Assembly: GCA_951812925.1 (NCBI GenBank)
Contig: OX638372.1
Location: 50,123,722 to 50,187,721, forward strand
Origin: Calliopum simillimum
Lineage: Eukaryota > Arthropoda > Insecta > Diptera > Lauxaniidae
Direction: 5' to 3'
DNA length: 64,000 bases
Both the position numbers and the translations under genes were made by a program. Shown one piece after another: positions 1-64,000 of this stretch. Position 1 is the first letter of the stretch. The number at the start of each line of letters is the position of its first letter. A model generated the notes under the pieces. That model ran no database searches. It was given only the letters and a program-made list of their open reading frames with translations, and was not told the DNA's origin.

Positions 1-537
1 CGCCCTCTTGTCCGAGTTCGACTAGTTTTAGCTCAGAGTGTGCATTTAAAGTCCTCAGTATTTGAGTGAAATTTATTTGGATTATCTCAAAAAACTCTTT
101 CAGTATAGCATTTTGAAACTTTTGCTTATATGGGAGGTCTGATTTCACCCAGTTTTTTCTCAAAGTTTGCGCTTATAATTCGTAGTATTTATGGGTGCAT
201 TGTCGTAAAAAATACTCCTAAAGTTGCATTTTGAATATATTTTTTGTATGGGCGGTAGGCGTGTTTGTTGACCGATTTCGCTCATTATCAATCCCACGAG
301 CTAACTTTGACGACGGATGCAGTGTACCAAACTTCATTGAAATATCTTGCTCAGTTTTCCCGAAAAATGTATTTCCACGCACTCCCAGCCACCCAGACAG
401 ACGCACATGGCTAATATCGATTCAGGTGGTGACGCTGATCAAAAAAATTTACATATACTTTTCCATACCTGCCATGCCTCCTTTTCTGCGTTACAAACGA
501 AAAGACAAAGTGAATATACCCTGAGTGTAGGGTATAA
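1..537 (-). mobile_element. HINE/DINE-like Helentron element, copy 1 (cut by window edge)
   Basis: It holds the central repeat (gaaatttatttggatta..., cgccctcttgtccgagttc), the single-copy block with tgtatgggcggtaggcgtg, and the 5' end gtgaatataccctgagtgtagggtata. It matches copies at 19953-20776 and 62544-62985 in the same orientation and 2611-5077, 51066-52850 and 53026-53584 inverted. The CTAG terminus lies left of the window. No coding capacity is seen. Confidence 0.7.
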
Positions 538-559
538 AAATCATTCGAAAGGAGTATAT

Positions 560-920
560 GACAGTCGAAAAGCAATTGCGATGATAAACACTCCTCGTTG
601 TTTCAATATATTTCCAGACTTCACATTTAGAAATGAGACGACAGTAAAAACAGAATCGGTGCCACGTTCCCCAAAAAATTAATTCCTTATATCTCTGAAA
701 CTACTTGACGCATATAATTGAAAATTGGTACATGTATAAAGTGCATTAGGACAAATAATTTTCACCGAAAAAGTGGGTGATGCCACGCCCTTAATAAAAT
801 GTCGTCATATCTCTGAAATTGTTTAACACAAAAAGATGAGATTTGGGACATATAACATACTTATTTATATCCCTTGAAAAATTGGTGATGCCCCAAACCC
901 TGTATAAGACAGGGTGTAGC
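560..920. repeat. degenerate dispersed repeats
   Basis: The block around 575-640 (gcgatgataaacactcctcg, then atatatttcc) recurs near 49120-49190. The 690-920 part (atatctctgaaa ... ttgggacatata) belongs to the same loose family as 2130-2420 and 45400-45900. No gene is seen. Confidence 0.5.
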
Positions 921-1013
921 AACGCACACCGGGAAATGCTATTTTTTTTATAAAATTAACATTACATTAAAAAATTTCAAATTTTTAAACTAGGCAAGCA
1001 TTTATTACATTAG

Positions 1014-2024
1014 AAGAATGTCTAATTATTATGCGTTCATTGGGCCGTTTTCATGGCATCACTTTGGCCCTACATGCGTTGGAACCGGAAACGTTTGAGC
1101 ATGTTAGCAAACAAGTGGAGGTTTGTATAACAATTAAAAAGCAGTGTTAAATATCTTATATTATGTTTGCTATTATTCTTTAGGAAACATATTATGCAGA
1201 AAAAAATCGTACATGGTATGTTGATTTTCTAAAACTCGCACAAATAGTTGCCAAAGATGCTATTTCCAACACATATCCAGACACCAAATATGAGATTTTG
1301 GCCAACAAATTTCTGCAGGACAATCTTTACGATCAAATGATACAATTAGTATCTACAAAATGTGAGTAGAAAGTTTTTTTTTATCAAATATCATTTTTTT
1401 TAACTTTGGGCCTCAATTCAGATTTTTTTTTATAAATTCTCTTCCTTAAAATAATAGCAAAATATATGGTATTTGGTCATGGTGATTGTTGGTCACCAAA
1501 CTTTTTAACTCGTTATGATAAGGATGGCTCTCCAGAAGCTATTACAATAATTGATTTTCAATTGACACGTTGCGCATCCTTGGTCTTAGATATTTCATTC
1601 TTCATATATTCGTGCACAAGCCAAGAGTTACGTGAGTTGCACTATGAAAAATTGTTGAAAGTAAGAGTTTATTTGTTATTTTTAAATAAACTGAAAATAA
1701 ATATTACTTTTTTCATTTCATAAGGAATATCATAAAAGTGCCACAGACTTGATTACTGATTTGGGTGCTGACGCATCAATTGTTCTCCCTTGGGAAGGAC
1801 TTTTGGATGAATTGCAGCAATTTGGTCGTTTTGGTTGTGGCATGGGTATTGAATCGCTACCGATGTCTTTAATTGAAGATGACGAGGTACCTGATCTTGA
1901 TGAAATCAAAGAAAATGCAGTATTAACTGATGTTTGGAATATAAAGCCATTTGCAGAGCCTGAAAAACGCCAACGTATTGCAGATATATTCAAACATGCA
2001 ATAGATTTAGGTTATATTAAATAG
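1014..2024 (+). CDS. CHK kinase-like / EcKinase-like protein, C-terminal part (5' exons missing)
   Basis: Four exons join in frame: 1014-1120, 1184-1361, 1458-1660 and 1725-2024 (stop TAG 2022-2024), giving 261 codons. All junctions are GT-AG. Exon 1 encodes the LGRFHGITLAL helix that precedes the catalytic loop in CHK/EcK proteins. Exon 3 carries the Brenner-type phosphotransferase motif HGDCWSPN and then IIDFQL with the downstream Asp of LDISFF, the catalytic and metal-binding core of ecdysteroid-kinase-like / CHK (DUF1679-type) enzymes. Family members are about 400-420 aa and phosphorylate small hydroxylated substrates such as ecdysteroids; the substrate here is unknown. The N-lobe (~150-180 residues, nucleotide-binding Lys) is absent. 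Upstream sequence is intron-like and holds a HINE copy at 1-537, so the missing exons probably lie left of the window. A polyadenylation signal AATAAA follows at 2050. The assignment is firm at family level; substrate and functionality are not. Confidence 0.85.
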
Positions 2025-2049
2025 ATTGCCATTACTCAGGTAGAAGAAA

Positions 2050-2055
2050 AATAAA
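2050..2055 (+). promoter_or_regulatory. polyadenylation signal AATAAA of the CHK-kinase gene
   Basis: The canonical hexamer AATAAA lies 26 nt after the stop codon of the CHK-kinase-like gene, in a short A-rich trailer. Confidence 0.55.
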
Positions 2056-2129
2056 GTGATTATGTTTATGATATTTTCTGAAAGCAGATATCAAAAATAT
2101 TAAATGCTAAAAATGTAAATCAATTATAC

Positions 2130-2570
2130 AACTAGATCACTTCTAAATGATAATTTTTGTCTTAAGTGGTCTCTGTACCAAATCTTATAAGTGTGAACAG
2201 TTTTCGTCCTGGCACTCTGTACACATGTATCAAATCTCATTCATGTGGGTAAATATTTTCAGAGATATAAGAAGTGATTTTTGTGGGGGCGTGATACCCC
2301 AATTTTCCTCAGTAGACATTATTTGTCTTTGTACTTTTATATATGTACCAAATCTCATCCATATACGCTAAATAGCTTCAGAGATATGATGATTTAATTT
2401 TTTAGGTTCACAGCTTACCTTTCTTTGGAAATACCCATATATATATTTTCTTATCGTGACAATTTCCTATGGTAAAGGGCAATTTAAAATTTTTTATCCG
2501 ATATGCATTAAATGCTTAAAACGAATTACTATAAATACACTTTTCCAAAAATTTTTAAAATATTTATCTG
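2130..2570. repeat. degenerate ~120-bp tandem repeat (taccaaatctcat / ggcgtgatacccc family)
   Basis: Units contain gtaccaaatctcat, ttcagagatat and a ggcgtg-tacccc block. The same unit recurs at 690-920 and in three to four tandem copies at 45400-45900. Non-coding. Confidence 0.55.
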
Positions 2571-3118
2571 AATAATGGGGTTGACTAATGAGAAACATCT
2601 GTTGTTTTTATACCCTACATCAATGGTATATTCACTTTGTCATTACGTTTGTAACTCAGAGAAGGAGGAGTGGCAGGTATGGAAAAGTATATATATTCTT
2701 GATCAGCGTCACCTCCTAAGTCGATATAGCCATGTCCATCTGGCTGGCTGGGTGTGCGTGGAAATACTTTTTTTTGGGAAAACTGAGCAAGATAAATCAA
2801 TGAAATTTGGTACTCTACCTCCGTCGTCAAAGTTAGATCGTGCGATTGAAAATGAGCGAAATCGGTCTACGAACACGCATACCGCCCATACAAAGAATAT
2901 GGAATTGTAAATACAAGCTCTGAGCTAAAACTAAGCGAATTTGGACAAGAGGGCGTGACACCTCCCATACAAGCAAAAGTTTCAAAATGCTGTACTGAAA
3001 GCGTTATTTAAGTAAATGCAAGCTCTGACGAAAACTAGGTGAACTTGGATAAGAGGGCGTAGCACCTCCCATACAAGCAAAAGTTTCAAAATGCTATACC
3101 GAAAGCGTTATGTGAGTT

Positions 3119-3578
3119 ATTATTCACCTCGCTCGTACGACCCATTTTAGAGTATGGTTCTGTTGTTTGGAGTCCTCATTATGAATGCCATATCAATTCT
3201 ATTGAATCAGTTCAAAAACAGTTTCTTTTATTTGCTTTAAGAAATCTTCCATGGGATCATAGCATTAATTTGCCCCCTTATAGACATCGGTTGAAGCTAA
3301 TTAATTTACCTACTCTAAAAAATCGGAGAACCATGCTTAACATATGTTTTTTACTTAAGCTTATAAAAGGCGATATTATTAGTGAATACTTATTAAGTAT
3401 GGTTACCTTTAATGTACCTTATCGCCCAACTAGAAATTTTGAATTTTTCCATCTGCGTCATCATAGAACTAACTACATGCTTCAAGAGCCACTTCGACGC
3501 TCTTGTAGTGATTTTAACATGGTTTTTAATGTAATCGATTTTGATGAATCCTTTCATCAAATTAATAAAAAATTATAG
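3119..3578 (+). pseudogene. LINE reverse transcriptase C-terminal remnant
   Basis: The open frame reads LVRPILEYGSVVWSPHY, then IESVQKQFLLFALR, the characteristic segment after the RT catalytic core in jockey/CR1-type LINEs. It then runs through RLKLINLPTLKNRR to a stop at 3576-3578. The RT catalytic (YADD-type) region, endonuclease and ORF1 are missing through 5' truncation, so this copy is dead on arrival. The frame itself is undamaged, which suggests a fairly recent insertion. Clade is not resolvable from this piece. Confidence 0.75.
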
Positions 3579-3833
3579 ATTACTTGGAAAACATCATTCT
3601 GTAAGATTGCAGCGGCTTGTCACAGAGTGCTACTTTGCTATTTTCTTTAAGAACTAAGCGTCCATTGTGCACGCGTTCTTTTGAATTTCAGCATCCACAG
3701 TCCATAACTGTGCCAACTCTTTACATCGCTTAGCTGCGGTATCATTTTCAGCCGACAAGAAATACAACGATTATTATGACATGCATCGTTACATCATCCA
3801 CTAATTTCATTTAGATGGCAATTCATCGTACCA

Positions 3834-4390
3834 GCTTCCACAAAGCGTTTCATCTAACGCTGTGGCCATACCGCTCCTTCCAGCGCTTTTCGTCGAGATA
3901 GTGGTTGCAATGTATAGCGTCCATCTAGCGCTATGGTGGTTCTTGAGCACCATTCTCTGCCGTGCCATAGCTCCTGGGCAAAGTGTTCAGAAAAGCAATT
4001 TAAGAAAACTCTTGCGAGTATTCTTTCAAATTGCATATTTCAATAATGCTTTGTTCCGGTACTATTTGAACCACTTTCTTTTTTTTGTAACCACTACTTT
4101 CATCATACCAGCTTCTACAAAGCGTTTCATCTAACGCTGTGGCCATACCGCTCCTTCCAGCGCTTTTCGTCAAGATAGTGGTTGCAATGTATAGCGTCCA
4201 TCTAGCGCTAGGGTGGTTCTTGAGCACCATTCTCTGCCGTGCCATAGCCCCTGGGCAAAGAGTTCAGAAAAGCAATTTAAGAAAACTCTTGCAGTATTCT
4301 TTCAAATTGCATATTTCAATAATGCTTTGTTCCGGTACTATTTGAACCACCTTGTTTGTAACCACTACTTTCGGATCCAGCCGGCTGTTA
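3834..4390 (+). repeat. 277-bp direct tandem duplication in the LINE 3' UTR
   Basis: Both units begin gcttc-acaaagcgtttcatc and contain ccgctccttccagcgctttt, ttgagcaccattctctgcc and ttccggtactatttgaacca. They differ by a few substitutions and a run-length change near 4078-4090. Confidence 0.85.
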
Positions 4391-5077
4391 CCTGGCTCTT
4401 ATTTGTGAGCTGTTTTTATACGAAATTATAATTTTTAGTCTCGCTCATTTGTTTTAATGTTTATATTTTTCAATTGTATTATAAAAAAATCATTATTGTA
4501 ATTTATAAGGGCATTCAGCTCAGTAAATGAAACTTAAATAAATAAAATAAATAAATAAATAAAAATAATCCAACCAAATTTTACTAAAACACTAAAAACA
4601 GTAAATGCAAGCTCTGACGAAAACTAGGTGAACTTGGACATGCGGGCGTGGCACCTCCCATACAAGCAAAAGTTTCAAAATGCTATACCGAAAGCGTTAT
4701 TTGAGATAATGCAAACACATTTTACTAAAACACTTAAAACAGTAAATGCAAGCTCTGAGCAAAATCTAATGTAATCTAAATCTAAATAAACTCGGACAAG
4801 AGGGCGTAGAACCTCCCATAAAAGTAAAAGATCCAAAAGTCCATTCTGAAAGCATTTTTGATATGTATGTATGTATGTATTCTCCTTTAACTCCTAGGAG
4901 GAGCATAGGGCCACCAAATTTCACTCAGACACTAAGGAAAGTAAGCGCAAGATCTGAGCAAAAGCTTTGAGAATTCGAAAAAGTGGTCGTGGCATCTCCC
5001 GTAAAAGCAAAATTTTCAAAATACTGCAGTGTAGAGTATGCAATGTTTATGCAGACCAAATGTAACACCCTTACTAG

Positions 5078-6000
5078 TTCTATCACACCTGAAGCGAAAA
5101 TATATGATTTTTAAAAGTTTAACATACGTTCGATTTTTAAAATGCAGGTAGTTCGAAAATTTGGATATTCTTTATTCACATTTAAACTTTTCACGAAGAT
5201 ATGGGTTCTGTTAGCGATGAATCTACTATGCTCGCAAGTTACTGTGTCTAGTCAGAGATACCCCTGAATTCCATTACAAGGGGACGTGCAGATGCCATAG
5301 AACAATTTACATTTTCAATCAAAACATCAATAAAAAACGTAATGACTACTTTATTTTCTAAAAACAGCTTAATTCTGGATTTGGCTTTCTAACTGGAAAA
5401 CTTTATCAACGCATTCCAATAGCATTAATACGAGGGTAAAAAAGGTTTGTTCTCGTTGGAAACCCCATAATTTATCAATTGCTTAAATTTTCAATGGAAA
5501 AATTGATTTTCTTAACTCACTGTAAACAAAACAAATAGCACTTGTACGTCAAAACGTTCTGAGTACGTTTATGCTAAAAAATGTCAAACTTTATTATGGT
5601 GTTGCCAGATTTTAGCTATTGACATTAGTGTTGCCCAATCCCGAAATATAAAAGGCAACCTACGTAATAACGTAGTCGATTTGGGAAAAAGTCAAAAGTT
5701 TGGAGCAAATATCAGTTTTCCGGTACTTTATCATTAAGATAACAGTTGCTAGTTTTTATTTGCGACTTTTTTCTAAGCTAGTACCTATCAACAATTAATG
5801 TATAGCAAGGAACAGTTGTTGTATACCAGTTCAGTCTTGGTTTGATTGCAGGGATTTATTACGACTTTTAGTTATTAAAAAGTGTACATTACTGAAACAC
5901 AAATGTACGTCACACCTTTAAATTTTTTCGATCTTTTTAAGGATACTAAATGAAACAACTTTAATTTAAAAACTGTTTAACATACGAGTATATGTATGCA
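5078..6000. other. intergenic, no recognised feature
   Basis: AT-rich sequence between HINE copy 2 and the HexA 3' end. No open frame with recognisable homology and no clear terminal repeats were seen. Confidence 0.5.
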
Positions 6001-6006
6001 TTTATT
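6001..6006 (-). promoter_or_regulatory. polyadenylation signal AATAAA of HexA
   Basis: Reading the minus strand, AATAAA occurs about 50 nt after the HexA stop codon (6055-6057). Confidence 0.55.
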
Positions 6007-6054
6007 TTTGTAATAACTTAACTATTAATTTAACATTTCAGTCTTATTGCGACC

Positions 6055-8632
6055 CTAACATTGGCCTTCATTGAGTACACACCATTTTGGTGTGATCGCA
6101 TCCGGTTGAATACCACGCGCTATCAAACGTTCGCGATAACGATAGAAGCGTGTTTCAGCAAAGATTACGGAAGTTTTAGGATCTGACCATAAACGTTCAG
6201 CTGCTGCGCCTGCGCGCGGCCAAATGCGTGGCTCTAGACAGAAGAAATTCAATCATATAAAAATCTTGAATCGTTCAAAGCCTTAAACAGTCTTACTTAC
6301 CTAAAGAATTTTGATCGACAAATTCAGACCACATGCATACTTCACCGCCCAACATTTTATCCTTTCGCTCTAAACGACTGCTGTAGACTGTACGCCAATT
6401 ATAGTAAGTGGTTTTTCCCCAAAAGCCATGATCTAAATACCATGCATTTTTGGTGGACACTATAATACGATAACCCCTGTTCATTAGTTCAGTATTTAAC
6501 GGTTGATCTGACTCTACCCAAGTCTGTATTATGAAACGTTCCTTTGGCAAAAAGTCCTCTATGATTTCTGGATCTGTTAGATGACTTGACCACAAGATAA
6601 CATCTTTTGGCGTATTACTCTTGCGACCATGCACTAAATTAGTCACATCATCATACGAATCTAAATTGCGTCTATGAAACTCTGACCATAATTTGTAAAA
6701 ACTGCGTATACTAAGATCATAGCCCTGATCAATCATTGCTTTGGTAATTTCTGGTGTTGAATTCCAACATGGTATATGCACTTCATCGCCCCCCATATGC
6801 ATGGTCTCATCGGGCTGTAAGACTTCAGCAAGATCTTGATAGATCTCTTTCATTATTGCGTACATATTATCGTTTAATGGATTAAGCTGTCCACATGGTG
6901 GCTGCACACAATATGAGCGCCAAGGCATTTGATTAACGCAAACAACTAGATTACCTTGTCCACTTATAGGACCCCACTGCCAGCCGTTGCCAGCATGTGA
7001 CGGTCCATCAATTTCAACAATGACACGTATACCACGCATTAAGGCGTATTTAATGATATTTTGCGTATCGGTGCGGGAATAAATTTGCTCCGGAGAGTAA
7101 GCGCCAAAACTATAAGAGATATAGAATTTAGATGTTAAAATGCAATTTTCTTTTTGTTGCCTATACCAGCAATGCCCATGAAAACTATTCGAAGAGTGGA
7201 ACATGAACTATCAACGTCACAAAGAAAGGAAACAAGCTAACCGCGCGAAAGTTGTAAACGTTCACGAGCTTGAAAATTACCAATTAAACACAAACTGCAA
7301 ATTATTTATTTTCGTGACGAGCCATATGGTGCATTGAAAACAATAACAAAGCAATAGAAAGCATATGTGCAGTAGCAAACTGAATTCCTAGTGTTACAAC
7401 ACACATTTGAAATTGTACAAAAAATAAATGTTTTTGTAAAAGTGCAAACAATGGAAAAAGTTAAATGGGCATTCCGGGTCTAGACACAAGAGATTCAAAG
7501 GTTATGGATGTAAGAAACATATAAAATCACATTGATTTAACTATTTGAAAATCACCTGAGGTACTTCCAAACAAACATTTTAACAGTAAGAAAAATATGT
7601 ACAAAAAATAAGCCTCTTAACTGAACTTACCGTGTCAATTCTGGCACGCGTACCACTTCTAGTGGAAAACTATGAGAATCTACAGCATGCCAATGGAATA
7701 CATTTAGCTTAGATGCTGCCATTCCATCTAAAGTACTACGTATATAACGTACTGGAATAAAATTTCGTGCTGTATCCAAAAGAAGACCACGATGTGCAAA
7801 TATAGGGCGATCTTCAACTCGTGCAGCGCTAACAAGTAACAGGCCATTTCTAACGTAAACATAAAATCTCAATAAAAATATGCAAAAAGTAAGTGGATTT
7901 AAATTCACTCACTCAATGCTACCCGTTACCAAATTACTTAAAGTTTCCAGACCAAGACGTGCGCCAAAAACTGTTTCTGCCTTAACTTCAATAAATGTGG
8001 CCTGACCTGAAATTGAAAACTATTACCATTGTGTCATGTTATTATAGTTAGCCTACACACTCTACCACTTACCTGTTGTTCTAATATTCAACTTGTACGA
8101 CTCATCGGTCTCTAAATTAAGTACCAAACTGCTTGAATTTACTGTGGTTTTTATCAAAATTTCTTTACCAACGCTTAATGTGCAGTTTCGTATACATTCC
8201 TTCAGTAGATTACTTACAAAAATACGATTGGTCTCACGTAAGTACTGACTGCTCTGTGCACTTGGAGCGACCACATTAAAGCGTACTTTCCATGGATCGA
8301 AATGCACACGTTCACTGCCCAAATTGCAGTCACCAGTGGGCATAGGCCAAATAGCACCATATTTCCCACAAGATAAGCGACAGTCATTCTGACTTTCGAA
8401 ACGTTTTGCATCACCAATTTCAGGTGCATTATCTTTCACACAAAGATAATTGTCTGTACAGATCCATTTCTGTCTGCTACTGACGAAGAAATAAAAAGTT
8501 GAAGAAATATGAAAGTTAATTATGAAGTTGCAAAACTACGTACTTTTCATCTGGAGTAGTTGAAGCTGGTGAAACTCGTATAAAAATCAGTAGTGGAATG
8601 AATAGTGCATTAAATATTTGCTTCAGATACAT
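6055..8632 (-). CDS. GH20 beta-N-acetylhexosaminidase, HexA (chitooligosaccharidolytic type)
   Basis: Six exons (transcript order): 8632-8544, 8476-8073, 8006-7913, 7849-7631, 7109-6301, 6233-6055. All junctions are GT-AG; the sum is 1794 nt, 597 aa. Exon 1 encodes a signal peptide (MYLKQIFNALF..., hydrophobic, ending near SPAS), so the enzyme is secreted. Exons 2-3 hold the N-terminal GH20b-like domain with the Cys-rich CRLSCGKYGAIWP block. Exons 4-6 hold the catalytic barrel: HRGLLLDTARN, FHWHAVD, IDGPSHAGNGW (D303, H307), HMGGDEV (D377, E378 = assisting Asp and acid/base Glu), IIQTW, WYLDHG and CMWSE. All pocket residues known from insect chitinolytic hexosaminidases are present, so it should release terminal GlcNAc from chitooligosaccharides or N-glycans. 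The IDGPSHAGNGW / PPCGQLNP pattern resembles the fly Hexo2 group as I remember it; Hexo1 or Fdl is not excluded. First of three tandem copies. Confidence 0.92.
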
Positions 8633-8970
8633 TTCGATTTATAATGCTAACATGCGTAAAATAACCGTGTGTCTATATTAAAATATTTAGAATTATTAGA
8701 CAATTGAAATCGCTTGATGATGATTTATAATTAAGAATGAAATAAAAAATCTCTCCATGGCAAGTGTAGCAATGGGTAGCTTAGCCCTGCTACTATTTTG
8801 TGATAGAACTCTGTTATTCAATCAAATTCGATTTAGAGCCATGAAGCTCTCTGCTGTTTTGATATGACTTCATTTCAACTGGAACCAACAAACAGACCAA
8901 CATTCGTCACACAGTGGGAGTTTAACAGTAAAATTATACTCGATTGTAGAAGTGTTGGATATCATATCGT

Positions 8971-9222
8971 CGGGTTAAAACTACATCTAGACATCTACAT
9001 TTTTTGATATTTTGAGTTAAGTATACAGAAACATGAAGAAAAAATGGTTCTACTCTTCAGTGCAGTCGGTTTTTTAAAATGTAGTCCCCATCCAATTCTA
9101 TATACTTAAGTAACAAAAAGCAGAAAGCTTCAAAATCTCATACAAAAATCAAATTTCAAAAAACTTGAAAAGCGTTTCTCAAAACAATAAAAATGTAGAT
9201 GTCTAGTTGTAGTTTTTACCCG
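8971..9222. mobile_element. 252-bp MITE with ~33-bp inverted termini
   Basis: Left terminus cgggttaaaactacatctag and right terminus (inverted) agttgtagtttttacccg match across about 33 bp, including acatctagacatctacat. No target duplication is evident. It lies ~340 bp upstream of the HexA start codon. Confidence 0.7.
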
Positions 9223-9289
9223 ATTACTCGATTAATAAATTAAATACTGTTGTCGAGCAGTCCATCCCATAAAGGATTTTGCGAATCTT

Positions 9290-10870
9290 TATCGTTAAGC
9301 GGCGCTATAGCGGTTCAAAGTGCAAAAAATCGAGTATTATAGGAAAACCTTGTTTTTAGTTGTTTTTTATATGATCTCTTAATTTAAGAGGCATAGAAAC
9401 AAAGTCAGCAATCTCTACTTTTTTCATGAATGTATCTGATAATACTATCTAGTTGCATCAGTCAAATTAGCAATACCAAATACATACGTTTCTATATCTA
9501 TGGTCAAAAACTGCCAATGAAAACAAAAGCAGCATAGTCTATTGGAGGTTGTAACTTTTTTTACTGTCAATATCATGTTTTGAAATGTTTAAAAAATCAT
9601 AACTCCGAAACCGTAAAACGTAACATCATAATTTTTAGTTCATTTGAAAGATAATTTCTTTTTGTTTCCACAAAATATGTTTTGGAAGGTTAAAAAAGTA
9701 GGCCATGGAGATTTTTTTTTTAATTTTGTACTACGTATTTTCCTAAATACCAATAAGTTTACCTTGTAGCCTGATTCAGTACCTTTCCAAAAATGTTCTG
9801 AACATGAAAGTCTGTTTAGAAATGTCCAAGTTATGGAAGGAGTATTTTTCACAATTTACTAATTTTTCCACTTTTTGCACCCCTCCCTAAAATACAAAAA
9901 AATTGCATTATGACAATCTCTAAATTTCTTATCGAATTTGTCTATAAACCTTCTATGAGGATTTGAATCAAACTTGGTTTATCTCTTCAGCTCTATTCTA
10001 CTGAGCGCAAAACATACAGTATAATAAATACTAAAATGGCCCAGTGGTCAAAATTTAACCCCAAATGAATTACATAATTTTGTCACTTTTTGAACAGTTT
10101 TAGAACTTTTTTGCTATTTGGTACAAAATAGAGAAGCTCATTTCTTATCCCTGGTACAATGACAAATGTGAAACGAAAAGAAAACAAAAAACATTTTTGT
10201 CTTTCTCTTTGTGCCTTATACTCTTTTCAGCTCTGTGTGACCGTGTAAGTGTTTTGTTGTTGTTAATATTGAAAAATTTGTAAATAATTTTACCAGTTTT
10301 AAAGTCAAATTATTAAAATAATTTTAACTTTGTGCACATCTACACTCAAATGCCTTTCTTATAGTGTATAATTCAAAGTCGTACTCCATTTCTAACATGG
10401 TAAAAAAAGATGGACAAGTTTTTGTCTTGCATATTAATATATAGATGTGTATCTTCAGAGTGACCGGATTTTGGTGCGACTATAAGTTTTTTCCAAAATG
10501 TAGATTTAGAGTTTTACAGTAGCTTTATAGCTTCTCTACACATTAAACACATTAAATGCTATCGATAATGCCGTACCTACTAGGCTTCATCCCGAATTTT
10601 GAATTGATTGTGGGAGCGAAAAAATGCAAAATTGAGAGTATTTTATCAATTTTAACCATTTTCTGTAATTTTCTTCAAAACTGACAAGATATGGTGTTAA
10701 TATCTTCCAAGAAAATTATCACTGGGGTATCGGTGGAGCTATGTTCAGAAAATATCATAAACGAGAAATGAAGATTTCATATAAAAAATTTGGAAATTTT
10801 AACCCAAAAATACGGTTTTCCTATGATACTCGATTTTTCGAACTTTGATCTACTACTTATAGCGTTGCTT
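9290..10870. repeat. inverted repeat arms (9290-9350 and 10810-10870)
   Basis: caaaaaatcgagtattatag followed by gaaaacc on the left recurs inverted on the right (ggttttcctatgatactcg), with flanking gcgctatagc / gcgttgcttatcg. The 1.4-kb spacer has no coding signal. This is probably a degraded foldback element. The rest of 9223-11007 holds nothing else I can name. Confidence 0.55.
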
Positions 10871-11007
10871 ATCGACCAAAACCCTTTGGAAATTTTTTCT
10901 ACTCATCAATGGTTATCGAAGGTGCTATACTAGAACCCATCCCAAAAAAAAATTATTTTCATAAGCTTTTTGATGGAAACAGTGATTCGCGCGATGAAAA
11001 GTATTAA

Positions 11008-11084
11008 CCCAGTGTGCCAAACGGTTCAGTAACGGATCCGTAATGGATAAAAAAGCGGAGATATGAACCGTTTGGCACACTGGG
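11008..11084. mobile_element. 77-bp palindromic mini-MITE, CCCAGTGTGCC family
   Basis: Perfect termini CCCAGTGTGCCAAACGG and its inverse enclose cagtaacggatccgtaatgg and agcggagatatg. The same termini and internal motifs occur in a 178-bp relative at 42481-42658. Confidence 0.8.
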
Positions 11085-11502
11085 AAGATCTTTTTGGAGA
11101 ATAAAATTTTTTTTTTGCTTTTCGTTTTTTTAAGAATATTTCCTAAACGATTATACATAATTTAATATTATTTATAGAACCTATGATTCTCCACGAAAGA
11201 GAGCGCTTTTAAAGAGCGATTAAAATCACACGAAACCGTCATGTTACCTTAAATCTGTGTAAAGAACTTCCACAGTGCGCTCTTTATTTAATTGATAAGG
11301 TTTCGATTGTTATTTAATTCGTTTAGTACTTTAATTTTCACGCTCTTTATTAAATGAATATAACACTGAAATGTTTTAAAATTACCTAAGTTATTCAGAA
11401 ATCGAAATCAAAATATTTGATTCGGAACTGGAACATAAAATTTCAAATTAACAAACTCTTATGGTTTTTTTTTTAGAAATCTTAAGGGATTCAAGTTTTT
11501 TA

Positions 11503-12120
11503 TAGTGGAACTGGTTAAAACGTACTTGCTCAACTCAAACTTTTTGTTTGTCGACCTAGAAAGAGTTTTAGATCAGGATTATTGCCTAATATTTTTTTTT
11601 TTTTAAATTTTTGTTTCTATCAGTATTAGAAATGTCTTTAATTGACGTATGATAAATTTATATTGAAATAATTAAACAGTCATTTTGCAATTTGCTAATT
11701 TGCGAATTTATCATACTTCAATTAATAAAAGAGCGCGTTGGTACTTGCATTAGTATGTACTATACAAGCAAAAAAACAGTCAATAAACTAACTTCATGGT
11801 TTAATTTCTATTTGCTAATTAAAAGTTAATTATTTATAAGAAATTTTAAAAATCCTTATGAAAACTTTATTTGATTTAAATTTTGAATTACTTATTCCTA
11901 GTCTTTCCACAGAAATTTAACCAAGTTTTAACAACTTTATATTTACGGAGAAATCACAATTTAAAAAGAGACATACATAAAAAAATTCATTTGCTTATAA
12001 CTTTTTAAAAAATTTTAATTTTCGAAGAAAGAATATTGACAATTATCATGATCTAAAACTCTTCCACGATCGACAAAAAAAAGTTTGAGTTGAGCAAGTT
12101 AGTTTTTACTATTCACACTT
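11503..12120. mobile_element. foldback element (~70-bp arms)
   Basis: tacttgctcaactcaaactt followed by gtcgacc-agaaagagttttagatca on the left is matched inverted near 12040-12105 (tgatctaaaactcttcc ... gtttgagttgagcaagtta). A smaller inverted pair (ttgacgtatgataaattta / gaatttatcatacttcaa) is nested at about 11640-11735. Confidence 0.7.
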
Positions 12121-12348
12121 CAAAAAGTCTTGACTCTATTAACATTAGCAGACACACAGTTAATCAATATTGAAAAAATGAATAATTCGCTCCACCCTAC
12201 TGTAAGATTCAGTAATATACATAAGGTCATTGCATCCAGCACCATATACTTAGACTTTAATACTCGCAATATGGTTCCAATTCGCAATACGTGGATTCAA
12301 CTCATACGGTTGAAATGAATTGAATTGCTGAATGGGTCCATTTCAGTT

Positions 12349-13047
12349 CAGGCACTCAAAAAAAGAAAAGTTGTCTGAACACAATACTTTTTATATGCAG
12401 TCTTATGAACTGTTTGACGCTGAATCGGACTGCATCCTCAGAAATGTCAATTTACTTGACAGATTTCGAGATATCCTTGCTTGAAGTTGGAGAAGCGCTG
12501 TTTTCAGGTGAAATTCCGTTTTATAATGGCATCAAACTTTTCCAATAGGACTCTTACTTTCCGAGATATGATCCTTTGTAGAGAGGGTATTTCAACCCGA
12601 TACAAAGGGCAACATTTTTTGTGGGCGTGGTATCGCCCATTTTTATTTCATACCCTGAAGCAGATTTTAACATATTTCGAGTGTTTTTTGGCCATGGATC
12701 GGTCCATGCATCCTTTGTTTGGGGGTTGAAATACCTTCTCTTCAAAGGATCATAACTCAGAAAGTAAGAGTCCTATTAGAAAAAGCCGTAAGTATATTTT
12801 GATAAAAAAAATGTGGGTGACTATTCAATGCGATTAAAAAATAAGAATTTCACCTTTTGCTGTAGCTACGCCATAATGCTGAAAACAGCGTTTTCTCCAA
12901 CTTCAAGCAAGGATATCTCAAGATCCTGCAGGTATATTGACAATTCTGAAGATACAGTCCGATTCAACTTGGAAAATTTACTAATAAGACTGCATATAAA
13001 TAAAAAGTATTGTTTACTGACTTTTTTTTTTTTTTTTTGCTTGCCTG
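12349..13047. mobile_element. ~700-bp foldback element, nearly full palindrome
   Basis: The arms mirror each other through gagatatccttgcttgaagt / acttcaagcaaggatatctc and atgatcctttgtagag / ttcaaaggatcat, with a ~100-bp loop around 12610-12720. The termini are related to CACAGG..AAAAAAAA. A half copy recurs at 63716-63960. Confidence 0.8.
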
Positions 13048-14078
13048 TGTTATAAAAGCTGCTTATCATTTCCTAATAAACTCTGAAATTTTAATTATTT
13101 TGCATTTGTCAATTGCATTTTAAAAACCATTTGCCAATTTGAATGTTATCATTTCAAGATGCCTTGGACAGTGCAAAGATATTGGATATACTCGTAAATG
13201 CACCTTCGGTAGTATAGTTATGCAAATTTTATTTTTATTTACAACGCTAAGTAGGTGTGAAAGAAAATTCAATTTGCTTTCATAATATGACACTAACACA
13301 GTAATTTTATGGAGTGACTAAAGAGTTTATGCAATTGCTTATCCAATTGGAATTGTTCTATCTGTCTGTACATATATCTTTTTTTCTGAGAAAATTAAAA
13401 TTTCGTGGTTTTTAATAGAAAAAAATTTATTTTTTTTTTTTTCATTCTTGGATTTTATAGTCGATTGTGGGAGTTTGTGAACTCCTATCAACGAATCTGA
13501 ATATGATATTTTACTACCACATTAGAATTCTGAGTTATCCCTGTTTCAAAGTGCAAACAGCGCTGTGTTCAGTTTTCAGCCTTATCTTATATTTCAATTG
13601 ATAAATTGGAAAAACTTTCGATTTCGATTCTGGCATTCAAAATATACTAATTCAGTGCTTAGACATATACTGAACATTTTACCTCTTATTTGAGGTCGAT
13701 TATCAAATTACAAATACCAATAAAAGCGGTCTTGCCGAGCCTCTTCCCTGTAAAAATTGATAATTGACAAACTTTGAAGTTGAGTTTTTCATTTTACGAT
13801 TTCAAAATGCCATAAATCAGTAAATTTTTGGAATTTTCCAGTGTATGTATTTTTAGAAAATGCAAAAAAACTGTTTTTTATTTTGTTACGATAAGTTATC
13901 TTTTTCTCCTGACCATCATATATCTCGAAAAGTAACAATAAAATCCCAAAAGTTAGAAGGTTAAGCTTAATGAGGAAGATTATTTCTATTCGATATCGTT
14001 CGGAAAAACTAACTACACAATATACATTAAATTAACCTCTTTTTCAAGGTCTGATGAAAAGTTAAGAATAAAAATAAT
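13048..14078. other. intergenic, nothing recognised
   Basis: AT-rich sequence with homopolymer runs. No coding signal or clear repeat boundary was seen. Confidence 0.45.
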
Positions 14079-14219
14079 GAGGCGATTCCTGAAAACGTGT
14101 AAAAGCCTCGAAAACCTCATAAACTCGTAAAACTGTCAAATTTCGTATTGATTTTGACAACTTTTACGAGTTTACGAGGTTTTCGAGGCTTTTACACGTT
14201 TTCAGGAATCCCCTTAATA
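14079..14219. mobile_element. ~140-bp foldback with ~60-bp arms
   Basis: gattcctgaaaacgtgtaaa and agcctcgaaaacctc are mirrored by gaggttttcgaggcttttac and acgttttcaggaatc around a ~20-bp loop (atttcgtattgattttgac). The arms are almost identical. Confidence 0.85.
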
Positions 14220-14297
14220 ATACAAAACATTAGAAATCGAATTTTTCTACCCTTATTTATTTTACTTTATGTCTATAATTTAATTGATTTGTTATTA

Positions 14298-16400
14298 GTG
14301 CAGGCAAATTAGGTATTCATTTCTAATTTCGTTGAACATGCACCGATTTTGATCCGACAGGGCTCATTTTGTTCGTAAAAAAATTTAAAACAAAACCAAC
14401 ACATTAGTTTTTTCCGCCCTTTTCCCAAAATTTCTTTAGTCCCCCGTGAACCTTCAAAATCGGATAAATTCAATAAAGCTGTTCTAAAATGCTTAAAAAT
14501 AAAAAACTCAAAATGGCGCCCAGAAAACTGCGTACATACCCATTTTAAGCACCAAAAATGGGAAAAAATCGTTATAGGGGGTTTTAGCCTAGAAGTCTTG
14601 TTACATTGAATGAATTTATACGGTCGGTGTGGGATATTGTTTTTTATACTATAAAAAGTAAAGTTTACCAAAATTTTTTTTGGGTTTTTGATTTGTTTAT
14701 TATTTAAGCAATAACTATAAAAAGTTAATACAACTCAAAATTAAAAATATTTATAACATTTTGCAAACCATTTTTTCTAAACTAATTTGAGGTCGCTGAA
14801 CACGAAAAAACCCAATTATTTTTTTTTTCCTTGCGGCCGTTCCCGAGTTATTCGTTAATTTATATTTTCGAGGTTATAGCTTCATATACATCAATATATT
14901 TCTATGACGCCAAGTTCGATCAATTTTATTTTTCCACGTTTACAAAGAGTGATTAATGGCACTTCTAACGATTGTACCAATGATTATGCTTCGAACAAAA
15001 TTAACTGAGTTATAGCAGGAAAATTTTTGAAATTTCAAAAATTTTTGAAATTTTTCACATCAACTTCAGATGAAACATTTGGTTTTTGGCATATAATTTT
15101 TTTAAATATTTGTTTTTTAGTAATTTTATTAAATGGCGCATATAATTGCAAACATTTTAAGCCTATGTTGAGCAAAATCGAATGAAATTTCCAAAAGATA
15201 TTAAGGTTTTAGTGCAATAAGGAAGATGTGAGAATTTTCGAAATGTTCGGCCTGAGTCAACAGATCCAATTTTTCAGCCTCCAGATAGGACACCCTACAC
15301 TTATCGAACACTTTAAAGATGTTCTAAGTAACTTCTAATCATTCTCTGTAGAAGAACATTGCAGATTGTATCAAAAATATTAATTTTTGAAAGAAATCGA
15401 AATTTCCCTATTGCACTAAAACCTCAATTTCTTTTGGAAATTGCATTCGATTTTGCTCAACATAGGCTTAAAATGTTTGCTATTATATGCGCCATTTAAT
15501 AAAATTACTAAAAAACAAATATTTAAAAAAATTATATGCCAAAAACCAAATGTTTCATTTGAAGTTGATGTGAAAAATTTCAAAAATTTGTGAAATTTCA
15601 AACATTTTCCTGCTATAACTCAGTCAATTTTGTTCAAAGCATAATTATTGGTATAATCGTTAGAAGCGCCCTTAATCCCTCTTTGTAAACGTGGAAAAAT
15701 AAAATTGATCGAACTTGGCGTCATAGAAATATATTGATGTATATGAAGCTATAACCTCGAAAATATAAATTAACGAATAACTCGGGAACGGCCGCAAGGA
15801 AAAAAAATAATTGGGTTTTTCGTGTTCAGCGACCTCAAATTAGTTTAGAAAAAATGGTTTGCAAAATATTACAAATATTTTTAATTTTGAGTTGTATTAA
15901 CTTTTTATAGTTATTGCTTAAATAATAAACAAATCAAAAACCCAAAAAAAATTTTGGTAAACTTTACTTTTTATAGTATAAAAAACAATATCCCACACCG
16001 ACCGTATAAATTCATTCAATGTAACAAGACTTCTAGGCTAAAACCCCCTATAACGATTTTTTCCCATTTTTGGTGCTTAAAATGGGTATGTACGCAGTTT
16101 TCTGGGCGCCATTTTGAGTTTTTTAATTTTCCAACATCAAATTTGGATTCAGCAATCTAGAGAACCCCGTGAATAGCATAACTTTGCATTTTTAAGCATT
16201 TTAGAACAGCTTTATTGAATTTATCCGATTTTGAAGGTTCACGGGGGACTAAAGAAATTTTGGGGAAAGGGCGGAAAAAACTAATGTGTTGGTTTTGTTC
16301 TAAATTTTATTACGAACAAAATGAGTCCTGTCGGATCAAAATCAGTGCATGTTCAACAAAATTAGAAATGAATACCTGTTTTTACCTAATTTGCCTGCAC
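14298..16400. mobile_element. 2.1-kb giant palindrome / foldback element with TA target duplication
   Basis: The termini are GTGCAGGCAAATTAGG and its exact inverse, flanked on both sides by TA (14296-14297 and 16401-16402), which fits a Tc1/mariner-type target. The arms are ~0.95 kb and look about 95% identical, spanning atggcgcccagaaaactgcg, acggtcggtgtgggatattg and taactcgggaacggccgc. The loop lies around 15240-15400. The right arm carries ~65 bp (about 16125-16190) that the left arm lacks. Arm-internal open frames are mirror images of non-coding sequence; no transposase was found. Confidence 0.88.
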
Positions 16401-16402
16401 TA

Positions 16403-18340
16403 TATGGAATTTTTGCAGATGCTGTCTCTAAATAGAAATTTTGATAGAACAAATTTACTTCTCATCCTATAGTACTTCTTTCGACTGCACTGAAACTTCT
16501 GAACCGAGGCTGTTGAAGACAGTTCATAATTCGCATTATACAATCTAATTTCGAGATATTATACAACATGGGTTTCCATGATAAGCTCTTCAAGTTTGTT
16601 CTGTTATAATATTCCGTCGGATCCTTCGACACTATTTATTTAATACTTTTCGATATTTTTTGATATTTTTTGATATTTTGCGATATTATTTGATAATTTT
16701 TTTCTTATATCGCTCATTTACTTCAAGAACGGAAAATGCATGCTTCATATTGTGTGAAAATCTCATAATAATATCTTTTTCCGTTCGTTTCGAACTGCAG
16801 CAACGTGACATTCAGAAAGAGGGCAGTAAAAATGCAGAATTTTTTGAAAACGCTATTAGTTCAGTTTAGGTAATTTTTGAACTTTTCGAAAACGGGCCAG
16901 TAAAAAAAATAAGATGCACGAATTTTATGGCGTTTAAAAAAAAAATGGGCTTAGAAGGCTGAGTAATCTTATGAAGCGCTCACATCTCGCCTGAAAGATA
17001 AACAGGTTGACCTAAAATGCCAATGAAAACGGAAAAAGGGGCTTTGTTGATAGTCAATTGTACATTAATAATCCACTCAAATCGAAATCCTAGCTAACCC
17101 ATTTTCGGTTTTTGGACCAAAAAAAAAAAGAAGGTTCCTCTTAATTACAAATATCTCAAGACTAATAACTATATTTAAACATTCCGAATGTCAAATTAAA
17201 AAAAAAGCTATTGACATAATTTAAATTAGTTTTCAAAGAAAAAGATTAGAACTTCCAATTACTTTATTGGAATTCACGGATGAATGTTCTTTTTTCTAGT
17301 TATATAGTTTCAAAAAATAGCAATAACAGTCTTTTTTGCTTATTTAGGCTAGAATATCTCAAAAACCATACAAGATAGATCAATTTTAAGGCCAGATTCG
17401 GATTCAATATCGCAAACCAAATGACTATTTTTATTTTTGTTTTTTTTTTATTTCTATTTTTTATATGGTATTTGTATTTTTGCGTTATTTCGCGAAGACG
17501 ATCAGCTGCAACTTCGCGGCTTGCATTTTTGAGACCACTTAACTACTATAAACGAAACTCAAAAGTCGATTTTATCCGCACTTTTATCACACCTATGGAC
17601 TTTTCAAGACAACTGTGGACAGTTGCATTGAAACACTTTTGATTACACTTCTCATTTTTAGTGCAAAGTTTACGTTATCTACACTCGAAATTGGGTTTTA
17701 TTACGCATTAAAACTATTATTTTGGAAAAGGGACATATCAGGAGACTGAGGATTTGTGACTTCAAAATAAAATTTCGTCCATGAAATATTTTTGCGATCG
17801 AGCAAATTTTCAGTGTCATACTCGTACTACAAACAATTTAGATGTTTAGTTTTAATCAATAAAAATTATATTATTTTTGTTACAAAAAGTATGTAAAATT
17901 AGGTGAGCCGCATAATATTCCCTCGTGAGTAGAATTACACATACTTATGTCAGTACATATATTAAAATTTAAATTTTTCGATTTTTTTTAATTTTTTATA
18001 GTTTTCCTAATTTTACTGTCAACTGCGCAGGGGTTTTATCTCCAAGAACTTAGTATTACTTCGTTTAATTGTTTTTATTGATGATCAATTCTATCTAACA
18101 CAGCCACAATATTTTTTATCACTCCAACATTACAGAACATTTAAAAAAAATATTAGTCTTCACAGCCAGAAATGACATCTCACTTGAAGCTTTCCATAAA
18201 CATTTGATACAAATGCATTCATTTACATTTTATATGTCGAATGCCAAATAAAATTTTTCAAATTTGCAACAATTTTCACTTTTTAAGAAAAACTTTTACT
18301 TTCATTTACGTACAGTATGAATACAACACCACTTACGATA
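16403..18340. other. intergenic, repeat-derived
   Basis: 17100-17420 resembles 38900-39170 and part of 52160-52450 (taatttaaattagttttcaaag, aatatctcaaaaac-ata, agattcggattca). A short degenerate gatattttttgatat run is at 16640-16700. No gene was seen. Confidence 0.45.
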
Positions 18341-18409
18341 CGGTGCGCTCTGTTTAGTAGCGCACTTGCAAATCCGACTCGGACTCAAATTGAACTAAAT
18401 TTAATTTGA

Positions 18410-18560
18410 GCTAAGCTTATCGACAACAACTGCCAGCCGACTGACCGACCGTTGCTCAACGGTAACAACAACAAAACACATGATGCATATTCAAGTGACA
18501 ACAACAACAACACCAACAACAACAACAACATTTAGAAAACAACTGGTGCTGCCTGCTGTA
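18410..18560. repeat. CAA-rich trinucleotide island
   Basis: Interrupted (CAA)n runs (acaacaacaacaacaccaac and others) sit in higher-complexity, higher-GC sequence (ccagccgactgaccgaccg). This is typical of fly regulatory or UTR DNA. No exon could be defined. Confidence 0.6.
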
Positions 18561-19009
18561 CCCCAGCCACAGACGCAGCCGCATGTGTTTTTTGTGCGCT
18601 AATTTAAATGCATGCGATTGATGATGATAGGCCCGATCTTACTGATTTTCGCATGATGTCGGGGAGTACGGAAAAGTATTATCAATTCGTTAGCTTAAGG
18701 AAAATTATTTGTATTCAAATAATATCGAACAAATTTTTAACGCTTTGTTATGTAAACATACATATATATATGTAAGTATGTATATGAATATAATTATTTC
18801 TGGAGTGGAACGCCGATCTGTGGGTCAGTTTTGTGTTATGTTATCAGTATTATTTTTTGTTTAATTTTTTGCATTAAGGGTGACGCAAAAAAACCCCGAA
18901 ATTTGCTCGCATTAAAATGTTTATTTTATTAAGTGTTCTTGCTGATATGGTTTTACGGATGCTGATATCTTGTAAAACAAATAATGGGTTTGTGATTGTT
19001 GCATGGTGA

Positions 19010-19560
19010 TTGTTTGTCAATTCCGAAGGATCTTTCCGCGCAGAATCCGAATCCGATGCCAGAATTTGGCTCATCAGCTCTAGATTTTAAGATATTTGAG
19101 GTCAAGAGCACTTACACGGTTATTTTTGAGCTTAGATGCATAGTGCACAAATCTTTTTTTTTGTTTTTCTTTTTACCTAATTCATTACGTAGTGCTACTC
19201 TTTCTCTTTAAAATGAGCTCTTGAAAAGTGTCGTACGATGCTTCCGTTAAAAGTTATGGTCGATTTAAGATGACATCAGTCTATGGATTTGGTGATGCCA
19301 TCTTAAAACGACCATAACTTTTGAAGAAAGCATCATACGACAGTTTTCAAGAGCTCTTTTAAAGAGAGAGGGTAGCACTACGTGATGAATAAGGTAAAAA
19401 AAAAACAACAGCAAAAAGATTTGCGCAGTCTGCATCGAACTTCAAAAGTGGCCTTTTACGCGTTTTTAACCTCAAATATTTCATAATCTAGGGCTGATGG
19501 AGCAGTTCTGAGCTTGAATTTAGACTCTATGCAGAAAGTTACTTCAGAAATTACCTTCAA
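19010..19560. mobile_element. ~550-bp foldback element
   Basis: Inverted arms include aattcattacgtagtgctac / gtagcactacgtgatgaat, tcttgaaaagtgtcgtacgatg / catcatacgacagttttcaaga and aaagttatggtcg / cgaccataactttt. The centre lies near 19280. Confidence 0.8.
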
Positions 19561-19952
19561 CTGTACTGCAACAAAATCTTTGTTTTACTGTGTATTTTAT
19601 GGAACAAAAAATAATTCCTACCTACTATCCAGTTTTTTTTTCCTTTTTTTAAGAAAATAAAACTTACAATATTCTTTAACTACACTGTGCAATAAATAGT
19701 ATCACAAAAAAAAAGTTCGCTGAAAGCTTATCTATTTTGATTTTTAAGGAAAAAAAAAAATTTTTTTTGACCTCTACATAATACGTGATATGATTTTTTC
19801 CTATTGGTCCGCCATTTGACGTCCGATCATCAAGTATCGTGTATCGTTGTAAGTGCCTCGATTTATCATAAAATTCATCTCTACGAAGTTTCCTCAAATT
19901 GTTGAAATTGAAGAAGTAATAGCGAATGTAAAACCTCTGTAGAAAATATGAA

Positions 19953-20595
19953 CTAGTAAGGGTGTAAATTTTGGCCTGGCCAAAAAATAAATACCCTACA
20001 CTGCAGTATTTTGAAAATTTTGCTTATATGAGAGGTGCCACGCCCTCTTGTCCGAGTACACCCAGTTTTTGTTCAGAGCTTGCATTTATAGTTTTTAGTG
20101 TCAGAGTGAAATTTAGTTGGATTATCTCAAAAAACTTTTTCAGTATAGCATTTTGAAACTTTTGCTAATATGGGAGGTGCCACGCCCCCTTGTACGATTT
20201 CAACCAATTTTTGCTGAGAGCTTTAATTTATAATTTTTAGTGTCTGAGTCGAAGTTGGTTCGAATATCTCAAAAAACGCTTTCAGTATAGCGTTTTGAAG
20301 CTTTTGCTTGTATGGGAGGTGCCACGCCCTCTTGTCCGAATTCGCTCAGTTTTTTATCAGAGCTTGCGCTTACAATTTGTAGTACTTATGTGTATTGTGG
20401 TTGCATTGTCGTGAAAAATACTCCTAAAATTGCATTTTGAATATAATTTTTGTATGGGCGGTAGGCGTGTCTGTTGACCGATTTTGCTCATTTTCAATCC
20501 CCCGAGCTAACTTTGACGACGAAGGCAGTGTACCAAATTTCATTGAATTATCTTGCTCAGTTTTCCCAAAAAGTGTATTTCAACACACAGCCAGC

Positions 20596-20627
<32 letters not shown>

Positions 20628-20776
20628 CAGCCAGCCAGCCAGACAGACGGACATGGCTATATCGACTCAGGAGGTGACGCTGATCAAGAATATATATACT
20701 TTTCTATATCTGCCACGCCTCCTTCTCTGCGTTACAAACGGAAGGACAAAGTGAATATACCCTGGGTGTAGGGTAT
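19953..20776 (-). mobile_element. HINE/DINE-like Helentron element, copy 3 (most complete)
   Basis: The minus-strand orientation ends in CTAG (19953-19956). In plus order it holds ctagtaagggtg, ggcctggccaaaaaataaata, three central repeats of 142 bp (unit starts at 20032, 20174 and 20316), a unique block, a (CCAG)n run and the 5' end gtagggtata. The uninterrupted arm of the host foldback (about 20930-20960) gives the empty site, so the boundaries are exact to within two A residues and there is at most a 2-bp duplication. That fits Helitron/Helentron insertion. Confidence 0.75.
20587..20645. repeat. (CCAG)n microsatellite inside HINE copy 3
   Basis: Runs of ccagccagccagccagccag with ccaccc interruptions. 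Other copies have shorter ggctggctgg or gtctgtctg versions at the same place. Confidence 0.9.
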
Positions 20777-21213
20777 AAAAACAGGATATTTCAAAAACGA
20801 AAATCGCCCCCTAAAACTATGCAATTTTTTTTTTTTAACATTTGACATTTCAAACAGTATGCAAATAAATAAAAAAAAAGAGTCTTGCACAATTTTAGGG
20901 GGCTATTTTTGTTTTTGAAACATCCTGTTTTTCATATTTTGTACTAAGGTTTTAGATTCGCTATAACTTCTTCAATTTCAACAATTTGAGGAAACTTTGT
21001 AGAGATGAATTTTATGATTTTTTATTGGCTTGAATTCTACGAAGTGCCTTTGACACCATAGGGTGAGATAATGAATCAAATAGCGTATTATTTAGAGGTC
21101 GAAGAAAAAATTTTTTTCCTTAAAAATCAAAACCGATAAGCTTTCAAAATGGGGGGCTTCCAGCGAACTTTTTTTTTATGTATTGGAATCGATACTATCT
21201 ACTGTGCAACATT

Positions 21214-22499
21214 TTAAGGGGCCAACGAATCCAAAGCAATTTTTGATTGCTTTTCCTAAAACTTCATAATGTTACTAGCACAACCATATTTGGATTTTAC
21301 TAATTTGGCTCCAGGTCGTATCTTATGGCACTATACAAATAGGGTTCGAACTAGCTTTTCCAAAGCTTCTTCGGCTATACTATACATCGTAAGCTGTTCG
21401 ATATTTTGTTTTTTTTTTATCTTGAACAAAGTTTTAGCTATAGACTAAAGGAAAGAAAGTGTTTCATAAACTGATCCAAAAAAAAATTGCATCTAGAGCC
21501 TCAAAAATGCTAAAAAATTATACCATTTTTAAGGCGTTAGGAAATAACGCCCAAATTATATTCATATAAATTTATTTGTATGAAAATTATTTGGGCATTA
21601 TTTCGTTTTTTTTGTTTATTTTAACAATGTAATGCTCAAAAAAAAAATATATAGCTCAACTGTTAAAACAATATTGTAGCCAAAACTAAACTGGACAACT
21701 CTTAAAAGCGTTTCAATTGCATTTGAGTGGTCCTTGGTACCGAATTGTGCCTCCAATCTACGAATATCTTCTTTCGTTATTTAAAAATTCTCTTCGAATA
21801 AAAAAAATATTTTTTAACTCATTTACCGAAAACTGAGCTCAGATTCTTATAGAAAGAACCCTAAGTAACAAGAAAATGGATGCTGCCAGGATCTGCGGTG
21901 GTCCATTTTTTTAACCCCAATACCCCGCGCCAAACATGGTTTTCCGTATTTACAGCCGTTTATGGTAAAATGTGAATTCCTAATTACGAATCTAAAATGT
22001 TTTTGGAAAATAGGGTCATAAAGACCCATAAAAACAGGATATAATGAATTAAGATGTGTCAAAAAATTGTTTCTTGTATGATTTTATGATAAGCTTATGA
22101 AAAACAGTTTTTCCAAGATGTAGTTTAGGAGTTTTGCAGTAGGCCGAAAAAATCGAAAATACGTTTTCTGTGGGTTTTTTATCTTAAACAACAATATATT
22201 AATGATTTTAAATTCGAGATATTATTTTTTTATATGCCGTGATTCAAAACAAAAAATTTGCTATATCGGATGACTCATTCCGAGCATTTCCTAAATCGTA
22301 ATAAAATAAAAACTGTACCTTCAAACATTTTTAAAAAACTCAGCGCACTTTATTGACACCCTCTTGCAGATCGTGAACAAACACCCCCTCTCTTTTATGA
22401 GACGTAAAGAGCTATTCAAATCTTTTGCTTAAAGTAAAAGATAGATTTCAGGAACTAAATTACAAACCCCTTTCGATAGAGGGGCAAAACATCGAAAAT
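21214..22499. other. intergenic, no gene
   Basis: A small ~70-bp palindrome at about 21536-21610 has gaaataacgcccaaatta / attatttgggcattatttcg. Sequence near 22080-22150 resembles 10490-10530 (tttttccaa-atgtag). Nothing else is recognised. Confidence 0.45.
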
Positions 22500-22734
22500 T
22501 ACACAGGCCCACAAAAAAAAAGTACCTTACGCGAAAGATCAACCCCCTGAAATTTATGTTTTCGAGGAATTTTGCTGAAAATTTTAGATTTTTTCCAGCA
22601 TAATTTGTGATTTCTGAAAAAACGCGAACCAACTTCGCTATTATGGCACTATATTCGGATTCAGCGACTCCGAAAACATACAGTTCAAGTGGTCTGATCT
22701 TTCGCGCAAGGTACTTTTTTTTTGGCCTGTGCAC
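22500..22734. mobile_element. 235-bp MITE with CACAGG termini
   Basis: Left end cacaggcccacaaaaaaaaa followed by gtaccttacgcgaaagatca is mirrored at the right end (tgatctttcgcgcaaggtac ... ggcctgtg). It shares the CACAGG + A-run terminus with 36468-37309. Confidence 0.8.
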
Positions 22735-25054
22735 AGACTCCAAAAAAAAAGTTTAATAAAAATGATGCATCAAAAAGTATTGAAAATATTAAAAAGCTCG
22801 AAAAGTATGAAAAACATTGAAAAATATAGTCAAAAACTTCGAAAAATTCGAAAGCTAATAAATGGTATTGGGAAACAACCAATAATTATTATTTTATCAA
22901 TTATAATTGAATGGAAGTCAAAAAAAAAAATAGCAAATATTAAAAAACATAGAATATGGCGCCAAAAGTTAAAAAGTACCGAAAGCTCGTATCAAAAACA
23001 TCGATAAAGTCAATAAATAGTCTTCTACAACCGCATCGAAAAATATTCTCCTCGGTATACCTACGATAAAGCTTTGAGTACGTTGCATAAATAATCGCTT
23101 CATCACATTCGCAACACGTTGCCCTGCAATCATCGCGTTAGAACTTTGACGAACAAAGTTATACACAATCTCTTGATTCTCCTCTGCTCATGGTTAAATT
23201 CTTTCATTTTATCAGACCATATATTTTTTATAGAATTTTTCGCTCTAAAGTTAACAGCTGCTTGCAGCCGTGATAATTTTAGCGATAGTTTCACATCCGT
23301 ACGAAAGATTCGGTATGATGAGTGTGGTATTTTACTTCCTAAGGGGAAAATAAGTGCTTCAAAAACGCTTTTGAAGTGCATCTTTTTGACCAATAAGCGC
23401 TTTAGCTCCGTAAGAACTATTCTTATTTTAAACATTGCATGTCCTAGGATGTAAGCGCTCTAAAGATTATGGAAAAATGCCTTTTGAAGCGCTTATTTGT
23501 AATGCGGCGGTAAGAGTTCTTTCAATCAAAAAAACATAAAATATAAACGACCGCAGGAGGATACGAGCCTACGACCGTCAGTGTAATAGATAGAAACATA
23601 AGTATTATTTTTACTTATAATTACAAATTCGTTAGACCTCTAGACCATTGACCAATATGATGAAGAGGTAGGAATAATATTTGTAGATTAAACAAATGTT
23701 GTCCAAACAGAATTTGATTTTCGAATGCTTCCTACAGCCTTACATAGAATCATTGTGTTATCAGTTTCAATTCAATTAAACAAATGTAAATAAATTAGAA
23801 AAAAAAAATGTGAAATAAGAACAAGTTCAATAAAAAAAATTAGAATAAAAGAAATGAAACAAAAAAAAAAAAAATAAAAAAATCAGCCGCTCTCGGGTTC
23901 GAACCCATGCTGATATTTGAATGCTTACTGCAGCCTTACAACAAATCATTTTGTAAGTACTTCTAAATTTCTATGGGGATAAGCGCTTTTAAAGTGCTTA
24001 ATATAGTTCAGAAGCGTTTGAAATTTTTCCCCTTGGGCTTGAACTTAGTTTTTATCAATTTTAATGTGGGCGTTAAAAACTTTATTTAGAGGCTTAATAA
24101 ATGAAATGAAAATTAAAGATAAGTATTTAAAGTTCCTCCCCACTTTTTAAAAACGATAAATAGGCTCATTGTGTTTAAGTTTTTGGATCACGGTATGTTT
24201 TTTGTTTCTTCTATGAATTTTAGTTTGGCAGTTTCACTTAGAAAAAAAAATTTATTTAAATTGAAACTTAAAATTCAGTCTTTTTGCATTATTTAAATTC
24301 GATGTTCGTTCAAGTCTTTCATATACGCACCCATTCAAGCTTATTCTTACTTTTCTATCTCTTTTTTCGCACCTAACAGACTATGTGTCAAACGGCTATC
24401 TTCTAGCGACATTAGATAAAATCAACAATATAATTTTGACAAAAAACCTTAATGTAACAAAACATTTAAAAAAGATTTCAAACCAATTATACCACTCAAT
24501 AAATGTAGCGTACCATATGCAAATTTCCAATAAAAATTATTAAACTTTACAACGTATTCGTATGTATGTAAGTAGTACGATTATACATATTCCATAATTC
24601 ATATGGTTTATGTTTGTGCAGTCGTTTTGCTTTCGCCTAATGCGAATTTCACCTGTTGTGAAGTGAAAGAAGTAAAAAATATGAGACGATTCAAGTCAAT
24701 AATATAATGGTTATAAACGATCAAACTTAGACAGGTTTGGCTTCACTTGACCTTCATAGAGTACATCAAGTTAGAAGCGACCGCATTTGCATCTAAAATC
24801 CTTTGAATCTTGCTTCTCCCCATATTATTAACCTCATAAAGTAAAGATCAGAGTTAGAGCCTTATGAAAAGTGAAGCCTTCAAAATCCTTTTGAATCCGT
24901 GTGGGATAAGCGACAAGGTTGTTTGCTGTCAACTTTCTGGATTTGAAATTTACAATTCTCAATCGCCTAAGCACTTACTTAATAAAAAAAAAAAAAAAAA
25001 TTTTCATTACAAAACTTTATCAGTGAAAAATCATCCCATTAAAAAATGAGAAAG
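22735..25054. other. intergenic with low-complexity and tRNA-like boxes
   Basis: 22740-23000 is a degenerate aaaa-gctcgaaaa repeat. Related segments at 23715-23760 and 23915-23960 (gaatgctt-ct-cagccttaca) suggest an old SINE-like pair; the second is preceded by gggttcgaaccc, which matches a tRNA T-loop/B box. No cloverleaf could be built. Otherwise no gene was seen. Confidence 0.4.
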
Positions 25055-25056
25055 AT

Positions 25057-25438
25057 ATCTGTGGACTTTTGACAAAACAACCTAATTCGAGATAAGACAA
25101 TTCTTCAGGATTTTAGTCCTATATATAAAATTTAAATATGCTTCTATTGGTATAATCGCCATGTCTCAATGATTTCTTGTTCCAGAGATATAAGGGTGTC
25201 CCATGGTTCACGCAAGATTTAAACTTATCCCCATTCGTGCGGTGAAGTGTTATGAACCAAAAGAAAAAAATAACTTGACAGCTGACACTTTAAAATTAGT
25301 AAAAATGTATGGAAAGAGAAGATTCAACGCTGCATCAACGAAATTGAGCCACATTATTGAAAAGTAGTTAATCAGTTTTTAAGCTCTCCTGAAAAGTTGC
25401 AAATTTCGAGTTAGGTTGTTTTGTCAAAAGTCCACAGA
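25057..25438. mobile_element. 382-bp MITE, TA target duplication
   Basis: Termini TCTGTGGACTTTTGACAAAA and its exact inverse continue through acaacctaa. TA flanks at 25055-25056 and 25439-25440 fit Tc1/mariner-type integration. Confidence 0.8.
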
Positions 25439-25762
25439 TATTACGCCTATTAGCCATGTGACAGCTTGTTACGAGAGAGTTTGTAAGATCTTACTGGATA
25501 AAATTATTACTAGTAAGTTAGGCGCCAGGCGTATGCAAAATATGAGAACCTCAGGTTTAGCTCATATTATAGGTAGGACCCAAAGTTACTAGAGCGGCGG
25601 TAGTCCATTTTTTTTTTGGCCCTTCCACTTGGTTTTTTTGTATCACTTTAAGATTCTAAATTAACCTTGCATAAAAGTGCAAAAATCACTGTATTTAGTT
25701 TTGAGATTTTAATACATATCTCACAAACTATAAAAGCTATTTTGATGAATATACCTTACACT

Positions 25763-25877
25763 GGGCGAAAAGAAGGCGAAGTCAGATAAGTGCCACATTC
25801 ACTTTTTAACGATTGGATAGTTTAACACGTCAAAAAGTGGCCGTGGCACTTATCTGATATCTCTTTCTTTTCGCCTA
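25763..25877. mobile_element. ~115-bp palindromic MITE
   Basis: gggcgaaaagaaggcgaagt then cagataagtgccac is mirrored by gtggcacttatctgatatct then ctttcttttcgcc. Confidence 0.75.
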
Positions 25878-25889
25878 ATTTAATTTGAA

Positions 25890-26105
25890 AAAAAAAACAA
25901 AAAATGCTTTGACCACGCCCTAACTTCGTATGGTGAGTAGGCGAATCCGTCTGCGGATTTTGTTCATAATCACAGATTTTTACTGTTTTTTTATCTAAAA
26001 ACCATTTGTACCATCAGTGCCAAATTTCAAGAGCCAAAGTCCATTACCTACTACCTACTATTTTTGACCGCCGTTCCATACAAACCCGTCCAGTGTGTGT
26101 CGGTA
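25890..26105. repeat. dispersed repeat, second copy at 46130-46320
   Basis: Both copies read gaccacgccc, taggcg-gtccgtc-gcgga, ttttgttcata-tcacagat, then gaccgccgttccatacaaac. The similarity is high. Non-coding. Confidence 0.7.
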
Positions 26106-26156
26106 AATTGGTAAATTTTGCGTCAGATACTAAATCAATCAACGCTTTATTTATAG

Positions 26157-26590
26157 ATACTTTCAGCTTATAAAATCCAGCTAAGAGTATGAGCTTTCTA
26201 AAAGTGTATTTGGTTTATATGGTTAAAAAGATTTTGCAATGTTGTGGACCATTAAAGTTCATATTTTCAACTTTTTTTTCTATTTTTAGACTTTGCCATC
26301 CGTATTAGTACAAAACAATCCTTAATCTAGCGAAGCCTTCAAACGGATTGTGTCTTGAAAATTTTTTTTTCAGATCTCAAATAAAAAATTGGAATAAAAA
26401 ATGTACCACCGAAAGGTTAGTAAGGCCTTTTTTATACTAAAATGGCCGCCGAAGTCTAAAAATAGGAGAGAAATTAAAATATCAACTTTAAAGGTCCAGA
26501 AAATTGCGAAATCCTTTTAAAGCCTGTAAACCAAATACACTCTTAGAAAGCTCATACAATTAGCTGAAAATTTTCCATCAAAATTTTTTA
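26157..26590. mobile_element. foldback element downstream of HexB
   Basis: Arms contain gtatgagctttctaaaagtg and tgtatttggttta, mirrored by taaaccaaatacactctta and gaaagctcatac around about 26360. The following 26590-26770 (agggtgacccaagaaatttt, taactcctca) is shared with the foldback in HexB intron 4. Confidence 0.7.
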
Positions 26591-26969
26591 TGAAAAACGT
26601 TAGGGTGACCCAAGAAATTTTTTTTTTTTGCAAAAAACTCACAAAATCAGTTTTTACCCTATAACTCCTCACGGGTACATTTTACGCTGGGGGTTATTTT
26701 TTGTTAATCTTGGCTTCCTCTATCACCTCCCAGAAGCTTCGTTACGCAATCGATTGCACTCTATGCAGGCAATTTAAAGTAAATGCCAGTCCAGATGCAG
26801 AACGTGCATTGAACCATACTAGCAATGCTATAACGGAATGTAAGTATTTATAGTTTCCTTTGATACAAATCTAAATATTGCAAAATTAATATTAATAAAA
26901 ACATTTTCAAAATTTATAGACTTTTTTACGTTGTTCATGATTTTAATGAATACAACTTAAGATCCTTTG

Positions 26970-29643
26970 TTAACCACATAGGCCCTCATTTAGCGCACAC
27001 CACTTCTCAGTTACAACCTGAGGATTACATCCTCGTGTAATCAAGCGTTCACGATAGCGATTGAAACGAAATTGAGCTTCTCCATGTTTTGTATCTGGAT
27101 CTGACCATAAGCGTTCTGCAGCTGCACCTGCGCGAGGCCAGATGCGTATCTCTAGACACAGACAAGATAAAGAAATAAATCACTTTATTTTTTAGTTCTT
27201 AACAAGTTAGTGGAATTATTATTAATTTTTATCAAGTCACCTCACTTACCAAAAGTTTTCTCATCAAACATTTCAGTCCACAAGCACACTTCACCACCCA
27301 GCGTTAATGCACTTCGATCTATACGATGATTGTACATGACACTCCAGTCATGGTATGTAGCTACTCTAGCACCATGATCTAAGTACCAGCTAAATTTATT
27401 AGACATTATAATGCGATAACCTTTAGCTCTTAGTTTCTCATTAGTCTTAGGGTCGGTATTCCAAACCTGTATGATATATCGTTCCTTTGGTAGATATTTC
27501 TCGATAATTTCTATATCTGTAAGGGCACTACTCCATATGATAACATCCTTTGATGCATTTGTTTTGCGATGACTTAGATTGTGCATTACTTCGTCATAAG
27601 CTTCTAAAGCGCGTCTATGAAAATCTGACCATAGATTATGACCCTTATCAATCATGGCACTCTTAATTTCTGCATTTGAATTCCAGCATCCGAAGTTAAC
27701 TTCATCGCCACCCATATGCATGATTTCGTCGGGAGGCAAGACTTCAGAAAGATATTGATAGATGGCTTTCATTACCATATAGGTATTATTGTTTATTGGA
27801 TTAAGTTGTCCACAAGGCGGTTGTATGCAATAAGATTTGTATGGAGTTTTATTAACGCAAACAGCGAGCTCGCCAAGCCCTCTTTCAGGACCCCACTGCC
27901 AGCCGTTGCCTGCATGTGATGGCCCATCAATTTCGAAGAGCACGCGTATGCCACGCACTAAAGCGTATTTCACAATATTTAGGATATCCGCACGACGGTA
28001 TATCTGTTTTGAGGAATATGCGCCAGTGCTGGAAAAGATTACAGTTAAAATTTTCCTTAAGCCTATAGGGTATAATCGATAAGGTTACGAAGCTTCTGGC
28101 AGGCAAAAGAGGAGGCCTGAAGGTTTAAAATGTACCCCTGATGAGCAATGGGGTTAAAACTGATTTTCTGCCGTGTTTTAGAAAAAACCAATTTCTTGGG
28201 TCACCCTTACGTTTTAGAGAATACTTTGAAAGCTAATACAATAAGCTAAAAGTTTCCTATAAAAAAATTTTTCTCTAAAACGATAGGGTGACCCAAGAAA
28301 TTTTTCTTCCGAAAACAAGTCATAATATCAGCTTTAACCCTATAACTCCTCAGGGATACATTTTAGACTCCACCAGGTGAAACTTTTTTTTGTAATCCAA
28401 ACTTTCTCTATCACCTCCCAGAATCTTCGTAAACATATCGATTACACCCTATATAATTTACCGTGCCATTTCCGGAAAGCCAGGTATCTCCAGCGGGAAA
28501 CTATGAGTATCTGTTGCATGCCAGTGAAAAACATTCAACTTAGATGCTGCCATGGCATCTAAAGTTTTGTGTATATAGTAAACTGAAAAAAAATTTCGTG
28601 ATGTATCTAAGAGTAGACCACGATGGGCAAATTTAGGCCGATCCGAAATATTTGCCCTGCTAACAAGCAATAAATCATCTCTAAAAAGTGAAAAATGACC
28701 AATAAAATTTAGTGAAAGTAAAATATGGATGCGATCGAAAACTCACTCCATGCTATTTGTTGCCAAATTACTTAGGGTCTCCAAACCATGACGTGCACCA
28801 AATATTGTTTCAGCTGAAATTTCTATTGCTGTAGTATGATCTGAAATTGAACAATGATGCTATATGATGGCTTGGTCTATAAAATTCAGCATTATACTTA
28901 CCAACTGTTGTGACATTCAATATATATGACTCATCAGTATCTAAACCAAGATCCAAACGATCTGTTTTCACTGTCACGTTTACCTGTATATAAATACCTG
29001 TACTATTGGCTAATGTACAACTTCGTATGCATTCTTTAAGTAAATTTTGTATCAAAATGTCTTTGGCCTCATGTAAAAAGCTTGTACTTTCTACAGTTGG
29101 AGCGTTCACATTAAAATGCAACGAAAATGGATCGAAATGTACGCGTTCATCTCCCAGAATACAGTCACCAGTTGGCATGGGCCAAATTGCACCATATTTG
29201 CCACAAGATAAACGACAATCCTTTTGGCTTTGAAAAGTTAACAAAGTGAGATTTTGTGGCTCCACGGCTATGCGGCAAAATTTATTTGATACGCAAACCC
29301 ATTTCTTGCTGTTGGAAAGTAATATAAAATTAAGTATAAGAAAAATCATATCAGACGTGCACAATGGTTTTGCTTTTTTCTGGAATTAATTGATTGGTGA
29401 CTCTAATTTAGAGTTGTAAGCATTTTCTTTTTACACGTCAACTTTTGCATTCCTTACTAAAAAAGCTTTAAGTTATTGAAATAAAAATATAGTTTGAATT
29501 AAAACTTTTCGCTGGAAGGTAAAAGTTAAAAACTCTGACTTTGCACGTTGTATAGGAACATACTTATCATATGTTGAGGCTGGTATAAGAATACTCATCA
29601 ATAGTGGGATAACGATATAATATAATATTTGGATCAAACACAT
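26970..29643 (-). CDS. GH20 beta-N-acetylhexosaminidase, HexB
   Basis: Six exons (transcript order): 29643-29564, 29308-28902, 28840-28747, 28680-28462, 28028-27250, 27151-26970. The sum is 1761 nt, 586 aa. Exon sizes and phases match HexA (exons 3 and 4 are identical in length, 94 and 219 nt). Exon 1 gives a signal peptide (MCLIQILYYIVIPLLMSI). The catalytic residues are intact: IDGPSHAGNGW, HMGGDEV (D375, E376), IIQVW, WYLDHG, CLWTE. It should be an active secreted exo-hexosaminidase. It lacks the seven-residue SIRSFYK segment of HexA. The intron 4 donor is GTAAAT, weaker than GTAAGT in the other two copies, and a foldback element (28066-28451) begins 8-10 nt inside that intron. The start was chosen because the signal-peptide exon splices in phase and sits ~50 nt below a TATA box. 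It is more similar to HexC than to HexA in exon 4. Confidence 0.92.
28066..28451. mobile_element. 386-bp foldback element in HexB intron 4, TA duplication
   Basis: Termini TAGGGTATAATCGAT (left) and TAGGGTGTAATCGAT (right, inverted) are flanked by TA at 28064-28065 and 28452-28453. Inner arms share ttcttgggtcaccct. The right end lies only ~8 bp from the intron 4 donor at 28460-28461. Confidence 0.8.
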
Positions 29644-29693
29644 ATTGAAATTTTTTATTTGACAAAATAACGCGAGTATGAAAATATCGCGGT

Positions 29694-29699
29694 TTTATA
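29694..29699 (-). promoter_or_regulatory. TATA box of HexB (GTATAAAACC)
   Basis: On the minus strand TATAAA in the context GTATAAAACC lies 51 nt upstream of the HexB ATG. An initiator-like TCATAC follows about 25-30 nt downstream. The spacing fits a TATA-dependent RNA polymerase II promoter with a short 5' UTR. Confidence 0.45.
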
Positions 29700-29719
29700 C
29701 ATATACTCGTATAGTATGT

Positions 29720-31560
29720 ATGCAAAATTAAAGTTATATTGTATTCTTAAGATCTGGCGGTTAACTGAAAGTAAGTTAACTTAGTCAAGTATATTAATAG
29801 TCTGAAAGAATCGATAACAAAATTATTTATACGGTGTATTTCAAAAAGAAATCTATAATTTACAAAACGGGCCGAAATGAAAAGCAAAAATTCAAATTAT
29901 ATGCTTGTCAAGTTAAGTGCAAAACTTAGATTATCTTGAAATTAGTTCAGTAATGGAATTCAAAGTAATCAAAGAGTCATAAATAAAAATTTTCTTTTTG
30001 ACTTTTAAATTCATAAGTTATTTCTAAATGAATTTAACGAAATTTTTCCATTTTAATCATTTTTTTAAAACTAATATAGATTTAAAAAAAAAAAAACAGA
30101 ATAAAAAAATTCCTTGTGTGGCAGTGGAAAAAATCATTACTTTCCTTCGATACTTACCCAGTCGGAGAATGTTCATGCCTTCTTTCTTGCTTTTTTTAAG
30201 ATCTTTTAAACATTCTCGGATGCCTTCTAAGGACTGGCCTATAAGAACGCCTGACTCTTTCTTTACTATAAATTCTATAAACATACTATTGTCCTTTCAT
30301 ATTAGAAGCGATCGTAGAAGGCCTTCATTGCTCCCTTCCTTGTGGAAGCAAGCTTGTCATGTCTTTCTGCCCAAATACATTTTTTGTAAAAAAAATAAAG
30401 AAAGAAGGGAAGACAGCATGCCTGCTTCTGTCCTTTCATATTAGAAGGTATGATAGAAGGCTACATTGGAGAAACAAAAAGATATCGGTATAAAGGCAAA
30501 TATGACCCACATGTAGGGGTTGTACAGGGTTAAAATTTTATACAAAAATATTTCCCGCAATATCCTGCATATGTTTGCTGAACACATGATACACCTCAGA
30601 TGTAAGGATCATATAGTTATATTCATCGATTTAACACAAGAATGCGGTATTTTTATTTTTTTCATGCACAGTGGATGAAAAAAGTTCAAAAATCGATTAA
30701 AATTGAAAATGTGACGTGCTGGAGAAAAACTACGAGACACGGGTATTTTTTTTTAACGTCTACTTTAAGAATTTTTTGGATTTTCTCATGTGTTTTTTTT
30801 TTGTGTCGAACAGTGTAATCATATAAAAATCGGATGGCGTGAAAAAACCCGAGGTTGTCGAAAGTGACAAAATAACCTCAGATTTGAACGCCGTGTGCTA
30901 CTTCGAGAAAAAATTGTTCACCGACTCTCATTATTTTTCCCTCCGCATCACTATTTATTGAACGTGTTCAACTTCTATTTGCACTCCCCACAGAAAGTTT
31001 ATCTAAAAATATCATTTTTGTATGAGAGCACATTTAAGAGGTGGGATATCGAGAATATTACCTACGGAGATGAAAACCAAAATGGTAACTGTTTTGGAAT
31101 GAAATGCATCATATGTAAAGAACACCAAAATAAATAACATCCACTGGAAAAGTAGGGGGTCATATACTTATATAAAACTATAAGGTGTATACACGTTTGA
31201 ATGAGATTTGGTACACATGTAGCTAAAGACTACCAGGACATATAACATGAGCTGTGCCAAGCTCACAGACGAAGTCGGGTGGAAAGGCTATTTTCTATAA
31301 AATAGCTGGAACTATGATGCGTATTTTTCTCCGTGTTCAGAGCTGACTAAGAAGCAGTAGCGCTTGGCATATCAGCGACGATGTTATCACATACCGAAAT
31401 GGCCACCAGTTCCCTAACTATATGTATGATATTAAACGTAGCAGAATTGCCTTAAACATGCAGAAAGTGTTTGGAATTTAATTTATTTATAAAGAAATTT
31501 TTTTTTTTTTTTACGAACAAATTTGTTTTTAAAGTATGAAATTTTAGCATGCTTACATGC
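29720..31560. other. HexB-HexC intergenic spacer
   Basis: It contains a 45-bp direct repeat (tcctttcatattagaag at ~30293 and ~30433). No host gene was seen. A 31000-31135 segment can be read as ...KCIICKEHQNK but is unsupported. Confidence 0.45.
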
Positions 31561-31572
31561 ATGTACGTATTT

Positions 31573-31582
31573 TTTATTTATT
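31573..31582 (-). promoter_or_regulatory. overlapping polyadenylation signals of HexC
   Basis: AATAAATAAA on the minus strand directly follows the HexC stop codon TAA (31583-31585), giving two overlapping AATAAA hexamers. They are close to the stop, so the 3' UTR would be very short. Confidence 0.45.
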
Positions 31583-34500
31583 TTAACATTTGCCTTCGTT
31601 TAGCATACACCATGTCTCTTTAACAGCTGCTGGCTCGAAACCACGTGTAATCAATCGTTCACGATAGCGATAGAAACGCCATTTCGCTTCTCCAGAATTT
31701 GGATCTGACCATAAACGTTCAGCAACTGCACCTACTTGAGGCCATATTTTTTGCTCTAAAAGAAAAAAACAGTAGACCAACTTTATAATGAATTATGTAT
31801 AAAAACACTTCTTCGAACTCAACATAACATTCAACCTACCCAACGTTTCAGGATCAACCAATTTACTCCACATGCAAACTTCACCGCCCAGCATTAATGA
31901 ACTTTGATTTATACGATATTTGTACAAATCACCCCAGTTATGGTAATTTCTACCTCCTAAGTCCCATTTTTTGTTAGGAGACATTATAATGCGATATCCT
32001 CTATCTCTTAGCTTGGCATCTAGTTCCTCGTTGGGATTCCGAACCTGTATTATATAACGTTCCTTTGGTAGATATTTTTCAATTCTTAATGGATCTGTTA
32101 GGCTACTACTCCATATGATGACATCCTTAGGTGCATTTGCCTTACGAACATTCAAACTTTTCGTCACATAGTCGTAGGCCTCAAGTGTACGCTTATGAAA
32201 CTTTCCCCATAGATCATAAAAATCGATATCATTTTTGACTTGTGTTTGCCAGCATTTGGACTGCACTTCATTGCCTCCCATATGTATGGTCTCATCGGGT
32301 TGTAAGACCTTAGCAAGATATTGGTAAATTTTTTTCAAAACAACATATACATTGTCGTTTAGTGGATTTAAATGCCCGTTTAAAAGTAAAGGATCTGTGC
32401 AAATTGTTAAATTGCCAAGTTGTTTATCAGTACCCCATTGCCAACCACTGCCTGCATTCGATGGTCCAGAGATTTCGACGAGCACACGTATACCACGTGT
32501 CGAAGCATATTTTATAATGTCTTCGATATCTGCACGGGAGTATATCTCCGTTGAAAAAAAGGCACCATAGCTGGAAGAGATCGTTGAGTGTTTTTAAGAA
32601 TATGTTTTTTTATTTTAATTTTCTCAAAAAAATCTCAGCTAGGTTAGGTTAGGTTAGATCCGGGAGATGAACATGTCGTCATCATTAACTTTGGCTTCGA
32701 GAAAGGGCCCATTGTATACCCGATACTAAGAGCTTTAGCAGAGAAAGTCTAAGAGAACCACTTGGATGTACATATATACTTCCATATGGATTTTAGACAC
32801 ACCTCAGATATTGAGTCAAGCGATTCCAAATTGAAATGAAAGACTGTTTCTTCCATATCAGGGTCTTTACAACTTCTACAAAGGTTGCCAATGTTTGAGA
32901 AACCTAAGCAAGATGCAAGGATTCCCATGGCACAATATCCAGTAATCGCACCGATTAAGATCCGTACATTATGTTTCTCCATTGCTATTAAAAATTTTAT
33001 TACGATTTATACTATATGATGGGCAAATAGATCTAATATGATTGCAAGCTTGAAGATTTTACCATCTAGAATTAGCAAGCTGAATACATTTATTTTCGAT
33101 TTTTCACTTGATTACGCTTATAGGTTTTTTTTATTGAAAGGTCAGCTAAAAGCGTATTTTGGTTTGACCCTATTTTAGCCAGATCATCTGCAATTTCGTT
33201 GCCCTCGAAATTACTATGACCTGGAACCCATCAAAGTATTAAATTATAGTCCTCGCTAATATCACAAAGGATATTCCTATAGCTTAACACAAGTTTTGAC
33301 GTGATATAATTTGAAGAAATTGCTTTAATAGCCAGCCGGCTATCAATGTAAATAACAATGCTTCCAAGAAATTGGAACTTATTAGCATTGAGGATTTCAC
33401 AAGCTTTACGAACAGCAAAAACCTTTGCCTGAAAGACACTACAGTCGTTTGGCAGTCTGTAAGATTTTGCTAAGTCTAAAGACTTAGAATAAATGCTGAT
33501 CCAGTGCCTGTATCAAATTTTGACCCATCCGTGTATATTTCAAAAGTTGCGTTTAAAGGAACCCAATTTTCTCTTTGAGGTTTTACCACCTGGAAGTTCG
33601 TTGGGAAGAGAAGGTGTGGTAAGAGGTAGTCAGTATCACCTATAACATCACAATCCATAAATTGGAGTAAGATACTATTATGACCAAAAGATTTCGATTT
33701 CCAGAACCCAATTCTTTAAGTCTAATTGCACTTTTCGCGGCCATGCTTCTGGCAAAAATATCAAGTGGTTCTAGGTGAAGAAGCGTTTCCAGTGCAGCAG
33801 TGGCAGTACTTAGTTTTAAAAAGTATATGGCTTTTCTTGTCGAACTTAAAATTAAGGTTCAAACCGTTATTGAACAAAATGTGATTTTGACATTGAGTTT
33901 TTCCTTGAGCATAAAGTCTTGGTCTCTTCGTCAGGTGCCAAATTACTTTCATGCATGAAAGGCGCGTGACACACTTATTAATTATAAATTATCAAGACCG
34001 AAAACCAGTCTGGGTTTTGATGACCATCGTGGCCAAGTTCAAGAAAATAGCAGTCTTAGTCTTGAAATTATATGAGCGATTTTGTCTTGATCTCGAAAAA
34101 TAATCAAGATAAAGACTTATTTTGCTCATCACTATAAATACGAAACATGAAAAATAATTATTTAACATCTTGCTGATGCTAGAACCATCATAAAGCAGTT
34201 CAGTATCGGTTTGATTACAGTGCGTAAAAGTAATTTCTTTAGTGTTCAAAGTGTGATCATATGTTAATAACAGTGAGCTCAGGAAAATCTGTATGTTAAG
34301 TGACTACTTTTCGCCAAGAAAAACGAATTGCTGTAAAAATTAAACAAAACATCGCTCAGTAGTTGCCAATCTTTTGTTAAGGCACTAAATCTTTAAAGAT
34401 AATTATAGCGTTTAGCTGCAATTAATAACAAAATTAGTGCTTCAAATCAGTATGGTGCAGTCCTTGTGATTATTATTTTCCTAAACTTACCGTGTCATTT

Positions 34501-36324
34501 CAGGAACACCAGGTATCTTCAGCGGGAAACTCTGTGCATCTGTCGCATGCCAATGAAAAACATTCAACTTAGATGCTGCCATGCCATCTAAGGTCTTACG
34601 TATATTTTCGACCGGAAAAAAATTGCGTGAAGTATCGAAAAGTAGACCACGATGAGCAAATTTAGGCCGGTCCGAAATATGTGCAGAACTAACAAGTAAT
34701 AAGCCGTTTCTAAAATGTAAAAAAAAGTCCAATGAAATTAAATAAAACTTGAAAGGTGCGAATGAAAACTCACTCCATGCTGCCTGTTGCCAAATTACTT
34801 AGAGTTTCCAAACCAAGACGTGCACCAAACACCGTTTCAGCTGAAATTTCTATAGCTGTCTCATAGTCTGAAATTGAACATTGAGATTATTTGATTGTTT
34901 TCATTACAAATTTAGCGCATTCTAGCTCTTTAGTACCTGCCGTTGTGACATTCAACATATATGATTCATCTGTATTTAAGTCAAGAATCAAACTGCTTGA
35001 TTTTACTATGATGTGTACCTGTACATCTGTACTTTTTGCTATTGAACAATTTTGAGTGCATTCTTTGAGTAAATTTTGTATAAAAATATCTTTGGACTCA
35101 AGTATAAAGTTTGTACTTTCAGTAGTTGGAGCGTTCACATTAAAATGCATCTCTAAGGGATCGAAATGTGTGCGTTCATCTCCCAGAATGCAGTCACCAG
35201 TTGGCATTGGCCAAATCGCACCATATTTGCCACAGGATAAGCGACAATCATTTTTATTTTCAAAATGTACTTTATCAGAGCTTGCAGTGCCCTGAATTTT
35301 TGAGCACAAGCTTTTCTCTTGATTGCAAAGCCATTTTCGACTGCTAGTAAGAAGTATAAAATTAAATCATTCATGTTCATTATGTATATGAAGCAATCCA
35401 CGCCAAGTGTACCAGCTCGAAATTTTTTTTTCTCCGATTTCGCTCAAATTAGGCAAGCATCTTACGAAAAAAGTGTATTAGGCAAAAAATGCTAAAAATC
35501 GTCCAAGCAATACGTGTGATTTTTTGGATTTTTTTTTGAAACTTTTTTTTGAATAAGTTTTGAAAATTTTTTTTTTACTCAAAAAAAAAAACATTTTTTA
35601 ACTTTCCAAAAAATTCCCAAAAAATTTCACACTTATTTCCTTGATGATTCTAAGCATTTCATGCCTCGTACACTTTTTTCGTAAGATCCTTTCCTCTTGA
35701 GTAAAAAAAGATTTTTGCCTGCCGTGGGCGTTCAAAAGCCAAAAACTCTCATTTAGCGTCCGAATCCCATCTTGAGTCATACATCATTTTAAAGCTTATA
35801 AATTATGCTTTAGTTTAAAGTACTTTTAAAAAAAATCTAAGGTGGGTTTTTTTAAAAAAAATTCAAAAGTACTTTTAAGTGTAAAAAATGTTGGTGAAAA
35901 AAAAATTTTTTTATCAAGAAATATTTTTTTTATAAAAAGAACACTTCAAAATTAATGGGACCAGTAACTTAGATTTATCAATTTACAAACTTTAGTGTAA
36001 GCTATAAATTTTTGAAAAAAAACACCCTTTTCATGAAAATTACTAAAAACGCCAACTTCAACACCCTGTATTTTAACAACAAATGATACTAGGACCAAAT
36101 CCTCCCGGATTATTGTTGTTGCATACCAAATCTACCATATTGCGAAATTTGAGCGAAATCGGAGAAAAAAACACTCTGAGCTGGTACACTTGGCGTGGAT
36201 TGCTTCATATGGATGTGTTCATTCATATGAGAACATACTTATCATGTGCATTTGTTGAGGCCGGTATGAAAATATTCATCAGGATTGGTATAAAGACAAG
36301 TTTTATTGACTGCTTTAAATTCAT
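31583..36324 (-). CDS. GH20 hexosaminidase-like protein HexC with destroyed active site (putative pseudoenzyme)
   Basis: Six exons (transcript order): 36324-36239, 35343-34937, 34867-34774, 34709-34491, 32570-31840, 31755-31583. The sum is 1710 nt, 569 aa, no stop or frameshift, all GT-AG. A signal peptide (MNLKQSIKLVFIPILMNI) and the N-terminal GH20b domain are conserved. In the barrel the pocket is lost: D303 to S and H307 to N (EISGPSNAGSGW), catalytic Asp to Asn (HMGGNEV, N369), Trp to Arg (IIQVR, R446), WYLDHG to WDLGG (Tyr and Asp gone) and WSE to WSK (K505). An eight-residue deletion removes two cysteines (SYC.QPPC in HexA/B). Arg of HRGLL, Glu of GGxEV and Trp of HNW remain. It is therefore almost certainly not a retaining hexosaminidase; it may bind glycan or dimerise, or be a very recent pseudogene. 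Introns 1 and 4 carry transposons. Confidence 0.88.
32637..32656. repeat. (TTAGG)n-like tail of the intronic LINE
   Basis: aggttaggttaggttag is three units of the pentamer and forms the 3' tail of the minus-strand LINE fragment, not a telomere. Confidence 0.7.
32637..33850 (-). pseudogene. LINE 3' fragment (RT end and RNase H) in HexC intron 4
   Basis: On the minus strand, from about 33850, it reads KLSTATAALETLLHLEP, then AAKSAIRLKELG. RNase H follows: FEIYTDGSKFDTGTGS, AVRKACEILNANKF, VIYIDSRLAIKAI and WWVPGHSNFEGNEIAD. The C-terminal zinc-knuckle-like tail (VRILIGAITGYCAMGIL, CRSCKDPDMEETVFHF) comes last. A built-in RNase H points to the I-group of LINEs. Frames are broken, and the catalytic Glu position of RNase H reads FQAKVFA (Lys). 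The 3' end is a short (TTAGG)n-type tail at 32637-32656. It is 5' truncated and lies antisense to nothing: same strand as HexC, inside its intron. Confidence 0.75.
33851..34480. other. rest of HexC intron 4, nothing recognised
   Basis: AT-rich intronic sequence between the LINE fragment and exon 4. No repeat boundary or reading frame could be supported. Confidence 0.4.
35389..36207. mobile_element. 819-bp foldback element in HexC intron 1, TA duplication
   Basis: Termini TGAAGCAATCCACGCCAAG and its inverse continue through tgtaccagctc. TA flanks are at 35387-35388 and 36208-36209. Inner arms share tccgatttcgctcaaatt. The right end is ~30 bp from the HexC exon 1 splice donor (36237-36238). 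Confidence 0.85.
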
Positions 36325-36467
36325 ATTGAAAATTTCTCTCTTTTCTTAAAAAAAAAAAAATATTCAATTTTCGTGTTCTGCGACCCAAAATAAGTTTAGA
36401 AAATATGACAACCAAAATGATTACTTAACACATTAACAACTAAAAAAAATATAAAAAAAATTGATTA

Positions 36468-37309
36468 CACAGGTTTACAAAAAAAAAAAAAAATGTCATG
36501 GCGTTTTGACCAGACTATGTGTTTCCTAGGGACTTTGACATCCCGAGTCCAAATCCGGGGTCCGTTTTTTTCCAGAAGGGCTGGAAAAAAATTTTTCAAG
36601 TTCATGTGTCGTTTAGTGATAAATTCGCTAAAATTCTGAAACTAATTTTTTATCATTGAGTTCTTAGTCCTTTAAAAGAATCTGTGATCAAAAAAGGTAC
36701 TTCGGACTTAGTTTCGGAGATATAGCCATCGGAAGATCCGGATATATCTTCTATAAAAACCGCTATAAGTTGGGAACTCCTGGATAAATTTGTAAAATAT
36801 TGATGTTATTCGAGCACATTTTCAATTGGATTCATAGTTTTCGAGATATGAGCTTTTTTGAAATTTTGTGAAATTTTTCAATTACAACAACAAATAAATC
36901 AACAACAGCAACAACAACAACAACAACAATAAAATACCTTTCATATGACATCAATATTTTTCAAATCCATCCAGGGGCTCCCAACTTATAGCGGTTTTCA
37001 TAGAAGATATATATTCTGATCTTTCGATGGCTATATCTCCCAAACTAGGTCTGAGATACCCTTTTTGATCACATATTCTTTTTAAGGCCTAAGAGCTCAA
37101 TGATTAAAAATTAGTTTCAGAATTTTAGCGAATTTATCACTAAACGACACATGAACCCCATTTTGACATCCATATGACCTTGAAATATTTTTTCTCAGAC
37201 GTTCTGGAAAAAAACGGACCCCGGATTCGGATTCAGGACGTCAATGTCCCTAGGAAACACATAGTCTGGTCAAAACGCCATGACATTTTTTTTTTTTTGT
37301 AAACCTGTG
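36468..37309. mobile_element. 842-bp foldback element with CACAGG termini, TTA duplication
   Basis: Arms start CACAGGTTTACAAAAAAAAA and mirror over ~350 bp (atgtcatggcgttttgacca, tatgtgtttcctaggga, cgctataagttgggagc-type inner part). The spacer carries (CAA)n at about 36890-36930. TTA sits on both flanks (36465-36467, 37310-37312), as in PIF/Harbinger-type insertion. It lies only ~145 bp upstream of the HexC start codon. Confidence 0.82.
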
Positions 37310-37312
37310 TTA

Positions 37313-39700
37313 TTTTTTCCTAACTTTATTTGATTCCTCATAACATTAGATTTTCAGAGCAAATAATCTGCTCTTTGAAATTTAAAAAAAAAAAAAAACA
37401 ATTTCTAAAAAAAAAGTTATGAAAAATTTGATATATTTGTACCAAAACAGCAACAAATTTCATTTTTGAACCAAAATCTTCTAAAGATATAATGTTGGCC
37501 TAGTGATTCTCTATAAATGTTGGCGTAAGCCTTGAGGACATTACCGAAAAAATCAAAACTTTCGAAGTTACGGGCAATTAAAGCGATTTGCCTTTTATTT
37601 ATAAGTTAAATTTTCAAGTTTCGTCGAAATCGGCTGGGTTTTTATGAAAATGGACAAAAAACGAACAAAATTTAAGATTTAATTTTTTATATTTCAAGTA
37701 TACGTATTCTATGCAAATAAGTTTGATAGAACGAAAATTAAAAGTTTGAAATGAAAAAAAAAAAATATTTATTTTAATTTGCACTTTATGTAGGTTTTAA
37801 CAAAAAAAATTATAATTTTATTGGTATTCACTTCGATTTATTGAGAAACACTTTAGAACTTTGTTTTTACTTACAATAAACCCATTAAAACGTAGAACTC
37901 ATATTTATACAATTTTTTGTTGAAAACTAAATTATAAAACTTAATTTATCGCTGAAGATAAGTTTACGATATTCGTTATTACGTACTGCACATACCTACT
38001 GGGACCATTTTAAAATACTCACAATTTAAAAAAATACATATATATTTTTGATGGCCTTATTGTGGGAAATTAAATTTTTGCTTGTATCGGAATTTGTGGA
38101 ATTTTCGTTTATTGCTTATCTAAATTATTCCTAACATTTGAATGCAATTTGGTTGCACTCAGACTTGGGCGTTCCGCATTAATTTTCATTTTTCTGCACT
38201 AAATTTAATGAAAATGAAAAAATTTTCACTATCTAGATATTTATTTAGTGTTAGTGAAAAATTGTTGACTATCAAAAAGATAATATGTTAATAATAAAAG
38301 ATTTACCATTATCACTGAATTTAATGAAAGGAAAAATTTGTTTCATTGCCAATTTCAGTAACTTTAATCAAGCTTTTAATGAAACTTTAATTTTATATTA
38401 TTACTTCAGATATGCAAATTATAATATAATATTTACGAGTATTATTTAGGTTCTAAAATGTAATGACATTCTAAGAATGAAATTTACACTTTGTTTTTCA
38501 TCAATAAAAATTAACTTTTTTTAATTTTTCTTTTTTATTAATGAATGGTATAACGAATATAAATAACCTTAGAACTATTAACAAATATTTTCTTATGCAA
38601 AATATTGTAGGGTAGGTTCGGGTAATGTGGTCACCTTTTTCTTTTTCGACAATTTCTACCAAAGTAAATCGTAGTAGGTTAGTTTGGTCAATTAATTTGT
38701 GACAGTTATTCTATTGTTTTTAAATTTAGAAGTAGTCGGTTCGTTGAACATGTTTAAAATGTGAAAGAAATTTTAATTTTGTTAAATCTGGTAAAGTACT
38801 TGAAAGTCCTAATCCTTATCTGTAAAGCCTAATATAAATTATCTTGATATTTTTTTTTTTCTTCAGATATATCCTAACCTAAAAAGACAAGAAAGTGCAA
38901 AAAACCCGTTTTTCCAATATTTCGGTCTACGATATCTCTTAGAAACATGAAAGTATCAACATAATTTAAATTAGGTTTTAAAGAAAAAAATTAGGACTTT
39001 TAAGTACTTTACCCAGATTTAACGAATAAATGATATGTTAAATAGTTATATAGCTTTAAAAAATGGCAAAAAAATTATTTTTTTTTGTTATTAGGTATCT
39101 CAAAAACTATACACGATAGAGGTCGGATTCGCGTTCAGCATAGCAAAACACATCGAATGTGATTATTTTGATTTTTTGTTTGTTTTTAAAAAAAAAAATT
39201 TTTTTTTTTGTATGGGAAAATAGTCCAACTAGAAAAGGGGTTATCTCAAAATTTAGTCAAGGAGTCACGGGCGAAAATTTTTTATACATCATTCGAATGA
39301 TAAGTAAACAAAATCTGGAAAAAAATTGTATGTGCTACGACGTTCGATTTAAAATGGGTTAAAGCACGTCGTGATCGGTTTTCGCAACTTTTGTTGACTA
39401 AAAGTCTAAACCACCAGCTGCTTTTTATCGGAACGATCTAGTACTTTTTGAACTCCGTAAGTTTTCAGCTTACTTTTATTTTTTAGTCTCCGTATAGTAA
39501 GTAAATTTCGAGGTACGTGCCCTCACAGCAATATCTCATATTGATGTGTCGGAATTCTGCTTAAAGAGTTGCTTCACCTTTTTCAATAACTGTGCATCTA
39601 AGCCAGTTTTTCTACTTGAGATATTTTTTGTACACGTACGATTAAACCCTTTTTGATTTTTTCAGGTAAGTGGACAAAATGACTTATTTAGAAAAAATAG
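37313..39700. other. intergenic, AT-rich, no gene
   Basis: 38160-38420 is a degenerate aatgaaaatttaa-type repeat. 38880-39200 is related to 17100-17420 and 52160-52450. No reading frame with homology was found. Confidence 0.4.
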
Positions 39701-39703
39701 CAC

Positions 39704-40800
39704 TCATGTTTTGACCTGCACGATTATCATGTAAATCATAATCGACCAACAGCTCCCTATATTGGAATATGAAAAGACATACATGTACAGTAGGGTGTCC
39801 CTTATTTGGAAAAAAGTCAAAATTTTATGTCGCGCTCCCCCAGAATCGAAAGACTTTGAGAAAAAAATGAGATCCCCCAAAGGGCAGGTTTTTTTAAACG
39901 AATTAACCTGTGCCACGAAGACATTCAAATTTATATGAAAATTAACATAGATTTTATATACTTCTTGTTTTAACTTGCTGGGAATCGCGTTGCCTGAAAT
40001 ATTTTTCGCCATCAAATGTGTATCTTATTGTTTTTCGGGTCACTGAACACGATACAAGTGTCAAAATTAAATTTTGACAGCTGTCAACGGCTACAGAGCT
40101 GGCAAAACTCTTTAATTTTAAAGTTTTGTAAGTTTTGACTCTTTAATTTTTAAGTTTTGTGAGTTTTGACAGCTCTGTAGCCGTTGACAGCTGTCAAAAT
40201 TTAATTTTGACACTTGTATCGTGTTCAGTGACCCGAAAAACAATAAGATACACATTTGATGGCGAAAAATATTTCAGGCAACGCGATTCCCAGCAAGTTA
40301 AAACAAGAAGTATATAAAATCTATGTTAATTTTCTTCGTGGCACAGGTTAATTCGTTTAAAAAAACCTGTCCTTTGGGGGATCTCTTTTTTTTCTCAAAG
40401 TCTTTCGATTCTGGGGGAGCGCGACATAAAATTTTGACTTTTCCCAAATAAGGGACACCCTAATGTACAGCAAGATGCCAATATACTGTTTCAGCTCAGC
40501 AGATGTTACATTGAATCTGCTTCCAATGTCCTGTTTATAAGCATACATATTGCTATCTTTGGCAATTTTATCGAAAAAATCATCGGAGAAGAAATGCGTG
40601 AGGCATTCAATGGACGTTTTCAATTCATTAAAACTTTTGGGTGAATTTCTTTCGCAAAAACAATTATATTGTGGTGTAATTCCAAATGGTTTTTCTTCAT
40701 AAAATGTTTTAAACTGAGGGGATTGTGGATTGACGTCTATCGCACTTCCTACTTTTTACTAATGTTTCCTGTTGGATTTCTTGACACATCACTCATAATT
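39704..40800 (-). pseudogene. piggyBac-like transposase remnant, split by a foldback element
   Basis: Minus-strand frame (after removal of the 39791-40462 insert): VGSAIDVNPQSPQFKTFY, then ITPQYNCFCERNSPKSF, then SIECLTHFFSDDFFDKIA. Next come AELKQYIGILLYM and, beyond the insert, YVFSYSNIGSCWSIMIY. The FF.D...I..., ELK.YIGILLYM...P.IR.YWS pattern is typical of the N-terminal part of piggyBac/PGBD transposases (DDE_Tnp_1_7). An upstream possible start MSDVSRNPTG near 40790 is out of frame, so the copy is also frameshifted. The catalytic Asp residues further downstream are absent. Inactive. Confidence 0.7.
39791..40462. mobile_element. 672-bp hAT-type foldback element with 8-bp target duplication
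   Basis: Termini TAGGGTGTCCCTTATTTGG and its inverse are flanked by the 8-bp direct repeat ATGTACAG (39783-39790 and 40463-40470), diagnostic of hAT-class integration. The arms mirror almost base for base up to the centre near 40128 (aattttgacagctgtcaac etc.). It interrupts the piggyBac-like frame. Confidence 0.92.
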
Positions 40801-41637
40801 TAAGATTGGATGATGGGAAGAAGTTGGAAAACCTTTCGGTTTCTTACGTGCGTGAGGGAGGGTCATTTAAAATGTTAAAGAAATTTTACTTTAATTTGAT
40901 CCACCTCAATACGTTTTAAATAAATTTCATACAAAATGATTATTTATGATGATATATTTATGATGATTCTTATAATAATGATGAAGGAGAGAGTTAAACG
41001 CTCAAAAACACTATTCATACACCATACATATGTGTGTGTATAGTGTAAAACATTAACTACTGATATTTTCATTACGTAATTTTAATCTTCTATTGTGATT
41101 TTTTTCTATTCCATTGTGAAGAAATTTAATCAACATGTGTGAAAACCATGGAAGCTAAAATTAATAATGTGAATGTGTGCTTCCATGTCTGGGACGTTGG
41201 CTTTTGCATAATGCATACGAACATTTTATGCTGAGCCCTACAACTACCACTCGTGCTATATGCCCCGCCAAACAATAGGTCTTACTTACATGGTTGGACA
41301 TACATAATTTGTTTGAAATGAATACAATAAGAATTATACGTTCCATTTGTGTTATAGGAAGTGGGTTTTTTTTTTTTTGCAAATATTCTTGATTAAATTC
41401 TTCGCTTCTAAAATAATATCCACTGATTTCTTTTAAATTAAATATGAATTTTTATTGTCGTAGAAGAAAAATTAAAAATGAACCCATTAGGAATTCAGTT
41501 TACAAAAGTGACAACTGTTTGTGCTCTTTTTGTAAAAAATTTTATTGCACCAATCGATGAAGATAGGCCGAAAATACATTTTGGACATGACCAGAGGTGT
41601 CTCCGGATATTCGAAGTGAATTGTATGATTATGAGCG
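40801..41637. other. intergenic, no gene supported
   Basis: An atgatgat-rich stretch lies at 40940-40985. No frame with recognisable homology was seen. Confidence 0.4.
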
Positions 41638-42293
41638 AATGAATCCATGCAAAATTTTTTGAAGAAAAATAAAAATCGATTTTCACCCCGGAAATGTGTT
41701 CTTCAAGAGCTTTCGATGAACCATTCAAATTCTTACGGCAATCGGTTGCTCCAAACCCGATATATCCACTAAACAGTTTATTGTGTTGCCCGTTTTTACA
41801 GTTTTTTCATAATTTTTAGGCGTGAATACTGAGTGCATTTTCAAAGTATGGTGAGTAGAGAGAACTTGTATGCTGAAAATTATTTTTGCCACAGATAAAA
41901 AAAGTTTTTGTGACAGCCAAAGAGAACTTCGAGGAACATTTTGAGACCGGGTGAGACAAAAAATTTCGGGGCCCACCATATGAAAAGTAGAAAAACAAAT
42001 GTAAATGGAAAAAAAATCATATTCCGCATGCACAAAATTTTTTTATCCGTGACGAAAATATTTTTCAGGATACAAGGAACAATTCCTCCCTACTCACCAT
42101 GCCTTGAAAATGCACTCATTTCGAGTTATTCACGCCTGAAAATCATGAAAAAACGGAAAAAATTGATTAACACAATAAACTGTTCAGTTTGGCGCAACCG
42201 ATTGCAGTAAAAATTTTAATGGGTCATCGGAAGCTCTTGAAGAACACATTTCCGGGGTAAAAATTTTTCTTCAAAAAAATTTCGCATGGATTC
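41638..42293. mobile_element. ~655-bp diverged foldback element
   Basis: gaatccatgcaaaatttttt ... agctttcgatgaaccatt ... caatcggttg on the left mirrors caaccgattgcag ... aatgggtcatcggaagct ... cgcatggattc on the right. The arms are visibly more diverged than in 14298-16400. Confidence 0.8.
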
Positions 42294-42480
42294 CCCCTTA
42301 AAAGCATGTATGTAACGTTATCAATGTAGTTACCGAATATAAATTACTAAACCATCCAGAAAATATTAGGACAATGGTACAAATTGATTTGCAGTACATA
42401 TATTCTGAGAAAAAAGTTTACACAAAAAATTTTTATCAAACCCTGATGAAATATGATAAAGTTTTTTTCAATGATCCGTG

Positions 42481-42658
42481 CCCAGTGTACCAAACGGTCG
42501 ATATCTCGTATTTTTTATCCGTTATGGATCCGATACTGATCCGTTTGCTGGAGAAATTCCCAAAAAAAAAGTGAATCGTGTTTTCTTTGGGAATTTCTCC
42601 CGCAAACGGATCAGTAACGGATAAAAAATACGAGATATCAACCGTTTGGCACACTGGG
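42481..42658. mobile_element. 178-bp MITE, CCCAGTGTRCC family, double palindrome
   Basis: Termini CCCAGTGTACCAAACGG and (inverted) CCCAGTGTGCCAAACGG enclose atatctcgtattttttatcc, its inverse, and a central gggaatttctcc pair. It is related to 11008-11084. Confidence 0.85.
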
Positions 42659-45010
42659 TAATGAAAAATTCTGATGAACTTCAAATTGCGATAACCCATG
42701 AATGGTGAGTCGCACGATAGAAAGTCCAAAGTTCTTTTTATATGGAGAATCACATGCTAAACAACGAATTTGCATTTTATGTAAAAAAAATGTGCCTCTC
42801 ATGAGTTATTTTATAAAAACCGGTTAAGCGCTGATAAACGTCAAAAAATCACTTCTTGTTAAATAACTTCCAAACGGTGAATTTTTTTGAATCCATATAT
42901 GGGGCATTTTCCCTTATATGACCCAGATTTTCAGAAAATTTTTTGTTTTTCATATTCTATAAGCAAATATATTCCAAGACGTGTAAAATGAAATTCCCAA
43001 TAGGTGAACAAAAAAATTTCGACACATTTCAGAAGTAGTAGATATGTTACGGGGCACCTTTCCGAATGTTCTCAAGTTAAATTCAGAAAAATGGTATGTG
43101 GCACATGTTGAGGGAAAGGGTTAAAAAGTTTAAATCGCTCATTAAGGCCACATAACAGGTCCGAAAATTCTGAAAAAATTCAAGCGAATTTCCTGATGAA
43201 AAATAAATCGACTTTGTTCAAAAACGAAAAACGGTAAATTTTCAGGTAAAACGAGTAAGTAATGAAACTCATAAAAGAAAAACTATAATGTTTCTGGTCT
43301 TTTGCACAACCTTCAAAGGACATCTATTTAAATTTTTTTTACGAAGTAAATTTTTTTCCTGAATGTTGGACAAAAAAAATGCTTGTGGAAGTAGATAACT
43401 TTCTAAGGAAATGCTGCATTTCATAGAACCATTTTAATTTGGCATTTGTGAAAACCAAATAATTTTTTCTTTGAATTAATTACAGTACTATATTTCAATA
43501 AAAAATGCAATAAAAATGTCTGTAACAAAAATAATTTATATAAATGCAGCGCTGAGTTGCATGAAAAAGTGAATCAGTTTCACAAGTACAACCTTTAAGT
43601 GACTAATTAATTAATTAATTTAAGTGGCTAGGATATGATTATGATACGACGGCACCTTCTGAGAAAAAAATATTTTTCTATTTTCTATTCCGAACAAAAC
43701 ACATCTCCCATAAAAGCAAATGCTTCAAATTACTGTAACAGCAATTTCATACAATGTACTAAGGATGGTTCGTAAAAGTGCCATATAAACTTTGGACAAG
43801 CTGGTGCGAAATTAATAACTCAAATTTTCGAATTTTAATATCCTATCTTTCAAATTTATATTTTAAATTGAAAAGACCAAAAATAATATCTGTAGTGTAG
43901 GGTGATTTTCCATTTACGAGATTTAAATTATTCTCAAGGATGACCTGTGTTAAATATTATACTTACCAACCACGTCGCACAATGGGAGATTGTGGCCATA
44001 AATAGGTAAAATTTGAAAGTGCTATAGATTTAAAAAAAATTTACGCCAATCGTCAGATAATACTTAGGGACGGAAAAAAAATTATAAAAGTTTAAAATTT
44101 TGTTTTGGTTTAGTAACACAGTGAGCCCAAAGTTGGACTTTAAACAGAAAAAATGCTCTACAGAACTTCTAAAATTAGGCACTGCTGGATAAACGCTCTA
44201 GTTAATTTGTTTTAAGCCCGATCCACTAATGTAAAATATCGTTAGAAAGTATATTGTTTCTACTTTGTTAAAAATATTTTTTGTTTAAAAAAAAATGGTA
44301 AAAATGGAAAAATTGCAAACTTTGACATTAAAAAAATAAAAATACATTTTCTGATTTTCATTATTTTTCAATATAATATGTGGCCAAGTATGCTTAATCG
44401 AAATGCAAGTCCCCACTGCTTTTTTTGAGAACTTTTTTTTTATAAACTTTTTCATATTGTGGTTTTTGACGGGACAAAATAAATTGACTTATTTGGAACG
44501 CTATTTTTAATTCGTTTGCATCGAAATATATTAAGATAGCATTTTGTCAAAAAGTACAAGCATTTAGCTTTTAAAAAAACATTTGTTTGAGTTTTTATGT
44601 ATGATAGGTGAATCATGGTGATTCTTCGAAAATTTAAGCTCAAAAAGCCAAAATCGATAAATTTTACAAACTTTGACATTCAAAAAAAAAAAATACATTT
44701 TCTGATTTTCATTATTTTTCAATATAATATGTGGCCAAGTATGCTTTTTTTGAGAACTTTTTTTTCTATGAATTTTTTCCTGTAGCAGTTTTTGAGAAAA
44801 AAAATATTTTTATTTCTTTACATTCTGCAACGTTTTACAATATATTTATCAATTTTAAGCTTACAGTCTTCTTAAATTCCAAAAAAAAAAAAATTTAAGA
44901 GAAGGATGACAGGTAAGGGGTATATTTCCTCCTTTTAATCCCCCTTGGGACTCACCCTTTCTTAAAATAAGCCAAGAGCATATTGAAAGGTATACAAAAA
45001 ACATTATAAT
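42659..45010. other. intergenic with a 354-bp-spaced direct repeat
   Basis: aatacattttctgattttca to ggccaagtatgctt at about 44325-44450 recurs at about 44675-44770. A (TTAA)n run lies at 43600-43620. No gene was seen. Confidence 0.5.
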
Positions 45011-45019
45011 TGGTATAAT

Positions 45020-45319
45020 ATGCCCCTTTCTGTGCATAAAGTTTTGATTCACGGAAGCGAAATCATACAAGCACTTCAAATACCAATTAGTGGTCTTTCC
45101 GAAGAAGCTCAGGAAGCATCAAACAAAGTTGTTAAAAGCGCTAAGTTACACAACAGCAGATTGTGCTCTAGAGTAGCAAACAACGAAGACGTTTTGCATT
45201 ACATGCTGATCTCTTTTGATCCGATTATTATCCAAATCCGAGTAAAACGTGATAAAAAATATAAAGAGTTATCACTAGAAGCTCAAGAGCTGTTGCAATT
45301 AAATGAAAAAACTGATTAA
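45020..45319 (+). CDS. 99-aa open frame, fragment of an unknown (probably element-associated) protein
   Basis: The frame reads MPLSVHKVLIHGSEIIQALQ, then ISGLSEEAQEASNKVVKSA, then SRVANNEDVLHYMLISFDP, and ends at TGA-free TAA after NEKTD. Composition is protein-like (balanced charged and hydrophobic residues, amphipathic EEAQEASNK helix), unlike the AT-rich surroundings. The text HGxEII...P.G.LSEEAQEA.NK...R..SR...N.D...LL..SDP reminds me of the C-terminus of multicopy uncharacterised insect proteins, likely transposon-borne. I cannot name the family. No upstream frame or splice partner was found, so it may be a relic. Confidence 0.5.
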   Translation: MPLSVHKVLIHGSEIIQALQIPISGLSEEAQEASNKVVKSAKLHNSRLCSRVANNEDVLHYMLISFDPIIIQIRVKRDKKYKELSLEAQELLQLNEKTD

Positions 45320-45399
45320 AATAAATTTAAAACAATGAAATAACTTAATATTTTCCTTTTTCTATTATTGTATACATTAGTTTCGTCTTGATTGTGTCC

Positions 45400-45905
45400 T
45401 CTTTTTTTGATTTGATCGCCAATTTGAGCCAAAAGAATTGCAATGAAAAAGTTTCTAGTGCGGACTATTTTTTCTGATAGTTTTTATGAAAATAATAAAT
45501 AAAATGTTTAAAGGGCGTGACAACGCCTACTTTTTAGTGGACATTATTTGTCATAATATCTTTAACATATTAACCAAACATCATCAATCTGCATTAAAGA
45601 TTTTCGGAGATATTGATAAGTTAATTTTTTGCTAGGCGTGGCACTGCCCATTTTTCTAGTGCGGATTATTTGTTCTGGCGGTCTTTTCATATGTACCAAA
45701 TAATATCTATTTTCGTCAAATATTTTCAGAAATATGATGAATTTTTCTTTTTGAAGGCGTGGTACCGCCCATTTGTCCGGTGAACATTATTTGTCCTGAT
45801 GATTTTTACACATTTACCAAATCTCATTTATCTGCGTCAAAGAGTTTCGGTGATATGATTAGTCAATTTTTTGGGGGGCGTGGCTCCGCCCATTTTTTTA
45901 TTATA
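45400..45905. repeat. ~110-127-bp degenerate tandem repeat (4 units)
   Basis: Units begin ggcgtgacaacgcc (45517), ggcgtggcactgccc (45644), ggcgtggtaccgccc (45756) and ggcgtggctccgccc (45879). Each is followed by attatttgtc, taccaaat-tcat and tttcggagatat. Confidence 0.75.
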
Positions 45906-46129
45906 TAGCTTAGCCGTTTTTTGTACAAGCATATATAAAAACTTCTTTTAAATCGGTTACTTAGTTTCCGAGTTAATAATGGACAAATACACAAACAAAC
46001 AAAATCTAGTTTTCATAGAGTAGATTTTCGTTTATTCCTCATAACTTGAAAACTATAAAAGATAGCGCAAATTTTTTAACATTTTTGAAATAAGCGGGGT
46101 CAAGTTATTGAAAATTGATACCCATTTTG

Positions 46130-46320
46130 AAAAAAAATTCGGACCACGCCCCAGCTTTGTATGGGAGGTAGGCGTGTCCGTCGGCGGATTTTGTTCATAT
46201 TCACAGATTTTTATTATTTTGATGTAAAAAACATCTGTTCCAAATTTCAATAGCCTTGCTCTATTATTTCTATATATGACCGCCGTTCCATACAAACCCT
46301 CCCATTGTGCGTCGTACTAA
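46130..46320. repeat. dispersed repeat, second copy of 25890-26105
   Basis: Same motif order: gaccacgcccc, gggaggtaggcgtgtccgtc, ttttgttcatattcacaga, gaccgccgttccatacaaac. Confidence 0.7.
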
Positions 46321-46859
46321 AAGGACTAAGCAAGGTCTTAATGGAGTCTTTGATCCAATTCATGGAAAGTAAATGGGTCAATCTTTGCGTAATCGATCAA
46401 GATTTAAGCTGACATCGACGATTTTTATAAAAATTGGTGAAAAGTTAATATTTGACATACAATAACTGTGGTAAAATGATTTTCCGAAATTCCTAAAATT
46501 TCCAAGATGGCGGCCATAAGAAGTTCGATGCAACTTTTGGATACTCAAAATTTTTGAAATCAATCGCTCCTTGGCTTTTTATCCGATTTTGATGAAATTT
46601 TCGGGGTCAGTGTGAAAAAATATGAGCTTTTGAAAAATAAAATTACACTGAAAATAAATTTTATTTAAGGTGGAAAAAAAAAGTTTTTTTTAAAAATAAT
46701 TTTCTTATATTAAAATGAAGCAATATAAGATTAATGAAATTCATACCAACCCACATAAATCTAAATTAAAAAAGTTTTTTAAAATTTTTCATTTTTTTTT
46801 TCCATCTTAGAAATTCTGACTCATATTTCATCTCTGTTTTTTGTTAAAAAAAATCATTA

Positions 46860-47400
46860 AATGATGAATTAAATCAACAGAACAAAAACAACATCAACAA
46901 CACATTAACTTTTCCGCCCATGACCATGCCCATGCCCAATGACAATAAGCGAACAACAACAACAATGCAACAACTACAAGTGAATTAAAAATCTGCACCG
47001 CGTCGTATGCAAAGAGGGTGAATTCAATGAAAAAATAAAATCATAAAAAAGCAAAAAACAAAAACAAAAAAATAAATAAAAGAAAAACAGAAAAATCATT
47101 GTAGAATAAAAGAATTGAATGAAATGAAATGAATTTGTTTTGGATTGTGGATGATTTCAATTCAGATGTTGAATAAAAATCAAATCACAAACGGCATCAA
47201 CATCATCGGTCGTTAATGGCATCAGATGTGCACAGGTGGTGCTGCGGTACATGCGAGCATGCATATGTACACCAGTAGAGGGCGCCACCTATATTGTCGG
47301 AACTGTTGCTGTAGCTGTCGAATGAGTTGCATGAGCTGAACTGAGCTGCATGAATGAATCTGATTTCGCTGCTTATTGTTTTTGTTTTTTTTTTTTAATT
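46860..47400. other. single-copy CAA-rich island
   Basis: Higher-complexity sequence with CAA runs, catgcccatgcccaatgac and gctgcggtacatgcgagc, free of the repeat families seen elsewhere. It looks like fly regulatory or intronic DNA. No exon was defined. Confidence 0.4.
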
Positions 47401-47844
47401 TTTTTTTTTTATTTTTACAGTTTTTATTTTATTGATTAAATCAATGCATAAAATGTGAAAGAAAGAAATTAATTTAAAATCGGCATAGTCGACATGGGCG
47501 TAGTAATATTTCTTTCAATGTAAAATTAAGAAACATGCCAACTGGCGTTCTGAATATGAATAAAGGGTCGTCCAAAGTGCATTGTTCGGGACGTGTAGTC
47601 AAATTGAAGAAAAGTAAAAGGAAAGGAAATTTGTCACAATTTCTATAATCAATAGGACATCTTTCCCAAAACTTTTGATTCAGAACTTAAAAATTTTTTG
47701 TGTGCAAACAAAAAAAGTTTTCCATACAAATAATGTGATTTTGGCCCAAAAAAGTTCTACCCTTTTTAAAGTTTTCACCAGATACAAAATATTTTGTGAA
47801 AAATCTAACTATTTATAAGTGAGTCAAATTTTTCCACGGACTTT

Positions 47845-48305
47845 TCGAAATGAAAATCTAAATCTGGAAACCATTATTCTTTATAAGGTCTAAAGTCTGA
47901 GCTATCCGTGTTTTAAAATTCCAATAGCAGTATTTTCAAACTTGTGGTGCATACCCATGAAGTAGTGTAATTGGGTTTTGTTAACGTCAATGGGTAGCTG
48001 TTGTCTTGAAGCAAAGTTATCTTGACTGTATTTAATCCTTTACATACATAAATTAAAACCAATTTGTATACAGTCAAGGAAAGTAATGATCCGATTGGGA
48101 AACTTAGAAGGCAAGATATAATGAAAATGACAACAGCTATTCGTTGACGTTAGCAAAAGCTAATTACACTACTTCATGGGTATGCACCACGAGTTTGAAA
48201 ATACTGCTATTGGAATTTTAAAACACGGATAGCTCAGACCTTAGACCTCATAAAGAAAAACGGTTTCCATATTCGGATTCAGCGATCACAAGTTAGGCAA
48301 AAAAA
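47845..48305. mobile_element. ~460-bp foldback element
   Basis: gagctatccgtgttttaaaa, ccaatagcagtattttcaaa and gcatacccatgaagtagtgt are mirrored at 48155-48245 around a centre near 48075. Confidence 0.85.
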
Positions 48306-49301
48306 TTATAGAGATCTCAATCAAAATTTTTTTTCTCAATTTCTTGCACTGAGATATCAAGTTTTTTTTGAAAAAATTTAAACGCCAAAAAATTTCTTAT
48401 CCTTAAACGTGCCCGATAAGGGGAAAAAAATTTTCATTTTGAAATGTCCGTTTTAGGTGGCTCAGTTGAAAAAATTTGACCCAAGTCTATTTCGATGTGT
48501 TTCAGAAAATAATGTTTTTTTTTGTATGGTTGTCGACCCAATTTAATGCATAAACGTAACAAACTTAAGTTTAACATCCTAAAATAAAAATCTTATTAAA
48601 TGTCACTCATACGACATGCAAAACACGGTGTCGAAAACATATTTTAAATAAAATTTTATATAACCCCATTTTTTATTGCATATATTTTTTCTTTTTAACA
48701 AAAACTACTAAATAAAACTATTTTTAAAATCTTTTGTTCACCATTTTTTAAAAAGAGGTCGATAAACGGCACATTTCAAAAAAAACAAAACAAACCAAAA
48801 CAAAAATAGTCATTTTCGATTAAGTTGTTGGTACTGAAACCAAATCCAGTGTCAGAAACGTTCTATCACTTATGGTTTTTGAGATATTCTAACCTAAAAG
48901 TTTAAAAACACGATTTTTGAGGACATACGAGTATAGAGGGCAAACTAAGGAACTAGGAAAATTTTCGAAAAAGTTCTTTGAGCTTATGGGCAAGCGGAGA
49001 GAATCGTTGCTTTTCTTTTCCCTTTCTTTACCTAAGAGTGATATACAATATATTGGAACGACAAGAAGTGTTTATCGAAAGATCATGAAAACGGTGATCA
49101 GTGTAATTGCTCCATTTTCCGCGATAATCACTCCTCGTCGTTAAAATATATTTCCATATTGCAAACTTAGAAACAAGACAACGAAAAAAAACTATAACGC
49201 CTTAAAAACGAAATAAAAATGACAATTGGGAATAGGGGTGATAAAAATAATAGATAAAATATTATATATGAGTTGTAAAAAAATTGATTTCTTGCAACTT
49301 T
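48306..49301. other. intergenic, no gene supported
   Basis: AT-rich sequence. 49090-49190 shares a block with 575-640. Nothing else is recognised. Confidence 0.4.
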
Positions 49302-49867
49302 GTAGAGTAGAACGGGGCAATGTCGTGCACTCAACCTTGACATGCTCGTAAAGCCGTACATCTCAAGCGAATGCGACGAGTAAGCATCCGATCGAAAGAT
49401 AATTTCATTGGTTACATTCATATGTAACAACATTTGTGCGAGAAATTGTGTTTGTGTAAGTGAATGTGCACGACATTACCCCAATGGTCGTTTTAAAGGT
49501 CAACTTCGATAACTCGGTGAAGCCCAAAATTTTTTTCCAAAACCAAATACTTCTTTTCTTTGGCAGGATATTTCGTTTCAGAAAACACTTACCTGGTATA
49601 TTTTCCCGGAAGGAAAATTATTTTTCTGACCCGATAAAAAAACACTTTTATCGTCCCGAAAGCGTGCGTTTTGAAAAAAAGGTTACTCTGTAGAGACGAA
49701 CTGGTGAAAATTGCTAGTATTTTATGCATAAGCTCAGTAGGTCAGCAGGTCCCTACCTTACGAACAGTTGGTAAATTATTCAATTCTTTGGGCTAAAACA
49801 GCCAGTGCACGACATTACCCCCTGCACGACATTACCCCCTGCACGACATTACCCCGTTCTACTCTAC
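49302..49867 (+). mobile_element. 566-bp MITE with termini GTAGAGTAGAACGGGG, copy 1
   Basis: Terminal inverted repeats (gtagagtagaacggggcaat / ccccgttctactctac) enclose a sequence nearly identical to 59476-60026 in opposite orientation. A 19-bp unit tgcacgacattaccccc is repeated three times next to the right terminus, and single copies occur inside. Confidence 0.85.
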
Positions 49868-51065
49868 TTAAATAAAAAAACCTAAAAAAAAACTCCAATG
49901 AAAACTTTTTATCAACTTTTTTTAATTAATGGCATTCCGTATGCCTTAAGTTAAAAGCAAAAAAAAAAAAATTTTAATTAAAAATCCAACGGAAAATTAT
50001 TTGAAGTTAAGTTTTTTATCAACCAGAGCTTATTTATTTTGTAGACCCACATTAGTTTTTATAACATCGGTTCTGTAGAGAATGTGAAGTATTTTGTGGC
50101 ACTTTCAATCTGATACGATTTTTAAATAATTGAATTTCGAGAGCCAATATAAGAAAGAAAACTGGTATTTTTGGGTGAATAATTGTGTTTTGTCTTCTAT
50201 GCATTTCATAGTGTTTTGGTCTAGGAATCATGGCACACCGTTTAATCACAGTATAGATGATTTTACTCTAACAAAAAACCTGCTAAATCGGGTGTTGATA
50301 TAATCTCTTGGAAGTACGTAAAAAAAGCGAGGATTATCATTTTCAATAAATTTTTATAAAGTTAACTGCTTAACTCCGTTCTTAACAATACAAATGGAAA
50401 AAATAAGTCTGTGTTATATCCCCTTCATGTAGGGTATAATGAACTTAGTTTTGTGCTCGGTAGAGAGCGTATTTCATTTTATAACTAAATGGCTTAATGT
50501 CACATGGAGTTTACTTGTTTTGTTTTTTCTCTTGAATTTGTGTCCTTTGGTTCTTAATTAAATACATACAAGTTAAGATAAACACACATATGCAGATGTC
50601 ATTTGATATGTGCGTATTCTTTTTAGTTTGCCTTTAATTTGTTAAGGGATAGCAATTAACTCTGTTACATTTATTAAATAAATTCAATGGATTTGCATTT
50701 AATTACCGTAATTATGACTTTTAAATTGATATTAAAATACAAAATTCAATTTACCAAGAATTATTCATTCCTTTAAAAGGTATTATATGTTAACAGTTCA
50801 ATTCTTTCAAAACTTTAGCAATTATTTTTTTGCATCAAACCACAATAAATGGTGAAATTGTAAAGATCAGTTTTAAACTTATTAAAAATAAAATAGCAAT
50901 TCAATAAAAGTTTTTCCTATAAATGCACCATGCAATTTCAATAAAGCTGCATCAAAGCAATTTTTATAATTGAATTGATGCACTGAGCGAAATAATTTCT
51001 TAACGTATATACACACTAAAATGAAATTTTAGTTCGTGACTTTTGATTCCCTTTAGTATTAATTA
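49868..51065. other. intergenic, nothing recognised
   Basis: AT-rich sequence without supported frames or repeat termini. Confidence 0.4.
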
Positions 51066-52850
51066 TACCCTACACCCAAGGTATATTCACTTTGTCCTTC
51101 CGTTGGTAACACAGAGAAGGAGGCGTGGCAGGTATGGAAAAGTATATATATTCTTGATCAGCGTCACCTTCTGAGTCGATATAGCCATGTCCGTCTGTCT
51201 GGCTGGCTGTGTGTGGAATTGCATTTTTTGGGAAAACTGAGCATTATAATTCAATGAAATTTGGTATTCTGCCTCCGTCGTAAAAGTAAAATCGGGGGAT
51301 TGAAAATGAGCAAAATCGGTCAACGGACACGCCTACCGCCTATACAAAAAATATATTCAAAATGCAAAAATAAGAGCATTATTTGCAATAACAGAAGCAA
51401 AATACACATAAATACTAGAAAAAGTGTTTTTTGAGATAACCCAACGGATCTTTAAATGCAAGCTTTACGTAAGATCTAGCTAAACTTGGACAAGAGGGCG
51501 TGGCACCTCCCATATAAGCAAAAGTTTCAAAATTATATAATGAAAGTTTTTTTTGAGATAATCCAACCAAATTTCACTCAAACACGAAGAACATTAATTG
51601 TAAACTCTGAGCTTAAAGTAGGCTAAATAGGATTAGAGGGCGTGGCACCTCCCATATAAGCGAAAGTTTCAAAATGCTGTGCTGAAAGATTTTTTTAAGA
51701 AAACCTAACCGAATTTTACTCAAACACACAGAACGGTAAATGCAAGCTCTACGCAAAATCAAGGTAACTCGGAGGCAAGGGCGTGGCACTTCCCATATAA
51801 GCAATTTGTTCTTATACTCTCACATCTCTCCCCACGTGTTTTAAATAAAAAGTGCTTGCACCCAAAACGGCACTTTTTCAAGCCAGCGCCGAAAAACCAA
51901 TTTTTTAGCACTGGGCTCTAAACTAAAAACAAAAATTGACTAAAACGGATACAAAAAAAGAGTATGCAGAAAGTGACCTGCTATCGTTTACGAGATATTG
52001 CGTTCTTATTTAATTTTTATTATTATTATTATTAATATTTTATTATTAAAAATTAAATTTTTGCGTACAAAAAAAATAATTATCAATATATAGAAACAAA
52101 AAAAGTCAATTCTTATGTATTTTTTGATGCTAAATCCTAATCTGGTCTTAAAATTTCTCCATGACTTCTGAATTTTGAGATATCCTTACTTGAAATTTTG
52201 GTAGAAAAATAAAGATATCGATATAAATCAAAATGAGTTTTAAAGAAAAAGAATAGTACTTTTAAAAACCTTATCGAGTTTTATGATGAACAGTTACCTG
52301 GTCCTGTTATATAACCTCAAAAGTGGTAAAAAAACCATACATACCAAAATTTCAAGTAAGGATATCTCAAAATTCAGAAGTCATTTTAAGAACAGATTCA
52401 GATTTAGCGTCAAAAAATACATTAGAATTGACTTTTTTTGTTTCTATATATTGATAATTATTTTTTTTGTACGCAAAAATTAAATTTTTTAATAGAAACT
52501 CAAAAAATTAAGTAAAAACGCAATATCTCGTAAACGATAGCAGGTAACTTTCTGCATACTCTTTTTTTGTATCCGTTTTAGTCAATTTTTATTTTTAGTT
52601 TTAGTATAGAGCCCAGTGCTAAAAAATTGGTTTTTCGGCGCTGGTTTGAAAAAGTGCCGCTCACTTTGAAAAAAGAGCTATATATGTTTGATCCTAGAGT
52701 CATTCCGCACATTTCCCCAAAAACACATTTTGGGTGCAAGCACTTTTTATTTAAAACACGTGGGGAGAGGTGTGCTCTCCTAATAATATACTTGAAATGC
52801 AGTATAGAGTATTTAGTTTTTTGCCAGGCCAAAGATACCACCCTTACTAG
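51066..52850 (+). mobile_element. HINE/DINE-like element, copy 4, carrying a nested foldback
   Basis: It starts taccctacacccaaggtata and ends cacccttaCTAG (52847-52850). Central repeats lie ~142 bp apart (gagggcgtggcacc near 51494 and 51636, third near 51776). A foldback element replaces the junction between the third repeat and the 3' end (51806-52790). Confidence 0.7.
51806..52790. mobile_element. ~985-bp foldback element nested in HINE copy 4
   Basis: ctccccacgtgttttaaata, aaagtgcttgcaccc, attttttagcactgggctct and gcaatatctcgtaaacgata pair with their inverses on the right. The loop is around 52250-52350. The right arm has extra sequence (about 52665-52730) not seen on the left. Confidence 0.8.
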
Positions 52851-53025
52851 TTTGAATATGAGCGGGAAGCAAACAAAATCACAGCTTTACTCATTTCATA
52901 TATCTCGTGGGCATCCTTTCGTTTACGGAAAAACAATATTCCGTCCAGTGAATAGTCTCGTATAAAAAAAAAAATCTAGTAGTTGAGGGGGCCCGGTATA
53001 TAATTACCCCCGGGCCTGGATTTTC

Positions 53026-53584
53026 TCTCCACGCCCCTGCCTCCTGAGTCGATATAGCCATGGCCGTCTGTCTGTCTGGCTGGCTAGCTGGGTGGCTGGC
53101 TGGCTGTGTGTGGAAATAAATTTTTTGGGAAAACTAAGCACGATAATTCAATGAAATTTGTTGCACAGCCTCTGTCGTTAAAGTTAGCTCTGGGGATTGA
53201 AAATGAGCGAAGTCGGTCAACGGACACGCCTACCGCCCATACAAAGAATATAATCCAAATGCAACTTTTGGAGTATTTTTCACAACAATGCAACCAAAAT
53301 ACACATAAATACTATGAATTGTAAGCGCAAGCGAATTTCGGACAAGAGGGCGTGGCACCTCTCATATAAGCAAAAGCTTCAAAACGCTATATTATATTGA
53401 AAGCGTTTTTCGAGATAATTGAACTAAATGTTACTCAGACACTAAGAATTATAAATGCAAGCTTTAAGCTAAAACTGAATAAAATCGGACAAGAGGGCGT
53501 GGCACCTCCCATATAAGCAAAATTTTCAAAATACTGCTGTGTAGGGTATTTAATGTTTGACCAGGCCAAAGGCACCCTTACTAC
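53026..53584 (+). mobile_element. HINE/DINE-like element, copy 5 (5' truncated, CTAC end)
   Basis: Shares cgatatagccatggccgtct, the ggctggctgg run, ggacacgcctaccgcccata and two central repeats. The terminus reads cacccttaCTAC (53581-53584) instead of CTAG. Confidence 0.7.
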
Positions 53585-53879
53585 TTAAGTTTATATCCAG
53601 GTCAATTTGTTTCGCTGTGCCAGTATCTCTGGAACTACTTATTCAGTGGCATAGTGACCATATTTGCCACCCGGGGTGGGTGTACCCGTTACCTTTCTGG
53701 CTACGCTAGTGCTTTTATTAGATTTAATAAAATTCCTTCGCCAATTAATACTCTTTCAACTTTTCCGATAATATTTGGTTTTCCAACAACACATTAAAAA
53801 TAATGTAATGTGAAAACTTTTTTTTTTTAGTGTATTAAAACCACATTAAAATACTCAAATTAAAATTTCTCTCACAATT

Positions 53880-54780
53880 TTGAAAATATGCAATAAATTC
53901 CATTTTTGCATTAAAAATAACGCTATAATTCAACAAACAACAACAACAGCAACAACAACAAAAAAGCAAAATATGTTGCTGCTGCTGCAGATAAATAATG
54001 AAATCCTTAACACAATTACACAATTGCAACTGCTGCTGTTGTTGAATACCTACTGCCTATTCACCACACCTCAAGCACCATGCCCATTGCCGATATGATA
54101 ACGACAACAACTACAACTACAACTACAACTACAACTACAACAAAAATATCAGCAACATGCACACAGCAACAATTTAAGTGTTGTTGCTGTTGCTGCTGCC
54201 GCTGCTGTTGATGATAAACACCAACATTGCCACAAACCAAAACAGTAAATGCTGTTAGATGGTTGAGGTGCCGAAGGTAATGGATACAGCAGCAGTTAGT
54301 AAGGCTGACGGCGAGGGGGTGTGATTGCGGTAAAAAGAATGGTTGCAAAAATTAATCAAAACATTGCATAAAGGCAAAAATAATAACAATAACAATGTAA
54401 AGGACGTTGACGATGACAACAAGAGAAAAATGTCGACAAGGAGGATTTCATTTGTTATGTTGATTATGTTGTTGCTGCTGCTGTTGTTGTTTTAAACTGA
54501 CTGTCTTAGTGACATGACTGCCAACCAGGCAGGGAGGCAGCCTGTAAACTCATCTTTATGGTGGAAAAATCATAAGAAAACTTCATAACAATGATTTCAT
54601 TTTTTTGTTTTTTTTTTTTTTTTTGTTCGTTTTGTTTTTCCTGAGGAAAATGAAATGAAATCATCAGCGAGTTTTATTCGCAACATGGGACATGAAATCT
54701 CATCCAACACAATTGCTCAACAATGTTGGCGCTGGTGTTGATGGTGGTGGCGGTGATGATGATATGAGATAAAATTATTT
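53880..54780. other. trinucleotide-rich single-copy island (CAA/ACT/TGC runs)
   Basis: Runs of acaactacaactacaactac, ttgttgctgttgctgctg and gctgctgctgttgttg lie in otherwise complex sequence. Apparent poly-Val/poly-Gln frames are products of the microsatellite. Probably regulatory or intronic DNA of an unseen gene. Confidence 0.45.
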
Positions 54781-55001
54781 ATGGTGACAAATAAGTTTGT
54801 ACAGGGTGAAAACATAGATTTATTTTTTAGGTAAAACAAAAAAATCTTATAAAATGTTATGTTTTTATGATCGCTTAGACAGGTCAAACAGACAAGTATT
54901 TTTTCCAAATGACTACAGTCATTTTGTGTTGTCACTATCAAACTTTCAAATAAAAAACTGTAAAAGAACTGTCCAGTTAAATACAAGAAGGATCGTTACC
55001 C

Positions 55002-55303
55002 GACTAGAAAAAAGTTCAGGTTGAGATCCGATTCGGATCAGGCTTGCCTGAAAATTGGTCAGGAACGAGTCAGGCTTTCAAATCCGACAATGACGAATAA
55101 ACGTCACACCTCATATGAAACAAACCTGATTCTTTTCAGCGGATCCGAACCGGATCCCATAAAGTTTTCAGAAACGGATCAGGATATTTGATTTGGGTCA
55201 GAATCAGATCTCAACCTGAACTTTTTTCTAGTCAAGTCGTTCCTGATCATTCTTCAGACAAGTCTGATCCGAATTGGATCCCAACCTGAACTTTTTTCTA
55301 GTC
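55002..55303. mobile_element. ~300-bp MITE with a duplicated right terminus
   Basis: Left end gactagaaaaaagttcaggt, with ~70 bp continuing (gatccgattcggatcagg), is mirrored at 55235-55303. A second, inner copy of the terminal ~25 bp lies at 55209-55233. Confidence 0.8.
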
Positions 55304-55615
55304 AGGTCATTGCAAATATTGCGAGTGAAACTTAACAGTAGTATAATATTTATAGATTTAGTGAGGCTTTCAAAACAAAACGTTGTTAAAATCGCAACAT
55401 TTTTGAAAACATACACCCTTACGATCTAATTCGATTTCGATTGAAACTAAATAGACCAGGCAAATAAGAGACTGGCTATATACAATATATATGTGATGCT
55501 TGCATTAATTCCAATGTTTATAAAACCTATAACAATCGATAGAGAATTTTCCCGTAAATAACATGTCAAAATGAGTCCTCGCAACTTTTCCGGGAAATCA
55601 TGTTGATTGGGTTAT

Positions 55616-55961
55616 TTCATGTGAAGTGCCAGATAAAAAAATTTGATCTTTCCGATTTTGAAAATATTTGATTATACATATTATCCTTACATATGTCCTC
55701 GATCCAGATACAGCATATTTTTACAGTATAAAGTCTGGTTAACGAGCTAGAGGACTTTAAAAATTTGACTACATAATATGCAGATATGCGTAGCTTCGAA
55801 TCAAATTTTTAAAGAACTCTAGCTCGTTAACCAGACTTTATACTGTAAAAATATTTTGTATCTGGCTTGAAGACATGTATGGGCATAACATAATCAAATT
55901 TTACTAAAATCGCAAGCATCAAAAGTGTTTCATCTGGCGCTTCATATGAAAAGACCCAATT
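55616..55961. mobile_element. ~345-bp foldback MITE
   Basis: ttgggttatttcatgtgaag-tgccaga is mirrored by tctggcgcttcatatgaaaa-gacccaa. The inner arms ctagctcgttaaccagactt / aagtctggttaacgagctag are nearly identical. Confidence 0.82.
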
Positions 55962-56759
55962 TGCATAGTTTCTCGAAAAAATTTCGATATATTAAAAAAT
56001 TTCAAAAACTTATTTCGTCTCCTATTCTATTTAATTTAGTATAAAAACCTCTGAGTTTATTTCGTAAGCAAAAAAAAAATTTCTCAAATGCCCTGCATCA
56101 ACTGAGGTACAAAATATCACTACGAACTAAACTAAGTAAATGACAGAATTATGAAAATTTTATGTCATTCCATCACGAGTACAGGCGTTACTTGCGGCGA
56201 CATCATTACATCAGAAGGTTTAATTATAAAATATGTTTTAATTTTTTGACAGTTATTCTTATGTTTATGATGATGACAGGCTGTGATGACACATTACGAC
56301 TAAAAGCGGTTGTTTTTGTTTTACTTCAACTGCTGTATGTTATGGAAATTATGTATTACAAAAACCAGAACAGTGGTCATTAAATAAATAGTACAACTTT
56401 ATACAATATACTAAATAAAAATAAATTTGCATCTGGTATGTCAGAATTTTGAGATGTTAATACTCGAATTGTTAAGTTTTTGGAAAAGATATGATATATT
56501 AAAGCTTTAAGTTCCCAAAACATTTGATTTGATGTGTATGAAAAAATTATCACAATTTGGTAGGTAGAACATGAATATCATACAATTGTTGAAAAATGGT
56601 CACTTACAAAGAGAACAAAACAAAATATTAGTGAATTCGTATTAAAGGACGTGCCCCCCCCCCCCCCACACACAAGAAAAATCTTCAAAATGCTATAATG
56701 AAAGCGCTATTTGAGATAATATGATCAAATTTTACACAAATATTAAGCATAATGCAGAC

Positions 56760-57198
56760 TAGGGTGAGTCGAAAAAAAATTTTTTTTTTTGGACAAGGCC
56801 AGAAAGTATTCATAGAACTTCAAAAAGAAGCCTGTAAAGTTCCATCCGATAGATTAATGTCAGAATTGAATTAAAATTTGAAATTTTGTTTTCGATGTGT
56901 TATGAATGTTGATGCTATACGTTGTTCAATTTTTGGCCCCTTTTGCGAATTTCGTGAAGAAAAGTTTCCCGATTGTGCTGTGGTGTTAAAAGAATTGATT
57001 TATATAGGAAAAAATGGCCAAATTCGGAAAAATTAAAATCCTGCTCGAAAAAATTCACTAAATTTCATTTCAATTCTGACACAAATCTATTGGATGGACC
57101 TTGCTTAAATTTTACGGACTTCGTATTGAAGTACTAAAGATACTTTCTGGCCTTGTCGAAAATATATAGGGTGAAAAAAGTTTTTTCGACCCACCCTA
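56760..57198. mobile_element. ~440-bp hAT-like MITE (TAGGGTG termini)
   Basis: Left TAGGGTGAGTCGAAAAAA and right (inverted) TAGGGTGGGTCGAAAAAA; inner arms share aaggccagaaagtat. Flanks ATGCAGAC and GTGCATAC match 6 of 8, consistent with an aged 8-bp duplication. Confidence 0.7.
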
Positions 57199-57493
57199 GT
57201 GCATACCCAACTATTCCAATTGGTTCATTAATTTTCCAATGAAGTAAAGGTTTTCAAATTCAATACAAAGGACTATACTAAATTTATATTTAAGATAAAG
57301 CAACCAAATATTGCGAGGACACTAGCAACAGTTGGTGCAAGCTCCGAGCAGAAACTTAGCGAATTCGAATAAGAGGGCGTGATACCACCTATACAATCAA
57401 AATTTTCCAAAAAGTACATGCGTTATTGAAGGTAATGCAACAAAAATTCGTATTTACAGTGAGCTTTTTCATTTTTGCGACATTATTCTACGC

Positions 57494-57945
57494 CAGTGTT
57501 GCCGGGTTAGGGGATTTCCCCCTAGATTAAGTGGATTTTAAAACGTTTAGGGTGCAATCTAGGGGATACATTATTTAGGGGATTTGCTTATGGGATTTTC
57601 AAAAGATCTAGGAAAAAGCTAGGAGATATATTTATGGGATTAATGAGATCGAAATTAATTTACAAAATTAGTTAAAAAAATGCATGTGCCACTTCTATTG
57701 TAGCGGTACTTGTTTTTCTTTTTTGTTTTCATTCTAGTCATCTTGGTCATATCAAAGTATAAAATTTTCAATTTAAGGTATGTAAATTTCGTCAAAAATC
57801 CAGAAGTAAGGGGAATTTGCGATATGAAAAATATTTATTGCGCTTGGAAATTTTTTTTTTTGGTCACCAAAATATAAAATTTTCGATTTAGGGGAAATTT
57901 TGCCAAAAGTCCGGAGCTTAGAGGAAAGCCTACACTGCAACACTG
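57494..57945. mobile_element. 452-bp hAT-like MITE (CAGTGTTGC termini)
   Basis: Ends CAGTGTTGCCGGG and (inverted) CAGTGTTGCAGTG are flanked by TTCTACGC and TTGTACGC (7 of 8). The internal part repeats a tagggga-ttt block (ctaggggatacattatttag). Confidence 0.75.
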
Positions 57946-58099
57946 TTGTACGCTGACACCCTTGGTGTAGAGGTCCAACAAGTTTGCAGTTGCAAGCAGA
58001 AATAATGTTTTTCTATCTATCACACGGACGGACCCCGGTTCGAATTCAAGTGCCGTCAGTTCGTTTTTTGAACTTTACAGTAAAGTAAATATCACTTAA

Positions 58100-59330
58100 C
58101 CCTTTAGACCCGAAAAAAAACTGTGGTGTACACAGTATTTGTGATAGGTAAATCTTAGAAACTTAACTTAAGTAAAATGTTTGACCGTCTCTAAATTCAA
58201 ATTTTCAGCGCCAGAGACGCTTCCGGTCTATACTCCCTGCAGATATTTTTGATTTGAATTTTTGGGATACATTGTGCCAACCGCACACTGGTTCAAAATC
58301 CTTAAAAGCTGACCAAAAGTCGTAAAAAAAAAATCTTTTAAATTAACTTTTTATGAATCGTATTGTCTAACAGGTATTCATAGACCTCAAAAAATTTGTA
58401 AGAAAGATCCAGGTATTCCTACAATGCTCTTGGGATTTCTCCAAAAATACGCTTCTCAGACGCAAAATTCTGTGAGTCAAAAGTAAAAATTAAGTGTGTA
58501 AAAATTGTGTCGTTACTGTAAAACTGAACCGATTTTAATGTTTGAATATGAAATTTCTTTGTAAAAGAAAATACTATCGAGCCTTTATATTCAAAACTTG
58601 CAATAATTTATACTTTGACGGTAATTATGAATAACTTAAAATCAAATTATTTCACAACATCAGTTTGCAATGGTTATGAAAAAAGCCCAGAACTAATTTA
58701 TACCACGTCATACCACCAAAATTTTTTGGATTTAAGAAGAGTGAAATCTTTTCTAGCACATGTAAAAAAATTGAGGTGCCTTTTTTTGCCCTTTTTGTTT
58801 GACGCGATATTTTCTGAAGCACCCATAGGAAATTTAGCTCATATTGCTTACCAAGTGTCAATATGTGTTGCTCGCCTGAAATGGAAAAATTTTTACATTA
58901 TTATACAACTTATACTTCATGATAAAGGAATCTAAAACCCATTTTTATGTAGATCAATTTACCGTTGCACACAACTCTATCAAAGTTAAAGTTTTGAAAT
59001 AAATTTTTAAATTAGATATAAAAATTGTGCAAGTGTTGTTTTTTGCCATTTCGAATCCGCCATTTTGTTTTTTAAAAATCTAACATCAGATACGTAATCA
59101 GTGAGCCTAAAAACCCCCGAGTAAATTTTTTTGTTGGATTTGGTTGAATATTTATGCGATTCGTCCGCCATTTTGAATCCGCCATTTTCTTTTTCAAAAA
59201 TCTAACATCAAATTCGTATTCAACGACCTCAATAACCCCCAGGCAAAAAATTTAGTCTCGAAACTTTTATGATTTCGACTTTTGGCCAGCTTTTAAGGAT
59301 TTTGAACCTGTGTGAACCGGTTCGAAAGGG
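58100..59330. mobile_element. 1.2-kb piggyBac-type non-autonomous element with TTAA duplication
   Basis: TTAA flanks (58096-58099 and 59331-59334) bracket termini CCCTTTAGACCCG and (inverted) CCCTTTCGAACCGG. Subterminal arms match (caaaatccttaaaagctg / cagcttttaaggattttg). TTAA plus CCCTTT ends is the piggyBac signature. A ~120-bp internal direct duplication (about 59050-59110 and 59168-59235, aaaatctaacatca) is present. The longest internal frame has no transposase motifs. Confidence 0.8.
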
Positions 59331-59475
59331 TTAAATTTTGTTGAAAAAAATTACTACACTGTAAGGTTATTCAAAAATTCTGAATTAACTAAAACAGTTT
59401 GGTAAAATATATTTTATTCGGGATTGGCCACTATTTTGACTTGAAATTCTAGTAAAATTTACTAGAAATAAAGTA

Positions 59476-60026
59476 GTAGAGTAGAACGGGGTAATGTCGT
59501 GCAGGGGGTAATGTCGTGCACTGGCTGTTTTAGCCCAAAGAATTGAATGATTTACCAACTGTTCGTAAGGTAGGGACCTGCTGACCTACTGAGCTTATGC
59601 ATATAATACTAGCAATTTTCACCAGTTCGTCTCTAGAGAGTAACCTTTTTTTCAAAACGCACGCTTTCGGGACGATAAAAGTGTTTTTTCATTGGGTCAA
59701 AAAAATAATTTTTCTTGCGGGAAAATATACCAGGTAAGTGTTTTCTGAAACGAAATATCCTGCCAAAGAAGAGAATATTTGGTTTTCGAAAAAAATTTTG
59801 GGCTTCACCGAGTTATCGAAATTGACCTTTAAAACGACCATTGGGGTAATGTCGTGCACATTCACTTACACAAACACAATTTCTTGCTACACAAATGTTG
59901 TTACCCATGAATGTAACCAATGAAATTATCTTTCGATCGGATGCTTACTCGTTGCATTCGCTTAAGATGTACGGCTTTACGAGCATGTCAAAGTTGAGTG
60001 CACGACATTGCCCCGTTCTACTCTAC
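59476..60026 (-). mobile_element. 551-bp MITE with termini GTAGAGTAGAACGGGG, copy 2
   Basis: Inverted relative to 49302-49867 and nearly identical along its length. It has two, not three, terminal 19-bp units (gggggtaatgtcgtgca). Confidence 0.85.
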
Positions 60027-60329
60027 GAACTATTTTTTCTCCATGCCGGTCCATGTTCTGAGCAAAAATTAACTGAATTTGGATAAGTGGTAGTGGAACC
60101 TCCACATAAAAGTAATGTTATCTAAATGATACAGTGTATGGTGTTTAGTTTTTGGACATCTAAAAATGATTTCTATTTATAATAGTTTTTTTTTACCATA
60201 GTACCGGCTGTTACATGCAAACAAAAAAAGCAGGGTGAGTACCAGGAACTCTATCCCAATCCAACATTTCATGCATCTCTGCTATCATAAGCACATCTTA
60301 ATCAACGTGGCAAAATTAGCGCTCCCTGG

Positions 60330-61020
60330 GATGGTACCATATTAAACATTTGTTGTTGTCTTTTTCGTGTTGTTGTTGTTGTGCTTTATTTTGTTTTTAA
60401 TTTTGTTCCTATTTTTTTATTTTTTTTTTTATTTTTTATTCTCCAACTCACAATCAGTTGAGTATATTATGTACACTGTTGTTGTTTTTGTTGTTGTTGT
60501 GTTAATTTTTTGCTGTTTTTAATTACTTTTTTCATTTCATTTTCTTTTGTATTAAGCCTATTGCTGGTTGTTGGATGTACTACGTAGGATGCAGTCAGTA
60601 CGAGCGAAATATAAATTCATTTTTTTTTGTGTACCATACCTGCTACCTCCCATCACTACCCACATCGGTAATGCCGCCTTTACTCTGTTAGCGATGCATT
60701 TATGCTTGTGTGCACTTGTGTGTTCGCGGAGGGGGGAGTACGGGGGTATGTTTTCTTTTTTAATTTTGAGTAGAATGACATTGTGTCTATGCAATTAGTA
60801 TTATGAGTTATACATATTTTTTATCCCTCTCTTTCACTGTCATTTCTTTTGTCTTTCTCTGACACAGACTTGACGGCTTAACTCATTTAGCGCTCGTACC
60901 TAGGTATAACAGCTAAAGTTGGTTAGCGTCAGAACTGGGTTGTTGCTGTTGTTGGTATGTGGAGGGTTGCCTGGTAGGTGTCGTAATACCATAAAAATCC
61001 AGGCAAAAATTAATTAACTA
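60330..61020. other. GTT-rich single-copy island
   Basis: (GTT)n runs (tgttgttgtgctttattttg, gttgttgttgtgttaa) and complex GC-richer sequence (ccacatcggtaatgccgcc). No exon could be supported. Confidence 0.4.
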
Positions 61021-62543
61021 AATGTATTTCTTTTTTTTCTCCCTTTTTCTTTTTTGACACCATTCACTATAGAGCGAACACTGCACAGATATGATTATGA
61101 AGGTAGAATAATTTTTAATTACGCTAATTAAGATTGGTTGGAAAGGCGGGTGCTTACAAAATATGATTTTATTAAGCTTTTTAATTTATTTATATGATAG
61201 TTATACTTTTACTGATTTTTAATTTTGTTTGAACGAAAAAATTTTAATTGCAGTGTTTTTTCACGCGACCTTTTTCAATTCGACTTTGTAATGTCGTTCA
61301 TAAAAGACGTCCCTTAAATATTCTCGCATGTCTAACTTTGTCAGAATTCCAAACACGGGCATGGTATACTTTCTATATTTCCATATTTTGCCTTTGTTCC
61401 TAGAATTTACCTGCTCCTTTCTTTAACATTCCGATTTTTTAACTAAGTACAAAAGAATTTTAGGAATGGCTCATTGAAATTGAAATTTTATGAAAGATTA
61501 CACCTTGCAAAATGCAATGCAATTTAAAAATAATCTATTTTTATTTTGTTTTGAAAAAATTTGAAGCTTAATGGTCTGCAACTAATATGGAACTTGATAC
61601 CGACTATACTGGGACATACTATGAACTATAATTAATTTTTTTTTTATTTTCTAAATATATGAAATGGTACTATATTCGTGTCAAAAAAAGTGTTCACCTT
61701 TAAAATCTTAGGAACAAAACCGATTCAGTTTTAATAGCCTTTTTGAAATCAGCAACAATATAATTGGCGAATGACAATTTTTAAAATATTATTTTAGGTC
61801 TCTTAAACCGTATATTTTTTAAATAAAAATATTACGCAAATTTATAAAACACAAAATTTTCTATAAAGAAGTTTCTAAAACTTTTTGTTTTGCAATTCAT
61901 CATTCGAGAGATATCACCTTATAAGCCAAATGTTCCGACTTTTTCTGAATTCAGACTTTTTCGGAACAAATTTGAAACTGTTAAGAGTTTTCGTTACGAA
62001 TTCGTAAAGATTTTTCCAAACAATTTTTTAAACTTTTTCTTTCTTCTTTCCATTTTATGAAAAAGGCTTTTACGTCAATATTTAATAATAAAATATGTCT
62101 CGCAGACAAAATAAAAACATTAGCCGTGTTCACGATCCGGAGCATTTAGTCTTGCAAAGTAGCAAAATAGCAATAATTTCCACTTGATTGTGAGCAATAT
62201 TAAAAATTTAAGCATTGCAAGCTACGAAAAACTTTATTTCTATGAGAAAATCGTATGAGCAAAGAGAACGAGAGCATAATCAAAAAAGTTTTGTTTGAAA
62301 AATGACGTGATATTTCTATGCTATAGGTTTTTAGTATAGAAAATGTAAATGCAAATGCAAATTCAATCCTATATATTTTGTTGTTGTATAGCAAAATTTT
62401 TCAACACCTATTTACAAATGCTATGATGCAAGACCTTTTGCACTTGATCGTGAACATGGATATTTTGTTATTATTGAATACCTTCAAATATCTAATGCAC
62501 AATGATATGTTTATGCAAGTCTCTAGAAAATGCACTAAAAAAA
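61021..62543. other. intergenic, nothing recognised
   Basis: AT-rich sequence with no terminal repeats or coding signal that I could identify. Confidence 0.4.
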
Positions 62544-62985
62544 CTAGTAAGGCTGTTACCTTTGGCTTGGCCAAACATTAAATACCCTACATTGCAGCGA
62601 TTTAAAAATTTTGCTTGTACATATAAGTGGCGCCCTCTTGTCCAAATTACCCAGTTTTTTCTTAGAGCTTGCATTTATAGTTCTAAGTGTCTGTGTGAAA
62701 TTTAAAAGGCTTGTCTCAAAAAATGTTTTCAGTGTAGCATTTTTAAGCTTATGCTTATATGGGAGGTGCCACGCTCTCTTGTCCGAGTTCACCTATTGTT
62801 TAGTTCAGAGCTTGCTTTTATAGTTCCTAGTGTTTGAGTGAAATTTAGTTGGACTATATCAAAAAACCAGAATGGCATTTTGAAACTTTTGCTTATAGAG
62901 GAGGTGCCACGCCCTCTTGTCCAAAATTGCCTAGTTTTTAATCAGAGCTTGCGCTAACTATTCCTAGTATTTATGTGTATTAACT
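62544..62985 (-). mobile_element. HINE/DINE-like element, copy 6 (truncated)
   Basis: CTAG end at 62544-62547, then the ggcttggcc-aaaca block and three central repeats (gccctcttgtcc, gctctcttgtccgag, gccctcttgtcc). It breaks off before the unique 5' block. Confidence 0.7.
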
Positions 62986-63027
62986 TGATTGTCTTTGGCG
63001 TCAATGCCAGATCATTTGCTTTGCAGG

Positions 63028-63252
63028 CTAAGCCGGCTTGGTGACGTAATTTCTAGCTCTTGTTGACATTGCTCTTTTGCCAAGCATGCATTTTTTGTAC
63101 CAATCCATGTCCGCCATCTGTTCCTCGGTCCACTCGTCTGGAAACTCAATACCGAGACTTTTTGTCAAGTGGTATGCCAGCTTACCACCCACACTTAATG
63201 AAAACAACGTTTTTTCTGTGACACCTTTAAAGAGCCTATTCTTTCTTTCCAT
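63028..63252 (-). pseudogene. pogo/Tigger-like transposase N-terminal fragment
   Basis: The frame reads LFSLSVGGKLAYHLTKSLGI, then FPDEWTEEQMADMDWYKKC and MSTRARNYVTKPA. The pattern AY.L....I.FP..W...QMA..DW...F......LS.R.PEA is that of the CENP-B-like DNA-binding region in pogo/Tigger-type (Tc1/mariner superfamily) transposases. The usual PEAT continuation is replaced by RNYVTKP and a stop, and no DDE domain follows, so this is a relic. An open frame just upstream on the same strand (63663-63424, MFKSPSIYDKAICVDQ...) has no recognised homology. Confidence 0.55.
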
Positions 63253-63715
63253 CCTCTAAAAAAGCGTAAAAAGGCATAAGAACACCATTTAAATTAGTAA
63301 TGTTGGCATTCACAACGATATTTCAGAAAAACATGCGTCTCTTTGCTCTGGTAAATCCACAAAATCTTCGCGCCATCATATCACGCGTTTAACATTTGTC
63401 AGAACAGCCGCATTTGTTTTCTGTCAAAAGTTACGGGGGGGTGCCCACACCCGAACTATGCCCGTAGGCGGCACACTTCCACTACTTATCTCGTTAAAGG
63501 GAGCAGCTAGGATTTTAATTCTAACTGAATGAAAGGTCGCGACAACAGTCTCGCGCTCAGATTTTTCAGACATATTAGTATTTCCTATCAATGCATCCTG
63601 CCCTCCGTGGTTATTTTGATCAACGCAGATAGCCTTGTCATAAATTGACGGAGATTTGAACATTTATTGTCATATATTGCCTGATCGGTCCTTGGTCATA
63701 CTTCAAGAGGCAATC

Positions 63716-63960
63716 CGAGTCTTATTGGAAAAGTTCGAAGGTATATTTTGATAGGGAAGGGAGTGGCTATTTGATGCAATTAAAAAAGATCACCGTTTCC
63801 AGTAGCTACACTATAAGCCTGAAACAGCATTTTCTCCAACTTCAATCAAGGGTATCTCAAAATCCTGGAAGTATATTGACAATTCTGAGTATGCAGTCGG
63901 ATTCAGCGTCGAAAAATACAATATAATCTGAGGTTGTTTTTTGCCATAGATCTATGTATG
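63716..63960. repeat. half copy of the 12349-13047 foldback
   Basis: gtatattttgata, acagcattttctccaacttc, agggtatctcaaaatcctg and gtatattgacaattctga match 12780-12975 in direct orientation. The mirror arm is not in the window. Confidence 0.75.
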
Positions 63961-64000
63961 TGTGTAAAGAAGATTAGTACGTTATACAAAATCTTTTATG

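What the first reader, a model, noticed from the sequence alone, without database searches (positions are those of the whole stretch)
31583..36324. HexC: full-length GH20 hexosaminidase whose catalytic pocket has been systematically replaced
All six exons, splice phases and the signal peptide are intact (1710 nt, no stop), yet seven pocket positions kept in HexA/HexB are changed: D303S, H307N, catalytic Asp to N369, Trp to R446, Tyr and Asp of WYLDHG to D472/G474, and Glu of WSE to K505. A two-cysteine segment is also deleted. In GH20 retaining enzymes the Asp-Glu pair and the Tyr/Asp/Trp cage are essential. Loss of nearly all of them with a preserved frame suggests either a secreted pseudoenzyme (glycan binding, decoy, dimer partner) or a very recent loss of constraint focused on the pocket.
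Basis: partly seen in the sequence, partly recalled or inferred. Interest (0 to 1): 0.86.

Follow-up and report, generated by a model that had tools for sequence, protein, structure and literature searches.

The report
Dead sugar-cutting enzyme kept by flies
A fly carries three neighbouring copies of a sugar-trimming enzyme; the third has lost most of its active pocket yet still looks maintained by natural selection, and similar gutted copies seem to have arisen separately in tsetse flies and in a fruit fly.

Summary
HexC (31583-36324, minus strand) is a complete six-exon gene of 568 aa. Six of the 11 published critical residues of its enzyme group are replaced (H306N, D368N, W445R, Y471D, Asp of WYLD to Gly, E504K), as is D302S, and both loops over the +1 sugar site are shortened. 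The catalytic Glu, Arg215, Asp252, Trp421 and Trp502 remain, so 'nearly all' is too strong.

It does not look like ordinary decay: branch dN/dS is 0.33 (omega=1 rejected, LR 15.2), like intact HexB (0.39), and 11 of 13 broken conserved positions lie in the pocket or its loops. A neutral phase short enough to leave no stop is too short to explain the pocket losses.

HexA is the fly Hexo2 counterpart; HexB and HexC are later local copies. New here: pocket-dead Hexo2 duplicates also occur in two tsetse species and in Drosophila obscura; the tree needs three separate origins. Best reading: a GH20 pseudoenzyme, perhaps a non-catalytic partner or decoy in male reproduction. That role is inferred from relatives; expression, activity and binding were not testable here. 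Five paper searches on this point listed no animal GH20 pseudoenzyme.

The parts
36239..36324 (-). HexC exon 1 (start codon, hydrophobic leader)
   Evidence: leader judged by eye
34937..35340 (-). HexC exon 2
34774..34867 (-). HexC exon 3
34491..34709 (-). HexC exon 4 (keeps Arg215 and Asp252)
31840..32570 (-). HexC exon 5: D302S, H306N, D368N, W445R, Y471D, WYLD Asp to Gly, E504K; 48 nt shorter than HexB exon 5, with the CVQPPC segment and part of the WYLDHG loop deleted
31583..31755 (-). HexC exon 6 (R518Q) and stop
26970..29643 (-). HexB, sister copy with intact pocket, 586 aa, six exons
6055..8632 (-). HexA, conserved Hexo2-type gene with intact pocket, 596 aa, six exons
35382..36215 (.). 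inverted-repeat element inside HexC intron 1, flanked by an 8-base target duplication (35374-35381, 36216-36223); splice sites untouched

Best explanation
HexC is a secreted GH20 pseudoenzyme that was kept after gene duplication for a job other than hydrolysis. SHOWN BY SEQUENCE: local duplication of a Hexo2-type gene left a conserved copy (HexA) and a faster pair (HexB, HexC). On the HexC branch the GlcNAc pocket was dismantled (the Asp of the Asp-Glu pair, the His partner of the catalytic Glu, the sugar-holding Trp, Tyr, Asp and Glu, and parts of both +1-site loops), while the reading frame, the cysteines and the rest of the conserved positions stayed, with purifying selection on the branch as a whole. 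INFERRED: HexC cannot run the substrate-assisted GH20 reaction and should bind GlcNAc poorly; the retained fold acts through its surface, most likely as a non-catalytic partner or decoy of HexA/HexB-type enzymes, or as a structural protein, in the male reproductive tract or on sperm, where Hexo2-type enzymes of other insects occur. The general claim (retained pseudoenzyme) has the confidence given below; the reproductive setting about 0.5; the partner or decoy role over other surface roles about 0.4.
For: Intact six-exon frame; single locus in a chromosome-scale assembly. 6 of 11 published critical residues replaced against 7 of 61 other near-invariant columns; 11 of the 13 broken columns lie in the pocket or its loops (residue list from PMC3741120). 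Fast sister HexB keeps all 11. Branch omega 0.325, omega=1 rejected with LR 15.18, grid values 0.25-0.50 within 3.84 of the maximum; 0.308 without pocket codons, 0.357 for exon 5 alone. Neutral drift that leaves an open frame is too short for the pocket losses. The exon 5 peptide folds as confidently as that of HexB (pLDDT 87.0 and 86.8) and best matches OfHex1. Parallel pocket-dead Hexo2 duplicates in two Glossina species and D. obscura, three separate origins; the two Glossina proteins are 76% identical over 565 residues without a gap. Hexo2-group expression in testis (OfHex3) and contact between insect hexosaminidases (OfHex1 pulls down BmHex3): PMC3741120.
Against: No transcript, protein or activity data for this fly. 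Omega is an average over the branch since the HexB/HexC split, so a stop of constraint in the last small part of it is not excluded. The codon model has only three sequences and dS is about 1 on the HexA branch. The catalytic Glu, Arg215, Asp252 and two Trp are kept, so an altered enzyme is not excluded. The HexC exon 5 model fits OfHex1 less well than HexB's (rmsd 4.1 against 2.5 A). HexC introns 1 and 4 are long (898 and 1920 bp) and intron 1 holds an inserted element. No direct evidence places HexC in the male tract or with a partner.
Confidence: 0.7

Rival explanations
1. HexC is a young pseudogene: constraint ended recently and the gene has simply not yet gained a stop or frameshift.
For: Many normally invariant residues are gone, intron 1 carries an inserted element, and a neutral phase of 0.02 substitutions per site still leaves an open frame in 22% of 1000 simulations.
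Against: Omega=1 on the branch is rejected (LR 15.18) and HexC's omega is no higher than HexB's. In a neutral phase of 0.02-0.04 the chance of 6 or more pocket changes of 11 is 3e-6 to 1.4e-4, and the losses would not be centred on the pocket. A late death after an earlier pocket loss remains possible.
Confidence: 0.15
2. HexC is a lectin-like protein that still binds GlcNAc-bearing glycans in the old pocket without cutting them.
For: Arg215, Asp252, Glu369, Trp421 and Trp502 are kept. GH18 chitolectins are a precedent for a catalytic-residue loss with sugar binding retained (PMC1945033, passages).
Against: Four residues listed for substrate binding or stacking (Tyr, Asp, Glu, one Trp) are replaced and both +1-site loops are shortened (roles from PMC3741120 and PMC3531433), unlike chitolectins, which keep the binding residues.
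Confidence: 0.08
3. HexC is an enzyme with a new substrate or mechanism.
For: Glu369, Asp252 and Arg215 are kept, and the changes bring new charged residues into the cavity (R445, D471, K504).
Against: The Asp of the Asp-Glu pair, the His of the Asp-His-Glu network (network in PMC3531433, passages) and parts of both loops are gone. The parallel cases lose other combinations, including the Glu itself in Glossina brevipalpis (to Gln) and D. obscura (to Gly), which points to loss rather than to one new chemistry.
Confidence: 0.06

Closest known systems
Insect group III GH20 hexosaminidases (DmHexo2, OfHex3, BmHex3, TcNag2)
   Same: Sequence family, two Pfam domains, exon layout shared with HexA and HexB
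   Different: OfHex3 has all 11 critical residues and is active (PMC3741120, Results part 1 read); HexC lacks 6 of the 11
Pocket-dead Hexo2 duplicates in Glossina (P0026, P0029) and Drosophila obscura (P0028), pointed out here
   Same: Lineage-specific Hexo2 duplicates with 4 or 5 of 11 pocket residues replaced and most other conserved columns kept
   Different: Separate origins on the tree and different residue combinations; the listing gives them ordinary enzyme or family names
GH18 chitinase-like proteins (IDGFs, chitolectins)
   Same: Secreted glycosidase-fold proteins of flies and mammals that lack the catalytic Glu (PMC1945033, passages)
   Different: Another family; they lose mainly the catalytic Glu, while HexC keeps its Glu and loses the residues around it
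Sperm leucyl aminopeptidases (S-LAPs) of Drosophila
   Same: Duplicated enzymes whose active site diverged while the genes stayed, in sperm (PMC3078892, abstract and one section)
   Different: Peptidases; expression in testis and sperm is shown for them and not for HexC

Membership tests
GH20 (by homology) | GH20 catalytic domain by profile | tested here: met
   PF00728 over profile positions 1-347 of 348, 219.7 bits, cut-off 22.3
GH20 (by homology) | Barrel fold of solved GH20 enzymes | tested here: met
   Exon 5 peptide only: pLDDT 87.0; best PDB matches are OfHex1 entries, TM by query 0.76-0.80. Whole protein not folded
Active GH20 hexosaminidase | Catalytic Asp-Glu pair | tested here: not met
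   Asp is N368; Glu369 kept
Active GH20 hexosaminidase | The 11 residues listed as critical for OfHex3 | tested here: not met
   5 of 11 kept (list in PMC3741120)
Active GH20 hexosaminidase | Hydrolysis of terminal GlcNAc or GalNAc | not testable with these tools
   needs expressed protein
Insect group III / Hexo2 lineage | Groups with Hexo2-type proteins in a tree | tested here: met
   HexA, HexB, HexC clade at 100/99 inside the higher-fly Hexo2-type proteins
Pseudoenzyme retained by selection | Catalytic residues lost with the frame kept | tested here: met
Pseudoenzyme retained by selection | Purifying selection | tested here: met
   omega 0.325, omega=1 rejected, LR 15.18; an average over the branch, three sequences only
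Pseudoenzyme retained by selection | Expressed, folded product with a function | not testable with these tools
   no transcript or protein data for this fly

The most novel reading that the evidence does not exclude
Flies repeatedly turn duplicates of the Hexo2 hexosaminidase, a gene whose relatives are found in testis or on sperm in other insects, into pocket-dead pseudoenzymes that selection then keeps. At least three separate origins are visible (this fly, tsetse flies, Drosophila obscura). The surface of the GH20 fold, not its chemistry, would be what evolves in reproduction, for example as a competitor or partner of active hexosaminidases where sperm meets egg.
Probability: 0.5. Interest if true: 0.8.

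Novelty: new variant of a known kind. Interest (0 to 1): 0.62.

Why it matters
Retained dead enzymes are known in other families, including GH18 proteins (PMC1945033) and Drosophila sperm peptidases (PMC3078892). Five searches of the held papers that bear on this listed no GH20 pseudoenzyme of animals; the library lacks most subscription journals. Three parallel losses within one gene lineage are natural replicates for asking which parts of a hexosaminidase matter when catalysis does not. They would also make the old proposal that sperm hexosaminidases act in gamete recognition (PMC4554920, passages) testable apart from enzyme activity.

Tried and rejected
Sequence or annotation artefact: unlikely, because the changes are in frame, splice borders are intact and the gene has one locus in the assembly. 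Gene conversion: synonymous divergence between HexB and HexC differs among exons (dS 0.41-0.80), so some exons may have been partly homogenised; exon 5 alone still rejects omega=1 (LR 8.42). Orthology with the tsetse or D. obscura dead copies: rejected by the tree. Dimer interface: PMC2492878 (section 6 read) says one of the human HEXB contact residues, Tyr456, is replaced in insects, so I could not test it by residue. P0119 (a lepidopteran protein named fdl) also has 6 of 11 pocket changes but its listing shows an extra unrelated domain, so the model may be fused; it is not counted as an origin. P0080 is nearly the same as P0029 with missing parts. P0089 and P0095 have 2 substitutions each among the 11 and many other broken columns; not counted. 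Literature: ten paper searches were made. Searches asked about inactive copies or duplication; two returned no paper; the one paper (PMC7828330, a review on engineered glycan-binding proteins) and the one (a congress abstract book) were seen as listings only. Searches were for background; one search was on a human HEXA mutation (PMC10009996, passages), and nothing in the argument rests on it. Pfam gave no match for the RNase-H-like reading frame that I suspected by eye in HexC intron 4 (33231-33512).
Full report
WHAT IS THERE. The window lies on contig C5 (117 Mb) of a 690-Mb assembly. Three GH20 genes run on its minus strand: HexA 6055-8632 (596 aa), HexB 26970-29643 (586 aa) and HexC 31583-36324 (568 aa), each with six exons in the same phases. 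HexC has no internal stop, and a search of the own genome with its protein found no second copy of it. tblastn found no hexosaminidase fragment in the window outside these three genes. Elsewhere the genome search shows a tandem pair on C4, one locus each on C3 and C5, and one on a 70-kb contig that looks bacterial. Pocket motifs of the C4 pair, read by eye, look complete.

FAMILY. The 28 best database matches of HexC, all fly proteins where a name is given, are 45-51% identical (226 matched, 120 listed). HexA is 67-71% identical to seven non-drosophilid fly proteins. A tree of 33 rows (30 chosen from the 188 fetched homologues, plus the three genes) puts HexA, HexB and HexC in one clade (100/99) with HexB and HexC sisters (100/100). 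HexA has a short branch (0.08), HexB and HexC long ones (0.42, 0.49). That these proteins are the Hexo2 group rests on the group list in PMC3741120 (DmHexo2, OfHex3, TcNag2) and on rows named NAG2 or hexosaminidase 2 among the matches.

THE POCKET. PMC3741120 (Results part 1 read) lists 11 critical residues for OfHex3. HexC changes 6: H306N, D368N, W445R, Y471D, Asp of WYLD to Gly, E504K. It keeps Arg215, Asp252, Glu369, Trp421 and Trp502. It also has D302S and R518Q. Five of these changes are single-base; D302S and R518Q are two-base. Two stretches over the pocket are shortened. One is the YCVQPPC segment of HexA, which aligns with the OfHex1 segment holding V327 and E328 of the +1 site (residue roles from passages of PMC3531433; numbering offset worked out here). 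The other is WYLDHGARVATYHDW of HexB, now WDLGGRNYHNW.

MORE THAN FAST EVOLUTION. Among 72 columns at least 97% identical in 166 reference rows, HexC breaks 13: 6 of 11 pocket columns and 7 of 61 others. Of those seven, D302, C335, P338, C340 and G496 lie in the pocket or the deleted loop parts (the role of D302 is recalled), R544 does not, and P586 is changed in HexB too. HexB breaks 1 of 72. Of 13 pocket codons, 12 could be compared: HexB keeps 12 of 12 as in HexA, HexC 5 of 12; over the other 550 codons the two are alike (331 and 324 identical to HexA). Of all 191 rows, 180 have none of the 11 substituted.

SELECTION. A codon model written here (F3x4, kappa, one omega per branch, three-sequence star) gives omega 0.173 (HexA), 0.385 (HexB) and 0.325 (HexC), with dS 0.43 on the HexC branch. 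HexB and HexC do not differ (LR 0.18); omega=1 for HexC is rejected (LR 15.18); grid values 0.25 to 0.50 lie within 3.84 of the maximum. Without pocket codons omega is 0.308, for exon 5 alone 0.357 with LR 8.42, for the other exons 0.295 with LR 6.24. Neutral simulations from the HexB coding sequence keep an open frame in 22.4% of 1000 runs at 0.02 substitutions per site, 5% at 0.04, 0.9% at 0.06 and 0.4% at 0.10. At 0.04 six or more of 11 residues would change with probability 1.4e-4 (a simple binomial). So the pocket was most likely lost while the gene was still maintained. A later death of the gene is not excluded.

FOLD. With 50 homologues, the exon 5 peptide of HexC folds with mean pLDDT 87.0, that of HexB with 86.8. 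Both best match OfHex1, HexC less closely (rank 1: rmsd 4.1 A, TM by query 0.76; HexB 2.5 A and 0.85).

PARALLEL CASES. The 188 homologues are the listed rows of three searches (120 listed of 226, 1588 and 886 matches). Five have four or more of the 11 residues substituted: Glossina brevipalpis P0026 (4), G. fuscipes P0029 and its near-duplicate P0080 (4 each), D. obscura P0028 (5), and the lepidopteran P0119 (6, doubtful model). P0026 and P0029 each break 5 of 72 conserved columns: four listed pocket residues and D302. These two are 76% identical over 565 residues without a gap and differ in which residues are lost; P0029 keeps the Asp-Glu pair, P0026 has Gln for the Glu. P0028 also breaks four other columns, two of them a missing N-terminal stretch. 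It sits among obscura-group duplicates whose relatives P0023 and P0024 keep all 11 residues. Starred branches force three changes of state on the tree, and none of 200 bootstrap trees shows one origin. Protein sequences alone were at hand for these, so no omega was computed for them.

MECHANISM. Shown: duplication, pocket loss, constraint over the branch. Inferred: no GH20 hydrolysis and weak GlcNAc binding, so the surface of the fold is the likely target of selection, as partner or decoy of active hexosaminidases or as a structural protein. OfHex3 transcripts are highest in testis, its protein is mainly in fat body and testis and also in molting fluid, and OfHex1 pulls down silkworm Hex3 (PMC3741120, abstract and Results part 1). 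So contact between hexosaminidases has a precedent, and a role in molting is as open as one in reproduction. Two Drosophila hexosaminidases of the sperm membrane are candidates for egg recognition (PMC4554920, passages). In Glossina morsitans a gene described as beta-hexosaminidase stands, by row order, in a table of testes-biased genes (testes to accessory gland 133.63; PMC6251095, passages and section 5 part 1); whether it is the dead copy is unknown. S-LAPs of Drosophila sperm are the closest published pattern (PMC3078892, abstract and one section).

LIMITS. One genome, three sequences in the codon model, dS about 1 on the HexA branch, no relatives of this genome in the search tool, no expression data. 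The fly is not named; by HexA it falls next to the sampled tephritids, stalk-eyed fly, calyptrates and drosophilids, outside all of them.

Noticed in passing
35382-36215: Inverted-repeat element in HexC intron 1, arms 35386-35456 and 36140-36210 (71 nt, 92% complementary), flanked by the 8-base repeat TGTTCATT; splice sites are untouched.
   Followed up: partly
14306-16382; 36481-37298; 39812-40442: Three further large foldback structures with 90-98% complementary arms.
   Followed up: partly
40360-40755: Minus-strand fragment of a DDE_Tnp_1_7 (piggyBac-type, name recalled) transposase, E 5.4e-6.
   Followed up: no
1436-1723: Exon-sized frame of an ecdysteroid kinase-like protein (EcKL, E 1.2e-24).
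   Followed up: no
L001 (contig C238, 70 kb): Single 928-aa GH20 frame at 51% GC beside bacterial-looking frames (one Fur-like by recall): probably a bacterial contaminant or symbiont contig in the fly assembly.
   Followed up: partly
P0119 (Epargyreus clarus, a database protein): A protein named fdl with 6 of 11 pocket residues replaced; the listing shows an extra PF01490 domain, so the model may be fused, but it hints at GH20 inactivation outside flies.
   Followed up: partly
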